From positions 1-56,759 of the forward strand of contig CAIQWD010000021.1 of the NCBI GenBank assembly GCA_903875445.1: a stretch of 56,759 bases of DNA, in the 5' to 3' direction. Shown here piece after piece: positions 1 through 56,759 of the stretch. The stretch's first letter is position 1. Each line of letters starts with the position of its first letter. The DNA is from an uncultured delta proteobacterium (GTDB taxonomy: Bacteria > Desulfobacterota > Desulfobulbia > Desulfobulbales > Desulfocapsaceae). The translations under genes and the position numbers were made by a program. Under the pieces are notes generated by a model. That model saw nothing but the letters and a program-made list of their open reading frames with translations. It ran no database searches and was not told where the DNA came from.

Positions 1-39
1 ATCCGTCTCGTTGGCTGCCCTGGAATTATAAGGAAAACT

Positions 40-285
40 TCACCTCTCCCGCTTGTTGAGCGAGATCCAGCACCAACTCCCCCACCGGACTTTACCAGCT
101 ATTGTACCTTCATGATAGGCAGGCTTGCCGAAAGGACACGATTTATCGACCTGCTGCGATGAATAAAGATTGTAAATACCCGGTCTTAATTTGCCGGCCT
201 TTCCCACTTCCTGAATTTTCCAAACAGCATCTTCTTCTATTTCGACAATCCGTTGGCCATTCATCACGATTACTCGCAGCTTCAT
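40..285 (-). CDS. small protein downstream of the KorA-KorB fusion, family uncertain
   Basis: 81 residues, starting 15 nt after the KorA-KorB stop codon with an AGGGG-type ribosome site, so it is very probably co-transcribed with it. The central segment GIYNLYSSQQVDKS and then YHEGTI faintly recalls the KfrB-type domain found near korB on IncP-like replicons, but I cannot assign the family. The last 20 residues, rich in W and basic residues, do not continue that resemblance. Another frame stays open from about base 100 to the window edge, so the gene may be frameshifted or simply short. It is probably a real gene of the integrated element with no assigned function. Confidence 0.45.
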   Translation of the reverse strand: MKLRVIVMNGQRIVEIEEDAVWKIQEVGKAGKLRPGIYNLYSSQQVDKSCPFGKPAYHEGTIAGKVRWGSWCWISLNKRER

Positions 286-300
286 GACAGGAACCCCTTT

Positions 301-1371
301 TTATTCTTCAATTATCGCTACAAGCTGCATCTGTGAAAGATCAGCTGCGAACTCATTCTCGTCGTCCTCATACCTCAACCAAGTGTATCTGGGAGTCGGG
401 TGTATACGCGTGAGAATCAGGCGGGCAAGCCTCCCCTCATATTTCACTTGTACGTGAAGGACTCTCTTGGTTTTCCTTTCAGGAGATTTCTGATGAGGTT
501 CTTTGTTATTTTCATAATCAACATTTTCTGCCTCAGAGGGATTCTCGATGGATCCTTTAACATCCAAAAATTCACGAAGCAGCCGGACAGAACCCCTTGT
601 GATCTCCTGAGTATCATCAGCCAGCCAGAAAACAACCTCTTGAGGATTCCTTTTGTGAGCTGTCACAAGGTCGTTAATCACGGTTACGTCAGTTGCTCGG
701 CCACTGTTATAGGTTGCGGCTATAGCGGGTGGTAAATTGAGAAGCGCATAATGATGCGTGACAAAGGTTGGTGATTTGCCAATCTCCTTGGCAATATCCT
801 TCATTTTCTTCCCTCTGGCAACTTCTCGGCCGATGAATTCCGCAATCTCCGATGCGGTTAATTCGTTACGCTGCAGATTCTCGATTATTTGGTCGATCTC
901 ATCGTAATTGTCGTCGATAAAGGCGGGAATCGTTGTGTAGCCGGCAATTCTGGATGCACGATACCGGCGTGCTCCATGGTTGATGATATAACGGTTTTGA
1001 TTGTCGGAATTGTGGCGGATGGAAATGGGAGATTTTACCCCACGAGAGCGGATGGTTTCAGCAAGATCATTTAAGCTTTCTTCAGAAAAACCGGGATTGT
1101 TATCTTTGCGGGGTTGATTGGGATCCTCATCTATCAGTTCCAGATCAATATTGAGAGGCTCTGCAAAATTTCTGACAGGTTTGTTCAAAGCTGAAAATAC
1201 ACGGCTCACAGCTTGGGAAACAGCCCCTTTTGATATTCCAAGTTCGGCTGCAAATTGTGACTGGGATTTCCCCTCGACCAGCACGCCTCTGGCTATATCA
1301 ATAGTTTGCCGGCCAATTTTCAGCTCACCGATGATTTTTTTGAACTGAGCCTCGGTTAATCTTTTTTTCAT
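301..1371 (-). CDS. korB: KorA-KorB fusion repressor (IncP-type TrfB/ParB-family global regulator)
   Basis: 356 residues if started at the ATG at 1371 (GAGG just upstream; the family match begins at MKKRLTEAQF). Residues 1-62 match the DNA-binding half of RK2 KorA/TrfB (ARGVLVEGK, then the helix-turn-helix AAELGISKGAVSQAVSRV at about 41-58). Residues 75-272 match RK2 KorB: IDEDPNQPR, GVKSPISI, the ParB nucleotide motif GARRYRAS (133-140), ENLQRNEL (164-171) and the KorB helix-turn-helix region (DVTV, TRGSVRLLREFL). An acidic linker (about 273-300) is followed by a KorB-like C-terminal domain (303-356, LHVQVKYEGRLARLIL, WLRYEDD). KorA's own C-terminal dimerisation domain and KorB's N-terminal region are both missing. 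It is expected to bind operators and repress element genes, perhaps as a CTP-dependent clamp like KorB. It lies downstream of, and overlaps, the KleE-like gene. Confidence 0.88.
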   Translation of the reverse strand: MKKRLTEAQFKKIIGELKIGRQTIDIARGVLVEGKSQSQFAAELGISKGAVSQAVSRVFSALNKPVRNFAEPLNIDLELIDEDPNQPRKDNNPGFSEESLNDLAETIRSRGVKSPISIRHNSDNQNRYIINHGARRYRASRIAGYTTIPAFIDDNYDEIDQIIENLQRNELTASEIAEFIGREVARGKKMKDIAKEIGKSPTFVTHHYALLNLPPAIAATYNSGRATDVTVINDLVTAHKRNPQEVVFWLADDTQEITRGSVRLLREFLDVKGSIENPSEAENVDYENNKEPHQKSPERKTKRVLHVQVKYEGRLARLILTRIHPTPRYTWLRYEDDENEFAADLSQMQLVAIIEE

Positions 1372-1597
1372 CATCCTCATAGGCAACCATAACAAATAGT
1401 ACTGTGAGCAGAATGAATGCGCCAATAAAACGATAGCCAGGATGTCTGTCTGGAGTGTCCCAGTAGACGAGCATCAAGACAAACTGGAAAAGGCAATAGG
1501 CAATCCCCACCTTTTCGATGAGTGGGTATGCAAGCACAAGGATAAAATACAAAAAACGGCCGATACCTTTTAGTATTTTTACCATACTCAACCTCAT
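1325..1597 (-). CDS. KleE-like small membrane protein
   Basis: 90 residues with a GGAG site 8 nt before the ATG, lying inside the integrase 3' end. There are two hydrophobic segments: about 9-45 (ILVLAYPLIEKVGIAYC and onward) and about 60-73 (AFILLTVLFVMVAY), with a WDTP motif between them. The arrangement of a TM region, F-Q-F-x-x-M-x-x-x-W-[DN]-T-P, a short loop and a second TM resembles KleE, a stable-inheritance protein of IncP plasmids. The assignment is from memory of the family and is moderate. It begins 6 nt after the integrase gene ends and overlaps the start of the KorA-KorB gene by 47 nt in another frame, suggesting one transcript int-kleE-korAB. Confidence 0.6.
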   Translation of the reverse strand: MRLSMVKILKGIGRFLYFILVLAYPLIEKVGIAYCLFQFVLMLVYWDTPDRHPGYRFIGAFILLTVLFVMVAYEDDEKKINRGSVQKNHR

Positions 1598-1602
1598 CGG
1601 AT

Positions 1603-2664
1603 CTACTCCAATCCCAAAGAATTGATCCCCTCCACAGCCTTCAATTTGTGATCATTGAGCAGATGGGTGTAACGGAGAACCATCTGCAGAGTCTTATGGC
1701 CTAAGATCTCGGCCAGTGTCCTGATGTCCACCCCAGACATAAGGAGATGGCTGGCTGCCGTATGGCGCAGGTCATGCAGGTGAACGTCATCAAGTCCCGC
1801 TTTGGCTCTGGCTGTTGTAAAAGAGCGTTTGAAATAGTGGCAGGGGACATAGGTGATCTCTGCTGAATCCATCCGGCTCTTAGGGAGAAAAACATACATA
1901 TCCTTTGTCGCTCCTCCCGGGCGCATGGAACGAAGTGCGCTTTCAGCCATCTTCGTGAGAGGCACATAGCGCATATCAGTCTTTGTTGCTTGGAGTTTGA
2001 CCAGCCGAGCATCCAGATCCACATCCCCCCATCTCAAGCCGGCGGCTTCACTCGGGCGCATCCCGGTATGCATCATGACCAGAAGGTATGGGTAGAGCTT
2101 CTCGTTTTTACTGGTCTTGGCACAATCCAACAGCCTTTGAGCCTCTTCCTTGGTCAGAAACCGTGTACGGCCGTTTCGGATCTTGGGTCGGCTCACTTTC
2201 CGGACCGGGTTTTCAACTGCCAGCCCCCATTCCCGGCTGGCGATATTGAACATATGTGAGAGCAGGGCGAATTCCTTCTGAATCGTCGAAGGCGAGATAG
2301 TTTTCATCCGGGCATCACGGTAGGCAGCGAGCCGTTGAGCGTTAATGGATGACAAGGCAATCTCCGGGCCAAAGCCGTTGAGAATCGCATGCACCGAATC
2401 CCGGTCGCGGCGTTCCGAGTTCGGCCTTTTGGTCGTTGATACCTGCTCCAGATATCTGTTCAAGACTTCGGCAAAGGTGAGCTTCTCTGCAGGGCGGGCG
2501 TCCTGATAGCGCCCCATCCGCATTTCCTTTTCGATGTCGGCAGCCCAGGCTTTCGCTTCACCTTTGGTGTCGAAAGTCCTTGCCAGCGGTGCAAAGCCTT
2601 TCATTCGAACTGTGGCCGTATATGTCGTTCGTTTCATTCCTTGACGGGTCTGAATGCGCGCCAT
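1603..2664 (-). CDS. int: tyrosine recombinase / phage-type integrase
   Basis: 353 residues from the ATG at 2664 (GGAG 8 nt upstream). The longer open frame to 2781 runs through the repeats next to the tRNA and is unlikely to be translated. It has an N-terminal arm-type DNA-binding domain (about 1-60), an SAM-like core-binding domain (about 62-160) and a catalytic domain with the full tyrosine recombinase set: R203 (TGMRPSEAAGLRW), K228, H297 and R300 (HLHDLRHTAASHL), H323 (LGHKT) and nucleophile Y332 (LRYTHL). It lies immediately downstream of tRNA-Arg(UCG), reading away from it, the standard arrangement for an island integrated at a tRNA 3' end. The KleE-like and KorA-KorB genes follow with almost no spacing. 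Confidence 0.93.
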   Translation of the reverse strand: MARIQTRQGMKRTTYTATVRMKGFAPLARTFDTKGEAKAWAADIEKEMRMGRYQDARPAEKLTFAEVLNRYLEQVSTTKRPNSERRDRDSVHAILNGFGPEIALSSINAQRLAAYRDARMKTISPSTIQKEFALLSHMFNIASREWGLAVENPVRKVSRPKIRNGRTRFLTKEEAQRLLDCAKTSKNEKLYPYLLVMMHTGMRPSEAAGLRWGDVDLDARLVKLQATKTDMRYVPLTKMAESALRSMRPGGATKDMYVFLPKSRMDSAEITYVPCHYFKRSFTTARAKAGLDDVHLHDLRHTAASHLLMSGVDIRTLAEILGHKTLQMVLRYTHLLNDHKLKAVEGINSLGLE

Positions 2665-2696
2665 GACCGAGACTCCAAGCATTTTTTTGAGTAAAT

Positions 2697-2718
2697 TTTT
2701 GTTCCACTTTTGTTCCAC
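2697..2718. repeat. exact 11-bp tandem repeat, candidate integrase arm-type site
   Basis: Two perfect copies of TTTTGTTCCAC lie between the integrase start and tRNA-Arg(UCG). Direct repeats of this size next to int and the attachment site are typical of arm-type sites bound by the integrase N-terminal domain. That role is inferred from position. Confidence 0.5.
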
Positions 2719-2780
2719 TGTAATGTCAATTAATGCGAAAAGAAAGCAAAAAATGTCAAAGTGGAATGGAGCAAAATGCA

Positions 2781-2824
2781 AAAAAGAAAGGGGTTAATCA
2801 GTTGAATTCTCTGATTAACCCCTT
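2781..2824 (-). terminator. rho-independent terminator of tRNA-Arg(UCG)
   Basis: A 14-bp perfect stem (left arm 2788-2801, right arm 2811-2824, loop of 9 nt, GGGGTTAATCAG type) is followed on the minus strand by a T-rich run (complement of 2781-2787). It begins 9 nt after the tRNA 3' end. Confidence 0.85.
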
Positions 2825-2832
2825 GAATTTAT

Positions 2833-2909
2833 TGGTACACCCGGAGGGATTCGGACCCCCGACACCCGGATTCGAAGTCCGGTGCTCTATCCAGCTGAGC
2901 TACGGGTGC
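2833..2909 (-). tRNA. tRNA-Arg (anticodon UCG)
   Basis: 77 nt including an encoded CCA. The acceptor stem is GCACCCG/CGGGTGT with a G-U first pair, the D arm contains AGCTCAGCTGGATAGAGC, and the anticodon stem CCGGA/TCCGG encloses the loop CTTCGAA, giving UCG. Its 3' end is the probable attachment site of the element to the left, whose integrase starts 169 nt away. Confidence 0.96.
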
Positions 2910-2925
2910 GTGTTTGCGGAGCCAA

Positions 2926-2954
2926 TGGATACCATGTTCATGGATCAAGGTCAA
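2926..2954 (-). promoter_or_regulatory. sigma70-type promoter of tRNA-Arg(UCG)
   Basis: On the minus strand, TTGACC is followed by a 17-nt spacer and TATCCA, placed about 17 nt before the tRNA 5' end. It overlaps the last codons of dgt. Confidence 0.65.
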
Positions 2955-4192
2955 TGGCTATCTGATGAAGATGATCGTCGGGCTGTTGCTGGCTTAGGGA
3001 TCGTCATCGGAAGCTGTTCTTTCACCGGGATTCGGCAACCGATTTTTTCAGCTTGTCTGAGAAAGTAGTCGTCGGTCATGCCGGCAATAAAATCGCGGAC
3101 TTTTTCTGCCGAGCTGTAATGCCCTAAGGATAGGGATTGCACATCGCTCATCAGGTCGACGTCTTTCGGAGCTTCTCCAGCTGTTTTGTTGATACATCCG
3201 AGGTAGTGGTCGAAAAGCTTCCGGTAGCAGTCCCAAATAAAAGGGCTCTTTTCTTTGGTTTTCGGAGCCAGATAAATTTTTTTATAGTTGAAAGTCTTTA
3301 GCTCCGACAGTGCATCGGCAATCTCTTTGCTGAACCCGATAAACGATGCCTCAGGGGTCGAAATACGACTGTTGGCGATAAGATCAGTGGTCAGGGTGTA
3401 AACGATTGTGCCATTGGTATCGCCGAGCATCATGCGACAGGTTTTGGGTATTTCATCCCGTGTGATCAACCCGAGGATAATCGCATCTTCAATATCCCTG
3501 CCGATATAGGCAACCGTGTCGGCCAGGCGGACGACGCAGCCCTCCAGGGTTCCGGGCATGAGGTCAAGCTCCGGCGCGGCGATTTTATCCTGCAGTTTCC
3601 GGTCGAAATCGGCGAAGGTGCGGACCGGTTGGGGGTGCAGGTTGCACGCATGGCTTTCTCCATCGTGACAGAGGATGCCGTCGAGGGTGTGCAGGGTCAG
3701 GTTCCAGCCGCGTCCCTTGCGCTCAAGTTGATCGAGGAAGCGTACTGACTGAATGTTATGCTGGAACGGTGCCAGGCCATTTTCTCGACACAAATCCGAA
3801 AGGAATTTTTCCCCGTCGTGGCCGAAGGGAGGATGGCCGATATCGTGGCCAAGGGCAATGGCCTCGATAAGATCTTCATTGAGATGCAGGAATCGGCCGA
3901 TAGTCCTGGCTATCCTGGCCACCAGCTGGACATGCAGGACTCTGTGGGTTATATGGTCATTGGTGATCAGGGAAAAGACCTGGGTCTTGTCGATATAGCG
4001 GGCGTAGGCTCGGGAGTGGAGAATCCGGTCGGCATCCAGGGCAAATTGCTGGCGATAGCCGATTTTGTCCTCTGGCGATCTTCTCAGTCCGGCGGTGGAC
4101 AAGGTGGCGGCCGGGGAGAGCAGACGTTCCTCCCGGAGATTTAAGGCCTCAAGGTGTGGCAAAAGAGTTGTGGATCGACTGCAGCTGGTCAT
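2951..4192 (-). CDS. dgt: dGTP triphosphohydrolase (HD-domain dNTPase)
   Basis: 413 residues from the ATG at 4192; the frame is open 75 nt further upstream but that part has no family character. It hydrolyses dGTP or other dNTPs to the nucleoside plus triphosphate, affecting dNTP pools. The HD metal site is visible: H83 (THRVLH), H116-D117 (LGHDIGHPPFGHDGE) and D225 (VRLADTVAYIGRDIED). The N-terminal RRSPEDKIGYRQQFALDADRI is the usual entry motif (RTxFQxDRDRI type). Its 3' end overlaps the tRNA-Arg promoter. It is transcribed divergently from the selenoprotein gene, with a perfect 14-bp palindrome in the shared upstream region. Confidence 0.92.
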   Translation of the reverse strand: MTSCSRSTTLLPHLEALNLREERLLSPAATLSTAGLRRSPEDKIGYRQQFALDADRILHSRAYARYIDKTQVFSLITNDHITHRVLHVQLVARIARTIGRFLHLNEDLIEAIALGHDIGHPPFGHDGEKFLSDLCRENGLAPFQHNIQSVRFLDQLERKGRGWNLTLHTLDGILCHDGESHACNLHPQPVRTFADFDRKLQDKIAAPELDLMPGTLEGCVVRLADTVAYIGRDIEDAIILGLITRDEIPKTCRMMLGDTNGTIVYTLTTDLIANSRISTPEASFIGFSKEIADALSELKTFNYKKIYLAPKTKEKSPFIWDCYRKLFDHYLGCINKTAGEAPKDVDLMSDVQSLSLGHYSSAEKVRDFIAGMTDDYFLRQAEKIGCRIPVKEQLPMTIPKPATARRSSSSDSH

Positions 4193-4317
4193 TTTATCAC
4201 TAAAGTGTATTGATATGGCAAGAAAAGTGGCTATTTTTACCTGCGGTACACCGTTACTATACAGCAACTCGCCGTCAATTGCATGAACAGGCAGTCGGAA
4301 TATCCGTGCTAACGACC

Positions 4318-4331
4318 GGCTGTCGACAGCC
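4318..4331. promoter_or_regulatory. 14-bp perfect palindrome upstream of the selenoprotein gene
   Basis: GGCTGTCGACAGCC lies in the 161-nt divergent interval between dgt and the selenoprotein gene, 22 nt before the latter's ATG. It could be an operator or a small 5' hairpin. No regulator can be assigned. Confidence 0.35.
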
Positions 4332-4353
4332 GCCGGTAAAAAGGAGCCTCTCT

Positions 4354-4581
4354 ATGAAAGTATCCATCGAATATTGTACACAGTGAAATTATCAGCCGCG
4401 TGCCTCCAGTCTGGGGGACCAATTGGAAAAAGCCTTCGATGCGGAAGTGGAACTGCTGGCGTCTTCGGGAGGGGTCTTTGAGGTTGTGGCGGATGGTAAA
4501 TTGATTTTTTCAAAAAAAGACTTGAAGCGTTTCCCGGAGGAAGGGGAAATTGCCAATTTGCTTCGAGCAAAACGCCATTAG
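4354..4581 (+). CDS. SelW-like selenoprotein with in-frame UGA (Sec)
   Basis: 75 codons from the ATG at 4354 (AAGGAG 7 nt upstream) to TAG at 4579-4581, interrupted only by TGA at 4384-4386. Reading that codon as selenocysteine gives IEYCTQU, the CxxU redox motif of the SelT/SelW/SelH (Rdx) family. The rest follows the family closely (PRASSLGDQLEKAF, then GGVFEVVADGKLIFSKK, RFPEEGEI). A bacterial SECIS-like hairpin follows the UGA: stem CCTCC/GGGGG with loop AGTCT containing the GU step, centred about 25 nt downstream. The family are small thioredoxin-like redox proteins of unclear substrate. It would be missed or called a pseudogene by ordinary gene finding. Confidence 0.88.
4384..4417 (+). 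promoter_or_regulatory. UGA codon plus bacterial SECIS-like hairpin
   Basis: The UGA at 4384-4386 is followed by a 5-bp GC stem (4403-4407 with 4413-4417) and a 5-nt loop AGTCT (4408-4412). The GU in the apical loop lies 23-24 nt from the UGA, matching the geometry needed for SelB-dependent Sec insertion. Confidence 0.75.
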
Positions 4582-4628
4582 ACCCTTGTATACAAAACAT
4601 GGGCTAAAGGGATGCCGGCAGACACTCG

Positions 4629-5132
4629 CTAACTGGGTTTGGGCGTTTCCAGGCAATGCGAGACGCAACTATCGCAGTTGTCACTCTGCTTGCCGCGCGC
4701 ACAATAATCGGCAAAACCCTTGAGCATATCATCGCCGCCTCTCGGGCAGATCTGCATAAATTCGGTGAAACTGATCATCCGGGCGATGATTTCCGGCGGG
4801 GCTGCATGTTCGATCCGGCAGGCGCCTTCCTCGGCTATAGAGTCATTGATGGACAGGACTTTGACGAAAAAGTGTTTGAGGGCTTCATGGCGAAAAATGA
4901 CGTCTTCGGCCACAGCCTTTCCCTCCTCGGTCAAGGTGATGGCTTCGTAGGGGGAGTAGTAGATGAGCCCTTTCTTGCCGAGGGCACGTAAGGCCTCGGT
5001 GACCGAAGCCCGACTGACACCCAGGCGGGCGGCTATCTCCTTGCTTCTGGCTACCAGTTTTAATCCGATTATATGATAGATCGCCTCAATGTAGTCTTCA
5101 AGGCTGGCACTGAGGTCTGTTTTTCCTTTCAT
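4629..5132 (-). CDS. DtxR/MntR-family metal-dependent transcriptional regulator with Cys-rich tail
   Basis: 167 residues. The N-terminal winged helix is typical (SLEDYIEAIY, SKEIAARLGVSRASVTEALRALGKKGLI). The dimerisation/metal domain contains the expected ligands: D and E in SLEDYIEAIY, H in FRHEALKHFF, E and H in EEGACRIEHAAPPE. There is no SH3 domain as in DtxR, so the core is MntR-sized. The C-terminal 40 residues carry five Cys in a CxxxxxCxxCxxxC-like cluster (CARGKQSDNCDSCVSHC) plus an upstream CPRGG. This could bind Zn or an Fe-S cluster and is unusual beside plain MntR. It represses metal-uptake or efflux genes in a metal-dependent way; the targets are not visible here. It is divergent from recN. 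Confidence 0.85.
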   Translation of the reverse strand: MKGKTDLSASLEDYIEAIYHIIGLKLVARSKEIAARLGVSRASVTEALRALGKKGLIYYSPYEAITLTEEGKAVAEDVIFRHEALKHFFVKVLSINDSIAEEGACRIEHAAPPEIIARMISFTEFMQICPRGGDDMLKGFADYCARGKQSDNCDSCVSHCLETPKPS

Positions 5133-5209
5133 ATTGAATTGTTGAAAAAAAATGGGTATGGAGTTCTTGATCGGGCGGTTGCAGGTGTTAGACGCTTCGG
5201 TCGATTGCT

Positions 5210-5251
5210 TTGACTCTCTGGTAACCTACAGTCCTTTTGCCGGAGAGTCAA
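5210..5251. promoter_or_regulatory. inverted repeat in the dtxR-like/recN divergent region
   Basis: Arms TTGACTCTCTGG (5210-5221) and CCGGAGAGTCAA (5240-5251) pair over 12 bp (one G-U) around an 18-nt loop, ending 40 nt before the recN ATG. It could be a leader hairpin or a spaced operator. It does not match the DtxR box or the E. coli LexA box. Confidence 0.4.
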
Positions 5252-5290
5252 GAAAGGACTTCTTGTATTGAAAGGTGAGAAAGAGAACTG

Positions 5291-6979
5291 ATGTTGTGCG
5301 AATTGCGAGTAAAGAACCTGGCCCTGATCGAATCCCTGGAACTCAGTTTTGACCAGGGAAAATCCTCCGGTCTGGTGGTGATGACCGGGGAAACAGGTGC
5401 GGGCAAATCGATAATGTTGCGCGCCATCCAGCTGCTCACCGGCGGCAGGGCGTCGGTCGACTGGATTCGCAGCGGCGCCGAGTCCTGCGAGGTGGAGGCG
5501 CTGTTTGAACTGGGGCCGCACCACGGCAAGCTTCTGCAAAAACTCGAAGAGAGCGGCTTTGGCAGCGATACCTTCGTGGTTGTCAGGCGGATGCTCAACA
5601 GCGCTGGGCGGAGCCGGTTCTTTATCAATGGTTCCCTGGCCACTGCCAAAAGTGTTTCCGAATTGACCGCCGATATGCTGAGCGTCGCCAGCCAGCATGA
5701 TCACCAGCAGCTGTTGCAGCCAGCCCTGCATCTTGATATCCTCGATACCCTCGGAGATCTTTGGCCCGAGCGGCAGGAATTTAGTCGGACCTTCAGTCTG
5801 TGGCAAGAAAAAAGGGAAGATTTGGCTGCACTCAGACGACAGGAACAGGAAAAGGAACAAAAACAGGATTTTTTGAAATTCCAGGTGAGCGAGATCCGCC
5901 AGGCGGAACTTCAGCCGGGCGAAGATGAAGTGCTCGGCGCCGAGAAAAAACGACTGAAGAATGCCCAGGCCCTCATCAAGGTCAGCCAGGAAAGCTGCCG
6001 ACTTCTTGGGAGCGACCTCCTCAATGGCTTGACCCAGCTGCGACAAAACATGGGGCAAATGGCAAGCCTTGATCCGGGCGCGGCCAAGCTTGCCGAAGAT
6101 GTCAGCGGTTACACCTTTCTGGCCGAGGATTATATCAGCCTGCTCAGGGAATACCGCGACGCACTTGAGGACGATCCTTATCGCCTCGATCAGGTCAATG
6201 AACGCCTCGATCTTGTCCAGCAAATGAAAAGGAAATACGGTGAAACCATTGAAGATATTCTCGACTTCACGGAAAAATGCGAAGCGGAAATACTCCATTT
6301 TGAAAACATGGATAAAACCATTGCCGCACTTTTCATAGAAGTGCATACTCTCGAAAAAAAAATGGTGACACAAGCCGGGCAGCTTTCTGGGAAGCGCCGG
6401 CAGACTGGGCGGGAAATGGAAAGAGCGATGGCGGAAGAGTTGGCCTCCCTGTCGTTTGACCGTGCCGGTTTTATCGTCAATTGGCGTGAGATTGAAGAGG
6501 TTCCGGAAAAAATCCGGGCTAGCGGGTGGGATAGGGGAGAATTCTATTTTTCCCCCAACCCCGGAGAGCCGGCAAAGCCTTTGGCGAAAATTGCTTCCGG
6601 CGGAGAATTGTCACGCCTCATGCTGGCGATGAAATGCCTTCTCGCCAAAAAAGATATGGTCGATACGGTCATCTTTGATGAAGTCGATGCCGGAATCGGT
6701 GGCCAGGCAGCCGAGGCGGTGGCACAAAAGATCCAAGAACTTGCCGGGCATCATCAGGTCTTTTGTATTACCCATCTGCCGCAGATTGCCGCCCGGGGAA
6801 CGCAGCACTTCCAGGTATCAAAAACCGTAGAAAACGGCCGGACCCAATCGGCGGTCAGCCGCCTTTCACCTGAAGCACGGGTGCGGGAGTTGGCACGAAT
6901 GCTTGCCGGCGACTCAGCTACCGCCCAAACCCACGCCTTTGCCGAAGAATTACTGTTAAAGGGAGGCACTTCGGCATGA
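5291..6979 (+). CDS. recN: DNA repair protein RecN
   Basis: 562 residues, an SMC-like ATPase acting in recombinational double-strand break repair. The N-terminal half-ATPase has Walker A TGETGAGKS (about 33-41). The middle is coiled-coil (about 155-370) with the expected helical interruption. The C-terminal half has the signature ASGGELSRLMLAMK, Walker B TVIFDEVDAGIGG and the H-loop CITHLPQIAA. Length is normal for RecN (about 550-570). The stop overlaps the start of the next gene (ATGA at 6976), so the two are translationally coupled. The inverted repeat at 5210-5251 may regulate it. Confidence 0.96.
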   Translation: MLCELRVKNLALIESLELSFDQGKSSGLVVMTGETGAGKSIMLRAIQLLTGGRASVDWIRSGAESCEVEALFELGPHHGKLLQKLEESGFGSDTFVVVRRMLNSAGRSRFFINGSLATAKSVSELTADMLSVASQHDHQQLLQPALHLDILDTLGDLWPERQEFSRTFSLWQEKREDLAALRRQEQEKEQKQDFLKFQVSEIRQAELQPGEDEVLGAEKKRLKNAQALIKVSQESCRLLGSDLLNGLTQLRQNMGQMASLDPGAAKLAEDVSGYTFLAEDYISLLREYRDALEDDPYRLDQVNERLDLVQQMKRKYGETIEDILDFTEKCEAEILHFENMDKTIAALFIEVHTLEKKMVTQAGQLSGKRRQTGREMERAMAEELASLSFDRAGFIVNWREIEEVPEKIRASGWDRGEFYFSPNPGEPAKPLAKIASGGELSRLMLAMKCLLAKKDMVDTVIFDEVDAGIGGQAAEAVAQKIQELAGHHQVFCITHLPQIAARGTQHFQVSKTVENGRTQSAVSRLSPEARVRELARMLAGDSATAQTHAFAEELLLKGGTSA

Positions 6980-8025
6980 CGCATATCAAGGCCCTGGCAC
7001 TTTTTTCCGGAGGGCTCGATTCCATTCTTGCGACACGGCTGATCATGGAACAGGGCGTGGAAGTGGAGGCAATTCAGTTTGTTACCCCTTTCTTTAACTA
7101 CGACCTTCTCGATGATATTGAAGGACACAGAGAACGGATACAGCGCAAGTACGGCATCAATGTAATTGTTGAGGATATCAGCCCCGGCTACCTCCAGCTG
7201 TTGCATAACCCGACGCATGGCTTCGGTAAAAATTTCAATCCCTGTATCGATTGCAAGATTTTGATGTTCTCCCGAGCGAAAGAAATGCTTCTTGAGCGCG
7301 GAGCATCGTTTCTCATCTCCGGCGAAGTCCTGGGCCAGCGACCGATGTCCCAGCGCCGCGACACCTTGAACGTTATCGAGCGCGATTCGGGCACCAGGTC
7401 ACTTCTCCTCCGGCCTCTGTGTGCTCAGTTGTTAAAAGAAACACTGCCGGAGCTGCAGGGCTGGGTCGATCGCAGCAAGTTGCTGCGGTTCAGTGGGCGA
7501 GGCCGCTCGGCCCAGATTGCCATGGCGGCACGCTATGGGATAAAAGATTATCCTGCCCCGGCGGGTGGCTGCACCCTTGCCGATCCGATCCTTGGACGGC
7601 GTATCGAGCACCTCTACTCAACCGATTCGCTGCTGCAAGGGGCGGAGATCACGGTGGCCGACATCCGCCTGTTGCTTGTAGGCAGACAATTTGTCCTGCC
7701 GGGTGGCGGCTGGCTGGTCCTGGGGCGGGACGAAGGGGAGAACAACACTCTGGAAAAACTTGCCGGGGAAGACGATGCCCTGCTACTGATGGAGGATTGG
7801 CCCGGGCCGACCGCGGTGCTGAAAAAAGCAGGCAGCCAATATAGATCCGCCGCCGACCTGCAGGCTGTGCTCAATCTCATCGCTGCCCTGGTCGTCCGTT
7901 TCGGGAGAAAACTGCCGGAGGGGAAGTCTTTCGGCCAGGTAACCTGTTCCTTAGGTGGCAATCGCACCCTGATACCAGCCGCGCCACTTGCTGACGAGAC
8001 TTTTCGCAATTGGGGGATGTTGTAA
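6976..8025 (+). CDS. PP-loop tRNA thiolation-like enzyme with NFACT-type RNA-binding tail
   Basis: 349 residues. The N-terminal ATP pyrophosphatase domain has the PP-loop FSGGLDS at about 9-15 and resembles the ThiI/MnmA adenylation domain. Cys residues sit in NPCIDCK (about 87-93) and PAGGCTLADP (about 192-201), positions where MnmA-type thiolases carry catalytic Cys. The C-terminal part (about 225-285, RQFVLPGGGWLVLGRDEGEN) resembles the NFACT RNA-binding domain found fused to such enzymes. The likely role is sulfur transfer to a tRNA base (s4U8- or s2U-like), but the substrate cannot be fixed from sequence. It overlaps recN by 4 nt. Confidence 0.75.
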   Translation: MTHIKALALFSGGLDSILATRLIMEQGVEVEAIQFVTPFFNYDLLDDIEGHRERIQRKYGINVIVEDISPGYLQLLHNPTHGFGKNFNPCIDCKILMFSRAKEMLLERGASFLISGEVLGQRPMSQRRDTLNVIERDSGTRSLLLRPLCAQLLKETLPELQGWVDRSKLLRFSGRGRSAQIAMAARYGIKDYPAPAGGCTLADPILGRRIEHLYSTDSLLQGAEITVADIRLLLVGRQFVLPGGGWLVLGRDEGENNTLEKLAGEDDALLLMEDWPGPTAVLKKAGSQYRSAADLQAVLNLIAALVVRFGRKLPEGKSFGQVTCSLGGNRTLIPAAPLADETFRNWGML

Positions 8026-8058
8026 AAATCCTGCAACCGCTGTGTTAGGCGACTTCGT

Positions 8059-9009
8059 CTACACCGCAAAGAGCTGCTCGACTACCTGCAAATACGCCCC
8101 GAGGCTGCCGCATTTCAATATTTTCTTCTGCAATTTTTCCTGTCCCGGAAAGGAAACGATGAGGTATATCCAGAGCTGTTTGAGCCGCCCGAGGATGTGG
8201 GATGGCCCCGATAACCTTTGTTGGTAGCGGTTGAAAAGGTCGAGGTGGAAGGCGTAAAGACGCTTTTTTCTCTGTTCCGGAGAGTCGGTTGGGAAGCCTT
8301 TGATTTCTTCGGCCAGAAACGGGTTACCAAGCGCCCCCCGGCCGATCATCCAGCGGTCAACGGTCGGGAAACGGGCGGCAAGAGCGTTGAAGGTGGCAAG
8401 ATCGGTAATATCCCCGTTATAGACCAGAGGGTGACGGCTGAGCTTTTGGCAGACGGCAAAACCATCGGGGTCGGTATTGCCTTTGTAGAGCTGTTTGCCT
8501 AGCCGAGTGTGGATGATAATCTCTTTCAAGGCGAAACGGTCGAGCTCCGGCAGGAGGGTGGCCAGTTCCGACCGATCATGGTAACCTAGCCGGGTCTTGA
8601 TCGATACTTCAATGTCCAGTTGCGGCAGCACCTGGTCGAGGATCGCAACTATTGCTTCCGGGTAGGGCAGGAGGCCGGAGCCCCTTTTCTTGCGGGCGAC
8701 CATCGGCGCCGGGCAGCCGAGGTTCCAGTTGATGTGGCTGTAACCTAAGCCGGCAAGACGTTTGGCGAGGACGACAAAGGCCTCGGGGTCGGTATGCAGA
8801 AGCTGGGGGACAATCGGCCAGCCCTCGTTGTACTGGGGCAGCACGTCCCTGAGCATAGCGTCCTCATAGAGAGATCTTCTCTGCGGGTTTATAAAGGGCG
8901 TCACGGCTGCATCAAAGCCTTTGAAGTGATCGTGCAGAGTGTCGCGGAACAGGGAATCGGTGAGGCCGCGGATGGGCGCCAGATAGAGAAAGGGCTGGGT
9001 GTTGGACAT
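8059..9009 (-). CDS. dus: tRNA-dihydrouridine synthase (DusC-like)
   Basis: 316 residues from the ATG at 9009 (MSNTQPFLYLAPIRGLTDSLFR); the much longer upstream frame lacks family similarity and a ribosome site. It is an FMN-dependent enzyme reducing uridine to dihydrouridine in the tRNA D-loop. It shows the TIM-barrel entry LAPIRGLTD, the catalytic Cys in NLGCPAP followed by KKRGSGLL, KTRLGY, HTR and the phosphate-binding NGDI...MIGRGALGNPFL. DusC-like length and N-terminus favour U16 specificity, but only as a guess. It converges with the PP-loop gene and diverges from the nucleotidyltransferase gene at 9141. Confidence 0.92.
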   Translation of the reverse strand: MSNTQPFLYLAPIRGLTDSLFRDTLHDHFKGFDAAVTPFINPQRRSLYEDAMLRDVLPQYNEGWPIVPQLLHTDPEAFVVLAKRLAGLGYSHINWNLGCPAPMVARKKRGSGLLPYPEAIVAILDQVLPQLDIEVSIKTRLGYHDRSELATLLPELDRFALKEIIIHTRLGKQLYKGNTDPDGFAVCQKLSRHPLVYNGDITDLATFNALAARFPTVDRWMIGRGALGNPFLAEEIKGFPTDSPEQRKKRLYAFHLDLFNRYQQRLSGPSHILGRLKQLWIYLIVSFPGQEKLQKKILKCGSLGAYLQVVEQLFAV

Positions 9010-9140
9010 TGGTTTACTCTGGAGACGGCGCGGAACTGTCCTTCTTTGCCTGGATATGGTATCGTTACCTTCCCTTGAGACAGTGGGTGAGGCCTGTTGA
9101 AAGATCGAGAATATAGTCAAGTGCCAAAGGAAAGGAAAGG

Positions 9141-10643
9141 GTGCATTGCTTAGCGCCGGATAATTTACGAGAATTGCTGGGAAACGCTTCGCCGCAGGTG
9201 GGGCAGGCGCTGTTGCGGCTGGCGGGCAGAAGCGAGACCCCACTCTATCTGGTCGGTGGAACGGTGCGCGACTGGTTATTGGGACGCAGGTCTTGCGATA
9301 TCGATATTGCCGCTCCTACTTCTGCCGGTGTTCTGGCAAAACTGTTTCGTGCAGAACTCGGGGGCGGGACTATTGTTGATCTTTCCGGTCCGGAGGATGA
9401 AGCTGTTCGGGTAGTATGGCACAGTGAGCAGGTCGATTTTGCGACTTTTCGCGCCGGAACCGTAAGCATCGAAGAGGATCTGCAACGCCGGGACTTTACC
9501 CTCAATGCCATGGCAGTACCGCTTGCTCTCCTAACGACCGAGGGGGAGCCAGGCTGGTTGCTCGATCCGACCGGCGGTTTGGCGGATCTCCGGGCCGGAA
9601 GGATACAACATTGTTCCGGTGCCTTTGGCGCCGATCCGTTACGCATGTTGCGCGGCTATCGGCTGAGTGCAACTCTTGGTTTTCATCTGGTCGAAGGGAC
9701 TCGGGTGGAGGTGAAAAAATACGCAGCGCGCATCGGTGACGCCGCGGCGGAACGGATCGGCTATGAACTACAAAGGATTTTTGCTTCGCCTCGCACTGCC
9801 GGTACGCTGCAAACCATGCACGAGGACGGACTCCTGGCGTTTCTCTTGCCGGAACTCTACCAGGGGGCAGGGGTTGAGCAGCCCGAATTTCATCACCTTG
9901 ACGTCCTCGGTCACAGTTTTCTTGCCCTAAGAGTGATGGAGGAAATCCTTGCCGACCCACAGCGGTTTTTTCCGAACCGCATAGGGGAAATTGCCGAATA
10001 TCTCCGGCTGGAAAATGCGCTCTCCTGCCTTAAATGGGCGGCGCTCATGCATGATGTCGGGAAACCGGCGACAAGGGAGAAGCAACCCGGCAGCAACGGC
10101 CGGGTGACCTTCTACCGCCATGACGAAGAGGGCTTTTGGATCTTCCGGGAATTTGCCGAGCGCAGTCGGTGGAGCAAGGCCGATGCCGAGCGCACCGGCG
10201 GGCTCGTCGCCATGCACATGCATCCCTTTCACCTGTGCAATGTGGCGCGTGAAGGGAAAATCAGCAGGCGAGCGGCGTTGAAACTCTGTCGTCGTGCCGG
10301 AGCGGATTTGACCGGGCTCTTTCTCCTGGCAATGGCCGACAGTTTGGCCAGCCGCGGGCAAAAGAAACCGGAGCGGATGGAAGAGGAGCTGCGAGAGCTG
10401 TTCGACTCCGTGCAGAAGATGTATGATGACCACATCCAACCGGTGCTTTTTGGCCCGCGCTTATTGACCGGCAAGGACCTTATCGAGGAATTTGCCCTGG
10501 TGCCCGGGCCACTGTTCACGACGCTCCTCTATGAAATAGAAATGGCCAGGGTGGAAGGGGATGTGACGGATCGGCGCACGGCGCTGGCCTTTGTTGCCGC
10601 CTATCTGCAGACTCTTGCGGCGAACTCGACGACCTCCTCGTGA
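9141..10643 (+). CDS. CCA tRNA nucleotidyltransferase / poly(A) polymerase family protein with HD domain
   Basis: 500 residues starting with GTG at 9141 (AAAGG motifs upstream). The N-terminal polymerase-beta-type head has LYLVGGTVRDWLLGR, the catalytic SCDIDIA and RRDFTLNAMAVPL. The RNA-binding helical region follows (DPLRMLRGYRLSATLGF). An HD phosphohydrolase-like domain is present (LKWAALMHDVGKPAT, about 292-306). The tRNAs in this window encode CCA, so the role may be 3'-end repair or polyadenylation rather than obligatory CCA synthesis. Confidence 0.85.
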   Translation: MHCLAPDNLRELLGNASPQVGQALLRLAGRSETPLYLVGGTVRDWLLGRRSCDIDIAAPTSAGVLAKLFRAELGGGTIVDLSGPEDEAVRVVWHSEQVDFATFRAGTVSIEEDLQRRDFTLNAMAVPLALLTTEGEPGWLLDPTGGLADLRAGRIQHCSGAFGADPLRMLRGYRLSATLGFHLVEGTRVEVKKYAARIGDAAAERIGYELQRIFASPRTAGTLQTMHEDGLLAFLLPELYQGAGVEQPEFHHLDVLGHSFLALRVMEEILADPQRFFPNRIGEIAEYLRLENALSCLKWAALMHDVGKPATREKQPGSNGRVTFYRHDEEGFWIFREFAERSRWSKADAERTGGLVAMHMHPFHLCNVAREGKISRRAALKLCRRAGADLTGLFLLAMADSLASRGQKKPERMEEELRELFDSVQKMYDDHIQPVLFGPRLLTGKDLIEEFALVPGPLFTTLLYEIEMARVEGDVTDRRTALAFVAAYLQTLAANSTTSS

Positions 10644-10699
10644 GGAGTATGAGGACAGCTGGAATTCGTCTTGTCAAAGAATAATAAATGGACTAAAAC

Positions 10700-11335
10700 G
10701 TGCGTAAAATAAACGATTACTATTCGAAAAAAGCAAAAAAAGAAAAATATCCAGCTCGTTCCGTCTATAAACTGGAAGAGGTTCAGCAGAAGTATAAGTT
10801 CCTCTCCTGGGGCGACAGCGTCCTCGATCTTGGCTGCTTTCCGGGCAGCTGGTCGCTCTTTGCCTCGGAGGCGATTGGTCCGAAGGGTATTGTCGTCGGG
10901 GTTGACCTGCAGCAGGCGGATCAGGTTGCCAGACCGGGAGGCGCGCCGATTCACTGGTTGTGTCAGGATATCATGCTGCCGGAGATGATTGTCGCGGTGA
11001 GGCAGTTTCGCCCGGCCTTTCGCGTGCTGATCTCCGATCTGGCCCCCAAGACCACCGGCAACAGGTGGGCGGATGCCCAGCAGTCCCTGATTTTGGTGCG
11101 GCAGACCCTGACTCTTGCGGAAGAGTTGTTGCTCAATAAAGGGCACTATCTCTGTAAGGTTTTTCAGGGCGAGGATTCCCCTGAATTTGTGGCTGAGATG
11201 AAGAAGCGTTTTACGATGGTAAAGGTGCTGAAACCAAAAAGTTCCCGAACCGAGAGCAGAGAGGTTTTTGTTCTCGGAATGGGCTATGTGAAATCCGTTC
11301 CTGAAAAAGAGTTGCAGCAAGGGAATTTGTTATAA
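10700..11335 (+). CDS. rlmE: 23S rRNA 2'-O-methyltransferase RlmE (FtsJ/RrmJ)
   Basis: 211 residues with a GTG start at 10700. It methylates U2552 of 23S rRNA using SAM. The family N-terminus (YYSKKAKKEKYPARSVYKL), SAM motif VLDLGCFPGSWS and K-D-K-E catalytic set (K in RSVYKL, D in VLISDLAPKTTGN, K in YLCKVFQG, E in RTESREVFVLG) are all visible. It lies between the nucleotidyltransferase and yebC on the same strand. Confidence 0.93.
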   Translation: MRKINDYYSKKAKKEKYPARSVYKLEEVQQKYKFLSWGDSVLDLGCFPGSWSLFASEAIGPKGIVVGVDLQQADQVARPGGAPIHWLCQDIMLPEMIVAVRQFRPAFRVLISDLAPKTTGNRWADAQQSLILVRQTLTLAEELLLNKGHYLCKVFQGEDSPEFVAEMKKRFTMVKVLKPKSSRTESREVFVLGMGYVKSVPEKELQQGNLL

Positions 11336-11360
11336 ATTTAAAAATTAATAGGTATGCTAT

Positions 11361-12110
11361 ATGTCTGGACATTCCAAGTGGTCAACAATTAAGAGAAAAA
11401 AAGGGGCAATTGATGCCAAGCGAGGGCAAATATTCACCCGTTTGATTAAGGAAATTACCGTTGCGGCAAGAGCTGGAGGGGGAGACCCGGAGGGAAATCC
11501 TCGGTTGCGAACAGCCGTGGCTGCGGCCAAGACCGAAAATATGCCCAAGGATAATATCGCCAGGGCGATCAAGAAGGGCACCGGCGAGATCGCCGGCGAG
11601 ATCTATGACGAGATCATGTATGAAGGCTATGGCCCCGGCGGTGTTGCTGTTTTGGTTGAATGCATGACCGACAACCGCAACCGGACGGTCGCCGATGTGC
11701 GCCACTTTTTTGCCAAAAGCAACGGTAATCTCGGCGAATCCGGCTGTGTGTCCTGGATGTTTGAGAAAAAAGGCTTGATACTCGTTGATAAGAAGATCAC
11801 CAACGAAGAAAAATTGATGGATATGGCCCTTGAGGCCGGAGCGGACGATGTGGTCGAGGAAGAGACCGAATTTCAGGTCCATACCTCTCCCGAGGAGTTC
11901 GAAAACGTCCGCGCCGCCCTGGAAGCGGGTGGACTGACCTTCGTTGATGCCTCGGTGTCGATGATACCGAAGACTACTGTTCAGGTAACCGACGAAAAAA
12001 TCGCCAAGTCACTTGTCAAGCTCATGGAAAACCTTGAGGATCATGAAGATGTGCAAAATATTTTCTCAAATTTTGACATCGATGACTCCCTGATGGAGCA
12101 GTTATCCTAA
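11361..12110 (+). CDS. yebC: YebC/PmpR-family protein (TACO1-like)
   Basis: 249 residues, full length for the family. N-terminal signature [22 protein letters not shown], followed by FTRLIKEI and the family segments [20 protein letters not shown] and [14 protein letters not shown]. Family members act as DNA-binding regulators or as translation factors that relieve ribosome stalling at poly-proline. It directly precedes ruvC (12-nt gap), a very common arrangement. Confidence 0.95.
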
Positions 12111-12122
12111 CCGGCCGGGAAA

Positions 12123-12596
12123 GTGGCAAGAATCCTCGGGGTTGATCCGGGAAGCAGGGTGACCGGTTATGGAATCATCGACGCCTCTCGCGGGCGTCTG
12201 GAATTTGTCGTTTGCGGAGTAATCAAGACCACCAAGGATCAGGCGTTTTCCTATCGGCTCAATGAGATTTTCGAGGGTCTGAACGAGGTGGTCCAGGTGC
12301 ACCGGCCGGTGGTTGCGGCGATTGAAGAGGTCTTTCTCGCAACCAATCCGCGGTCGGCGATCAAGCTCGGTCATGCCCGCGGTGCTGCCGTGGTAGCGGC
12401 GATGCAGAACGGACTGAGTGTTCATGATTATAGCCCACGGGCTATCAAACGGGCGGTTGCCGGCTACGGCCAGGCGGGAAAGGAACAGGTGCAGCACATG
12501 GTACAGGTGCTGCTGGGGCTTTCCGGCAAACCGAGCCCGGACGCCGCCGACGCCTTGGCCGTCGCCATTTGCCATGCTAACCAGTTGCAGGTCTGA
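12123..12596 (+). CDS. ruvC: Holliday junction resolvase RuvC
   Basis: 157 residues, GTG start at 12123. It cleaves Holliday junctions symmetrically. The RNase H-fold acidic residues are visible: D7 in ILGVDPGSRVTGYG, E in AAIEEVFLA, and D in the C-terminal PSPDAADALAVAICH. Length is normal. First gene of a ruvC-ruvA-ruvB set with 6-nt spacing to ruvA. Confidence 0.97.
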   Translation: MARILGVDPGSRVTGYGIIDASRGRLEFVVCGVIKTTKDQAFSYRLNEIFEGLNEVVQVHRPVVAAIEEVFLATNPRSAIKLGHARGAAVVAAMQNGLSVHDYSPRAIKRAVAGYGQAGKEQVQHMVQVLLGLSGKPSPDAADALAVAICHANQLQV

Positions 12597-12602
12597 TATC
12601 CC

Positions 12603-13226
12603 ATGATTGCCACCTTAACAGGCAGGATTCTCGCAAGAAGTGCCGATCGAGCCGTTGTCGATGTCGGCGGCGTCGGCTATGAGGTGATTCTGGCGACCGA
12701 TGCGGTTGCCCGCTTGCCGGAAAAAGGTCGGGAAGTATTCCTCCATATCCACACCAATGTACGCGAGGATGCCATAACCCTGTTCGGTTTTATCGAGGAA
12801 GAGGAGAAGGAGCTTTTCCTCATTCTTCGCACGGTGACCGGCATTGGCCCAAAGCTGGCCTTGGCGATGTTATCGGGGATGCGTGTCGCTGATATCTGCC
12901 AGGCGATTCTTGCCGGAGACATCAAACGGCTGACAATGCTGCCCGGTGTCGGCAAAAAGACCGCCGAGCGGATCTGCGTCGAGCTGAAAGAAAAAGTTGC
13001 CCATTTAAGCAGTGGGACAATGCCGCTTTCCGCCGAAGGCCAGGGGGTAATAGTGGTTGCCGGTTCGGTTGTAGCCGACGCCCTTTCGGCCTTAACCAAT
13101 CTCGGCTATCCCGACCCCGTGGCGAGAAAGGCCCTGGAGACCGTTAAAAGACAACAGGGTGAGGAAACATTTGCTCAGATGCGAATCGAGATTCTTATCC
13201 GGGAGGCCCTGCGGGCACTGGCATGA
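12603..13226 (+). CDS. ruvA: Holliday junction branch migration protein RuvA
   Basis: 207 residues. OB-fold N-terminal domain ([23 protein letters not shown]), two helix-hairpin-helix motifs ([18 protein letters not shown] and [19 protein letters not shown]) and the C-terminal helical domain that contacts RuvB ([17 protein letters not shown]). It binds four-way junctions as a tetramer and loads RuvB. It overlaps ruvB by 4 nt (ATGA). Confidence 0.97.
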
Positions 13227-14305
13227 ACATCGAAGAAGACATAACTGCGGATGGCCGCCTGGTCAACCCGCAGCCCCAGGTGCGCGAGCCGGCGACCGAC
13301 AACGCCCTCAGGCCGCAGAGGCTCGCCGAATACATCGGCCAGGAACAGGTGCGCAAGAGCCTGGCAATCTTCATCCAGGCCGCCCTCGGTCGCCGTGAAC
13401 CTTTGGATCACGTCCTTTTCCACGGCTTTCCCGGCCTCGGCAAAACCACCCTCTGTTATATCATTGCCAACGAGATGGGCGCGGGGATCAAGGTGACCTC
13501 GGGTCCGGTCATTGAAAAGCAGGGCGATCTGGCAGCCATTCTCACTAGCCTGCAAGAGGGGGACGTTCTGTTCATCGACGAAATCCATCGCCTCAACCAT
13601 GTGGTGGAGGAAATCCTCTATCCGGCCATGGAGGACTTCCAGCTCGACCTGATCATCGGCCAGGGACCCGGCGCCCGTTCGGTGAAGATGGATCTGCCAA
13701 AATTCACCCTGGTAGGGGCGACGACCCGCACCGGCCTGCTGACTCCACCGCTCAGAGACCGCTTTGGCGTCGTCCTGCGCCTCGATTTTTATACCCCTGA
13801 GGAGTTGGTGACCATTGTCCAGCGGTCGGCAAGGATCCTCGGCATGAACATTGATCCGGCTGGAGCCTTGGAGTTGGGCAGGCGCTCCCGGGGCACCCCG
13901 AGAATTGCCAATCGACTCTTGCGGCGGGTGCGGGATTTTGCCGAAGTCGGCGGTCACCCGACAGTTGATGCCGGCGTGGCCAATGCGGCGCTTAATCTTC
14001 TCGGTGTCGATGAGCTTGGCCTGGACGATATGGATAGAAGGGTGATGCTCACCATTATCGATAAGTTCGAGGGTGGCCCCATTGGTCTGGAGACCCTGGC
14101 AACGGTTGTCTGTGAGGAAAAAAACACCCTTGAGGATGTTTACGAACCGTTTCTCATCCAGTCGGGTTTTTTGCAGAGGACCCCGCGCGGTCGCGTGGCA
14201 ACCGCCAGGGCCTACGAGCATTTTGGCCGGAAGATTCCCCGGCAGGCAGCTATGCAGCAGTCCCTTTTCGAGGAATGGAAGAGGGATAACAATGAAGTCC
14301 CCTGA
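13223..14305 (+). CDS. ruvB: Holliday junction DNA helicase RuvB
   Basis: 360 residues, hexameric AAA+ motor of branch migration. N-terminal [19 protein letters not shown], Walker [11 protein letters not shown], Walker [11 protein letters not shown], sensor 1 [20 protein letters not shown] with arginine finger, sensor 2 [19 protein letters not shown], and the winged-helix C-terminus ([20 protein letters not shown]). Most family members read [19 protein letters not shown] is a mild variant. Its end overlaps the first possible panB start. Confidence 0.97.
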
Positions 14306-14321
14306 AAATGAGGATAGGAGA

Positions 14322-15155
14322 ATGCGCAGAACAATTGCAGACTTCAGGATAATGAAGAAGGAAGGGAAGAGGATTTCCGTACTCACCGCCTACGATGCCT
14401 CGATGGCTCGTTTGCTCGACGGCTGCGGAGTGGTGGACATTCTTTTGGTCGGCGACTCCTTGGGGATGGTCATGCTCGGGTATGATTCGACGGTGCCGGT
14501 GACCATGGAAGAAATGCTGCATCATGCCAAAGCAGTTCGCCGTGGAGCCCCTGACGCCTTCATCGTCGGTGACATGCCCTTTGGCGCCTATCAAACCGGT
14601 GAACGGGATGCCGTTTGCAATGGCATGCGCTTTATGAAAGAGGCTGGTTGCGACGCAGTTAAACTTGAAGGTGGACTCGTCATGTGCGGAGTCGTCCGGG
14701 CATTGGTTGATGCCGGGATACCGGTCATGGCCCATATTGGGCTGACGCCGCAGACTGCAGGGCAACTGGGTGGCTATAAGTTGCAGGGTAAGGGCCTCGA
14801 TGCGGCCAGGAGACTTCTTGCCGAGGCTCGGGGTTTGGAAGAGGCTGGTGCCTTTGCGGTGGTTATGGAATGCATTCCCTCGGGTCTCGCGCAGGTGATT
14901 ACCCAGGATATTGCAATTTCCACCATCGGCATCGGCGCGGGTGTGCATTGCGACGGGCAGGTGCTGGTCACCCACGACCTGCTTGGTATGTTCGATAAGT
15001 TCCTGCCAAAATTTGTTAAGAAATATAGTGACCTGGCCCCTGTTATCAAAGAGAGTATCCAGCAATACGATACGGAGGTGAAGGCCGGTTCTTTTCCCGG
15101 ACCGGAGCACGGGTTTGCCGGCGAAGGCGATTACTTCCAGATATTAAACGCGTAA
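14322..15155 (+). CDS. panB: 3-methyl-2-oxobutanoate hydroxymethyltransferase PanB
   Basis: 277 residues from the ATG at 14322, which gives the usual N-terminus (MRRTIADFRIMKKEGKRISVLTAYD); a GAGG lies 8 nt upstream. An earlier in-frame ATG at 14292 overlapping the ruvB end is possible. It transfers a hydroxymethyl group from methylene-THF to 2-oxoisovalerate, the first step to pantothenate. Motifs: VGDSLGMVMLGY, FIVGDMPFGAYQ, AVKLEGG and the Glu in VMECIP. panC and panD are not adjacent. A strong terminator follows. Confidence 0.95.
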   Translation: MRRTIADFRIMKKEGKRISVLTAYDASMARLLDGCGVVDILLVGDSLGMVMLGYDSTVPVTMEEMLHHAKAVRRGAPDAFIVGDMPFGAYQTGERDAVCNGMRFMKEAGCDAVKLEGGLVMCGVVRALVDAGIPVMAHIGLTPQTAGQLGGYKLQGKGLDAARRLLAEARGLEEAGAFAVVMECIPSGLAQVITQDIAISTIGIGAGVHCDGQVLVTHDLLGMFDKFLPKFVKKYSDLAPVIKESIQQYDTEVKAGSFPGPEHGFAGEGDYFQILNA

Positions 15156-15184
15156 AGACATGCTGTTATATTTTTTCTAAAAGA

Positions 15185-15223
15185 AAAAGGGGTGATTGCG
15201 TTGTTGGCAATCACCCCTTTTTT
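15185..15223 (+). terminator. rho-independent terminator after panB
   Basis: An 11-bp GC-containing stem (GGGGTGATTGC 15189-15199 with its complement 15207-15217) and 7-nt loop are followed by six or more T. It separates the ruv-panB transcript from the dcw cluster. Confidence 0.9.
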
Positions 15224-15580
15224 GCTTCTTATGGATTTTCGAGATCACCTCTCAGGCTAAAGGATGTTGGGTACTACAACCAAGGACACTCCCTCTGACC
15301 GTATCTTCTTGCGGACAAGTTTTTTTCTATTTCATCCCCACCTTTCCCCACATCGCAAAAAAATTCCCTATTCTCGTTGATTATGTTAAGTATTCTGAAT
15401 GTCGTGGGAATATTTGACGAGTTCATAGTCAAGCAGTTGCTGTGTGTTGGGGAAGTTACCTATCGTTTATGCTTATAAACACATTGTATGGTGTGTGTAT
15501 CATGAATACACCATATATGTTGTGTGTTAATTGTATCTTTCTAGGTTTCGTATCATCTTGAAGTTAATCAAAATTATCTC
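15224..15580. other. non-coding AT-rich upstream region of the dcw cluster
   Basis: No convincing gene. The only structure I see is an imperfectly spaced inverted repeat TATGGTGT (15487-15494) / ACACCATA (15508-15515) within a TG-rich stretch, 66 nt before the -35 box of the mraZ promoter. It may be a regulator site. Confidence 0.5.
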
Positions 15581-15608
15581 TTGACACCAAGCCGTTTCAT
15601 GATATAAA
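15581..15608 (+). promoter_or_regulatory. strong sigma70-type promoter of mraZ/dcw cluster
   Basis: Consensus TTGACA (15581-15586), 16-nt spacer, TATAAA (15603-15608). The predicted transcript start is near 15615, leaving a 60-70 nt leader before the mraZ GTG. Confidence 0.75.
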
Positions 15609-15629
15609 AAGGGGAATAGTGGTGCAAAG

Positions 15630-15680
15630 TGGGTGATTGGGGCGACGGGTGGTCGGTAGAGGTTCTGGGGGGTTGTGGGT
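15630..15680 (+). promoter_or_regulatory. TGGG repeats, candidate MraZ autoregulation box
   Basis: TGGGT (15630), TGGGG (15638), TGGGG (15666) and TGGGT (15676) occur between the promoter and the mraZ start. The last two are exactly 10 nt apart, the helical spacing known for MraZ direct repeats. The first pair is 8 nt apart, so the box is only partly canonical. Confidence 0.5.
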
Positions 15681-16134
15681 GATCAATAACAGATTTCGGA
15701 GCAGGACGGAACACACCTTGGATGCGAAGGGGAGATTGAATTTTCCCAGTCGATTCCGCGAGGTGTTGCGTCAAAGTGGCTCTGAGAATCTGATGTTGGT
15801 TCCCTGGGGTAATCATCTTCGTGCCTATCCAGTGTCTGAATGGGAGGCGCTGGAGACGAAGCTGCTGACCCAGGGCGGAGAAAACCGCATTTCCAGCTTT
15901 TTCCGCTACGTGGTTGGAGGGGTGGTCGAATGCGCCATCGACAAGCAGGGGCGAATTCTCATTCCACCCGACCTGCGAAATGATTTGAAGTTGGGTAAGG
16001 ATGTGACGGTAACGGGCATGCTCGACTGGGTTGAGATCTGGGATAAAGAGGCCTGGATTGCTGAAACGAAGGCCACCCGTGACAATTTTGTTGAGCATGA
16101 AGCAAGTCTGGCGAGGATGGGGATTATCTCGTGA
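15679..16134 (+). CDS. mraZ: transcriptional regulator MraZ
   Basis: 151 residues from the GTG at 15679, chosen because the family starts a few residues before the first SpoVT/AbrB-like repeat (RTEHTLDAKGRLNFPSRFRE). A second repeat follows (AIDKQGRILIPPDLRNDLKL). MraZ is a ring-forming DNA-binding repressor of the dcw operon. The G-rich leader with TGGG repeats immediately upstream supports autoregulation. It overlaps rsmH by 4 nt (GTGA). Confidence 0.92.
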   Translation: MINNRFRSRTEHTLDAKGRLNFPSRFREVLRQSGSENLMLVPWGNHLRAYPVSEWEALETKLLTQGGENRISSFFRYVVGGVVECAIDKQGRILIPPDLRNDLKLGKDVTVTGMLDWVEIWDKEAWIAETKATRDNFVEHEASLARMGIIS

Positions 16135-17036
16135 CAGAGGCAATCCCGGCAGAGCAGATTCATCGCTCGGTGCTCCTTGAGGAGTGCATGCACTTTCTTC
16201 AACCCCAGGCAGGTCGGGTGTACGTCGACGGCACCTTGGGCTTGGGGGGGCACAGCGCGGAAATCTTGGCCCGATCAGGCCCCGATGGCAAGGTCGTAGC
16301 CTTTGAGTGGGATGAGAACGCCATTCGTCGCAGCACTGAACGACTGCAGGAATTTGCCGGCAGATTGACAATTATAAGACGGAATTTCGCAGAGTTGGCT
16401 GTCGGCCTCGAAGAAGTCGGTATCCGCGAGATAGATGGTTTACTGATTGATATCGGCTTATCGTCCCTGCAGCTCGATATGGGGGGAGATCGAGGGTTCA
16501 GTTTTCAGCGCGATGAGATTCTTGATATGCGCATGGATAGCCGAAACCCGACCACAGCGCAGGCAATTCTCGCAACATGTTCGGAGCAGGAACTGGCCGA
16601 TATCTTTTTCTACTACGGCGAAGAGCGCCAAGCTCGACCGATTGCCTCGGCAATTGTTGCTTCCCGGGAAAAAGAGAACATTTGCAGCACCAAGCAGTTG
16701 GTTTCAATAATTGCCCATGCAGTACCGAAGCGCTTTCATCCTAAAAAGATCCATGTTGCCACGAAGGTGTTTCAGGCGTTGCGGATAGCGGTAAATACCG
16801 AATTGGAAAATCTGGCGAAAATCTTAGATGACGCCGCCCTTTTTCTGAAACCGGGAGCAAGATTTTGTGTTATTTCCTTTCACTCTCTTGAGGATCGGAT
16901 TGTGAAAAGAAAGTTTAAAAATAATGCGATGTTGGAGGTGCTGACCGGGAAACCGGTTGTTCCGTCAACAGCCGAGACAACAGTGAATACCAGATCGCGC
17001 AGTGCGAGGTTGAGGGTTGCACAGAAAAGAAGTTGA
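16131..17036 (+). CDS. rsmH: 16S rRNA (cytosine1402-N4)-methyltransferase RsmH
   Basis: 301 residues, GTG start overlapping the mraZ stop. It methylates the N4 of C1402 in 16S rRNA. Family motifs are all present: HRSVLLEECMHFL, VDGTLGLGGHSAEIL, DGLLIDIGLSSLQLD, RGFSFQRDEILDMRMD, FHPKKIHVATKVFQALRI and FCVISFHSLEDRIVK. The second gene of a standard dcw cluster. Confidence 0.97.
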   Translation: MTEAIPAEQIHRSVLLEECMHFLQPQAGRVYVDGTLGLGGHSAEILARSGPDGKVVAFEWDENAIRRSTERLQEFAGRLTIIRRNFAELAVGLEEVGIREIDGLLIDIGLSSLQLDMGGDRGFSFQRDEILDMRMDSRNPTTAQAILATCSEQELADIFFYYGEERQARPIASAIVASREKENICSTKQLVSIIAHAVPKRFHPKKIHVATKVFQALRIAVNTELENLAKILDDAALFLKPGARFCVISFHSLEDRIVKRKFKNNAMLEVLTGKPVVPSTAETTVNTRSRSARLRVAQKRS

Positions 17037-17055
17037 AATATTCTAGGGGAAGACT

Positions 17056-17427
17056 ATGAATTTTCATAATACTACACAGGTTTCATATTTAAGAACTGCT
17101 ACCAATTTCGGAGTGCGGCAACAATTAGAGTCTCGGGATGCGTTTCATCTACCGGGCGGTCTGGTGCTGTGGAAAGCTGTGGGGAGAATACTGCTGCTCA
17201 TGCTTCCTTTTGTTTTGGCGGCCAATATGTTCCTTGCCTCGACAATAAATGATGCCAAGGGGTCCCTTGCAACCGTTGACAATCAACGTCATGAACTCAT
17301 GGACAAGAATATTGGGTTACTGGCACAAAGAGCCCGTCTCTATGCGCCCGAACGGGTAAGCCAGATGGCTGCAGACAAATTTTCCCTCTACGCTGCTTCA
17401 CCTGGCCAGATCGAACGTATCAACTGA
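17056..17427 (+). CDS. ftsL: FtsL-like division protein (by position and topology)
   Basis: 123 residues with one predicted TM helix (about 44-64, ILLLMLPFVLAANMFLAS), a cytoplasmic N-terminus and a periplasmic coiled-coil-like segment (about 68-110). It ends with ERVSQMAADKFSLYAASPGQIERI, similar to the FtsL C-terminal pattern in which a short helix is followed by a P-x-Q motif. FtsL forms a complex with FtsB and FtsQ and recruits and activates FtsW-FtsI. Primary sequence is weakly conserved in this family, so the call rests largely on its place between rsmH and the ftsI homologue. Confidence 0.72.
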   Translation: MNFHNTTQVSYLRTATNFGVRQQLESRDAFHLPGGLVLWKAVGRILLLMLPFVLAANMFLASTINDAKGSLATVDNQRHELMDKNIGLLAQRARLYAPERVSQMAADKFSLYAASPGQIERIN

Positions 17428-17459
17428 GAGGGGAAGCCTTATAGCTTGCCTCGCACATC

Positions 17460-19343
17460 ATGAATAAACAGTCCCGCCCGAGAATGGAAAACAGGCAGAG
17501 GGCCAGGCGGGTCTTCTTCTCTATTTTGTTTTTTGCGGTAGTCGGGTTGGCTGCCTGGCCGCTTGATCAGAGATTCGGGATTTTTACTTACATACGGGAA
17601 GTGATCGGCTCGGCAACAAGGTTCGAGACTGGGGCCAGTTTTCCCAGAGGAACTATTTATGATAGAAATTTTAAGCAGATAGCCGTAACCCTCGATAGGG
17701 TTTCAGTATATGCTCGAAAGCAGGAGTTGCAATCCATTCCGGCTACCGTGAAAGTGCTCGGAGAGATTCTGTCACTCGATGAAAAAGAGCTGCAGCAACA
17801 GTTGGAAAGTAGTTCGCTAAGGATTTGGATTGCCGAGGGCATCAGTCTTGAACAGGAAATTGCCATCAAAAGCAAGAGGTTGTCCGGTGTGTACCTGCAG
17901 AAAGAGGAAAAACGCTTCTATCCCAATGGCACCCAGGCCGCGCATTTGATCGGGTATGCTGAAAACGGCATAGGTCTGGCAGGGATCGAATCCTATTATG
18001 ATCGGCTCCAGGCAAGTAGAAAACGACAGAAGGAGGAGCAGGTGCGCCTCAATTCTCCCCAGGACCTTGTTCTTACTCTTGATCTGAAGATTCAGGATAT
18101 ACTCGACAAGTTGGTCGAGGACATAACGAATCAGGGGAATGTCAGGCAGGTAATAGCCTATATCATGGAGGGCCGCACCGGGGAAATTGTCGGGGGAAGC
18201 CAGTTACCCAGTTTCGATCCTAATAATTTCACTAAGTATTCCCAGGAGGTGCTTGGAAATCGCTTTGTTGTACCTATCCTCTTGCCGAACAAATTTCGTT
18301 CTTTTTTGCGGGATGTGGCATTGCTGCACGGCGAGGATGAGCGGGAATCCATCCGCCTTCCTTGGAGCTTAAGGTCCAGCGCCGGGAATCTTGGCAGTCA
18401 ACTGCGGCTGTGGGAATGGCTCGGATTAAACGACAAACCCCTGACTGATTTCCACCTGTCTATGCAACCAGGTGAAAAGTTGGGAAGTGACCAGCAACCG
18501 GCACTCCCTCCGTCGCCGTTTCTTGAGATGGTACCCGAGCATGCAACTCCTTTCAATATCCTAACGGCTTTTGCCGTTCTCCAGAATGAGGGGAAATCGG
18601 TCAGGCCTTTTGTCGTCCAAAAGAATGCCGGCGACGAAACGGGCTTGAATTCTTTGCTGAATGAAAGAGTGGCTGGGGAAAGTAGTGGTGCAAAGAATTT
18701 TTTTAATCTTTACGACAGCACAGAACTTTTTCAGAGTCAGGCAAGGCAGGGAGTTGCAAAATCGTATTTTTTCCGAGACGAGATACCGGTAACGATACAA
18801 AAAGGTAAAAACTGGTATCTGTTGGTAAACGAATTGTTGCTGGTAACTATTCCTGCCGGTGGCAACGATTTGAATTTGCTGGTGATGGTCGAGCGGGAGC
18901 CGGAAGGGCCGAGTCCCAAAAACGGCAAAAAATCGATGAGTCTTGAGCAGCTTGTTGAAGAAAAAGTTGAGAGGATTTCGGTCTTGCAGCAGGTAGCAAA
19001 AACCGTGGCCGATGTAGTAGAACCGGAATCCTCCGAGGATGGCAACTATCAAGGAGAAAAGGATCAACTGCAAGGACCTCGAAAAGGTCCGGATGCAAAG
19101 GCCAAGGAACATCCCAAACTTCTGGTAATGCCTGATCTGAAGGGACAGAGTCTGCGGAAAAGTCTTAGGCTGTTGCAGGGTGTTTATTTGAAGATCAGTA
19201 TTCGGGGAACAGGTAAGGTGGTTTCGCAAAAACCTGTTCCCGGTACACCTCTGAAGGAAATAGCCGAGTGCCTGCTCATTCTTGACAAGGGTGAGGACGT
19301 GGTCCCGGAAAAACTCTCGAAAGGTACGTCAGTCAAAAAATAA
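17460..19343 (+). CDS. FtsI-like class B penicillin-binding protein, predicted catalytically inactive, with C-terminal PASTA
   Basis: 627 residues in one intact frame. An N-terminal TM (about 18-34), the PBP dimerisation region (FPRGTIYDRNFKQIAVT; FYPNGTQAAHLIGYAENGIGLAGIE) and a transpeptidase-fold domain (about 200-475) are recognisable. The catalytic motifs are gone. Where FtsI has EPGSTFK (SxxK), this protein reads LLPNKFRSF (about 274-282), with N277 and R280 in place of Ser and Lys. The SxN motif is replaced by SSAGNLG (306-312). The KTG position reads QKGKNWY (447-453). A low-complexity linker leads to one PASTA-like domain (about 553-610, LVMPDLKGQSLRKSLRLL). It is probably a structural division or activator protein rather than a transpeptidase. 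A sequencing artefact is unlikely because the losses are separate and in frame. Confidence 0.85.
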   Translation: MNKQSRPRMENRQRARRVFFSILFFAVVGLAAWPLDQRFGIFTYIREVIGSATRFETGASFPRGTIYDRNFKQIAVTLDRVSVYARKQELQSIPATVKVLGEILSLDEKELQQQLESSSLRIWIAEGISLEQEIAIKSKRLSGVYLQKEEKRFYPNGTQAAHLIGYAENGIGLAGIESYYDRLQASRKRQKEEQVRLNSPQDLVLTLDLKIQDILDKLVEDITNQGNVRQVIAYIMEGRTGEIVGGSQLPSFDPNNFTKYSQEVLGNRFVVPILLPNKFRSFLRDVALLHGEDERESIRLPWSLRSSAGNLGSQLRLWEWLGLNDKPLTDFHLSMQPGEKLGSDQQPALPPSPFLEMVPEHATPFNILTAFAVLQNEGKSVRPFVVQKNAGDETGLNSLLNERVAGESSGAKNFFNLYDSTELFQSQARQGVAKSYFFRDEIPVTIQKGKNWYLLVNELLLVTIPAGGNDLNLLVMVEREPEGPSPKNGKKSMSLEQLVEEKVERISVLQQVAKTVADVVEPESSEDGNYQGEKDQLQGPRKGPDAKAKEHPKLLVMPDLKGQSLRKSLRLLQGVYLKISIRGTGKVVSQKPVPGTPLKEIAECLLILDKGEDVVPEKLSKGTSVKK

Positions 19344-19392
19344 TAGACCGGTAACCTGGCTATTACTACAATTTTTGCGGGGAGAATCGCCA

Positions 19393-22300
19393 ATGTCGCC
19401 ACGTCGATCGCATCCAACACTCGCCTCCCTTCTTGTGGGACTTGATTATAAGATACTGAGTGCCTCCGGCGAAACATCCCAGCTTGAACTGCCTATCACC
19501 TCGATAACATCCGACTCCCGCGTCTTCACCTCCGGGGCGCTTTTCGTGGCTCTCTTAGGAGTTGTAAACGATGGCCACGATTTTCTTGAGAAAGCGGTAG
19601 CGGGTGGCTGTGCGGCTGTGCTTTGTGCAGCCGGGAAAGTGAGTGAGAGCCGGCTCAAGACCCTCAATGTCGTCGTCGTCGAGGTGGCGAATACCAGTTT
19701 TGCCTATGCTGCGGTGGCTGCCAATTATTTTCATCGACCGGCCAAGAAACTCAGCTGTGTGGGGGTGACCGGGACCAACGGTAAAACCACCGTCACCTAT
19801 CTGCTTGAGGAGATTTTCCTGCGCAATGGTTGGAATGTTGGGGTGATCGGCACGGTGAATAACCGCTATACCTTGAAAAGCGGTGTTCGCAAAGTGCTCG
19901 GCACCCGATTCACCACTCCGGAGGCCTTCATCCTGCAACAGGTGTTACGGGAAATGGTTGATGCCGGGGTCGATCACCTGATTATGGAGGTGTCGTCCCA
20001 TGCTTTGGATCAGGCAAGAATTGGGGGCATTGTCTTTGAGGCGGCGGCCTTCACCAATCTCACCCGCGACCATCTCGATTATCATTCGGATCTATCGGCC
20101 TATTTTCAGGCCAAGACGAAACTGTTCAGTGACTATCTTAAGGCTCGGGGAACGGCGGTGTTGCCGCTTCCAAAAGACGAAAGTGACAGCTGGAGTTGGC
20201 TGCAACCACTGCACGATCTGTGTATAAAGACCGGAAAACGGATTATCGGCTGGGGAGAGAATGCCCGGGCCGAGGTGCACCTCACGAGTTTTCAATCGGG
20301 CCTTGATCGTACTGATCTGCAGCTTGCGACCCCTTCCGGGGTGAAGACTTTTGCCAGCCCCTTGGTCGGGCGATTTAATGTCGAGAATATCCTCACCGTC
20401 TATGGCCTTTGCCTGGCAATGCATATTGATGAGACGTTGGTCTGCGACACTTTCAGTTCGGCAGGCGGAGCCCCCGGCAGACTGGAAAGGGTCGCCGTCG
20501 GGTCCGCCTGGAATTCGCACGGTCCGGTTGTCTTAGTCGATTACGCCCACACCCCCGATGCCTTGGAAAAGGTCCTGTTGACCGCGAGGGCCTTGCCGCA
20601 TCGTGATCTTTTTTGCGTCTTCGGCTGCGGCGGTGACCGGGATAACGGTAAACGGCAGTTGATGGGCGAAATTGCGGCGCAGGTTGGCGATGTCGTCGTG
20701 GTCACCGATGACAATCCTCGTACCGAGGATCCGGAGAAAATCGTCGCCCAGATACTTACCGGAATCGTCTCCGTTAATGGGAATGCAAAAGGCAGGGAAT
20801 GGCTTGTCCGGCGTGGCCCAAAGGAACGTGGCTATGTGGTTATCCGGGATCGCAAGAGCGCTATTGAACAGGCAATAAGGGCGGCGGGTCCGGAAGATAT
20901 CATCGTCATCGCCGGCAAAGGGCATGAAACATATCAGTTGACTCTTCAGGGGAAAAGATTTTTCGACGATCGAATGGAGGCAAGAAATGCCCTCCTCTCG
21001 TGGACCGATGAACTCATAGCTACCGCCGTCGGCGGAACCCTGCAGTCTGGAGTCAGGGGTCGGGGCCTTTTGGGACCAGTATGTACCGATAGCCGCGTCG
21101 GTAACCTGAAGGGGATTTTTGTGGCTCTGAAAGGGGAAAATCATGACGCCCATGATTTTCTTCAGCAGGCGGTTGACAACGGGGCGGCATGCCTGGTCGT
21201 CGAGCATGTTCCGACCGCACTGTCGAACTCGGGAGTCAGTATGATCGTCGTTGCCGATACCCAAAGGGCCTTAGGTGACATGGCCGGTTACCGGCGTAAC
21301 CGCTTATCCGGCCTTTGCGATCAGAGCGTCATTGGTATCACCGGCAGCTGTGGCAAAACCACGGTCAAGGAGATGGTGACTGCCATTCTTGCCCGCAAGT
21401 GGCCGGCCGGAGCGGATCATCCGGAGGACACTGTTCTCAAGACCCGGGGGAATTTTAATAACCTTATCGGCATGCCGCTGTCTCTTTTGCCTCTTTCAGT
21501 GAATAATCGGGTGGCAGTGCTGGAAATGGGAATGAATCGGCCGGGAGAATTACAGAGGCTGGGCGAAATAGCCGATCCCGATATCAGCTGCATAACCAAT
21601 ATCCATGCCGCCCACCTCGAAGGCTTGGGTTCGATCGAGGGTGTCGCCCGGGCCAAGGAGGAGCTTTTTGCCGTCACCAAGCCTTCCGGAACTCTCATTA
21701 TCAACCTCGATGACCCGTGGGTCACTCAACTTGTCGGGAGATATCGGCAAAAGAAATTGACCTTTGCGGCAAGTGGCGAGCGGATGACGGAGAAGCCGGA
21801 TTTCTGGGCCTCCGACATGTATTTCGATGCAGGCGGGGCGATTACTTTCACCCTGCATTACCGCCAGCATGCCGCCGCCGTTCATCTTTTTACCGCCGGT
21901 GAACATAATGTCGCCAATGCCCTTGCCGCAGCGGCTCTTGCCGCCGCAGCCGGGGCGGGGCTTGCGGAAATTGCCGCAGGCCTTGGCGACTACCGGCCGC
22001 CGGCCAAACGCATGGAGATGCTTCGCAGTAAATTCGGCTTTACCGTTCTCAACGACACCTATAACGCCAATCCGGCCTCAATGGCGGCGGGTTTGAAAAC
22101 CCTCAAACAGTTGGCCGGGAAAAATTCCGTAGCGGTTATCGGCGATATGCGCGAACTGGGAGAGGCCTCAAGGCAGGCGCACTTTGCCATCGGTAGCTTG
22201 CTTGCCGAGTTGGCAATTGAACATGTCGGAATTGTAGGGGAATTCAAGCATGATGTGGAACAGGGTGCACTTGCCGCCGGCCTTCCGCCGGGGCGGCTGC

Positions 22301-22452
22301 ACACCTTCGCGGACAAGGATGGGGCGGTGGCCTGGATAAAAGAGATGGTGGTTGCAAAAAAGCTTGGAAAAGATGACCTGATCCTGGTAAAGGCATCCCG
22401 TGGTCTGCGGTTTGAAACCATAGTGGCAAAACTCATTGAAGGGGACGTCTGA
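19393..22452 (+). CDS. murE-murF: bifunctional MurE-MurF fusion (DAP-adding ligase / D-Ala-D-Ala-adding ligase)
   Basis: 1019 residues from the ATG at 19393 (GGGGAG about 8 nt upstream); the longer frame to 19282 overlaps the ftsI homologue. The MurE half (about 1-530) has the P-loop VTGTNGKTT (126-133), EVSSHALDQARI, and DNPRTEDP (440-447), whose DNPR motif specifies meso-diaminopimelate. The MurF half (about 535-1019) has P-loop ITGSCGKTT (about 649-657), NFNNLIGMPLSLL, EMGMNRPGE and NDTYNANPASM. It catalyses two consecutive steps of UDP-MurNAc-pentapeptide synthesis. The fusion is known in some other bacteria. Confidence 0.95.
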   Translation: MSPRRSHPTLASLLVGLDYKILSASGETSQLELPITSITSDSRVFTSGALFVALLGVVNDGHDFLEKAVAGGCAAVLCAAGKVSESRLKTLNVVVVEVANTSFAYAAVAANYFHRPAKKLSCVGVTGTNGKTTVTYLLEEIFLRNGWNVGVIGTVNNRYTLKSGVRKVLGTRFTTPEAFILQQVLREMVDAGVDHLIMEVSSHALDQARIGGIVFEAAAFTNLTRDHLDYHSDLSAYFQAKTKLFSDYLKARGTAVLPLPKDESDSWSWLQPLHDLCIKTGKRIIGWGENARAEVHLTSFQSGLDRTDLQLATPSGVKTFASPLVGRFNVENILTVYGLCLAMHIDETLVCDTFSSAGGAPGRLERVAVGSAWNSHGPVVLVDYAHTPDALEKVLLTARALPHRDLFCVFGCGGDRDNGKRQLMGEIAAQVGDVVVVTDDNPRTEDPEKIVAQILTGIVSVNGNAKGREWLVRRGPKERGYVVIRDRKSAIEQAIRAAGPEDIIVIAGKGHETYQLTLQGKRFFDDRMEARNALLSWTDELIATAVGGTLQSGVRGRGLLGPVCTDSRVGNLKGIFVALKGENHDAHDFLQQAVDNGAACLVVEHVPTALSNSGVSMIVVADTQRALGDMAGYRRNRLSGLCDQSVIGITGSCGKTTVKEMVTAILARKWPAGADHPEDTVLKTRGNFNNLIGMPLSLLPLSVNNRVAVLEMGMNRPGELQRLGEIADPDISCITNIHAAHLEGLGSIEGVARAKEELFAVTKPSGTLIINLDDPWVTQLVGRYRQKKLTFAASGERMTEKPDFWASDMYFDAGGAITFTLHYRQHAAAVHLFTAGEHNVANALAAAALAAAAGAGLAEIAAGLGDYRPPAKRMEMLRSKFGFTVLNDTYNANPASMAAGLKTLKQLAGKNSVAVIGDMRELGEASRQAHFAIGSLLAELAIEHVGIVGEFKHDVEQGALAAGLPPGRLHTFADKDGAVAWIKEMVVAKKLGKDDLILVKASRGLRFETIVAKLIEGDV

Positions 22453-22511
22453 TTATGATTTATGGCTTTCTCTTTTTCCTCCAATCTTTTTCCGTGCGAG
22501 CCTCTTAGCAT

Positions 22512-23591
22512 ATGTTGTATCATTTTCTTTATCCTCTACATAATAGTCTGAATTTTTTAAATGTTTTTCGCTATATCACCTTCCGGTCGATCGGCGGTGC
22601 CGTTACTGCATTCCTCCTGGTAGTGATGTTTGGTCCAATGTTTATTAGAACCATGCGTCGCCTGCAGATCGGTCAGGTCATTCGCGATGATGGACCGGCG
22701 ACACATCTGGCAAAACAGGGGGTTCCGACCATGGGCGGGCTGCTGATTATCGCGGCGATAATCGTGGGAACCTTATTCTGGGCTCGGCTCGACAGCCTCC
22801 TGGTCTGGCTGGGGATATTTATCACCCTGTTTTATGGCGGCATCGGTTTCATCGACGATTATCGCAAGGTAAAGAAAAATAATTCAAAAGGCTTAAGTGC
22901 CAAGGGCAAGCTGGTCTTGCAGCTCGTCGGGGCGGCCGTGGTAGGGTTTTCCATCTATTTGTATCCGGGCTTTGACGGCCATCTGAGTTTTCCCTTCTTC
23001 AAGAACCTCCGTCCTGATCTTGGCTGGTTCTATGTGGTGTTTGCAATCCTGGTCATTGTCGGTTCCTCGAACGCGGTCAATCTTACCGACGGGCTGGATG
23101 GCCTTGCCGCCGGTCCGACCGTAGTGACTGCCGCCGTGTATCTGGTTTTTTCCTATCTGGCGGGCCATGTGGTCCTTGCCGAATACCTGCAATTGCCCTA
23201 TGTGGCCGGAAGCGGCGAACTGGCAATTTTCTGCGGGACGATAGTCGGAGCCTGTCTCGGTTTTCTCTGGTTCAATGCCTATCCGGCTCAGATGTTCATG
23301 GGCGATGTCGGCGCCCTTGCCCTTGGCGGTGCTCTTGGTTCCATCGCCATCATCATCAAACAGGAATTTCTGCTGGCGATTGTTGGCGGCATCTTTGTCA
23401 TGGAGGCACTGTCGGTCATCATGCAGGTCGGTTATTTTAAGTTGACCAACGGCAAGCGAATCTTTCTCATGGCACCCTTTCATCATCATTTTGAAAAGAA
23501 GGGCTGGCATGAACCGAAGGTAGTGGTACGATTCTGGATCGTCTCAATCATTCTTGGCCTGTTTGCCATTGCCACCTTGAAACTGCGATGA
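22512..23591 (+). CDS. mraY: phospho-N-acetylmuramoyl-pentapeptide transferase MraY
   Basis: 359 residues with about ten TM helices. It makes lipid I on undecaprenyl phosphate. Signature segments: GQVIRDDGPATHLAKQGVPTMGGLLI, the Asp pair in GFIDDYRKV, NLTDGLDGLAAGPT, MFMGDVGALALGGALG and the HHHFEKKGWHEPKVVVRFW motif. Length is standard. It overlaps murD by 4 nt. Confidence 0.97.
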   Translation: MLYHFLYPLHNSLNFLNVFRYITFRSIGGAVTAFLLVVMFGPMFIRTMRRLQIGQVIRDDGPATHLAKQGVPTMGGLLIIAAIIVGTLFWARLDSLLVWLGIFITLFYGGIGFIDDYRKVKKNNSKGLSAKGKLVLQLVGAAVVGFSIYLYPGFDGHLSFPFFKNLRPDLGWFYVVFAILVIVGSSNAVNLTDGLDGLAAGPTVVTAAVYLVFSYLAGHVVLAEYLQLPYVAGSGELAIFCGTIVGACLGFLWFNAYPAQMFMGDVGALALGGALGSIAIIIKQEFLLAIVGGIFVMEALSVIMQVGYFKLTNGKRIFLMAPFHHHFEKKGWHEPKVVVRFWIVSIILGLFAIATLKLR

Positions 23592-24976
23592 AAGAAGCAA
23601 AGATGATCTCTTCCGGCACGAAAGTTGCTATTCTCGGTCTCGGTATTTCCGGCCGGGCGGCGGTGCAATACGCCTTGCAGTGCGGAGCCCTGGTACGGGT
23701 GTCGGACAATCGAGCCGAGCAGCGGTTTGTCGCCGAAGAAGGTCAGTTTTTGGCGGCAACCGGTGTCACCTGGGAGGCAGGCGGCCACACCTATGATTTT
23801 TTACGCGAGGCCGAGCTTGTCCTTCTCAGTCCCGGAGTGAACCTTGCCTTGCCGCTCATCAAGTCGCTGCAGGACGGTGGGGTGCAGATGGCCGGCGAAT
23901 TGGCGGTGGCCGCCGGACAACTGCCCGTACCGGTGGTGGCAATCACCGGCACCAATGGGAAAACGACAGTAACTACCTTGATCGGCGAGCTTTTAAGCGC
24001 TTCCGGTAAGAAGGTGTTTGTCGGCGGCAATATCGGCACCCCATTGTATGAATATCTCTGTCGTCCTGAAGGATATGACGCGGTTGTCGTCGAGGTTTCC
24101 AGCTTTCAACTGGAAAGTGCCGGCAATTTTGCCCCAAATGTCGGGGTATTGCTGAACATCACTCCCGATCATCTCGACCGTCATGGCAGTCTTGACGAAT
24201 ATGGTCGGGTGAAGATGCAACTTTTTGCCCGGCAAAAAGAAGGCGATCTGGCGGTCATAAACGGTGATGATGCCCTTTGTCGGACACTGGCTGCAGAACT
24301 GTCCGGCGAGGTGCAGACCTTTGGCATACGAGACACCGCTACGGCGATCATTGAAGATACCCTGATCCGTCTGAAACTGGCCGGAAGATCGGAAGAATAT
24401 CCCCTCGCCGGTACGGCACTGGCCAACAGTGTCGGACTGCAAAACAGCGCCGCTGCAATACTTGCCGCCCGAAGGCTCGGCTGCACGCCGCAACAGGTCC
24501 TACAGGGGTTGCGGGAATTTCGCCTCTTGCCTCACCGGATCGAGTTTGTTGCTGAAGTAAGTGGTGTAGCCTATTATAATGATTCGAAAGCGACCAACAC
24601 CGGCGCGGTGCTGGGCGCCTTGGAGCAGTTTTCCGGCAATGTCATTCTCATTGCCGGTGGACGTGATAAAGGTGATGATTATCGCTTGTTGAGAGAGGCC
24701 GTCGCGGCTCGGGTACGGCAGCTAATAGTGATAGGCGAGGCTGCAGTCTTGCTGGAGAAGGCCCTGGCCGACGTGGTTGCAATCCTGCCGGCAAAATCGA
24801 TGCAGGAGGCAGTGTCTCTGGCTGCCGGGTCGGCAAGACCGGGGGACGTGGTGCTCCTTTCTCCGGCCTGTGCCAGCTTTGACATGTTTACCAGTTATGG
24901 CCATCGGGGAAACGAGTTTAAAAAAGAAGTGCTGAGTTTGCAGACGGTCTGCCGGAAAGATCGTGGGGAGCGATAA
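23588..24976 (+). CDS. murD: UDP-N-acetylmuramoylalanine--D-glutamate ligase MurD
   Basis: 462 residues. N-terminal Rossmann-like domain (VAILGLGISGRAAV), ATP-binding AITGTNGKTTVTTLIGE (about 117-133), EVSSFQLE, TPDHLDRHGS, and the C-terminal domain (YYNDSKATNTGAVLGAL, AGGRDKGDDY, LSPACASFDMFTSYGHRGNEF). It adds D-Glu to UDP-MurNAc-L-Ala. Only 2 nt separate it from murG: the position normally held by ftsW is empty. Confidence 0.97.
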   Translation: MKEAKMISSGTKVAILGLGISGRAAVQYALQCGALVRVSDNRAEQRFVAEEGQFLAATGVTWEAGGHTYDFLREAELVLLSPGVNLALPLIKSLQDGGVQMAGELAVAAGQLPVPVVAITGTNGKTTVTTLIGELLSASGKKVFVGGNIGTPLYEYLCRPEGYDAVVVEVSSFQLESAGNFAPNVGVLLNITPDHLDRHGSLDEYGRVKMQLFARQKEGDLAVINGDDALCRTLAAELSGEVQTFGIRDTATAIIEDTLIRLKLAGRSEEYPLAGTALANSVGLQNSAAAILAARRLGCTPQQVLQGLREFRLLPHRIEFVAEVSGVAYYNDSKATNTGAVLGALEQFSGNVILIAGGRDKGDDYRLLREAVAARVRQLIVIGEAAVLLEKALADVVAILPAKSMQEAVSLAAGSARPGDVVLLSPACASFDMFTSYGHRGNEFKKEVLSLQTVCRKDRGER

Positions 24977-24978
24977 AC

Positions 24979-26100
24979 TTGCAGGATAAAAACCTGAAAA
25001 TACGGCTGCTTCTGACTGGCGGCGGAACCGGCGGGCATCTTTTCCCGGCCGTGGCCGCTGCCCAGGAATTTCAGCGGCAGCTGCCGGAGACCCAGGTTTT
25101 GTTTATTGGTACGCGGCGGAAAGTGGATACTAAAAGCCTTGCGGCCTATGGTTTTGTAAGCGACAATATCAAGTGCCACGGCCTGAAAGGCAAGAACCCG
25201 CTGGAACTCCTCAAAGCCCTTGCCATCCTGCCCCTTTCTTTTTTGCAGGCGGGGAGAATCATCCGCCGTTTTCGGCCGAACATCATCCTCGGGGTCGGCG
25301 GCTATGTCACCGGACCGGTGGTGATTGCCGGTAAAATGCTCGGGATTCCGACGGTCATCCATGAACAAAATTCCGTGCCGGGACTGGCGAACAAAAAACT
25401 TGGCCCCTTTGTCGACCGGGTGTGTCTGTCCCTTCCCGGCAGCGGCAGGGACTTTCCAGGAGGAAAAATTTCCTATACCGGCAATCCGGTGCGCAGAAAC
25501 ATCCTGGAGCTGGCGAAAAATACGCCTTCCAAGGCGAGCGGAAAAGTGAAAAACACCCTGCTGGTGTTGGGAGGCAGCCAAGGGGCCCGAGCGGTCAACC
25601 AGTTGGTTTCCGAGGGCTTGCAGAGCTTACCGGACAAGGTCCTGGAAGGTCTTCGGGTGATTCATCAAACCGGCGAGGAGGATTTTGCAGCGGTCAAAGG
25701 TCGCTATGCCGACCGGGGAATTGAGGCACTGGTTCAGCCATTTTTCACGGATATGGCGGAAATTTATTGCCAGGCCGATCTGCTGGTTTCACGGGCCGGA
25801 GCCACGACCCTTGCGGAAATGGCGGTGCTCGGCAAACCGGCCATTCTCATTCCCTATCCCTTTGCCGCCGACAATCATCAGGAAAAAAACGGCGACTATT
25901 ATGTGGCGGGAGGCGGGGCGGTGCTGCTCAGGCAAAAGGAACTGACCAGTGCTACCTTGGGCGAAAATATCCGGCAATTGATGAGCGATGAAAACAGGCG
26001 CATGGCAATGGGTTTGGCCATGAAAAAATTGGCATTTCCTGACGCGGCCGAAAAAATTGTGGCTTGCTGCCTCCAGGTTATGGAGGAGAAGGACAACTGA
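24979..26100 (+). CDS. murG: undecaprenyldiphospho-muramoylpentapeptide GlcNAc-transferase MurG
   Basis: 373 residues with a TTG start at 24979 (GGGGAG 8 nt upstream; no ATG is near the family N-terminus). It converts lipid I to lipid II at the inner face of the membrane. [12 protein letters not shown]-type G-loop ([15 protein letters not shown]), [23 protein letters not shown], the second G-loop [14 protein letters not shown], and [10 protein letters not shown] with [11 protein letters not shown]. Stop and murC start overlap by one base (TGATG). Confidence 0.97.
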
Positions 26101-27494
26101 TGTACAGGAAAACCAAACATATCCACTTTGTCGGCATCGGCGGCATCGGCATGAGCGGTATTGCCGAGCTGTTGCTGAATCTTGGCTATAAGGTGTCGGG
26201 ATCGGATTTGCACAGTACCGGGATCACCAAGAATCTTGCGCGTCTGGGGGGCAGTATCTACCAAGGGCATGACGGCGCCTGGATCGAAGGGGCAAGTGTG
26301 GTGGTGACCTCTTCGGCCATCTCCGCCGATAACCCGGAGGTTGTGCGGGCCAAAGAAACAGGCGTTCCGGTGATCATGCGGGCGGAGATGCTCGCCGAAT
26401 TGATGCGTCTGAAAAAGTACGGGATTGCCATCGCCGGCAGTCACGGGAAGACCTCGACCACCTCCATGGTCAGCTGGATGCTTTCCTATGCCGGCCTTGA
26501 TCCGACCATCGTCATCGGCGGCAAGGTCGATGCCCTCGGCGGCAATGCCAAACTTGGCGAAGGCGAGTTTTTGGTGGCCGAAGCCGATGAGAGTGACGGG
26601 TCCTTCCTGAAATTGTCGCCGGTGCTCGAGGTCATTACCAATATTGATCTTGAACATCTCGATTATTATCGGGATCTCGACCATATCAAAGACACCTTCC
26701 TGCAGTTCATCGATAAGATTCCCTTTTATGGTGCTGCCATTATCTGTCTCGATGATCCGAGCATTGCCGACATCCTTCCCGCCATTAAGAAAAGGACGAT
26801 CACCTACGGGATGACCCCGCAGTCTGATCTCTATGCCGAGAATATCACCTGGCAAGACGGGCGGGTGCATTTCACGGTAAAAAATGCGACGGGTGAGTTG
26901 GGCAGCCTGCATATCGCCCCTCCGGGAATGCACAATGTCTACAACGCCCTGGCCGTTGTCTGTGTTGGTCTGGAACTGGAACTGCCTTTCGCCAAGATCC
27001 AGGGCGCCTTGCAGAGTTTTGCCGGGGTGCAGCGACGGATGCAGAAAAAGGGAGAGGTCGATGGCATTAGTGTGGTCGATGATTACGGGCATCACCCCAC
27101 GGAAATTCGGGCGACTCTGGCGGCAATCAAACAGGCCTGGCCGGAAAAACGGTTGGTTGTTCTCTTCCAACCGCATCGTTATTCAAGGACCAAGGCCCTG
27201 TTCAAGGAGTTTCAGACCTGTTTTCACCGGGCCGACTACCTGGTCATGACCGATATTTATGCGGCAAGCGAGCAACCTTTGGAAGGAGTGACCAGCGAGA
27301 GTCTCCTTGCTGCCACTATGCACCACGGACAACGCAATACCCGGTATATCGGCAAGCTGTATAGCATGGCCGGCGAGTTGCTGCCGATGCTTAAGAGTGG
27401 GGATTTGGTGCTGACCCTGGGTGCTGGAAACATTGTCAGGGTGGGAGAGGAATTACTGGATCTATTGCAGCGGCAGCGAGGGGAAGAGGGGTGA
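26100..27494 (+). CDS. murC: UDP-N-acetylmuramate--L-alanine ligase MurC
   Basis: 464 residues from the ATG at 26100, overlapping the murG stop; a longer in-frame reading from 26064 is rejected. [15 protein letters not shown] (nucleotide-sugar binding), ATP site [14 protein letters not shown] (about 111-124), [12 protein letters not shown], and the C-terminal [29 protein letters not shown]. It adds L-Ala to UDP-MurNAc. It overlaps murB by 4 nt. Confidence 0.97.
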
Positions 27495-28411
27495 ATCAAG
27501 GGCAGCAAAAAAGACTGACGGAACTGGTCTCGCAACCGGTAGAGTGGCAGTGCAAGCTGTCCCGTTATACTTCGTTTGCCATAGGCGGGCCGGCCGAGGC
27601 TGTGGTTCAGGTCGATCTTTTCAGGGAACTGCAGCCCCTCCTCGGGTTTTTGGCCGGGGAGAAAATCCCCTGGCGGATTATTGGCAGAGGTACCAATCTA
27701 CTGGTGCCGGACGAAGGGTTCCCCGGGGTCATTCTCCGACTTGGTGGAGAATTTGCGGCTATCTCCGAGAAAGAGGATGACAACGATTCGGTTATTGTGC
27801 GGGTCGGCGGCGGAGGCAGTTTCGCCGGGCTTTCCAGGCGTTGTTCGGAAAGCGGCCTGACCGGTTTGGAATTTGCCTGCGGCATTCCTGGAACGGTCGG
27901 TGGTGCGGTGATTATGAATGCCGGGGCATGGGGCAGTGACATCGCCTCCGTCCTGCGAGGAGTGACCCTGGTGACTGCCGAGAAAGAGATCAATCTTTCT
28001 TCCGAACAACTGGATTTTACCTATAGGTGTTGGCCAGGTTTTGCCGCATATCAGGGAAGAGCTGTGGTCGCGGCGGTGGACCTGGTGTTGCACCGAGGTG
28101 ACCCGGCGGCAATCCTGGCCCAATGTAAATCGTTGCTGGAAAGAAGGAAGGCGACACAAGCAAGGGAGCATGCCAATGCCGGTTCCTTTTTTAAGAATCC
28201 GCCGGATGACAGTGCCGGCAGGCTGATCGAGGCGAGCGGCTTGAAGGGTTTAAGGGTCGGCGGTGCGATGGTTTCCGAGCAGCATGGCAATTTTCTTGTC
28301 AATACGGGTGGTGCAACCGCTGCCGATGTCCTTCGTCTGATGAAAATTGTTCAGGATAAAGTGAAAAGCGACTGCGGTGTTTGTCTTGAGCCGGAAGTAC
28401 ATTTTCTTTGA
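27491..28411 (+). CDS. murB: UDP-N-acetylenolpyruvoylglucosamine reductase MurB
   Basis: 306 residues, GTG start. FAD-dependent reduction of UDP-GlcNAc-enolpyruvate to UDP-MurNAc. FAD-domain motifs [29 protein letters not shown] and [18 protein letters not shown]; the catalytic Ser in [10 protein letters not shown] and Glu in CLEPEVHFL. This is the type II-like short form (about 300 residues). It is followed directly by ftsQ with overlapping or adjacent start. Confidence 0.96.
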
Positions 28412-28419
28412 GAATAACG

Positions 28420-29418
28420 ATGCTGTTCACTCAATTTAAAAAATTTCTTGCACGCATATTTCGCAAAAAAAAGCAGGGGTATGCCGGTTTTGCAAACGAT
28501 CTGCATATACGCGGTGCTGCAGCCGAGACGGGTCGGCCCAGGCGGTATCATCGTCTGGCGAAAATAAGGCAACGAATACAGACGAAGAAGAGAGAATATC
28601 AGGAAGAGTACAGCCGACCGATGAGTAGGAAAAGAGGATATGTCAGATTTACCGTCCTGCTCATGGTGGTCTTAGCATTGCCGCTCGTTTGGGTTTACGG
28701 AGGCGGGGCGAAAGTACGCCAGGGGCTGCAGGCGATTGCTTTGTTCCAGGTGGGCAAGATAGAAATTACCGGTTGCGCGGCTGTTCCTCAAAAGAAGATC
28801 TTGGATGTTTCCGGAATTGTTGCCCATCAAACGAGCCTTCTCACCCTTAATAGTTCGCAGATTGAAAGCCGCATCGCCGCTGTGCCGTGGGTAGCCCGGG
28901 CAACGGTAACAAGGAGCTGGCCGGCAATAATTCAAATAGCAGTCGAAGAAAACGCTCCGGTGGCCCTTCTCCATTCTCCGAGTGGTGAAGGCAGCCAATT
29001 GCAGTATCTTGACGCCAATGGGATTGCCTTTTCGGCGGTGAATCCGGGAGGTGATATCGATTTTCCGATTGTTACCGGCCTTTCGGAGATTACCGATCAG
29101 CAGCTGAAGGAGAAGGCACTCGCCGAGATTTTGACATTTCTTCGCAAGGTACGAGGAAACGATCCGCATTTGCCGACCCAGTCGGTTTCCGAACTGCATG
29201 TTACCAAGTCCGGCGAAATGGTGGTGTATCTTGTCGAATACCCATTCCCAATTTTTTTCGGAAATGGTAACACTAAAATCAAATATTCGCGGTTAATCCA
29301 GGTACTCAGAACCCTGTATAAAAAACAAAACGGCAAGGAATTGCTGTCTCAGATTGAATATATCCAGATGGATTACTTGAATGATAAGGTGCTCGTGGTA
29401 GAGAGCGGCTCGGGGTAA
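28420..29418 (+). CDS. ftsQ: cell division protein FtsQ
   Basis: 332 residues from the ATG at 28420; a TTG at 28408 overlapping the murB stop is an alternative. The cytoplasmic N-terminus is long and basic (about 1-70), then one TM (about 72-90, FTVLLMVVLALPLVWVYG), a POTRA domain (FQVGKIEITGCAAVPQKKILDVSGI, VARATVTRSWPAIIQIAVEENAPVALL) and a C-terminal beta domain. FtsQ links the FtsLB complex to the early divisome. It lies between murB and ftsA, the usual order, although ddl is absent. Confidence 0.93.
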   Translation: MLFTQFKKFLARIFRKKKQGYAGFANDLHIRGAAAETGRPRRYHRLAKIRQRIQTKKREYQEEYSRPMSRKRGYVRFTVLLMVVLALPLVWVYGGGAKVRQGLQAIALFQVGKIEITGCAAVPQKKILDVSGIVAHQTSLLTLNSSQIESRIAAVPWVARATVTRSWPAIIQIAVEENAPVALLHSPSGEGSQLQYLDANGIAFSAVNPGGDIDFPIVTGLSEITDQQLKEKALAEILTFLRKVRGNDPHLPTQSVSELHVTKSGEMVVYLVEYPFPIFFGNGNTKIKYSRLIQVLRTLYKKQNGKELLSQIEYIQMDYLNDKVLVVESGSG

Positions 29419-29423
29419 ATGGA

Positions 29424-30710
29424 ATGGATGAGAAGAAAGAAATTGCGGTGATCGAAGAGACCGCTGTCGTCAGCCCGAAAAAAGCTGGTTCGCACAGGCA
29501 TGAGCAGGGGGAGCTGGTGGTCGGTCTCGACATCGGAACCACCAAGATATGCTGTGTCGTCGGCGAAATGTTTGAGGACCGGATTGAGGTTATCGGCGTC
29601 GGCACAGTGCCCTCCAAGGGCTTGAAGAAGGGTGTGGTGGTCAATATCGAAAGCACGGTTAATTCAATCCGCCAGGCAGTAACGCTGGCGGAGGAATCGG
29701 CCGGTTGCGATCTCCGGTCGGTGTATGTCTACGTCGGCATCGCCGGAAACCACATCAAGGGGTTCAACAGTCCCGGTATTTTAGCTATCAACAACAGGGA
29801 GATCAAGCAGGCGGACATCGACGAGGTAGTCTCTGCCGCAAGAACCGTGAAGATCTCCGAAAACCAGCGGATTATTCACGTAATGCCGCAGGAATATATG
29901 GTTGACGACCACACCGGTATTCAGAATCCGATCGGCATGACCGGGGTTCGGCTGGTTACCAATGTGCATATTGTTACGGCTGATATCGGTGCCGTCCATA
30001 ACCTGGTAACCTGTTGTAATAAGGCAGGTATGGAAGTTGCAGAACTGGTTCTTGAGTCAATCGCCTCGGCCAGCGCAGTTCTCAGCAAGGACGAAATGGA
30101 ACTGGGCGTCGCCCTTGTCGATATCGGCGGCGGTACGACCGATCTTGCGGTTTTTTGTGACGGGACCATCCGCCACACCTGTGAAATCGGCCTTGGCGGC
30201 CACAATCTCACCAACGACCTGTCTGTCGGTCTGCGTACCCCTCTGCAGGACGCAGAGCGCTTAAAGGAAGATTTTGGTGGCGCAATATCCTCGGTTGTCA
30301 AACCGAATTTCGTAGTCGATGTCCCCACCGTCGGAGATCGCGAACCGCGGAAGGTGACGCAGAAGGTACTGGTGGACATACTCGAGGCAAGGATTATTGA
30401 GATTCTTGAGATTCTTGATAGGGAATTGATCGCCTCGGGACAAAAAAATAAAATTAACGGCGGGGTTGTCCTTACCGGTGGTACGGCCCTTTTGGCCAAT
30501 ATTGTAGAGTTGGCGGAACAGATCTTCGATTTGCCGGTCCGGATAGGCTATCCCATCGGCCTTACCGGGAAAGTTGAGGAGCTGAATAACCCTCGCTGCA
30601 CGACGGCGGCGGGACTCGTGGTCTTTGGCAGGAAAAAGCAGCATGAGATGGGTCGACAAGATACCGGTGTTTTCGGCAAGATGCGTGATTGGATTAAAAA
30701 AATCATGTGA
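29424..30710 (+). CDS. ftsA: cell division protein FtsA
   Basis: 428 residues, actin-fold membrane tether for FtsZ. ATPase motifs LVVGLDIGTTKICCVVGE, ALVDIGGGTTDLAVF and VVLTGGTALLANIVELAE; the SHS2/1C domain lies between. The C-terminus KMRDWIKKIM is an amphipathic membrane-targeting helix. There is an N-terminal extension of about 25 charged residues before the actin fold. It starts 6 nt after ftsQ. Confidence 0.97.
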   Translation: MDEKKEIAVIEETAVVSPKKAGSHRHEQGELVVGLDIGTTKICCVVGEMFEDRIEVIGVGTVPSKGLKKGVVVNIESTVNSIRQAVTLAEESAGCDLRSVYVYVGIAGNHIKGFNSPGILAINNREIKQADIDEVVSAARTVKISENQRIIHVMPQEYMVDDHTGIQNPIGMTGVRLVTNVHIVTADIGAVHNLVTCCNKAGMEVAELVLESIASASAVLSKDEMELGVALVDIGGGTTDLAVFCDGTIRHTCEIGLGGHNLTNDLSVGLRTPLQDAERLKEDFGGAISSVVKPNFVVDVPTVGDREPRKVTQKVLVDILEARIIEILEILDRELIASGQKNKINGGVVLTGGTALLANIVELAEQIFDLPVRIGYPIGLTGKVEELNNPRCTTAAGLVVFGRKKQHEMGRQDTGVFGKMRDWIKKIM

Positions 30711-30760
30711 TTGTTGCGTTTTTTGTTTGTTCGGCGCCCGCGGGGTGCTATAGATGGTGT

Positions 30761-30786
30761 TGTGATAATATTCTCATTTTATCACA
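30761..30786. promoter_or_regulatory. inverted repeat TGTGATAA-N10-TTATCACA between ftsA and ftsZ
   Basis: Perfect 8-bp arms with a 10-nt spacer in the 118-nt ftsA-ftsZ gap. The half sites resemble CRP/FNR family half sites (TGTGA/TCACA), but the spacing is wider than the classical N6. It could be an operator or a hairpin that sets ftsZ mRNA ends. Confidence 0.45.
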
Positions 30787-30828
30787 TATGGGTGGTGCGA
30801 GTTTAAGGAGTTGATCAGGGGGTTAAAC

Positions 30829-32049
30829 ATGCCGTTCAGGATGGCGGAATCAGAAGGTGTTGCAGTCGTGAAAGTAATTGGCGTCGGTGGCGGCGGCGGT
30901 AATGCTATCAACACGATGGTAGCCCATAGGCTTCAGGGTGTCGAGTTTATTGCAGCCAATACTGACAAGCAGTCATTGAATCAGTCAAAAGCCGATATCT
31001 GCATACAGCTTGGCCCGGGTATTACCAAAGGCCTTGGTGCCGGTGCCGATCCGGAAACCGGTAGTATGGCTGCCATGGAATCACTTGAGGAAATTAGAGA
31101 TGCCCTGAAAGGCAGTGATATGGTCTTTGTCACCGCCGGACTGGGCGGAGGCACAGGGACGGGCGCCGCACCCATAGTGGCCAAGGCAAGTAGGGAACTT
31201 GGCGCTCTGACAGTCGCGGTGGTCACCAAACCTTTCAGCTTTGAGGGGAAATTTCGTACCCGGAACGCCGAGGAAGGGTGGCAGGAACTACAGAAGTATG
31301 CCGATACCATCATTACCGTTCCCAATGACCGATTGCTGTCGATTATGCAAAAAAACAGCAAATTATCCGATATGCTGGCGATGGCGGACAATGTTTTACT
31401 GCAGGCGGTTAAGGGAATAACCGATCTCATCAATGTGCCCGGCCTGATCAATGCCGATTTTGCCGATCTGCGCACCGTGATGCGGGAGGTAGGGCCGGCG
31501 ATTATGGGTTCAGGCTCTGCCACCGGGGAAAATCGCGCGGTCGAAGCGGCAAGGAAGGCTATCGACAACCAGTTGCTTGAGGATTATGGGATAGACGGTG
31601 CCAGAGGCCTGTTGATCAATATTTCCGCTTCGCAAGAGACCTTCACCATGGCGGAATTCATGGAGGCTTCGGCGATGATCCAGGAGAAAGCCGATGATGA
31701 TGCCAAGGTGGTCATCGGTGCCCTCTACGATGACGCCCTCGGGGATGAGCTGCATGTCACTGTCATTGCAACGGGTGTAGGAGCGATGATCGAAAAAAAA
31801 GACACCATCACTCCTCTTGATACCCGGAAGAAAAAACCGGTTCCTCTCAAGGAAGTAGAGCCACCGATCAAGGGTGCGCCGGCCTCGCCGAATCGCAACC
31901 CGCAGGTATCCCGTTTGCCCGGATCAAATTTTGATTCTTTTGACAGTCTTGGGTCTTCCAATCCTCCGGAGGGAAAAGCTGGAAGTGCCTTGAATTGGAA
32001 TGATGACTATCTCGAAACCCCCACGTATCTGCGCAAAAACGCCAACTGA
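30829..32049 (+). CDS. ftsZ: cell division protein FtsZ
   Basis: 406 residues from the ATG at 30829 (AGGGGG 6 nt upstream) rather than the TTG at 30811. Tubulin-like GTPase forming the Z-ring. VIGVGGGGGNAINTM, the tubulin signature GGGTGTGAAP, NDRLL T7-type segments and NADFADLRTVM are present. A proline-rich linker leads to the conserved C-terminal peptide LETPTYLRK that binds FtsA. Last gene of the dcw cluster. Confidence 0.98.
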   Translation: MPFRMAESEGVAVVKVIGVGGGGGNAINTMVAHRLQGVEFIAANTDKQSLNQSKADICIQLGPGITKGLGAGADPETGSMAAMESLEEIRDALKGSDMVFVTAGLGGGTGTGAAPIVAKASRELGALTVAVVTKPFSFEGKFRTRNAEEGWQELQKYADTIITVPNDRLLSIMQKNSKLSDMLAMADNVLLQAVKGITDLINVPGLINADFADLRTVMREVGPAIMGSGSATGENRAVEAARKAIDNQLLEDYGIDGARGLLINISASQETFTMAEFMEASAMIQEKADDDAKVVIGALYDDALGDELHVTVIATGVGAMIEKKDTITPLDTRKKKPVPLKEVEPPIKGAPASPNRNPQVSRLPGSNFDSFDSLGSSNPPEGKAGSALNWNDDYLETPTYLRKNAN

Positions 32050-32084
32050 TTGGTGCAACCGGGGCCATGAAGGGCATTTGAACG

Positions 32085-32119
32085 GTTTCCGGCATCCAGT
32101 TTTCTTCGATGCCGGAAAC
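32085..32119 (+). terminator. 12-bp perfect hairpin after ftsZ, possible terminator
   Basis: GTTTCCGGCATC (32085-32096) and its exact complement (32108-32119) with an 11-nt loop. No T-run follows on the plus strand, so it may be a processing or stabilising hairpin rather than an intrinsic terminator. Confidence 0.5.
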
Positions 32120-32164
32120 AAAAACCGAAAATGCCGGCCGTTTCTGATTTGAAAAGAGCATGGT

Positions 32165-33637
32165 ATGGCAAAAGGGGAAAAGACGCTTCCGGTCCTCGAT
32201 TCGGTGCAAAAACAAAAGGTTTTGGCCGGTCTTGAACCTTTTAAGTTGGTTGAGTATTTTTCCTTCTCCAGTCTCGCCGTCATTCTCGTATTCACTCTAG
32301 TCCTTGCCTGGTTGATTTCCGAAAATGCCCGCAAGGTCATGCTGGAGCAGAATGAAGAATATTCTCTTTTGCTTGCGGAAAATCTCAATCAACAGGTGTT
32401 TCGACGCTTCGTCCTGCCCGCGGTTATCCGTTACGGTGGTATAGCCCTGCGTAATCCCGAGCAGTTTGAACTCCTCGACGGCATTGTTAAAGGGGTTACG
32501 CAGGGACTGAAAATTGATTCGGTGACCATCTACGATTCGAGCAAGAACATCATCTCCTATTCAACGCTCCCCGACCTCGTTGGCAAAGAGGGTGTTGGTG
32601 CCGATGAATATTTCAAGGCTTTAAAGGGGAAACCCAATTCGCGCTTTACTTATAGCGGTTCGGTCCTGAGTGATACGGGGATAACCACCGAAGTGAGCTG
32701 TGTGCTGAAGACCTTCATTCCTTTTCGTCAAGTCCGAAAGGAGAGCGAGGGAGGGGGGGAGCTCATCATGGGGGTTATCGAGATAGAGAAAGATTTAACG
32801 AGAAACTACGCCAATATTATTCGCCTGCAGGGGAGGATAATGTGGGTTTCCAGCGGGGTAATGGCCATTCTTTTCCTGGTCCTGCGCTTCATCGTCTCGC
32901 GGGCTGGGAAAATTATCGAAAAAAGGGCACTTGAGCGACTGCGGCTTGAAGAAAAACTTAATCAGGCTGAAAGGCTCGCCCATCTCGGGACGATGGTGGC
33001 GACGGTCAGCCATGAGATCAAAAGTCCTCTCGGCATAGTCCGCAGTACCGCCGAGATCCTTGAGAAAAGAATCAGTAAATTAGCGCCGGGAAGCGAACAT
33101 CTGGCAAAAATCGTTGTCGATGAAACCGTGCGGCTCAATAACATCGTGGTCGAGTTTCTCGATTTTGCCAGACCTCCGAAGGCCAATTTTGTGCGAGGCA
33201 ACATCAATGAGGTTATCAAAAAGGTGCTGGAATTCATTTCGCCGGAACTGAAACGCCAGCGTATCGAGCTGGTCGTCGATTTGGCTCCCGATCTGCAGGA
33301 AAACGATCTCGACACGGAACTTTTCTACCGTGCCCTCTTGAATATTCTCATGAATGCCATTCAAGCAATGAATGAAAACGGCAAGTTACAGCTGGGTACG
33401 CGAGCCATGGCCGACGGGGCTACGGAACTCAAAATCAGGGACAATGGGGTAGGAATCGCCGCCGAAAAAATTGATCAAATTTTTCTTCCTTTTTTTAGCG
33501 ATAAAAGCAAGGGCACGGGGCTTGGCCTGGCAATCACCAAGAATATCCTTGATAATCATGGCGCTGAAGTTATCGTAGAGAGTACGGAAGGACAGGAAAC
33601 AATTTTCACTATCACTCTTCCTCCAGTAAAACGGTAA
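32165..33637 (+). CDS. membrane sensor histidine kinase (NtrB/ZraS type)
   Basis: 490 residues. TM1 at about 34-52, a periplasmic/extracytoplasmic sensor region of about 170 residues (dCache/sCache-like length, unassigned), TM2 at about 227-246, then HisKA with phospho-acceptor H283 (ATVSHEIKSPLGIV) and HATPase_c (NILMNAIQAM, DNGVGI, KGTGLGLAI). No response regulator is adjacent, so it is an orphan kinase; the receiver protein at 35646 is two genes away. The signal is unknown. Confidence 0.9.
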   Translation: MAKGEKTLPVLDSVQKQKVLAGLEPFKLVEYFSFSSLAVILVFTLVLAWLISENARKVMLEQNEEYSLLLAENLNQQVFRRFVLPAVIRYGGIALRNPEQFELLDGIVKGVTQGLKIDSVTIYDSSKNIISYSTLPDLVGKEGVGADEYFKALKGKPNSRFTYSGSVLSDTGITTEVSCVLKTFIPFRQVRKESEGGGELIMGVIEIEKDLTRNYANIIRLQGRIMWVSSGVMAILFLVLRFIVSRAGKIIEKRALERLRLEEKLNQAERLAHLGTMVATVSHEIKSPLGIVRSTAEILEKRISKLAPGSEHLAKIVVDETVRLNNIVVEFLDFARPPKANFVRGNINEVIKKVLEFISPELKRQRIELVVDLAPDLQENDLDTELFYRALLNILMNAIQAMNENGKLQLGTRAMADGATELKIRDNGVGIAAEKIDQIFLPFFSDKSKGTGLGLAITKNILDNHGAEVIVESTEGQETIFTITLPPVKR

Positions 33638-33742
33638 AGGTTTTTTGCAATTTGGCGGCAGAGGGTCGGAGTCATTCCTCAATGCTGTTGTTGTTTCGGA
33701 ATATCTTGTTAATTTCAAAAGAAATATAAGGTGAATTGAAAA

Positions 33743-35470
33743 ATGAGTAAACGAATTGTGATAATCGGAGGTGTGGCGGCGGGGCCTAAGGCTGCTTGTC
33801 GAGTAAAACGTCTTTTGCCCGATGCCGAGGTGACGATCATCGATCAGGACAGTCTCATTTCTTATGGTGGCTGCGGTATTCCCTACTACATCTCCGGCGA
33901 TGTCGCCGACGAGAAGGAGCTGCGCTCGACCAGTTTTCACATGCTCAGGGATGAGTATTTTTTCACTAAAACCAAAGGGGTAACTACTCTTACCTCGACC
34001 CGTGCCCTGGCAATTGATCGGAAAAATAAGACGGTTGAGACGCTTGATTTGAAAACGGGAGAAAAGAGCCATCTTGCCTACGACACCCTGCTGCTGGCCA
34101 CCGGCAGTAGGCCGGTATCGCTTGCGATACCCGGCAGCAGTGCCGACGGAGTTTTCACCATCAGTGACCTGCATAAAGCTATTGCCATAAAGGAAAGAAT
34201 GGCCAAAGGGCAAGTCGGTAAGGCTGTGGTGATTGGCGGCGGGGCCATCGGTATTGAAATGGCCGAGGCATTTACCGATTTGTGGGGCGTCGAAACGGCC
34301 ATTGTCGAATACAAAGACCAGCTGCTGCCGCGCATTATCGACTGGCCTCTTGCGGTTATTTTGCAAAAGCACCTGCGTGATCATAATGTCGAGGTGTATC
34401 TCGGCGAGGCGGCCGAAGAAATTGTCGTTGATCAGGGCAAGGCCATAGCTGTTCGGACGAGCAAACGAACCCTTGGAGCCGATCTGGTGATTATGGCGGT
34501 GGGCGTCAGACCGCGATCGGAGCTTGCCCGGGAGTCCGGATTGCTCGTGTCGCAGACGGGCGGTATCGTCGTCAATACCCGGATGCAGACCTCTGATCCA
34601 AATATCTATGCGGCCGGCGATTGCGTCGAAATCGCCCATCTTGTCTCCGGCAAACGTTTTGTCGCACCCTTCGGCAGTATGGCCAATAAAGAAGGGCGGG
34701 TCGCTGCCGACAATATGGCCGGTATTCCTTCGGTTTTCATGGGCGGGGTTGGGAGTTTCATCCTCAAGGCCTTTGAGCTCTCCATCGGATCCGTTGGACT
34801 TAGTCTGGAGGTTGCACGAGAGGAAGGCTTCGATGTCGATTTTTCTCTTTCCGCACCCTCGGACAGGGCGCATTTCTATCCCGGCCAGGACATTATCTGT
34901 CTGGAATTGCTCTTTGATCGGCGGACCAGGAAGGTTTTAGGGTTCCAGGGCACCGGGCCGCTGAATGACGCGCTGTCGGCACGTATCGATGCCGCCGCCG
35001 TGGCCCTCAGTGCCGGTGCAACCATCGATGACTTGGCCAATGCCGAGATGGCTTATTCCCCTCCCTTCTCAACAGCCATCGATCCGCTCAATGCCGCCGC
35101 CTATGTCGCCGATAATCTCTGCGATGGGCGAATGCGCCAGATCCGCATGGAAGAATTTTTCGACTGGATGGCCGATCCGGCAAGCCGGCCCGATTGGCGG
35201 GTGCTTGATGTTCGACATGAAAAGCAGGCAGCGCCTTTTGTTGAAAGATTTGGTTCGGCCATCTGGCTGTCTTTGCCGTACGATCAGGTGCGTGACCGCT
35301 ATTTAGAGTTGCCGCTCGACAAGATGCTGATCATTTTCTGTAATGCCGGTTCGAGGTCATATGAAATCCAGGTTTTTCTCGATTTTGTCGGTGTTACTAA
35401 CAACATGGTGCTGCCCGGGGGCTTCAATGTTATTCGGCGCATGGGCCCGGAATGGTTGCCGGTACGCTGA
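33743..35470 (+). CDS. CoA-disulfide reductase-like FAD/NAD(P) oxidoreductase fused to rhodanese
   Basis: 575 residues. N-terminal FAD and NAD(P) Rossmann domains (IVIIGGVAAGPKAA; AVVIGGGAIGIEMAEAF; YAAGDCVEI), the active-site Cys C44 in SYGGCGIPYY as in CoADR, a dimerisation domain (about 330-450), and a C-terminal rhodanese domain (about 470-575) with C533 (IIFCNAGSRSYE). Family members reduce CoA disulfides, CoA persulfides or elemental sulfur/polysulfide using NAD(P)H. A sulfur-metabolism role fits the proposed anaerobic host, but substrate is not determined. Confidence 0.9.
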   Translation: MSKRIVIIGGVAAGPKAACRVKRLLPDAEVTIIDQDSLISYGGCGIPYYISGDVADEKELRSTSFHMLRDEYFFTKTKGVTTLTSTRALAIDRKNKTVETLDLKTGEKSHLAYDTLLLATGSRPVSLAIPGSSADGVFTISDLHKAIAIKERMAKGQVGKAVVIGGGAIGIEMAEAFTDLWGVETAIVEYKDQLLPRIIDWPLAVILQKHLRDHNVEVYLGEAAEEIVVDQGKAIAVRTSKRTLGADLVIMAVGVRPRSELARESGLLVSQTGGIVVNTRMQTSDPNIYAAGDCVEIAHLVSGKRFVAPFGSMANKEGRVAADNMAGIPSVFMGGVGSFILKAFELSIGSVGLSLEVAREEGFDVDFSLSAPSDRAHFYPGQDIICLELLFDRRTRKVLGFQGTGPLNDALSARIDAAAVALSAGATIDDLANAEMAYSPPFSTAIDPLNAAAYVADNLCDGRMRQIRMEEFFDWMADPASRPDWRVLDVRHEKQAAPFVERFGSAIWLSLPYDQVRDRYLELPLDKMLIIFCNAGSRSYEIQVFLDFVGVTNNMVLPGGFNVIRRMGPEWLPVR

Positions 35471-35545
35471 GTGTGCCGGTTTTCCCACCTCTTGTGAGGC
35501 AATTATTTGCCGATGGATTCAAGGGAGGATTATTTTTTGCAAAAT

Positions 35546-35575
35546 TAGACAAACGCTGATAGCCCGTGCTATGAT
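35546..35575 (+). promoter_or_regulatory. possible promoter of the HEAT-receiver gene
   Basis: TAGACA, 18-nt spacer, TATGAT, ending 70 nt before the chosen ATG at 35646. The -10 is good and the -35 weak. Confidence 0.35.
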
Positions 35576-35645
35576 ATTTCTTCAAGAGGGTGGGTGTGTT
35601 TAACGAGAACGACAATTCTTGTCACAAGAAGACGATGGAGCAATT

Positions 35646-37268
35646 ATGGCTGATGTCAATCCACAAGACATGATTGAGGAAATCCAGGCAAATATTCAAA
35701 CCGGTGACCTGGTCAAGGCGCAACTTGTCCTGGCGCATATGCGTGATGTCGATATGAAAACCCGTAATCGATTGCTGTACTTCTTGACCCGCGCAGATGC
35801 CGATTTTTCCGTCCCTCTCTACATCTACCTTCTTAAAAATCAGGCGGACGTAGCCGAAGAAATGCCGATCATCAGGGAGACACTGCTTTCCATCCTCCTG
35901 GCCTATCCTGAAAAATTACTTGAATATTTAGCATCACCAAAAATAACCGACAAAACAGAACTGATACGGGTGGTGGGGGAGTTGCGTCTTGAAGAGGCCA
36001 CTCCCGCTTTACTGAATCTGATCGCCGCATCGGAGGACGATGCCGAAATTCTTTTGATTATCGAGAGTTTTGGCCTCATCGGTGATCCTGATGCGATTAA
36101 TACGCTCACCGATTATCTCTATGCCGCAAATCGGCAACTCATCATTGCCGCGATTCAGGCACTCGGGCAGGTTGGGACGCCCACGGCCATGCATCGACTT
36201 GCTGAACGGATGGGCACCGACAATGAAATCGATTACCTGATACTGTCAATTTTTTCCGAGGTTCAGGATCAGATCTCTTTAGAAAAACTTAATGATACCA
36301 TACGGTCTCACTATGCTCATATGCGGACCTATGCCAAAACCGAATTGGTGCGGATTGGTCCTAAGGCCGTGCCTATCCTGATAGAAAACCTCCTCCATGA
36401 TGATCCGGATTTTCGTATTCATACCCTCAACGTCTTGGGTGATATTGGTGACGAATCGGCCGTTGTTCCCATTCGCAAACTGCTCAGTAATGAGCCGAAA
36501 AGTGCCAATGTTCGCTTTGCCGCCTATGAGGCCCTTGCCCTTCTGCCACTGAAAAAGGGTGCTTATACCCTGACTGCCGGTTTGACCGATCCCGAGGATC
36601 ACGTCTGCATTGCAGCAGCCCGGGCGATTGATCGAAATTTTTCATCTATTCTTGAGGCCGGTATTAAGAATCTTCTGCGAGGGCAGGAGAAGGAGGCTCG
36701 GCATATTGCCAAGATTATTGTTAACGGCCAGGTTGACAATGTCTTTAGCAGTCTTGCCGATGATGAAGTCTTCGAGCAACTGGCGCTGGAATACCTTCCT
36801 CATACCCATCGAGATATCCGCGAGCATTATCATCAGCTTCTTCTCAATGCAGGAAAGACCGATTTTGCCAAGAAGCTGACTGGAGGTGTGGAGACCGGGG
36901 AGCGACCGAAGATTGTGGCGGTCGATGATTCCAGAATGATTCTGAATATCTACAAAGCCACTCTGCATGAACTCGGGTATGATCCCATCCTTTTTGAGTT
37001 CCCGGCTTCGGCACTGGAATGGCTCAAGACGGAAAAGCCGCTCATGGTCCTTACCGATCTTAATATGCCGGAAATCACCGGCATACAGCTGGCAGAAAAA
37101 TTACGAGCACAATATACCGCCAAGTTATTGCCGATCATCATGGTGACAACGCAGAACGAGAGTCAGGACAACGAGGCGGCAATCACTGCCGGGGTCAACG
37201 CCATCCTGCATAAGCCGTTCAATGCCAAAACTCTGGGAGAGGCTATTACCAAGGTATTGAAAGGCTAA
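35646..37268 (+). CDS. HEAT-repeat protein with C-terminal response-regulator receiver domain
   Basis: 540 residues from the ATG at 35646 (GGAG 6 nt upstream). Residues about 85-400 are consecutive helical HEAT/PBS-lyase-like repeats (LIRVVGELRLEEATPALLNLI, ALGQVGTPTAMHRLAERM, VLGDIGDESAVVPIRKLL). A CheY-like receiver domain follows at about 420-540 (KIVAVDDSRMI, phospho-acceptor D471 in LTDLNMP, MVTTQ, HKPF). Receiver domains usually lie N-terminal to an output; here the repeat scaffold comes first, so phosphorylation may tune a protein-protein interaction surface. The kinase may be the orphan at 32165. No known name. Confidence 0.85.
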   Translation: MADVNPQDMIEEIQANIQTGDLVKAQLVLAHMRDVDMKTRNRLLYFLTRADADFSVPLYIYLLKNQADVAEEMPIIRETLLSILLAYPEKLLEYLASPKITDKTELIRVVGELRLEEATPALLNLIAASEDDAEILLIIESFGLIGDPDAINTLTDYLYAANRQLIIAAIQALGQVGTPTAMHRLAERMGTDNEIDYLILSIFSEVQDQISLEKLNDTIRSHYAHMRTYAKTELVRIGPKAVPILIENLLHDDPDFRIHTLNVLGDIGDESAVVPIRKLLSNEPKSANVRFAAYEALALLPLKKGAYTLTAGLTDPEDHVCIAAARAIDRNFSSILEAGIKNLLRGQEKEARHIAKIIVNGQVDNVFSSLADDEVFEQLALEYLPHTHRDIREHYHQLLLNAGKTDFAKKLTGGVETGERPKIVAVDDSRMILNIYKATLHELGYDPILFEFPASALEWLKTEKPLMVLTDLNMPEITGIQLAEKLRAQYTAKLLPIIMVTTQNESQDNEAAITAGVNAILHKPFNAKTLGEAITKVLKG

Positions 37269-37315
37269 GCTGCTGTTGCAAAGGGATTGGGGAGATTGCG
37301 GTTGGGTGTGCTGAA

Positions 37316-37510
37316 TCAGGCGTTCCCTCTGGGGAAAAAGTGTAACACCCCGTCAATGTCGGAGGTGTCGCAGACATGCCCGAGTTCGAGTTCAAGATCA
37401 AGATATTCCTCAATACCTTCAATCTTCAGAAAAAGGGCCGGACCATTGGGAAGGTGATATACAACGGTGCTGACTCCGGATAAATCTATCGGACGACTGA
37501 ACAATTTCAT
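37316..37510 (-). CDS. small hypothetical protein
   Basis: 64 residues from the ATG at 37510; the frame continues upstream to 37633 through a hydrophobic stretch that could be an alternative N-terminus. Acidic, no recognisable motif (YHLPNGPALFLKIEGIEEYL). It is opposite in direction to both neighbours and has only a weak ribosome site, so it may or may not be real. Confidence 0.4.
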   Translation of the reverse strand: MKLFSRPIDLSGVSTVVYHLPNGPALFLKIEGIEEYLDLELELGHVCDTSDIDGVLHFFPRGNA

Positions 37511-37819
37511 GCTTCCAAGAACCTCTTGTGCCGGTTGCCCAGCACTAAAAATGAAAAAACTATAATTAAGCATCAAGACATATACGCAGAAAATCGGAAA
37601 ACTGCAACAAATAAGAGAGGTCCAGAGAATCATTCCTGCCAGGATCCTTCTCTTGTGCTCTCTTTTTGGGTGACTTCTCGCAACGGTTGGAGGGGTTATC
37701 GGAGAGAGAGTGGTGAAATAGGTTTACACAAAAGACAGTGAAGTTTATTATGCAAGATTTCTCGCAACAAACTATCACGTTCGGCGGGTTCTTGCATAAT
37801 TTTTCAATTAGGTGATGTA

Positions 37820-38785
37820 ATGAGTAATGAAGGCAAAAGCACCAAAGAGAAAACCATCTTTGGCAAAGAAAGAAATCCCTCATCCATTGTTCCGCGTAAA
37901 CTCACTCTCGACAGTCCCTTGAAATTTCGCTGCCATCCTGGGGTGCGGTGTTTTACCGCCTGTTGCGGGGGAATCAAAATTGTTCTCACGCCCTATGATA
38001 TTCTCCAGCTGACCAAGAGACTGGACCTTCCCGCCCATGAGTTTCTCCATCTGTTCACCCAGCCGACATATCTGGAAAATACCGATATGCCAGGGGTAGT
38101 GCTCAAACTGCGCGAAGACGACAACAAATGTCCCTTCGTGACTCCTGGCGGATGCACGGTGTATACTGATCGACCGACGGCCTGCCGCTATTATCCGGTG
38201 GGGATGGCCGATTTTCATGAAGGGGGAACCAGGGATGCAGCCGGTAATGAAAACATTTCCGAGGAAGAGAAGTTTTTCTTTTTAGTGCGTGAAGACCATT
38301 GTAAAGGCTTTGAGGAAGACAAGGAGTGGACGATCCGTGAATGGCGCGCCGACCAGGGAGTCGATGTTCGCGATGAGATGAACAAGGAATGGTTGCGGTT
38401 GGTTATGCGCCGTAAATCGTTCGGTCAGCAAGCCAGTTTGTCGGAACAGGCAAAACGCATGTTTTTCATGGCCTCAACAGATATTGCTACCTTCCGCAAA
38501 TTTGTCTTTGAAAGCTCCTTTCTCGACACCTACGAAATTGATGAAGAGACCATCAAGAAAATCAAAGAGGATGATGTCGAGTTGATGCTCTTTTCTTTCA
38601 AGTATCTGGCTGCAACGCTCTTCGGCGCCAAACTCCTCAAGATCAAAGAGGAGAAGATTAAGGCGAAAGTTATTCAAATTAAAGCACGACAGGACGAAAG
38701 TGTCATGCAGTCTATTAAAGAGTACGAGGAACTGAAGGCCGATTCTGCACGAAAAAAGGCAGAAGCTGAACGCGACAAGAAATAA
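37820..38785 (+). CDS. YkgJ-family cysteine-cluster protein (Zn/Fe-binding CxxCxxCC type)
   Basis: 321 residues with an AGGTG site before the ATG. The N-terminal 130 residues carry the YkgJ (UPF0153) pattern: FRCHPGVRCFTACCGG, then CPFVTPGGCTVYTDRPTACRYYPVG. Family members are thought to chelate Zn or Fe and are widespread but biochemically uncharacterised. The C-terminal 90 residues are helical and strongly charged, ending in a Lys/Glu-rich coiled coil (about 270-321), longer than the basic family. A bidirectional terminator separates it from PFOR. Confidence 0.85.
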   Translation: MSNEGKSTKEKTIFGKERNPSSIVPRKLTLDSPLKFRCHPGVRCFTACCGGIKIVLTPYDILQLTKRLDLPAHEFLHLFTQPTYLENTDMPGVVLKLREDDNKCPFVTPGGCTVYTDRPTACRYYPVGMADFHEGGTRDAAGNENISEEEKFFFLVREDHCKGFEEDKEWTIREWRADQGVDVRDEMNKEWLRLVMRRKSFGQQASLSEQAKRMFFMASTDIATFRKFVFESSFLDTYEIDEETIKKIKEDDVELMLFSFKYLAATLFGAKLLKIKEEKIKAKVIQIKARQDESVMQSIKEYEELKADSARKKAEAERDKK

Positions 38786-38805
38786 GCGGGTAAAGATTTT
38801 ACATG

Positions 38806-38844
38806 AAAAAGGCCGAGTGGGCGATTGCCCCTCGGCCTTTTTTT
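38806..38844. terminator. bidirectional terminator between the YkgJ-type gene and PFOR
   Basis: AAAAAGGCCGAG with CTCGGCCTTTTTTT around a 14-nt loop; T-runs occur on both strands, so it can serve both converging transcripts. A second hairpin (GCTCCG...CGGAGC, about 38845-38877) lies on the PFOR side. Confidence 0.88.
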
Positions 38845-38890
38845 CGCTCCGCTCCAGGAATTACCGGAACGGAGCGGGACTACTGCACTG

Positions 38891-41800
38891 TTATTCCTGC
38901 TCTTTTGTCTCCGGCTCAAGGGCGATGGACAAACTCTTGAGGAATTTCCAGCCTTTCGATACATCCTTTTGGGAATCGGCGAGGAGTTGACCGGCGTTGT
39001 CGGGGTTAACCATCTTGAGCATGCGGTAACGGTTTTCGCCGAGGGCGTACTCTTCGAAGTTGATGGTCGGCTCCTTGGAGTCGATGATCAGCGGGTTTTT
39101 GCCCTGTGCTTCCAGGTCGGGGTTGAAACGGTAGAGCGGCCAATGTCCACAAGCCACGGCTTTCTTTTGTTGTTCAAGCCCGAGCGCCATGTTGATGCCA
39201 TGGTTGATGCAATGGGCATAGGCTATAACGAGGGACGGACCGTCATAGGCCTCGGCCTCGGCGATGGCCTTGATGGCCTGGGCCGGATTGGCACCAAGGC
39301 TGATTTGGGCCACGTATACATTGCCGTAGGTGGCAAAGATCATGCCCATGTTCTTCTTCGGCATCTTCTTGCCGCCGGAAGCAAATTGAGCGGTTGCCGC
39401 GCGCGGGGTGGATTTGGACATCTGGCCGCCGGTGTTGGAATACACCTCGGTATCCAGAACGAGAATATTGACATTTTCCCCGGAGGCGAGGACATGATCA
39501 AGGCCGCCGTAGCCGATATCGTAAGCCCAGCCGTCGCCACCGAAGGCCCAAACGGATTTCTTCACCAGGAAATCGGTGAGATGGAGGAGTCGCCGGGCAA
39601 TGCTGTCACCGTTTTTCAAGAGGATGGCGGTGAGTTCGTCAAGTCGCACCCGTTGGGCTTCGATAGCCATCTGGGTCGATTGATCGGCTCCAAGGATCGC
39701 CTTGGCCAGATCCTCTTTGACCATCCCTGCTGCTACTGCCGCGGTTAAAAGCTCGCCGGCCTGAAGGCCGAGTTTGTTGACGGTTGTCCGCATGCCGGCC
39801 GCGAATTCGGCGTTGTCTTCAAACAGAGAGTTGGCCCAGGTTGGTCCGCGGCCATCTTCACGTTTGCAATAGGGGGTGGTCGGCAGGTTGCCGCCGTAGA
39901 TAGAAGAACACCCGGTGGCGTTGCCGACATACATCCGGTCGCCGAACATCTGGGTGATGAGTTTTACGTAGGGGGTCTCGCCACACCCGGCGCAGGCACC
40001 GGAAAACTCAAAGAGCGGGCGCATCAGTTGACTACCTTTGACTGTGGCGAGGTTGATATCGGCCGGATTGATTTCCGGCAGGCTGAGGAAGTATGCGACA
40101 TTTTTTGACTGCACCGAGCGAACTGCCTCGTTGTTCGGAATCATTTCCAGGGCCTTGGTTTTTGCCGGGCAGACACTGACGCACAGGGTGCAACCGCAGC
40201 AGTCTTCAGTGAAAATCTGCAGGGCAAAACTCTTGCCTTTGAAACCTTTGCCGACGGCCTCTTTGCTGAGAAATTCTGCAGGAGCACCGGGTTGTTCCGG
40301 AAAAATTTTGATACGGTTGGCGGCGTGGGGACAAACCAGGGAACATTGACCACACTGGATACAATTCTCCGGCAACCAGCGGGGTACAGCCACGGCGATG
40401 TTGCGTTTTTCATACTGTGTTGTGCCGGTTGGCCAGGTGCCATCGGCCGGAATTTGCGAGACTTTCAGGTTGTAGCCGTTGCCCTCGATGATTCTCGCAG
40501 TAACTTCTTTGACAAATTTTGGCGCATGGTCCGGCACCACTGGAGGAATTGCCTTACCATCAACTTTATCGCTGAGCGGAACCTGGGTAATGTTCTTTAC
40601 CGCTGCATCGACGGCGCCATAGTTCATCTGCACAACTTTGTCGCCTTTTTTACCGTAGGTCTTATAGATGGCCTTCTTGATCGCAGCTATTGCCTCTTCC
40701 TGGGTGAGAATACCGGAGATCAGGAAAAAAGCGGTCTGCATGATCATGTTGATGCGGGCGCCCAGTCCCAGCGCGAGACCGAGGGAAACGGCATCGATGA
40801 TGTAGAACTTAGCGTTCTTGGCGACGAGATCCTTTTGCACCTTGCCGGGCAGCTCTTTCCAGACAGTATCCTTGTCGAAGTTGGTGGTTAAAAGGAAGGT
40901 GCCGCCCTCTTCCAGGTTGTTGAGCATGTCGACCTGATTGAGGAAGGTGAAATTATGGCAGGCGATGAAGTTTGCCTTATTGATAAGGTAAGGGGCGATC
41001 ACAGGAGTTTTGCCGAAACGCAGGTGGCTGGTGGTGATGGAGCCCGATTTCTTCGAGTCATAGACGAAGTAACCCTGTGCCGAGTTGTCGGTTTCCGTGC
41101 CGATGATCTTGATGGTGTTCTTGTTGGCGCCGACGGTCCCATCTGAACCAAGGCCGTAAAACATCGCCCGGTACACATCCTGGCCTTCAATATTGAATGC
41201 CGGATCAAAGTTGAGGCTTGAATAGGTGACATCGTCATGCGGTCCGACACAGAATTTGTTTTTCGGCGCCATGGATTTCATGTTGTCGAAAACGGCCTTA
41301 ACCATCGACGGAGTAAATTCCGCCGAGCCGAGACCATATCGCCCCGAGAGGATAACGGGCGGATAAATTGTGGTGTTGGACTCGGAGGCCTCACCGACGG
41401 CTGCCCGGACATCGAGATAGAGCGGGTCGCCCGGGGCGCCAGGCTCTTTGGTACGATCAAGGACGGTGATTCTCTCAACCGTTGCCGGCAGGGAATTAAC
41501 CATAGCCTTGCAGTCAAATGGACGGTATAAACGGACTATTACCATACCGACTTTTTCGCCCTGGGAAATGAGGTAGTCGATCGTAGCGGCGGCAGTCTCG
41601 CAGCCGGAGGCCATCATTACGATAACGTTTTCCGCATCCGGGGCACCATGGTAGTCAAAAAGATGATACTGACGACCAGTCAGACCGGCAAACTTGTCCA
41701 TGGTTTCCTGCACCAGTGCCGGAACCGCATTGTAATATTTATTGACCGTTTCGCGACCGGTGAAATAGACATCCGGATTCTGGGCGGTACCGCGGATGGT

Positions 41801-42439
41801 CGGATGGTCGGGAGACAGTGCCCGATGGCGATGTTCGAAGATCAGTTCTTCATCGATCATCGTATTCATTTGATCGTAGCTGACTTCTTCGATCTTCTGG
41901 ATTTCATGGGAGGTTCGGAAGCCATCAAAAAAATGAATGAAAGGAATCCGCGTGGCAAGAGTCGACTGGACGGAAATGAGGGCCATGTCCATCGCTTCCT
42001 GAACGTTCTGTGAACAGAGCATGGCCCAGCCGGTTTGCCGGGCGGCATAAATATCACCATGGTCGCCGAAGATGGAGAGACCCTGGCAGGCGATGGCCCG
42101 TGCCGTTACGTGAAATACGGTCGGGGTAAGTTCGCCGGCGATTTTGTACATATTGGGGATCATCAACAGTAATCCCTGGGAGGCGGTAAATGTTGTGCAC
42201 AGTGCGCCGGTGGTAAGAGAACCATGAATTGAGCCGGCTACCCCGGCCTCGGATTGCATCTGGTTGACAACGGGCACTGTTCCCCAGATATTTTTTTGTA
42301 GACTAGCGGATTTGGAATCTGCCTCCGCAGCCAGTGGGGTTGACGGAGTAATGGGGTAGAGAGTGATGACTTCACTAGTGGCATAGGCAACATGAGTACA
42401 CGCCTGATTGCCGTCAATCGTAACCATCTTTCGCGACAT
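38891..42439 (-). CDS. nifJ: pyruvate:ferredoxin (flavodoxin) oxidoreductase, single-chain
   Basis: 1182 residues with AAGGAG 8 nt before the ATG. It converts pyruvate and CoA to acetyl-CoA and CO2, passing electrons to ferredoxin; oxygen-sensitive, central to anaerobic energy metabolism. Domains in order: pyrimidine-binding domain (YPITPSTPLAAEAD, ARAIACQGLSIFGDHGD), transketolase-C-like, gamma-like domain, two [4Fe-4S] clusters (CIQCGQCSLVCP and CCGCTLCVSVCP), and the TPP domain (CAGCGETPYVKL, GNATGCSSIYGG, GGDGWAYDIGYGGLDHVL, LDTEVYSNTGGQ). Full length. Monocistronic as far as seen. Confidence 0.98.
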   Translation of the reverse strand: MSRKMVTIDGNQACTHVAYATSEVITLYPITPSTPLAAEADSKSASLQKNIWGTVPVVNQMQSEAGVAGSIHGSLTTGALCTTFTASQGLLLMIPNMYKIAGELTPTVFHVTARAIACQGLSIFGDHGDIYAARQTGWAMLCSQNVQEAMDMALISVQSTLATRIPFIHFFDGFRTSHEIQKIEEVSYDQMNTMIDEELIFEHRHRALSPDHPTIRGTAQNPDVYFTGRETVNKYYNAVPALVQETMDKFAGLTGRQYHLFDYHGAPDAENVIVMMASGCETAAATIDYLISQGEKVGMVIVRLYRPFDCKAMVNSLPATVERITVLDRTKEPGAPGDPLYLDVRAAVGEASESNTTIYPPVILSGRYGLGSAEFTPSMVKAVFDNMKSMAPKNKFCVGPHDDVTYSSLNFDPAFNIEGQDVYRAMFYGLGSDGTVGANKNTIKIIGTETDNSAQGYFVYDSKKSGSITTSHLRFGKTPVIAPYLINKANFIACHNFTFLNQVDMLNNLEEGGTFLLTTNFDKDTVWKELPGKVQKDLVAKNAKFYIIDAVSLGLALGLGARINMIMQTAFFLISGILTQEEAIAAIKKAIYKTYGKKGDKVVQMNYGAVDAAVKNITQVPLSDKVDGKAIPPVVPDHAPKFVKEVTARIIEGNGYNLKVSQIPADGTWPTGTTQYEKRNIAVAVPRWLPENCIQCGQCSLVCPHAANRIKIFPEQPGAPAEFLSKEAVGKGFKGKSFALQIFTEDCCGCTLCVSVCPAKTKALEMIPNNEAVRSVQSKNVAYFLSLPEINPADINLATVKGSQLMRPLFEFSGACAGCGETPYVKLITQMFGDRMYVGNATGCSSIYGGNLPTTPYCKREDGRGPTWANSLFEDNAEFAAGMRTTVNKLGLQAGELLTAAVAAGMVKEDLAKAILGADQSTQMAIEAQRVRLDELTAILLKNGDSIARRLLHLTDFLVKKSVWAFGGDGWAYDIGYGGLDHVLASGENVNILVLDTEVYSNTGGQMSKSTPRAATAQFASGGKKMPKKNMGMIFATYGNVYVAQISLGANPAQAIKAIAEAEAYDGPSLVIAYAHCINHGINMALGLEQQKKAVACGHWPLYRFNPDLEAQGKNPLIIDSKEPTINFEEYALGENRYRMLKMVNPDNAGQLLADSQKDVSKGWKFLKSLSIALEPETKEQE

Positions 42440-42692
42440 GATTTGATCTCCTTTGTAATTGCTTTGATTTATGCGAGTAACATTGCGAAAATATAGATAA
42501 TAGTATAGAATATTCGGCTGAGAACCATGTTACTGCGCAAAGAAATATCTGCCAATTGTAGTCGAAGGCGCAGCGAATTACAACCAATTCGGTTCATTTT
42601 TCCTCCAACTTTTAATGTTATTTGTGCAATAGTTGCAACGAATCAGAATTGTTGATTAGTGCAATAAATAAAACCAAAAAAAGGAAATTTCT

Positions 42693-44648
42693 ATGTTGCG
42701 AATGCAAGATCCGGATTTGGAGAAACTCCTGGGATTTTTATCCGGGCAGGAGGAGTTTGTGTTCCTTGACACATCCCGCCCTGACCCTGAAAACTGCCAA
42801 TCCTTGCTTTTCCTTAATCCGGTCGATCGATTGCTCTGCAGAGGTGGTCAGAGTCTCGAAAAGTACCTTGATGATCTCCAGCAGCGGCTGGCCGATGGCT
42901 ACTTCCTGGCCGGGTGGGTGGGCTATGAATTCGGGGCGATGCTCGAAGGTGGATGCCATGGCAGCATTTCACGTCACGATTGTCGCACCACTCTTGCCGA
43001 TCTCGGGGTTTTTCTAAAACCATTTATTTTTAGCCACCTTACGGGAGAAAATGACTTTCCCTTCGATCGGTCATCCGCCTTGAACGATGCTCGGTACTCC
43101 ATCGACAATCTCAGGCCGAATATGTACAAAGAGGAGTTCATCGAGGCCTTGGAAGCTGTGCGCCGATACATCGGAGCCGGCGACACCTACCAGGTGAATT
43201 ACACCATGAAACTCCTTTTCAATTTTTCCGGGTCGGCGGAAAGGCTTTACAGTATCTTGCGGCGAAATCAATCGGTTGGATACGGTGCCTATCTTCGTAG
43301 CGGCGGTGAGCAAATCTTGTCCTTTTCTCCGGAATTATTTTTTCGAAAAAAAGGGGCAGAAATTACAGCGCGGCCCATGAAGGGAACCGCGCAGCGAGGG
43401 AGAAATAGCGACGAGGAGCGGGCGAATAGCCTGGAATTGCACAACGATATTAAAAACAGGAGTGAAAACGTGATGATAGTTGATCTCCTGCGCAATGATC
43501 TGGCGCGTTTGCTGCATGGCCATGGACACAGTCGGATCTCTGTCGATTCCCTTTTTGACGTGGAATCCTATGAGAGCCTTTTGCAGATGACTTCAACCAT
43601 CAAAGCGACAACCGCCTTATCGACCATGCAGGACCTCAAGCTTACCGAACTGTTTCGGGCTCTTTTCCCCTGCGGGTCGATAACCGGCGCGCCAAAAATC
43701 CGCACCATGCAGATCATCAATGAACTGGAAAAGGGACCGCGCGGAGTTTACACCGGGGCCATAGGCTATTTTGGACCGGACGGGTCGGCGGTTTTTAATG
43801 TCCCCATTCGGACGGTCAGGTTGCAGGGGGGACAAGGGGAAATGGGCATCGGTGCCGGCATTACCTATGATTCCGTGCCGGAGGATGAGTGGCATGAATC
43901 GCTCCTCAAAGGAAAATTTTTAACCAACCGGCAGCCGGAATTTTATCTTTTCGAGACGCTTCTCTGGCAGCAAGGTTCGGGCTATTATCTTCTTGAGGAG
44001 CATTTGCAGCGACTCGAGAACGGCGCCGGCTTCTTCAAGTTTGCTTGTCATATGGCGGCGATCAGGGCGCGTCTTATCAAAGAAGAGGAAGGTTTTTCGC
44101 AGAGTTGTTACCGGGTGCGGCTGGTGCTGGAAAAAGACGGCAGGGTTACGGTGACTGCCGATACGGCTGTCTCGCCGACCCGCACCTCTTTGCCCGTAGT
44201 GCCGGAAAAAGTGGTTGCCGGCCATCCGGCAATGGTTGATTTTTCCACCATACGGGTAGATACCAGGGCGGCATGGCCGTTTCACAAGACCTCAAGGCGT
44301 GAGTTGTACAATAAAGAATACGCCCGCGCCCTTGACCAGGGTCTTTATGAATGCATCTTCCTCAACGGGACAGGGGCAGTGACCGAAGGCTGTATTACCA
44401 ATATTATTATTTACAGCGATGGCCGATATAAGACTCCGCCGGTTGCCTGCGGCCTTTTGCCGGGAGTCATGCGTGGTCGACTGCTTGCCGATGCCAGTCC
44501 GCCGGTGTTTCTGGAGGAGTTGACGGAGGAGGATGTCAGGGCCGCCGAGGCAGTTTTCGTTTGTAATGCCGTGCGTGGGGTGGTCAGGGTCACCCTGCGG
44601 GAAAATCCGATCGGGCTTGAGGGCTTGAAGGGGGAAACGGCAGGCTAG
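42693..44648 (+). CDS. pabB: PabB-PabC fusion: aminodeoxychorismate synthase component I / aminodeoxychorismate lyase
   Basis: 651 residues. The PabB/TrpE-type chorismate-binding domain (about 1-420) shows GAGDTYQVNYT, FSPELFF, RPMKGTAQRG, NVMIVDLLRNDL and CGSITGAPKIRTMQII. The PabC/class IV aminotransferase-like PLP domain (about 428-645) has FETLLW, the Lys in FHKTSRRELYNKEY and GAVTEGCITNIII. Together they convert chorismate and glutamine-derived ammonia to p-aminobenzoate for folate. A pabA-like amidotransferase is not adjacent. folC lies about 8 kb downstream. Its stop overlaps the converging gene by 4 nt. Confidence 0.93.
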   Translation: MLRMQDPDLEKLLGFLSGQEEFVFLDTSRPDPENCQSLLFLNPVDRLLCRGGQSLEKYLDDLQQRLADGYFLAGWVGYEFGAMLEGGCHGSISRHDCRTTLADLGVFLKPFIFSHLTGENDFPFDRSSALNDARYSIDNLRPNMYKEEFIEALEAVRRYIGAGDTYQVNYTMKLLFNFSGSAERLYSILRRNQSVGYGAYLRSGGEQILSFSPELFFRKKGAEITARPMKGTAQRGRNSDEERANSLELHNDIKNRSENVMIVDLLRNDLARLLHGHGHSRISVDSLFDVESYESLLQMTSTIKATTALSTMQDLKLTELFRALFPCGSITGAPKIRTMQIINELEKGPRGVYTGAIGYFGPDGSAVFNVPIRTVRLQGGQGEMGIGAGITYDSVPEDEWHESLLKGKFLTNRQPEFYLFETLLWQQGSGYYLLEEHLQRLENGAGFFKFACHMAAIRARLIKEEEGFSQSCYRVRLVLEKDGRVTVTADTAVSPTRTSLPVVPEKVVAGHPAMVDFSTIRVDTRAAWPFHKTSRRELYNKEYARALDQGLYECIFLNGTGAVTEGCITNIIIYSDGRYKTPPVACGLLPGVMRGRLLADASPPVFLEELTEEDVRAAEAVFVCNAVRGVVRVTLRENPIGLEGLKGETAG

Positions 44649-45157
44649 TGTACCATGGCAGTGCCCTGCCCCGTGGCGAGTTGTGTCGGTGGAATGATAA
44701 GATTATGTTTCTCACCAAGCGACCTGGCCAGCATCATAAAAGAGGATGGCAGAGGCACATCCCGGTCTTCCATGAGAAAGCCTAACTCTTTTGCCCGCAC
44801 CAGGGTCTGTGACGTGTCATTGCCTTCCTGATGGTCGCAGAGAGTCTGGATGCGTAAAGCATCGGTGACATCGGCACAAAGTTCCGGCAGTTCGTCTTTC
44901 AGGGCCAGCATCTCCTGTTCAATTTCACCCCGGTTCTCGGTGCGGAAACGGACAAATTTTTCCCCCGGGTTTTGCGTCCCGAACACCTCATTGGTAATGG
45001 CACCGGCCAAAGCGGCGAGACGGGACAGCTCGGCATCAGGCTTTTTTTTGGCCATACGGCTGCGAAGCTCTTTAAACAAAACCATCTGCACCACGCCCAC
45101 TGCTTCCCGCAGGGCAGTAAGAAGCTGCGAATTTTCCTTCATTGTTTCGGTATGCAT
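44645..45157 (-). CDS. conserved-looking hypothetical protein
   Basis: 170 residues, hydrophilic and mostly helical, no TM and no motif I recognise (MKENSQLLTALREAVGVVQM; ITNEVFGTQNPGEKFVRF). It starts 13 nt after the DUF493 gene ends, so the two are likely one transcript, and it overlaps the pabB-pabC stop by 4 nt on the opposite strand. Function unknown. Confidence 0.75.
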   Translation of the reverse strand: MHTETMKENSQLLTALREAVGVVQMVLFKELRSRMAKKKPDAELSRLAALAGAITNEVFGTQNPGEKFVRFRTENRGEIEQEMLALKDELPELCADVTDALRIQTLCDHQEGNDTSQTLVRAKELGFLMEDRDVPLPSSFMMLARSLGEKHNLIIPPTQLATGQGTAMVH

Positions 45158-45170
45158 ATTCCCCTATCCC

Positions 45171-45455
45171 TCAGAGCACGATTTTTACGGCGGAATGGTT
45201 TTTCAAAATCTCATATATTCTTAATCTGGCTGTTTCATCGGGAACTACAAGCTCGGCATTAACACTGTGATATTTTCCTTTTGAGCTTCTATGGGAGCGA
45301 CTTATCATAACCGCATGGGGGGAACAGGCTGCGACGATGACGTCTCTCAGCAAGTCGTGGTTTTCGCCGATAACTTTGTATGTCCATGTACAAGGATAGT
45401 CGATTTCCGGGCGTTCCGGGGTATCTGCAGAGGATGTTCTATTTATCGATTTCAT
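45171..45455 (-). CDS. DUF493 (YbeD-like) family protein
   Basis: 94 residues from the ATG at 45455; a TTG start at 45500 would add 15 residues. It has the family plan: YPCTWTYKVIGENHDLLRDVIVAAC, then SKGKYHSVNAELVVPDETARLRIYEIL and a C-terminal hydrophobic strand. YbeD-like proteins have an ACT-like ferredoxin fold, and a regulatory role has been proposed, but function is unproven. Upstream of the hypothetical gene at 44645-45157. Confidence 0.75.
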   Translation of the reverse strand: MKSINRTSSADTPERPEIDYPCTWTYKVIGENHDLLRDVIVAACSPHAVMISRSHRSSKGKYHSVNAELVVPDETARLRIYEILKNHSAVKIVL

Positions 45456-45691
45456 GGGAGTCTTGGGTGATTTTTTGTTATTAGAAAATGACTTGCACAA
45501 GTAATAAGAAATGGTTTAGCAAGAGTCAAGGGAAAGGACCGACCATGCCGTCCGGAGGGCATTTCACTGCTGGCCGGGAATTTTTTAGAAAGCTGCAATA
45601 GTCTTTTGTATATAGCCGGGCCAAGTGATACAATTGGTCGGGAGACAGATCATGCATTAATGACAAAAGCCTTACCATAGAGAGAAACACC

Positions 45692-47260
45692 TTGGAATTA
45701 AATGAAAAAAAAGAAGTGCTTGATGCGCTTTTTGAGAGCGAGGCGCAGAAAAGAGCCATTGTTGAAGGGTTTTCCGGAATCCTGATCCTTTTCGATCGTG
45801 CTCTGAAGGCCCAATGGGTAAATAGGGCGACGCACACAAGATATGCTGAAGCTATCGGCAAGAGCTGCCATGAAATTTTCTGTTCGCAGAGTGAAAAATG
45901 TGAATCCTGTGCCTTCCAGCGGTGCGTACAGTCCGGAAAAATTGAATCAAGCATCCAGAAAACCGGTATCTTCGGAGTGGATGGTGACGAATTGGTTTTT
46001 GACATCACAGCCTCACCGGTAAAAGATAAACATGGTGGTGTTGCCGGCATTATAGGGATAGCCCAGAATGTGACGGAACAGTTCAGGCTTGAGAGACAAC
46101 TGCGCCACACCCAAAAGATGGAGGCTATCGGGACATTGGCCGGAGGGGTTGCCCATGACTTCAATAACGTGCTCACCCCGATCATGGGATATACCGAAAT
46201 CATCCGCTTGAAAATGAAGCAGGACGGTTTTTCCGATAAAGCCGTTTTCGATTATCTCGAAGAAATTCTCAAGGCGGCGAAAAGGGCAAAATCGTTGGTG
46301 GAACAGGTCCTGACCTTTTCGCGAAGTATTGAGAAGAAGGAGGTGCTGCAATATATTCATCCCATCGTCAAAGAGGTGATGAAACTCATGCGCGCTACCT
46401 TGCCGAGTACCATTGTTATTCAGGAAATGATCGACGAACATTGCGGCCGGGTATTTATCGATCCGGTGCAGATCCATCAGGTGCTGATCAACCTTTGTAC
46501 CAACGCATCGCATGCCATGTCCGGTCGACATGGCACGTTGAAGGTTACGCTGGGACTTACGCCCCAGACCGGAGACGGCAAGGAATGGCTCGAATTGAGT
46601 GTCGCCGATAGCGGTTGCGGCATTGATGAAAAACTCCTCGACAGGATTTTCGAACCCTATTTCACTACTAAGGAGAAAACCAGCGGCACCGGTATGGGCC
46701 TGGCAATGGTACATGGTATAGTCAGCCGCCAAGGCGGATTTATCAAGGTCGAGAGTGAAATTAACAAAGGTTCTAACTTCCGGGTGTTTCTGCCGTTGGC
46801 ACAAAAAGAAACGGCCATTGAACAGATTGTTTCTCTAGGGGAGTTGCAAGGCGGGTCAGGAAAAATCCTTCTTGTGGATGACGAAGAACAGGTGGTGCAG
46901 GTCACTGGCGAGATCCTGCAAAGTCTCGGATATACGGTCGTCTGCAAGACTTCACCACGAGAGGCAATTGCACTGTTCTCGCAGGATCCCAGCCAGTTTG
47001 ATATGCTTGTCACCGATTTGACAATGGCCGAGTTGACCGGGCTGGAGTTGAGTGAAAAGGTGAAGAGCATGCGACCGGACATGCCCATAATCCTTATAAC
47101 CGGCTATTCGGATCAGGTTTCAAAGGATGCTGCGGTCGGAGCGGGCATAGATGAATACTGCATGAAACCTATCTCCATGCGCGAGCTGTCGACGATAGTC
47201 GGAAAATTCCTCGGCAGCGGAGTGGGTACGGCAGCTCTTCAGCGATATCGTCCCAATTGA
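45692..47260 (+). CDS. PAS-domain hybrid histidine kinase with C-terminal receiver and a Cys cluster in the PAS
   Basis: 522 residues with a TTG start at 45692. No TM, so cytoplasmic. PAS domain (about 20-130) contains C59, C64, C70, C73 and C78 (CSQSEKCESCAFQRC), a pattern able to bind a metal or Fe-S cluster or act as a thiol switch. HisKA with H155 (GGVAHDFNNVLTPIMGY), HATPase_c (NLCTNASHAM, DSGCGI, TSGTGMGLAM) and a receiver domain (KILLVDDEEQ, D442 in VTDLTM, CMKPIS). The partner is unknown. Confidence 0.9.
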   Translation: MELNEKKEVLDALFESEAQKRAIVEGFSGILILFDRALKAQWVNRATHTRYAEAIGKSCHEIFCSQSEKCESCAFQRCVQSGKIESSIQKTGIFGVDGDELVFDITASPVKDKHGGVAGIIGIAQNVTEQFRLERQLRHTQKMEAIGTLAGGVAHDFNNVLTPIMGYTEIIRLKMKQDGFSDKAVFDYLEEILKAAKRAKSLVEQVLTFSRSIEKKEVLQYIHPIVKEVMKLMRATLPSTIVIQEMIDEHCGRVFIDPVQIHQVLINLCTNASHAMSGRHGTLKVTLGLTPQTGDGKEWLELSVADSGCGIDEKLLDRIFEPYFTTKEKTSGTGMGLAMVHGIVSRQGGFIKVESEINKGSNFRVFLPLAQKETAIEQIVSLGELQGGSGKILLVDDEEQVVQVTGEILQSLGYTVVCKTSPREAIALFSQDPSQFDMLVTDLTMAELTGLELSEKVKSMRPDMPIILITGYSDQVSKDAAVGAGIDEYCMKPISMRELSTIVGKFLGSGVGTAALQRYRPN

Positions 47261-47300
47261 AATGCCATAGCGGCCGACTGCACCCGAATGGGTGGGAGGG

Positions 47301-48359
47301 TTATTTCGGTGCATGGTGACATTTCAGTGAGCGTTTGAATTTTTGTACGAAATCGTAGGCTTCCTCAATCCGTTGTTCCGATATTTCTCCTTTATATACA
47401 GCCTCAAGAACCGCCTTTTTTGTTTTCTGCAAAATACCGGGGTCGTGTGTCAGGTTGTTACCGATTATCAGGAGATCAATGCCTGCGGTAAGTGCTTGGC
47501 AGCAGGCTTCTTGCAAACCATAGCCGTCGGTTATTGCCTTCATCTGCATGTCGTCGGAGATGATCAGGCCGGTGAAATGGAGATCGTGGCGAAGGAGTGT
47601 CTGGAGGGTAGCCCTGGACAAGGTTGCCGGATACCTAGCGTCAAAATTTCTGTTAATGAGATGGCCAACCATAATAGCTTCGGCCCATCCGGTATCGATA
47701 AGGAGCCGATAAGGTTCCAGTTCACTTGCACGCCAAGAGGCACTTATATCGACAAAGCCCAGATGGGAGTCGCGGTCGGAGCTGCCGTGGCCGGGGAAAT
47801 GTTTCAGACAGCACTGTATGCCCTCTGCCCGGTGTTCTCTGATCCAGGCGGTCGCATGGGCGGCAACCGTTTGCCCATTGTCGGAGAAACTGCGTCCATA
47901 GCGGCCGATTATCGGATTCTCCCTGTTGACGTCGATGTCGACCACCGGCGCCAAATTCAAATTCACTCCTGTTGCTCGCAGCATGCGCGCGGTCTGCCGG
48001 GCACTTGCCACGGTCGCTTGCATATCCCCTGTGCTGCCCAGCTCGGCGGCTGTGAGAGTGACCGGAAAGCCTCTCTCCTCACGAAAACGATTCACTTTAC
48101 CGCCTTCCTGGTCGACTGCAATGAGAAGATTTCCCCCGGCCAGCTTCTGAAGCTCCGTGGTGAGTTTTTGCAATTGTTCAGCGCTGATAATATTGTGGGT
48201 GTCTTTTTTTTCCGCGAGGAACCGGTCAAAGAGGATAACACCGCCAAGGTTTTCCTCTTCTATGTCCCTGGCAATCGGGTGATTTATCGACACGGTATCT
48301 CCTGCGAAACCGATGAGGAAGAGTTGCCCGATCTTTTGCCGCAATGTGGAATGCTGCAC
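47301..48359 (-). CDS. nagZ: beta-N-acetylhexosaminidase NagZ-like (GH3)
   Basis: 352 residues, GTG start at 48359. It removes GlcNAc from GlcNAc-anhydroMurNAc peptides during wall recycling. GH3 motifs: IAVDQEGGKVNRFR, LNLAPVVDID, the catalytic His/Asp loop KHFPGHGSSDRDSH and the nucleophile region GLIISDDMQM. No signal peptide is apparent, which fits cytoplasmic NagZ. It converges with the hybrid kinase. Confidence 0.92.
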   Translation of the reverse strand: MQHSTLRQKIGQLFLIGFAGDTVSINHPIARDIEEENLGGVILFDRFLAEKKDTHNIISAEQLQKLTTELQKLAGGNLLIAVDQEGGKVNRFREERGFPVTLTAAELGSTGDMQATVASARQTARMLRATGVNLNLAPVVDIDVNRENPIIGRYGRSFSDNGQTVAAHATAWIREHRAEGIQCCLKHFPGHGSSDRDSHLGFVDISASWRASELEPYRLLIDTGWAEAIMVGHLINRNFDARYPATLSRATLQTLLRHDLHFTGLIISDDMQMKAITDGYGLQEACCQALTAGIDLLIIGNNLTHDPGILQKTKKAVLEAVYKGEISEQRIEEAYDFVQKFKRSLKCHHAPK

Positions 48360-48360
48360 A

Positions 48361-48742
48361 GAAGCCTCCAGTGCCGTGGTCCGTTTCTTGATCTCCGCTG
48401 CCAGGTGAGAAATGAGGAGTACTGTGCACCGGGCTAATTGTCAAAGATTTTTCAAATTTCCCTGTGTCAATATTTTGTCATCACCGGTACAGTAGAGGAG
48501 GATATGATGAATATTCCTTTCAGAAGTGTAGATTGCAGCAAGGGGGAAATAATATATTACTATTTATAATCAACATCATAGAAGATAAGGAAGAGATTTT
48601 TTGGGATGGTGAGAGCGTGATGGCATAAAAAATGCTTTTTCGATATAAAACAAGAGAATAAGGGTAAAGATTTTCTTGTAACGGACGATAAGAAGAGTAT
48701 CCAGAAAAAGACCAACCCAAGGCACATCATTAGGACGCATCC
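48361..48742. other. non-coding region between nagZ and the diguanylate cyclase
   Basis: About 380 nt, AT-rich in the right half. The only candidate coding element is the tiny ORF at 48504. A small AT hairpin (GCAT/ATGC followed by T5, near 48625-48640) is seen. No clear promoter. Confidence 0.4.
48504..48569 (+). CDS. possible 21-residue micro-ORF with strong ribosome site
   Basis: GAGGAGG lies a few bases before ATGATG; the frame encodes 21 residues ending in IIYYYL and a TAA. The good ribosome site is the only support. It could be a leader peptide or chance. Confidence 0.25.
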   Translation: MMNIPFRSVDCSKGEIIYYYL

Positions 48743-49756
48743 ATGACTATTACAACCAAAGAAAATCAATTTTCCACCTCCCACCTCAAGCAGGTTGAGT
48801 TGGAGAAAGTTATGGTTGAGCTTGATTCTCTGAAGAGGCAATCGGAACGACTTGACCTTATCAATAAACTGCATGGACGGATGGCCGGGGTGTTGAGCCT
48901 CAGCGGAATGATTGAAGCCTATTCGGTATGGCTCATGCCTTTGGTGGGACATGAACTCATCGGCTACAACAACAGCCAGCGCAACAAACGCCATCTGTTC
49001 TGTTCCGGGCACGGCCCCTACCGGCGGAAAGCCATTGCTTTTGCGGAACAACTCATTGCCGAAAAGACAGTTTTAGATGGCTCGTACGCAGTAAAAGACG
49101 GTCGTTTCGCCTATAGGTGGATCTTTGAAACCGCCGACGATGCCGGCATCCTGTTGATTTTGAAAGAAGGCTATGAACTTTCCGTTGAGGAGTTGGATCT
49201 TGTGAACCACTCTCTTGAGATCCTGGCCGAGTGTCTGCGTCGTGGTCTTGAATATGAGGATTTGTTTGAGCGGGCGAGCAGCGATTCGTTAACCGGACTT
49301 TCCAATCGCCGGGTCTTTGAAGATCGGATTATCGGCATGATGGACAGTGCCCACAGATATAATAATCCCTTGTCCATGGTCTCTATGGACCTCGACCGGT
49401 TCAAGGAAATTAATGATAATCTCGGCCATCAAAAAGGTGATGAGGTGCTGAAGGCAGTGGCTGCGGTATTAAAGCGCGCCGTTCGCTCCACCGATCTTCT
49501 GGTACGTATGGGCGGGGATGAATTTCTCCTGGTTCTCGATAATACCGATCTGCAGCACGGAAGAATATTAGCAGAGAGGTTGTGTGCAGCTGTCAACGAA
49601 CTGAATATCTGGGCCGATGATCAAACGAAACTGGGAGTAAGCATCGGGATGTCGGAACTGCGCAAGGGAGAATCTCTGAAGCAGTGGGTGGAACGTACCG
49701 ACGACATCCTTTACCACGCCAAAGCCGGAGGCAGATCGAGGGTCGCTGTCGAATAG
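48743..49756 (+). CDS. diguanylate cyclase (GGDEF)
   Basis: 337 residues. The N-terminal about 165 residues form an unassigned sensor-like region without TM (coiled coil at the start). The GGDEF domain starts near 175 (SSDSLTGLSNRRVFEDRI), with the active motif GGDEF at 257-261 and the inhibitory I-site RSTD at 248-251. It should make c-di-GMP with product inhibition. The adjacent minus-strand gene at 49843 is unrelated in strand but shares the terminator. Confidence 0.93.
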   Translation: MTITTKENQFSTSHLKQVELEKVMVELDSLKRQSERLDLINKLHGRMAGVLSLSGMIEAYSVWLMPLVGHELIGYNNSQRNKRHLFCSGHGPYRRKAIAFAEQLIAEKTVLDGSYAVKDGRFAYRWIFETADDAGILLILKEGYELSVEELDLVNHSLEILAECLRRGLEYEDLFERASSDSLTGLSNRRVFEDRIIGMMDSAHRYNNPLSMVSMDLDRFKEINDNLGHQKGDEVLKAVAAVLKRAVRSTDLLVRMGGDEFLLVLDNTDLQHGRILAERLCAAVNELNIWADDQTKLGVSIGMSELRKGESLKQWVERTDDILYHAKAGGRSRVAVE

Positions 49757-49781
49757 AATATCCGGTGACATTAGGGAACAA

Positions 49782-49814
49782 AAAAAGGCCGACTTGCAAA
49801 AGTCGGCCTTTTTT
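49782..49814. terminator. bidirectional terminator after the diguanylate cyclase
   Basis: AAAAAGGCCGACTT, loop GCAA, AAGTCGGCCTTTTT: a 14-bp stem with T-runs on both strands, serving both converging genes. Confidence 0.92.
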
Positions 49815-49842
49815 ATTGGATGCGGCGCTGGTTGCCGGCGCT

Positions 49843-50241
49843 TCAGTTTTTTTCCACCACTATCTTCAGGGGAATTATATGGAGAGAGCGGTTCTGCTGT
49901 TCGGTGTATCCCAGCGACCAGCTGGTGCAGCGGTAGGACCCTCTGAGTAATGTCTCGATATCTTTGACTATCCCCTGAACATTGATAACAGGATGACGAG
50001 AAAACACCTGGGGCAGACCCTGGGTCAGGTTGCAGGCCAGGCAGCGGTTTGGCCGCTCGTGCAGGCGCAGTTCCATGATGAGGGTGTTGCCTTTGTGCTC
50101 GCGATAAGCCAGTTCGATGTCATAGGAACCCTCGTCGGCATCGCCGAAAAGGGCTTCAAAAAATTGGTTGGACCTGTCTTTCGGGAAAATTGTTGCAAGA
50201 TTTTCCTTGGTTAGAACCATTTTCAATGGGTCGGTTGTCAT
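49843..50241 (-). CDS. hypothetical protein
   Basis: 132 residues, soluble. It contains NRCLACNLTQGLPQVFSRHPVIN in the middle and an N-terminal MTTDPLKMVLTKENLATIFP. I do not recognise the family. The start ATG at 50241 faces away from the helicase gene. It ends beside the shared terminator at 49782. Confidence 0.75.
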   Translation of the reverse strand: MTTDPLKMVLTKENLATIFPKDRSNQFFEALFGDADEGSYDIELAYREHKGNTLIMELRLHERPNRCLACNLTQGLPQVFSRHPVINVQGIVKDIETLLRGSYRCTSWSLGYTEQQNRSLHIIPLKIVVEKN

Positions 50242-50383
50242 GATGTTTTCGGCTCGGCCTTGTGTCGATGTTGAAGGGTCAAGAACTCCTGATTTCGGGG
50301 GCTTGCGCCGGATACTATACCAGCGAAGCTGATTTTGTCAACCGCTGTTGCGGCTGTAAAATCCCTGTGTTAAAGTGGCGGCC

Positions 50384-52570
50384 ATGAAAACTGATGGAAA
50401 TTCATGGCCGCAGGGAGCTGTATCGGGGATAGTGAATCTGCAGCAACTCAACGAGTCGCAATACGCGGCGGTAACCACTACCGCAGGCCCGGTACTGGTC
50501 ATTGCCGGTGCCGGCAGCGGCAAGACCCGAACGCTGGTGTATCGCGTCGCCCATCTGGTCGAGCAGGGCGTCCCTCCCGAGTCCATTCTCCTCCTCACCT
50601 TTACCCGCAAGGCCAGCCAGGAGATGTTGTGGCGAGCCGGCAGGCTGTTGAACGAAAACTGCAGCCGGGTGGTCGGCGGCACCTTTCACGGCATCGCCAA
50701 TATGCTTCTCAGGCGGTACGGGGGGCAACTCGGCTTCGGCTCCTCCTTTACCATCATAGACAGGGGCGACGCCGAGGGGATTATCAATCTTCTCAAATCT
50801 TCGCTCGGGCTCGGTAAGAAAGACAAGCGCTTCCCTTCGAGACGGGCGGTGATCAATATGATCAGCGGCTCGATCAACAAATCGATCGCCCTGGAAGACT
50901 TGATTGACGCTCAATATTCCCATCTTACCGAACATCTTGAGGATATCCTCACCCTGCAAAAGCATTATCAGGCTTTTAAATTCGACCACGGGTTGATGGA
51001 TTACGACGACCTGCTGGTAAACTGGAAGCGGTTGCTGGTCGAGTTGCCGGAGGTTCGCCGGGCCATCTCGACGCGCTTTGCCTACATCATGGTCGATGAA
51101 TATCAGGACACCAACCTCATCCAGGCCGATATTATCCGGTTGGCGGCCGACGTCCACGACAATGTCATGGTGGTGGGCGACGACTCGCAATCGATCTACT
51201 CCTTCCGGGGTGCTGATTTCTATAACATCATGCGCTTTCCCAAGGTCTTCGGCAATACCAGGATCATTAAACTTGAGGAAAACTACCGTTCGACCCAGCC
51301 GATTCTCTCCTTTACCAACGATATCATTAAAAATGCTGCGGAAAAATATACCAAGACGCTCTTTACCAAGCGCGAAGGCGACCTTCGGCCGTTGATTTTT
51401 GCCGCTGCCGACGAGCGGGAGGAGGCGGCCTTTATTGTCAGGACGGTGCGCAAATTGCTGGCAGATGGTGTTGCCTTAACCGATATCGCCGTGCTTTTTC
51501 GCTCCAGTTTTCATTCCTATAAGTTGGAGTTGGAACTGGCCGCAGCCGCCATCGATTATGAAAAGCGGGGTGGCCTGAAGCTGACCGAGTCGGCGCACAT
51601 GAAGGATATGATTGCTTTTATGCGGGTACTGGGGAATCCGCAGGATACCCTCTCCTGGAACCGGATGCTTCTCCAGCTGGAGCATGTCGGGCCCACCACC
51701 GCCCAAAGGATTTCGGCGACCATTGCCCAGGCAACAGACCCATTCCAGGCGCTGGCCAAGTATCCGGCCGGGAAAAGCTGGCAGGAAGGATTTGCCGGAC
51801 TCGTGCAGCTCTTTGATGAGCTGCTGGCCGATGACCACCGACTGTCAATCCTCTATGAAATTGTCCTTAAATATTACCAACCGATTTTCGAGCGATTATA
51901 CAGTGACGATTTTCCCAAGCGCCAGAAGGATATAGATCAGCTGAAAAGTATTATGGACGGCTACGAAGATCTGCAAAGTTTTATCGACGATACCAGTCTC
52001 GACCCCCCGGAAGAAGCCGCTGCCGATGGCAAGGGGCTGGAACGACTGGTGTTGTCGACGATCCATTCCGCCAAGGGTTTGGAGTTCGAGGCTGTCTTTG
52101 TCATCGGCATGGCCGACGGCCGTTTCCCCCATGCCTCGGCAATTTTTGGAGAGCAATGGGAGGAGGAGAGGCGGCTGCTCTATGTGGCGGCGACCCGGGC
52201 GAAAAAATACCTCTACCTCACCTACCCGCGGCAGCTTATGACCCAGGATAGACAGTTTCGCCGCACCGGGATGTCGCCTTTTTTAAGCGAGTTGAGTGGC
52301 GGACTGTATGAGCGGATCGGCGAAAAATCGATGACAGGGCCCGAGGCATTTGTTTTTCAAAGCACAGAGGAATTTCCACCGTCGCCGCGAAAAACCAAGT
52401 CGAAGAGGTTGGAGATGAGCGATTTTTCTCTAGGTGCCAAGGTCAATCACCCGTTTTTCGGCAATGGCACGGTTACCAAAATATCGACAGGACGATCCCT
52501 GGATATCCAGTTCGACCGGCATGGTTTGAAGACCTTGCACCTTGATTACGCAAAACTGACAATTATTTGA
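50384..52570 (+). CDS. UvrD/PcrA-type superfamily 1 DNA helicase
   Basis: 728 residues from the ATG at 50384 (GTG at 50375 is an alternative). 3'-5' helicase/translocase. Motifs: Q motif LNESQYAAV, Walker A IAGAGSGKTRTL, Ia LLTFTRKAS, II VDEYQDTN, III VVGDDSQSIYSFRGA, IV LEENYRST, V STIHSAKGLEFEAVFVIG and VI YVAATRAKKYLYLTYP. The C-terminal Tudor-like domain (VNHPFFGNGTVTKI...LDIQF) is as in PcrA/UvrD. Start of a run with folC and the HNH gene. Confidence 0.94.
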   Translation: MKTDGNSWPQGAVSGIVNLQQLNESQYAAVTTTAGPVLVIAGAGSGKTRTLVYRVAHLVEQGVPPESILLLTFTRKASQEMLWRAGRLLNENCSRVVGGTFHGIANMLLRRYGGQLGFGSSFTIIDRGDAEGIINLLKSSLGLGKKDKRFPSRRAVINMISGSINKSIALEDLIDAQYSHLTEHLEDILTLQKHYQAFKFDHGLMDYDDLLVNWKRLLVELPEVRRAISTRFAYIMVDEYQDTNLIQADIIRLAADVHDNVMVVGDDSQSIYSFRGADFYNIMRFPKVFGNTRIIKLEENYRSTQPILSFTNDIIKNAAEKYTKTLFTKREGDLRPLIFAAADEREEAAFIVRTVRKLLADGVALTDIAVLFRSSFHSYKLELELAAAAIDYEKRGGLKLTESAHMKDMIAFMRVLGNPQDTLSWNRMLLQLEHVGPTTAQRISATIAQATDPFQALAKYPAGKSWQEGFAGLVQLFDELLADDHRLSILYEIVLKYYQPIFERLYSDDFPKRQKDIDQLKSIMDGYEDLQSFIDDTSLDPPEEAAADGKGLERLVLSTIHSAKGLEFEAVFVIGMADGRFPHASAIFGEQWEEERRLLYVAATRAKKYLYLTYPRQLMTQDRQFRRTGMSPFLSELSGGLYERIGEKSMTGPEAFVFQSTEEFPPSPRKTKSKRLEMSDFSLGAKVNHPFFGNGTVTKISTGRSLDIQFDRHGLKTLHLDYAKLTII

Positions 52571-52626
52571 CACTCGGGGCTCGGGCGATGGCCCGTAGTC
52601 CACCCTTTCTACCCATACGAACGACC

Positions 52627-53952
52627 ATGAACATGACATACGCTGAAGTGCTGGCCCATCTCGACGCCCTGCAGATGCATAAAATCAAGCTGGGCCTTGA
52701 GGCCATGCAGTCCTTTCTCGCCAAAGTCGGACGGCCGGAAAAGAGTCTTCGCTTCGTGCACGTTGCCGGAACCAACGGCAAAGGCTCAGTATGCGCTGCT
52801 CTCGGCGAGGTGCTGGGACGGGCCGGCTACCGGGTGGGTGTCTATACTTCGCCGCATCTCTGCAGTGTGCGGGAGCGGTTTCGAATTGGCCGGGAATATA
52901 TCAGCGAGGCGGCTTTTGCCGAACTCGGCAGCAGGATATGCCGGATACTTGCCGGGGGGCAGATTACCTACTTTGAATTCACAACGGCCCTCGGCTTGCT
53001 GTGGTTCGCCGAGTCGCAGGTTGATCTGGTGGTTTTTGAGACCGGCATGGGCGGCCGACTCGATGCGACGAACGTAGTGACTCCCCTGGTTTCCGTCATC
53101 ACCAGTATCAGTATGGATCATGAGGCCTATCTTGGCACTAGCCTCGCTGAAATTGCCGGAGAAAAGGCGGGGATAATAAAGGCCGGTGTGCCGGTGGTCT
53201 CCGGGGCGGTTCATCCGGAGGCGGCACAGGTAATCGAAAGAGTCAGTCGGGAGCGGCAAGCCCCTCTTTATTCGCTTCGTCAAGAATTTGACTATACGCT
53301 TGGACCCGCTGCCACCTGGACATGGAGAGGCGGCAATGCCTTTGCAAACCTGGCGATAGAAAAGCTGCAGAGCAGCCGCGCGAGCCTGGTCCAACCGGAA
53401 AACGATTCCCTGGTTATTGCCGTCCTGCAGCTTTTGCAAAAGATGGGTTTTGTCGTAGGCGAGCAGCATCTTCGCGCCGGGCTTGCCGAGGTGAAATGGC
53501 CGGGCAGGATGGAGTACTTCGAGCAAGATGCCCCTGCCACCGACCAAAGCAAAAAGGTTAAAAAACTCCGCTATCTCCTTGACGGAGCGCATAATCCGGA
53601 TGGCGTCAAAAATTTGGCGAATACCTTGTCGAGTAATTTTACCTACCGAAGGCTTATCGCCGTTTGGGGTTCGATGGTTGATAAGGATCTGTCCACCACC
53701 CTTGGGGCGATTGCACCGCTGGTTGACGACCTGATCTTTACCCGACCGGCGGGTGAGCGTGCCGCCGCACCCGAGCAGATGGTCGCCTACCTGCCAGAGG
53801 AACTGAAAGGCCGAGCACGTTGTGTGGCAAATATCCAAGAGGCTGTGGTTGCGGCTCAAGATGCGGCCGAAGAGGAGGATCTCATTGTGGTGGGTGGTTC
53901 CCTGTATCTTCTTGGAGCGGTACGGCAAATATTATTGGGAGATCTTGCCTAG
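52627..53952 (+). CDS. folC: dihydrofolate synthase / folylpolyglutamate synthase FolC
   Basis: 441 residues from the ATG at 52627 (an ATG 6 nt later is possible). It adds glutamate to dihydropteroate and folates. HVAGTNGKGSVCAALGEVL (P-loop), TSPHLCSVRERF, FEFTTALGLLWFAE, ETGMGGRLDATNVV, SMDHEAYLG and the C-terminal LDGAHNPDGVKNL are all typical. It overlaps the HNH gene start by one base. Confidence 0.95.
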   Translation: MNMTYAEVLAHLDALQMHKIKLGLEAMQSFLAKVGRPEKSLRFVHVAGTNGKGSVCAALGEVLGRAGYRVGVYTSPHLCSVRERFRIGREYISEAAFAELGSRICRILAGGQITYFEFTTALGLLWFAESQVDLVVFETGMGGRLDATNVVTPLVSVITSISMDHEAYLGTSLAEIAGEKAGIIKAGVPVVSGAVHPEAAQVIERVSRERQAPLYSLRQEFDYTLGPAATWTWRGGNAFANLAIEKLQSSRASLVQPENDSLVIAVLQLLQKMGFVVGEQHLRAGLAEVKWPGRMEYFEQDAPATDQSKKVKKLRYLLDGAHNPDGVKNLANTLSSNFTYRRLIAVWGSMVDKDLSTTLGAIAPLVDDLIFTRPAGERAAAPEQMVAYLPEELKGRARCVANIQEAVVAAQDAAEEEDLIVVGGSLYLLGAVRQILLGDLA

Positions 53953-54263
53953 TGGCACGGGAGTATCTCGATTTTGATGCCCCGGACGATGCGGAAATCC
54001 GCCGCGAGCGGGCAAAAGCCAGGGAGATGCGCAAAAGCAGATGGTGGCAGCAAAAGACCGCTCCCGGTCTGTGCCACTACTGCGGCCAAAAGGTCAATTT
54101 TCATGATCTGACCATGGACCATCTGGTTCCTTTGGCGCGAGGTGGACGGTCGACCAAGGAAAATCTCGTCCCCTCCTGCAAGAATTGCAACAATCTGAAA
54201 AAGACCATGCTGCCGATCGAATGGCAGGAACACCTGGATCGCTCGCGCCATGAAAGCAGCTGA
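53952..54263 (+). CDS. small HNH endonuclease-domain protein
   Basis: 103 residues from the GTG at 53952, which overlaps the folC stop (TAGTG); the larger open frame is a folC shadow. HNH fold: CHYCG (zinc pair), TMDHLVPLARGG (catalytic His), ENLVPSCKNCNNLK. Small stand-alone HNH proteins of this type are common, with unclear substrate; its coupling to folC suggests a core rather than mobile gene. A tRNA-Arg gene follows 98 nt later. Confidence 0.85.
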   Translation: MAREYLDFDAPDDAEIRRERAKAREMRKSRWWQQKTAPGLCHYCGQKVNFHDLTMDHLVPLARGGRSTKENLVPSCKNCNNLKKTMLPIEWQEHLDRSRHESS

Positions 54264-54361
54264 AAAGGGAATCCAACCTTATTATTCTTCTCGCATGTTT
54301 CCGCGATTTAGTTTAAAAACCTTGAGCAAATTTTCAAATTTGAGTATTTTACGCCACATAT

Positions 54362-54438
54362 GGACGGGTAGCTCAGCTGGATAGAGTGTTGGCCTCCGAA
54401 GCCAAAGGTCGCGGGTCCGAATCCCGCCTCGTCTACCA
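54362..54438 (+). tRNA. tRNA-Arg (anticodon CCG)
   Basis: 77 nt including an encoded CCA. Acceptor GGACGGG/CTCGTCT with G-U pairs, D arm AGCTCAGCTGGATAGAGT, anticodon stem TTGGC/GCCAA with loop CTCCGAA, giving CCG. Its 3' end is the boundary with the AT-rich accessory region and is a likely attachment site. Confidence 0.95.
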
Positions 54439-54448
54439 AAAAATACAG

Positions 54449-54482
54449 CCACTTAGCGATTATTTTCGTTAGGTGGTTTTTT
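54449..54482 (+). terminator. terminator of tRNA-Arg(CCG)
   Basis: Stem CCACTTAGCG (54449-54458) with CGTTAGGTGG (54467-54476), two G-U pairs, 8-nt loop, then six T. Confidence 0.8.
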
Positions 54483-54485
54483 GTT

Positions 54486-54507
54486 TTGCTACCCTATTGC
54501 TACCCTA
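54486..54507. repeat. exact 11-bp tandem repeat, candidate integrase arm-type site
   Basis: Two perfect copies of TTGCTACCCTA begin 48 nt after the tRNA 3' end. Same length and arrangement as the repeat beside the left integrase, but a different sequence. No integrase gene is seen nearby, so this may mark a relic or the int-distal end of an element. Confidence 0.5.
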
Positions 54508-54854
54508 AGAGGGGGACGGAATTAAAGTAAAAATCAAACTTGTACTGGTTCAACGGGTATTGGAGCTTTTTTGATATTTGAGTTAACATACTCGAACGGA
54601 GGAAAAGGCGGTGATTCCACTTAAGCTTAGTAGCTTCTTGTTCAAACAACTGGCACCACCTCTCACAATATGATGGTGTCGCTCAATGAAAATTTGATAA
54701 TATTGTTGTTACTATATGGATTTAGGGAATTTTTGACAGACTAATTGGCGGTGGCGGTAGGGTTCTGGCTGGTTTTAACTCTTTTTAACAAGTACCTTCT
54801 CCATCAGAATAAATTGAGTGTCACTGTTTCTATAATAAACGGGGGTGGCAAAGC

Positions 54855-55685
54855 ATGTTTCCTGCAATTTTTTTTACACTGGTTACCGGCTTCATAGTCT
54901 ATCTTCTTTTTTTTAGAGAACACAAAAATACTGAAATTCCTTCACGTACAACTAAAAAAGTTAAAAATGCTGATCAGCCAGAACAGGAATACACCTTCGA
55001 GACCATGGAAGATAAGTCTTGTGAGTCAGGTGATGACGATGTGGACAATTTTGAAAGGTTCGATTTTTACAAAGCAGAAATGCTATCAGCCATTGGCAAT
55101 TATCATATTGAATATGAAGACCAGAAGGGCAAAAGAACAGAGCGTGATATCCAGGTAAAGCGGGTTCATGAAGTTGAAGGGAAATATGCCGTAGATGCTC
55201 ACTGCCTGCTCCGAAACCAACACCGGTCCTTTATTGATGAACGTATCAAAAAGGTAATAAATCTTGACACCGGAGAAATAGTTAAGAGTCTCGCCGTTGA
55301 CGCCATTGCCCAATATAACAACTCAGGAGAAGGTCAGGTCTTAACGGCCATTAACAAAGATTGGCAAGGAATGGCAATCCTTGCTTTCGTGTGCCGTGCC
55401 GATGGGCAGATGCGTAAGCCAGAGCGATTAATTGTCGCTGAATATCTAAAAAAACGTTGCCCACAGGTATCCGCCTATGAAAACGAAATTGATGCTGCAA
55501 TCAAAAATCTGCTCGATCCAGACCACCGAGAATATGCTCGTATTGTTCGAGATCTAAAAACAACAGGAGCGCGCCAACATTTACTCGATCTCTTTGAATA
55601 TGCCAAAAAAATTGTGGCAACTCAGAAAACGATTACACCAATGGAGAAAGCGGCATTGGAAGTTCTTGCAGAAGCTGTGACGTAG
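54855..55685 (+). CDS. membrane-anchored WYL-TerB domain protein
   Basis: 276 residues. N-terminal TM (about 3-20, AIFFTLVTGFIVYLLFF), acidic linker, then a WYL-like fold (about 80-145: YHIEYEDQKGKRTERDI, CLLRNQHRSFIDERIKKVINL), a ligand-sensing module frequent in defence and stress regulators. A TerB-like helical domain follows (about 165-276: MAILAFVCRADGQMRKPERLIVAEYL), associated with membrane stress and tellurite-type systems. No helix-turn-helix is seen, so it is not an ordinary WYL transcription factor. Base composition is visibly AT-richer than the core. Function is unknown; a membrane-linked sensor is an inference. Confidence 0.7.
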   Translation: MFPAIFFTLVTGFIVYLLFFREHKNTEIPSRTTKKVKNADQPEQEYTFETMEDKSCESGDDDVDNFERFDFYKAEMLSAIGNYHIEYEDQKGKRTERDIQVKRVHEVEGKYAVDAHCLLRNQHRSFIDERIKKVINLDTGEIVKSLAVDAIAQYNNSGEGQVLTAINKDWQGMAILAFVCRADGQMRKPERLIVAEYLKKRCPQVSAYENEIDAAIKNLLDPDHREYARIVRDLKTTGARQHLLDLFEYAKKIVATQKTITPMEKAALEVLAEAVT

Positions 55686-55812
55686 TTCTGGAGGAAACTC
55701 TTGAAACTGGAATCTCACATGAAATTGGATTATAGCCACACCTCAGAGAAGTGAACTCCCCGCTAATATTCAATAGCGACACCGACAACATTTAGTGTTG
55801 TGCTCATTGGCT

Positions 55813-55847
55813 GTGTAAAAACAAGTATACTTCGTTTTACACTTTTT
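55813..55847 (+). terminator. 30-nt near-perfect palindrome, terminator or operator
   Basis: GTGTAAAA...TTTTACAC (55813-55842), symmetrical around GTATAC with one pair of mismatched positions, followed by TTTTT. It could terminate the WYL-TerB transcript. Its symmetry would also suit an operator or recombinase site. Confidence 0.5.
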
Positions 55848-55901
55848 CATCGCCCTGAAGCCCGCATTTCTTTATGTATAAATAAGTCAAAAATTATTAA
55901 T

Positions 55902-55928
55902 TTGACATATTGTCTACGATAGTATAGA
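55902..55928 (+). promoter_or_regulatory. possible promoter of the resolvase gene
   Basis: TTGACA (55902-55907) with TATAGA (55923-55928) at a short 15-nt spacing. The -10 side falls inside the inverted repeat at 55911-55930, which suggests autoregulation. Confidence 0.35.
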
Positions 55929-55930
55929 CA
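55911..55930. promoter_or_regulatory. inverted repeat TGTCTA-N8-TAGACA, candidate resolvase res subsite
   Basis: Perfect 6-bp arms, 47 nt before the resolvase ATG. TGTC-type half sites and upstream placement are typical of serine resolvase res subsites. Confidence 0.45.
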
Positions 55931-55976
55931 TGTATTTACACATGAAGCAATTGACCAATTCAACAAGGGGCAAAAA

Positions 55977-56528
55977 ATGACCGGGCAAAAAATAGGCTAT
56001 ATAAGGGTGAGCAGCGTAGGGCAAAACACTGATCGTCAACTTGACGGTGTGAAACTCGATAAGCAGTTTGAAGAAAAGGTATCTGCAAAAGACCGAAACC
56101 GGGCGGGGCTTTCAGAGTGCCTTGAGTATCTCCGGCATGGTGATGAACTTCATGTGCATTCCATTGATCGGCTTGCCCGAAATCTGGTGGACCTGCAGAA
56201 CATCATTTCTTCTTTAAACGAAAAGGGCGTGTCTGTTCATTTCCACAAAGAAGGGCTTCAGTTCTCCGGGTCCGACAATGCAATGAACAAACTCATGTTG
56301 CAAATGATGGGGGCCTTTGCCGAGTTCGAGCGTAGCCTGATCCGTGAGCGGCAAGCGGAAGGAATCGCCAATGCAAAGAAGAACGGTGTGCAGTTCGGCA
56401 AGGAACAAAAGCTTTCTCCCGCCCAGGTAGAAGAAGTTAAAGAATTAGTGAAAAACAGGTATGGCAAAACAGAAATTGCCGAGAGATTTAAGGTCTCTCG
56501 GCAAACGATTTATAATATTCTGAAATGA
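55977..56528 (+). CDS. serine recombinase (RP4/RK2 ParA-like resolvase / DNA invertase)
   Basis: 183 residues. Catalytic domain with nucleophile Ser in YIRVSSVGQNTDRQ, the Arg-bearing HSIDRLARN, and EFERSLIRERQAEGI; C-terminal helix-turn-helix (KTEIAERFKVSRQTIYNIL). The sequence resembles the RK2/RP4 ParA multimer resolvase more than Tn3 TnpR, from memory of that protein. It may resolve multimers or mediate inversion for the accessory element. A res-like repeat lies upstream, a short terminator downstream. Confidence 0.92.
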   Translation: MTGQKIGYIRVSSVGQNTDRQLDGVKLDKQFEEKVSAKDRNRAGLSECLEYLRHGDELHVHSIDRLARNLVDLQNIISSLNEKGVSVHFHKEGLQFSGSDNAMNKLMLQMMGAFAEFERSLIRERQAEGIANAKKNGVQFGKEQKLSPAQVEEVKELVKNRYGKTEIAERFKVSRQTIYNILK

Positions 56529-56572
56529 GGGTGAAGACCTGGCCGGCAAAACTCAATGTTTCGGTTCTATGC

Positions 56573-56593
56573 CGTTACACTGTAACGTTTTTT
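56573..56593 (+). terminator. short terminator after the resolvase
   Basis: CGTTAC, loop ACT, GTAACG, then TTTTTT. The same bases form a 15-nt palindrome. Confidence 0.6.
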
Positions 56594-56620
56594 CGGTTCA
56601 GCAAGGGCATGTGAACAACA

Positions 56621-56634
56621 GGGTGAATTCACCC
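56621..56634. promoter_or_regulatory. 14-bp perfect palindrome GGGTGAATTCACCC
   Basis: It lies between the resolvase terminator and the next start, about 100 nt before the partial gene at the edge. A possible operator; unassigned. Confidence 0.35.
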
Positions 56635-56646
56635 AATCTTTTTCTT

Positions 56647-56720
56647 GATACAATTCAAACCACTTACGATTAAAACTGGACAATCTTTCTCAAGTTTGCT
56701 ACAATCCCCGAAATTGTATC
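56647..56720. promoter_or_regulatory. 9-bp inverted repeat pair GATACAATT / AATTGTATC flanking a candidate promoter
   Basis: Arms at 56647-56655 and 56712-56720. The second overlaps the -10 area of a candidate promoter (TTGCTA 56696-56701, 17-nt spacer, TCTTAT 56719-56724), as two operator half sites might. Confidence 0.35.
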
Positions 56721-56738
56721 TTATGAGAGAGGACCGTT

Positions 56739-56759
56739 TTGAACTTATCACAGATTATC
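56739..56759 (+). CDS. start of a gene cut by the window edge
   Basis: A TTG at 56739, 5 nt after GAGAGGA, opens a frame (MNLSQII) running to the edge. Too short to identify. Confidence 0.3.

Follow-up and report, generated by a model that had tools for sequence, protein, structure and literature searches.

We found that in an uncultured delta proteobacterium the DNA-binding half of KorA and the repressor KorB are joined in one open reading frame, korA::korB (301..1371, minus strand, 356 aa, N-terminus MKKRLTEAQF). The frame lies close to the end of contig C21 of a draft assembly (117 contigs, 95.33% complete); this contig of 56,759 nucleotides, analysed as a whole, is hereafter called the window. 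In the data searched so far the joined frame is unique, and by its sequence it is most likely a variant of the known KorA/KorB proteins that represses transfer genes as a clamp of the KorB type. In RK2 the sliding ring of KorB is caught by KorA, a protein of its own, and weak repression becomes very strong repression (excerpts of PMC11790492). A natural protein that carries both parts makes two ideas testable: that the ring may itself bear a DNA-binding brake, and that CTP-driven closure may activate a pair of HTH heads. A route is suggested, too, by which a partition protein may turn into a pure regulator after its element has integrated and no more partition is required.

Architecture of the fusion protein

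Pfam profiles place KORA/TrfB at residues 5-64 (E 3.8e-20, profile positions 1-60 of 84), followed by ParB_N, KorB and KorB_C in this order, with all four of the four domains above the Pfam cut-offs. A sequence-only reading of the window had proposed the fusion and a separate search of its halves; searched in this way, the N-terminus was again assigned to KORA and the rest to ParB_N/KorB/KorB_C, and in a sequence search against solved structures the three parts matched KorA, RK2 KorB and the KorB C-domain. The structure of the fusion was predicted from a 25-row alignment with a mean pLDDT of 87.7 and a pTM of 0.54, a modest value at which the placement of the head relative to the clamp is not fixed. 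The KorA-type HTH head (residues 1-63, 1183..1371) comprises helices 7-16, 21-31, 37-44 and 48-63, with block pLDDT values of 87-94 over residues 1-60; its predicted residues 1-65 superimpose on KorA of the KorA-OA crystal 5clv with an rmsd of 0.9 Å, and the structure comparison gives 59% identity to RK2 KorA over 66 residues. Behind a short linker (residues 64-70, 1162..1182, pLDDT 69 for block 61-70) follow the ParB/CTPase N-domain (residues 71-167, 871..1161) and the KorB operator-binding domain (residues 168-278, 538..870), which in the model fit KorB with an rmsd of 2.5 Å over residues 71-278. A disordered linker (residues 279-302, 466..537, pLDDT <50 for residues 281-297) leads to the C-terminal dimerisation domain (residues 303-356, 304..465), recognised by the KorB_C profile and superimposable on the KorB C-domain 1igq with an rmsd of 1.1 Å. 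All these parts are encoded on the minus strand. Pfam, the solved-structure search and the superposition thus agree that the fusion is real.

The sequence-only reading was also right that the KorA dimerisation domain and the KorB N-terminus are lost, as judged from profile, alignment and structure. The KorA portion ends at about residue 63, where the profile stops at 60 of its 84 positions and the frame runs into KorB; the C-terminal domain for dimerisation and KorB docking, with its Y/F84, is absent. In RK2 KorA a flexible linker occupies residues 66-69 and the dimerisation domain comes after it (PMC4889941, in part), and Y84 docks on KorB F249 (PMC11790492). By structure comparison the KorB part begins at fusion residue 71, equivalent to RK2 KorB residue 52, while by sequence comparison the match starts a few residues before 52. 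When the structure alignment is extended, fusion residue 66, three residues past the last head helix of the predicted structure, takes the position of KorB S47. The alignment shows that the N-terminal IncC-binding tail of KorB, where the IncC-interacting peptide sits (PMC11790492), is missing, and the disordered linker before the C-domain is shorter than the 53 residues predicted for RK2 KorB (same source).

The equivalents of five key KorB residues (R117, N146, T211, R240 and F249) are all retained: R136, N165 and the motif GARRYR in the CTP site, T230 and R259 at the positions of T211 and R240, which we take to be operator contacts, and F268 at the KorA-docking F249. R117 and N146 of KorB are described with CTP-site roles (PMC11790492). 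The head has kept nine of ten invariant columns, with W59 replaced by F, when compared with 24 other distinct KorA heads, of which 23 keep all of theirs; its recognition helix (GAVSQAVSRV) is largely preserved. Identity is 69-72% to KorA of two relatives, L009 and L010, and the differences from the korA of L009 fall mostly on third codon positions (0.24/0.19/0.55), a bias that is probably for the most part older than the fusion.

Genomic setting

The fusion gene belongs to a compact minus-strand array, int-kleE-korA::korB-kfrB', that adjoins a tRNA-Arg gene (tcg, 2833..2909, minus strand, ARAGORN), the presumed attachment site of the element; a perfect 14-base inverted repeat (2788..2824) is presumably the tRNA terminator. 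The tyrosine integrase (1603..2664, minus strand; Phage_integrase E 1.5e-33) is followed by an N-terminally short kleE (1325..1597, minus strand; PF17394 KleE E 6.1e-10, profile positions 44-107 of 114), which overlaps the fusion gene by 47 bases. Since the OA/OB-bearing stretch upstream of korA is gone, the fusion gene is probably read together with int and kleE. The sequence-only reading had suggested a compact control switch for a chromosomal island; the setting, with integrase and tRNA genes close by, is confirmed. A search for a far attachment site gave one 40-base match of 83% on contig C112, without a tRNA gene.

On the other side, only the N-terminal part of kfrB is left (140..285, minus strand; 62.5% identity to R751 KfrB over 48 residues, about 56-59% to that of locus L011, others weaker), truncated by an insertion sequence. 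The end of this element, which we take to be IS66-type, fills positions 1..139, with the boundary judged from aligned copies, and the contig ends there. Elsewhere in the genome it has 16 matches of 67-148 bases with 91-100% identity and six shorter ones of 23-40 bases. The longer copies lie mostly at contig ends, with right-hand ends in two variants, and probably account for part of the assembly fragmentation. A C-terminal part of kfrB was noted at C71:18829-18996, followed by a molybdopterin-binding-domain fragment. Joining C21 and C71 through kfrB was rejected: the C71 part stands behind a different insertion sequence, and C71 carries transposase genes and a tRNA-Glu gene. A target duplication of the insertion sequence was likewise discarded as a link, as the sole zero-mismatch site, on C60, belongs to an end of the same type as the one in the window and cannot be the other flank.

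KORA has no match in the genome besides the fusion, and the KorB-like matches are the fusion itself and one ParB-like protein on C99 with 36% identity. The ParA (IncC) of a ParABS partition system is not encoded next to the fusion, and at E 1e-3 IncC had no match in window positions 1-2900, on C71 or on C32, in line with the sequence-only reading, which saw no incC beside the gene; the absence of a partition role, which it deduced, is plausible. Stops in the nested incC1 frame were considered as proof of the loss and dropped: the window has two in its second alternative frame, and 12 of 28 other korA genes have them as well.

Transfer genes and operators on contig C32

A second contig of the same genome, C32, carries IncP-type transfer genes: trbA, trbB, more trb genes, traG, traI, traJ, traK, traL and traM. 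Their names follow from gene order and from resemblance to relatives (for traK, traL and traM also from annotation), and TrbE, TrbB, TraG, TraI, TraJ and TraL exceed the NCBIfam cut-offs. OB with at most one mismatch occurs at three places genome-wide; the reversed pattern gives 27, and about five would be expected by chance with uniform bases. As the count of three is below both figures, only the positions of the sites carry weight for function. An exact OB lies at C32:45666 between traJ and traI, and a one-mismatch OB at C32:360 upstream of trbA; the positions agree with those in nine (traJ-traI) and 11 (trbA) relatives, which were chosen for having OB at that position. The third site, one-mismatch and OB-like at C58:12408, has no IncP-like gene in the surrounding 3 kb and is probably due to chance. 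C21 and C32 may belong to one element.

The scan for both operators, also suggested by the sequence-only reading, returned OB at places shared with relatives and no close match to OA in the stretches covered. The genome has a single copy of the OA core TTTAGCTAAA, which falls within an ATP-synthase-like gene cluster; the reversed pattern occurs 22 times. With at most one mismatch OA is absent near the fusion and on C32; with at most two there are no sites in window positions 1-2900, none on C71 and one poor match on C32. In five of the 11 relatives compared, OA (at most one mismatch) and the trbA OB start 33-39 bases apart; C32 is without this OA. OB is absent from window positions 1-2900 even with three mismatches. 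At this threshold the window as a whole has seven OB and eight OA matches, none of them in 1-2900, against shuffled means of 11.83 and 14.95, and these matches were rejected as operators. Pairs of half-sites were also considered as a possible novel operator of the head, and nothing except OB itself was found near the OB sites.

TrbA of C32 possesses a C-domain of the KorA type, in which F takes the place of Y84. According to PMC2680271, available in part, Y and F are interchangeable at position 84, KorA and TrbA each cooperate with KorB, and the TrfA promoter of RK2 is under KorA and KorB control. A search for TrfA gave no match in a run in which the controls of that family were silent, too. 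At the contig end upstream of trbA (L123, positions 11-96) we noted about four 22-base iteron-like repeats of the GGGGGCATAACAGTCACACTA type, reminiscent of IncP oriV iterons. The region between the traG-side and traI-side genes (L124:275-17824, C32:20275-37824) holds cargo, among it a DNA methylase, an SNF2/helicase protein, a ResIII protein with endonuclease domain and a PHP/AAA ATPase; three of the cargo frames resemble the Desulforhopalus KorB locus L042, and the whole is perhaps a defence island.

Relatives and search for further fusions

For comparison we used 48 KorB-related loci on genome contigs. A fused korA-korB frame was found by domain search in none of the 48. Separate korA genes are present at 28 loci (profile E <1e-30), 24 of them with incC and four (L034, L036, L037 and L038) without intact incC; most relatives with a separate korA have OA or OB upstream of it. 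The other 20 loci show no korA at E <1e-30, with weak KorA-like matches in other frames at L043, L044 and L051. The sequence-only reading had proposed to look in other genomes for the fusion and for the absence of incC; among these loci the fusion does not recur, and incC loss recurs at loci that still have separate korA and korB. Remnants of IncC were detected at L034, L037, L038 and the Variovorax plasmid locus L119, where the C-terminal remnant was seen by eye only, and a weak match at L036; part of these matches falls in the frame nested in korA. At one further locus, in a Kiritimatiellae MAG (L022:3316-6047), the order is kleE-korB-kfrB, an exact OB immediately precedes the korB frame, and a distant integrase match lies nearby; korA and incC were not found at this locus.

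In the KorB tree the fusion has a long branch (1.08) and a weak placement, by path nearest to KorB of L010, R751 and L009. The 11 rows without neighbouring incC require eight changes, a number reached or undercut in 76 of 500 shuffles; the majority of forks is weak, and among these rows L043 and L044 have another ParA-ParB-like pair nearby. A common origin of incC loss was therefore not retained, and the pattern is consistent with repeated loss without proving it.

A family search through 93 genomes, including that of the fusion, showed no other place beginning before query residue 40 among the places listed. The host falls into one family with genome G047, whose KorB locus was identical to the Desulforhopalus vacuolatus locus L042 over the stretches compared, which makes the host most likely a member of the Desulfocapsaceae. 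In a phylum sample of 395 genomes (E 1e-25) the fusion's own genome was the only match and none of the 394 others was KorB-grade; the sample lacked Desulforhopalus G047 (E 1.1e-67 in the family search), so that cases in unsampled genomes can be missed. Viral contigs gave no match with a single-sequence query and three distant ones with an alignment query. With residues 1-130 as query, 677 plasmid records matched, two of them with a single place covering >80% of the query: a Variovorax record, rejected as a fusion for its separate adjacent korA and korB genes, and a second one that is not among the matches listed (best 40, spread 60 of 677). Residues 21-110 matched 657 records, 18 with a single place above 80%; two of these are among the 60 matches listed, Variovorax again and Pandoraea, the latter with ordinary separate korA, incC-like and korB genes. 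A plasmid-borne fusion is possible. Of 40 phage records, none among the 20 matches listed was annotated or covered in a fusion-like manner, and literature searches of open-licence PMC papers brought up no KorA-KorB fusion among the papers listed.

Origin and proposed function

We consider it somewhat more probable than the opposite that the protein is a KorB-type CTP clamp that acquired a KorA head in place of the IncC tail by deletion and represses transfer genes without a partition role. We infer deletion, clamp activity, repression, head pairing and TrbA docking as follows. In an integrated IncP-type conjugative element a deletion would have removed the last third of korA, incC and the 5’ end of korB and joined the two frames. 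The fusion would then load at the two OB sites of C32, upstream of trbA and in the traJ-traI interval, and the transfer genes would be repressed. In RK2 the N-domains of KorB close the ring, a step that CTP and OB promote and that was followed by S47 crosslinking (PMC11790492). As the junction is at KorB residue 47, a meeting point of the clamp halves, CTP-driven closure may bring the two attached heads together and so stand in for the lost dimerisation domain of KorA. The sequence-only reading had the fusion use KorB dimerisation, which is plausible and is refined here to clamp closure. Since RK2 KorB S47C is crosslinked to about 20% even without CTP (PMC11790492), head pairing need not be strictly CTP-gated. 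TrbA, with its KorA-type C-domain, could still dock on the fusion at the residue equivalent to F249. A KorA dimer spans its operator (PMC4889941) and the operator layout of ArdK is set by the dimerisation part (PMC9723621, in excerpts), so the newly joined pair of heads may recognise another site instead of OA, or no site at all.

The head may also have no task. In such a deletion scar the protein would work as KorB and carry the KorA head as a jobless passenger, which a recent fusion or the harmlessness of the head would suffice to explain; we regard this as possible but on the unlikely side. The lack of a close OA on the stretches read, with the single core in the ATP-synthase-like cluster, and the W59F exchange point to a passenger, as do the interruption of kfrB by the insertion sequence and the loss of incC in other relatives without any fusion. 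The neighbours of the fusion are decaying (kfrB cut, kleE short), and it is known from one genome. Against a passenger, the head has 69-72% identity with its KorA counterparts at L009 and L010, with differences mainly at third codon positions, and the frame has stayed intact next to the decaying genes. The opposite extreme, a self-contained CTP-gated two-headed repressor whose closure pairs the heads and whose ring, with its own brake, stops at a new kind of site with no KorA in trans, is a tentative idea to which we give rather little credence.

The sequence-only reading had the protein bridge KorA-type and KorB-type operators. For this the head would have to read KorA-type operators on element parts missing from the assembly, and the largely kept recognition helix and the fragmented assembly (117 contigs, 95.33% complete) leave some room for it; with OB at two positions on C32, the OA core once in the genome and in an ATP-synthase-like cluster, a trbA region on C32 that lacks the OA seen in five of 11 relatives 33-39 bases from OB, and TrfA not found, albeit with silent search controls, we judge bridging improbable. 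That the frame is a non-functional remnant or an assembly artefact is very improbable: a close contig end, decayed neighbours and a single draft assembly would allow it, but the join is in-frame at a domain boundary, five of five key residues are kept and the OB sites on C32 are preserved.

Comparison with known systems

The clamp repressor that we favour can be set beside several known proteins. The ParB-CTPase domain fusions surveyed in PMC12704722 likewise join this fold to other domains, and the excerpts of that survey name no KorA fusion. ArdK of IncW/IncN shares the KorA-type HTH and, in contrast to the fusion, keeps a KorA-type dimerisation domain, on which its operator layout depends; joining to a ParB domain is not described in the part of PMC9723621 available. 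The loci L034, L036, L037, L038 and L119 are comparable in having the order korA, korB, kfrB without intact incC, and L034, L037 and L119 also have kleE before korA, as is the case at the fusion locus, but in all five korA and korB are separate genes; L034, L037, L038 and L119 have OB and OA upstream of korA, and L036 has OA alone. With IncP-1 KorA/TrfB the fusion has the HTH domain in common; it lacks the C-terminal domain used for dimerisation and, via Y84, for KorB docking, and no close OA was found. From IncP-1 KorB (RK2, R751) it differs by the KorA head in place of the disordered N-terminal IncC-binding tail, by the shorter linker to the C-domain and by having no incC beside it; the CTPase N-domain, the operator-binding domain, the C-domain and the five key residues are common to both, and OB is found at trbA and traJ/traI in IncP-1 as on C32.
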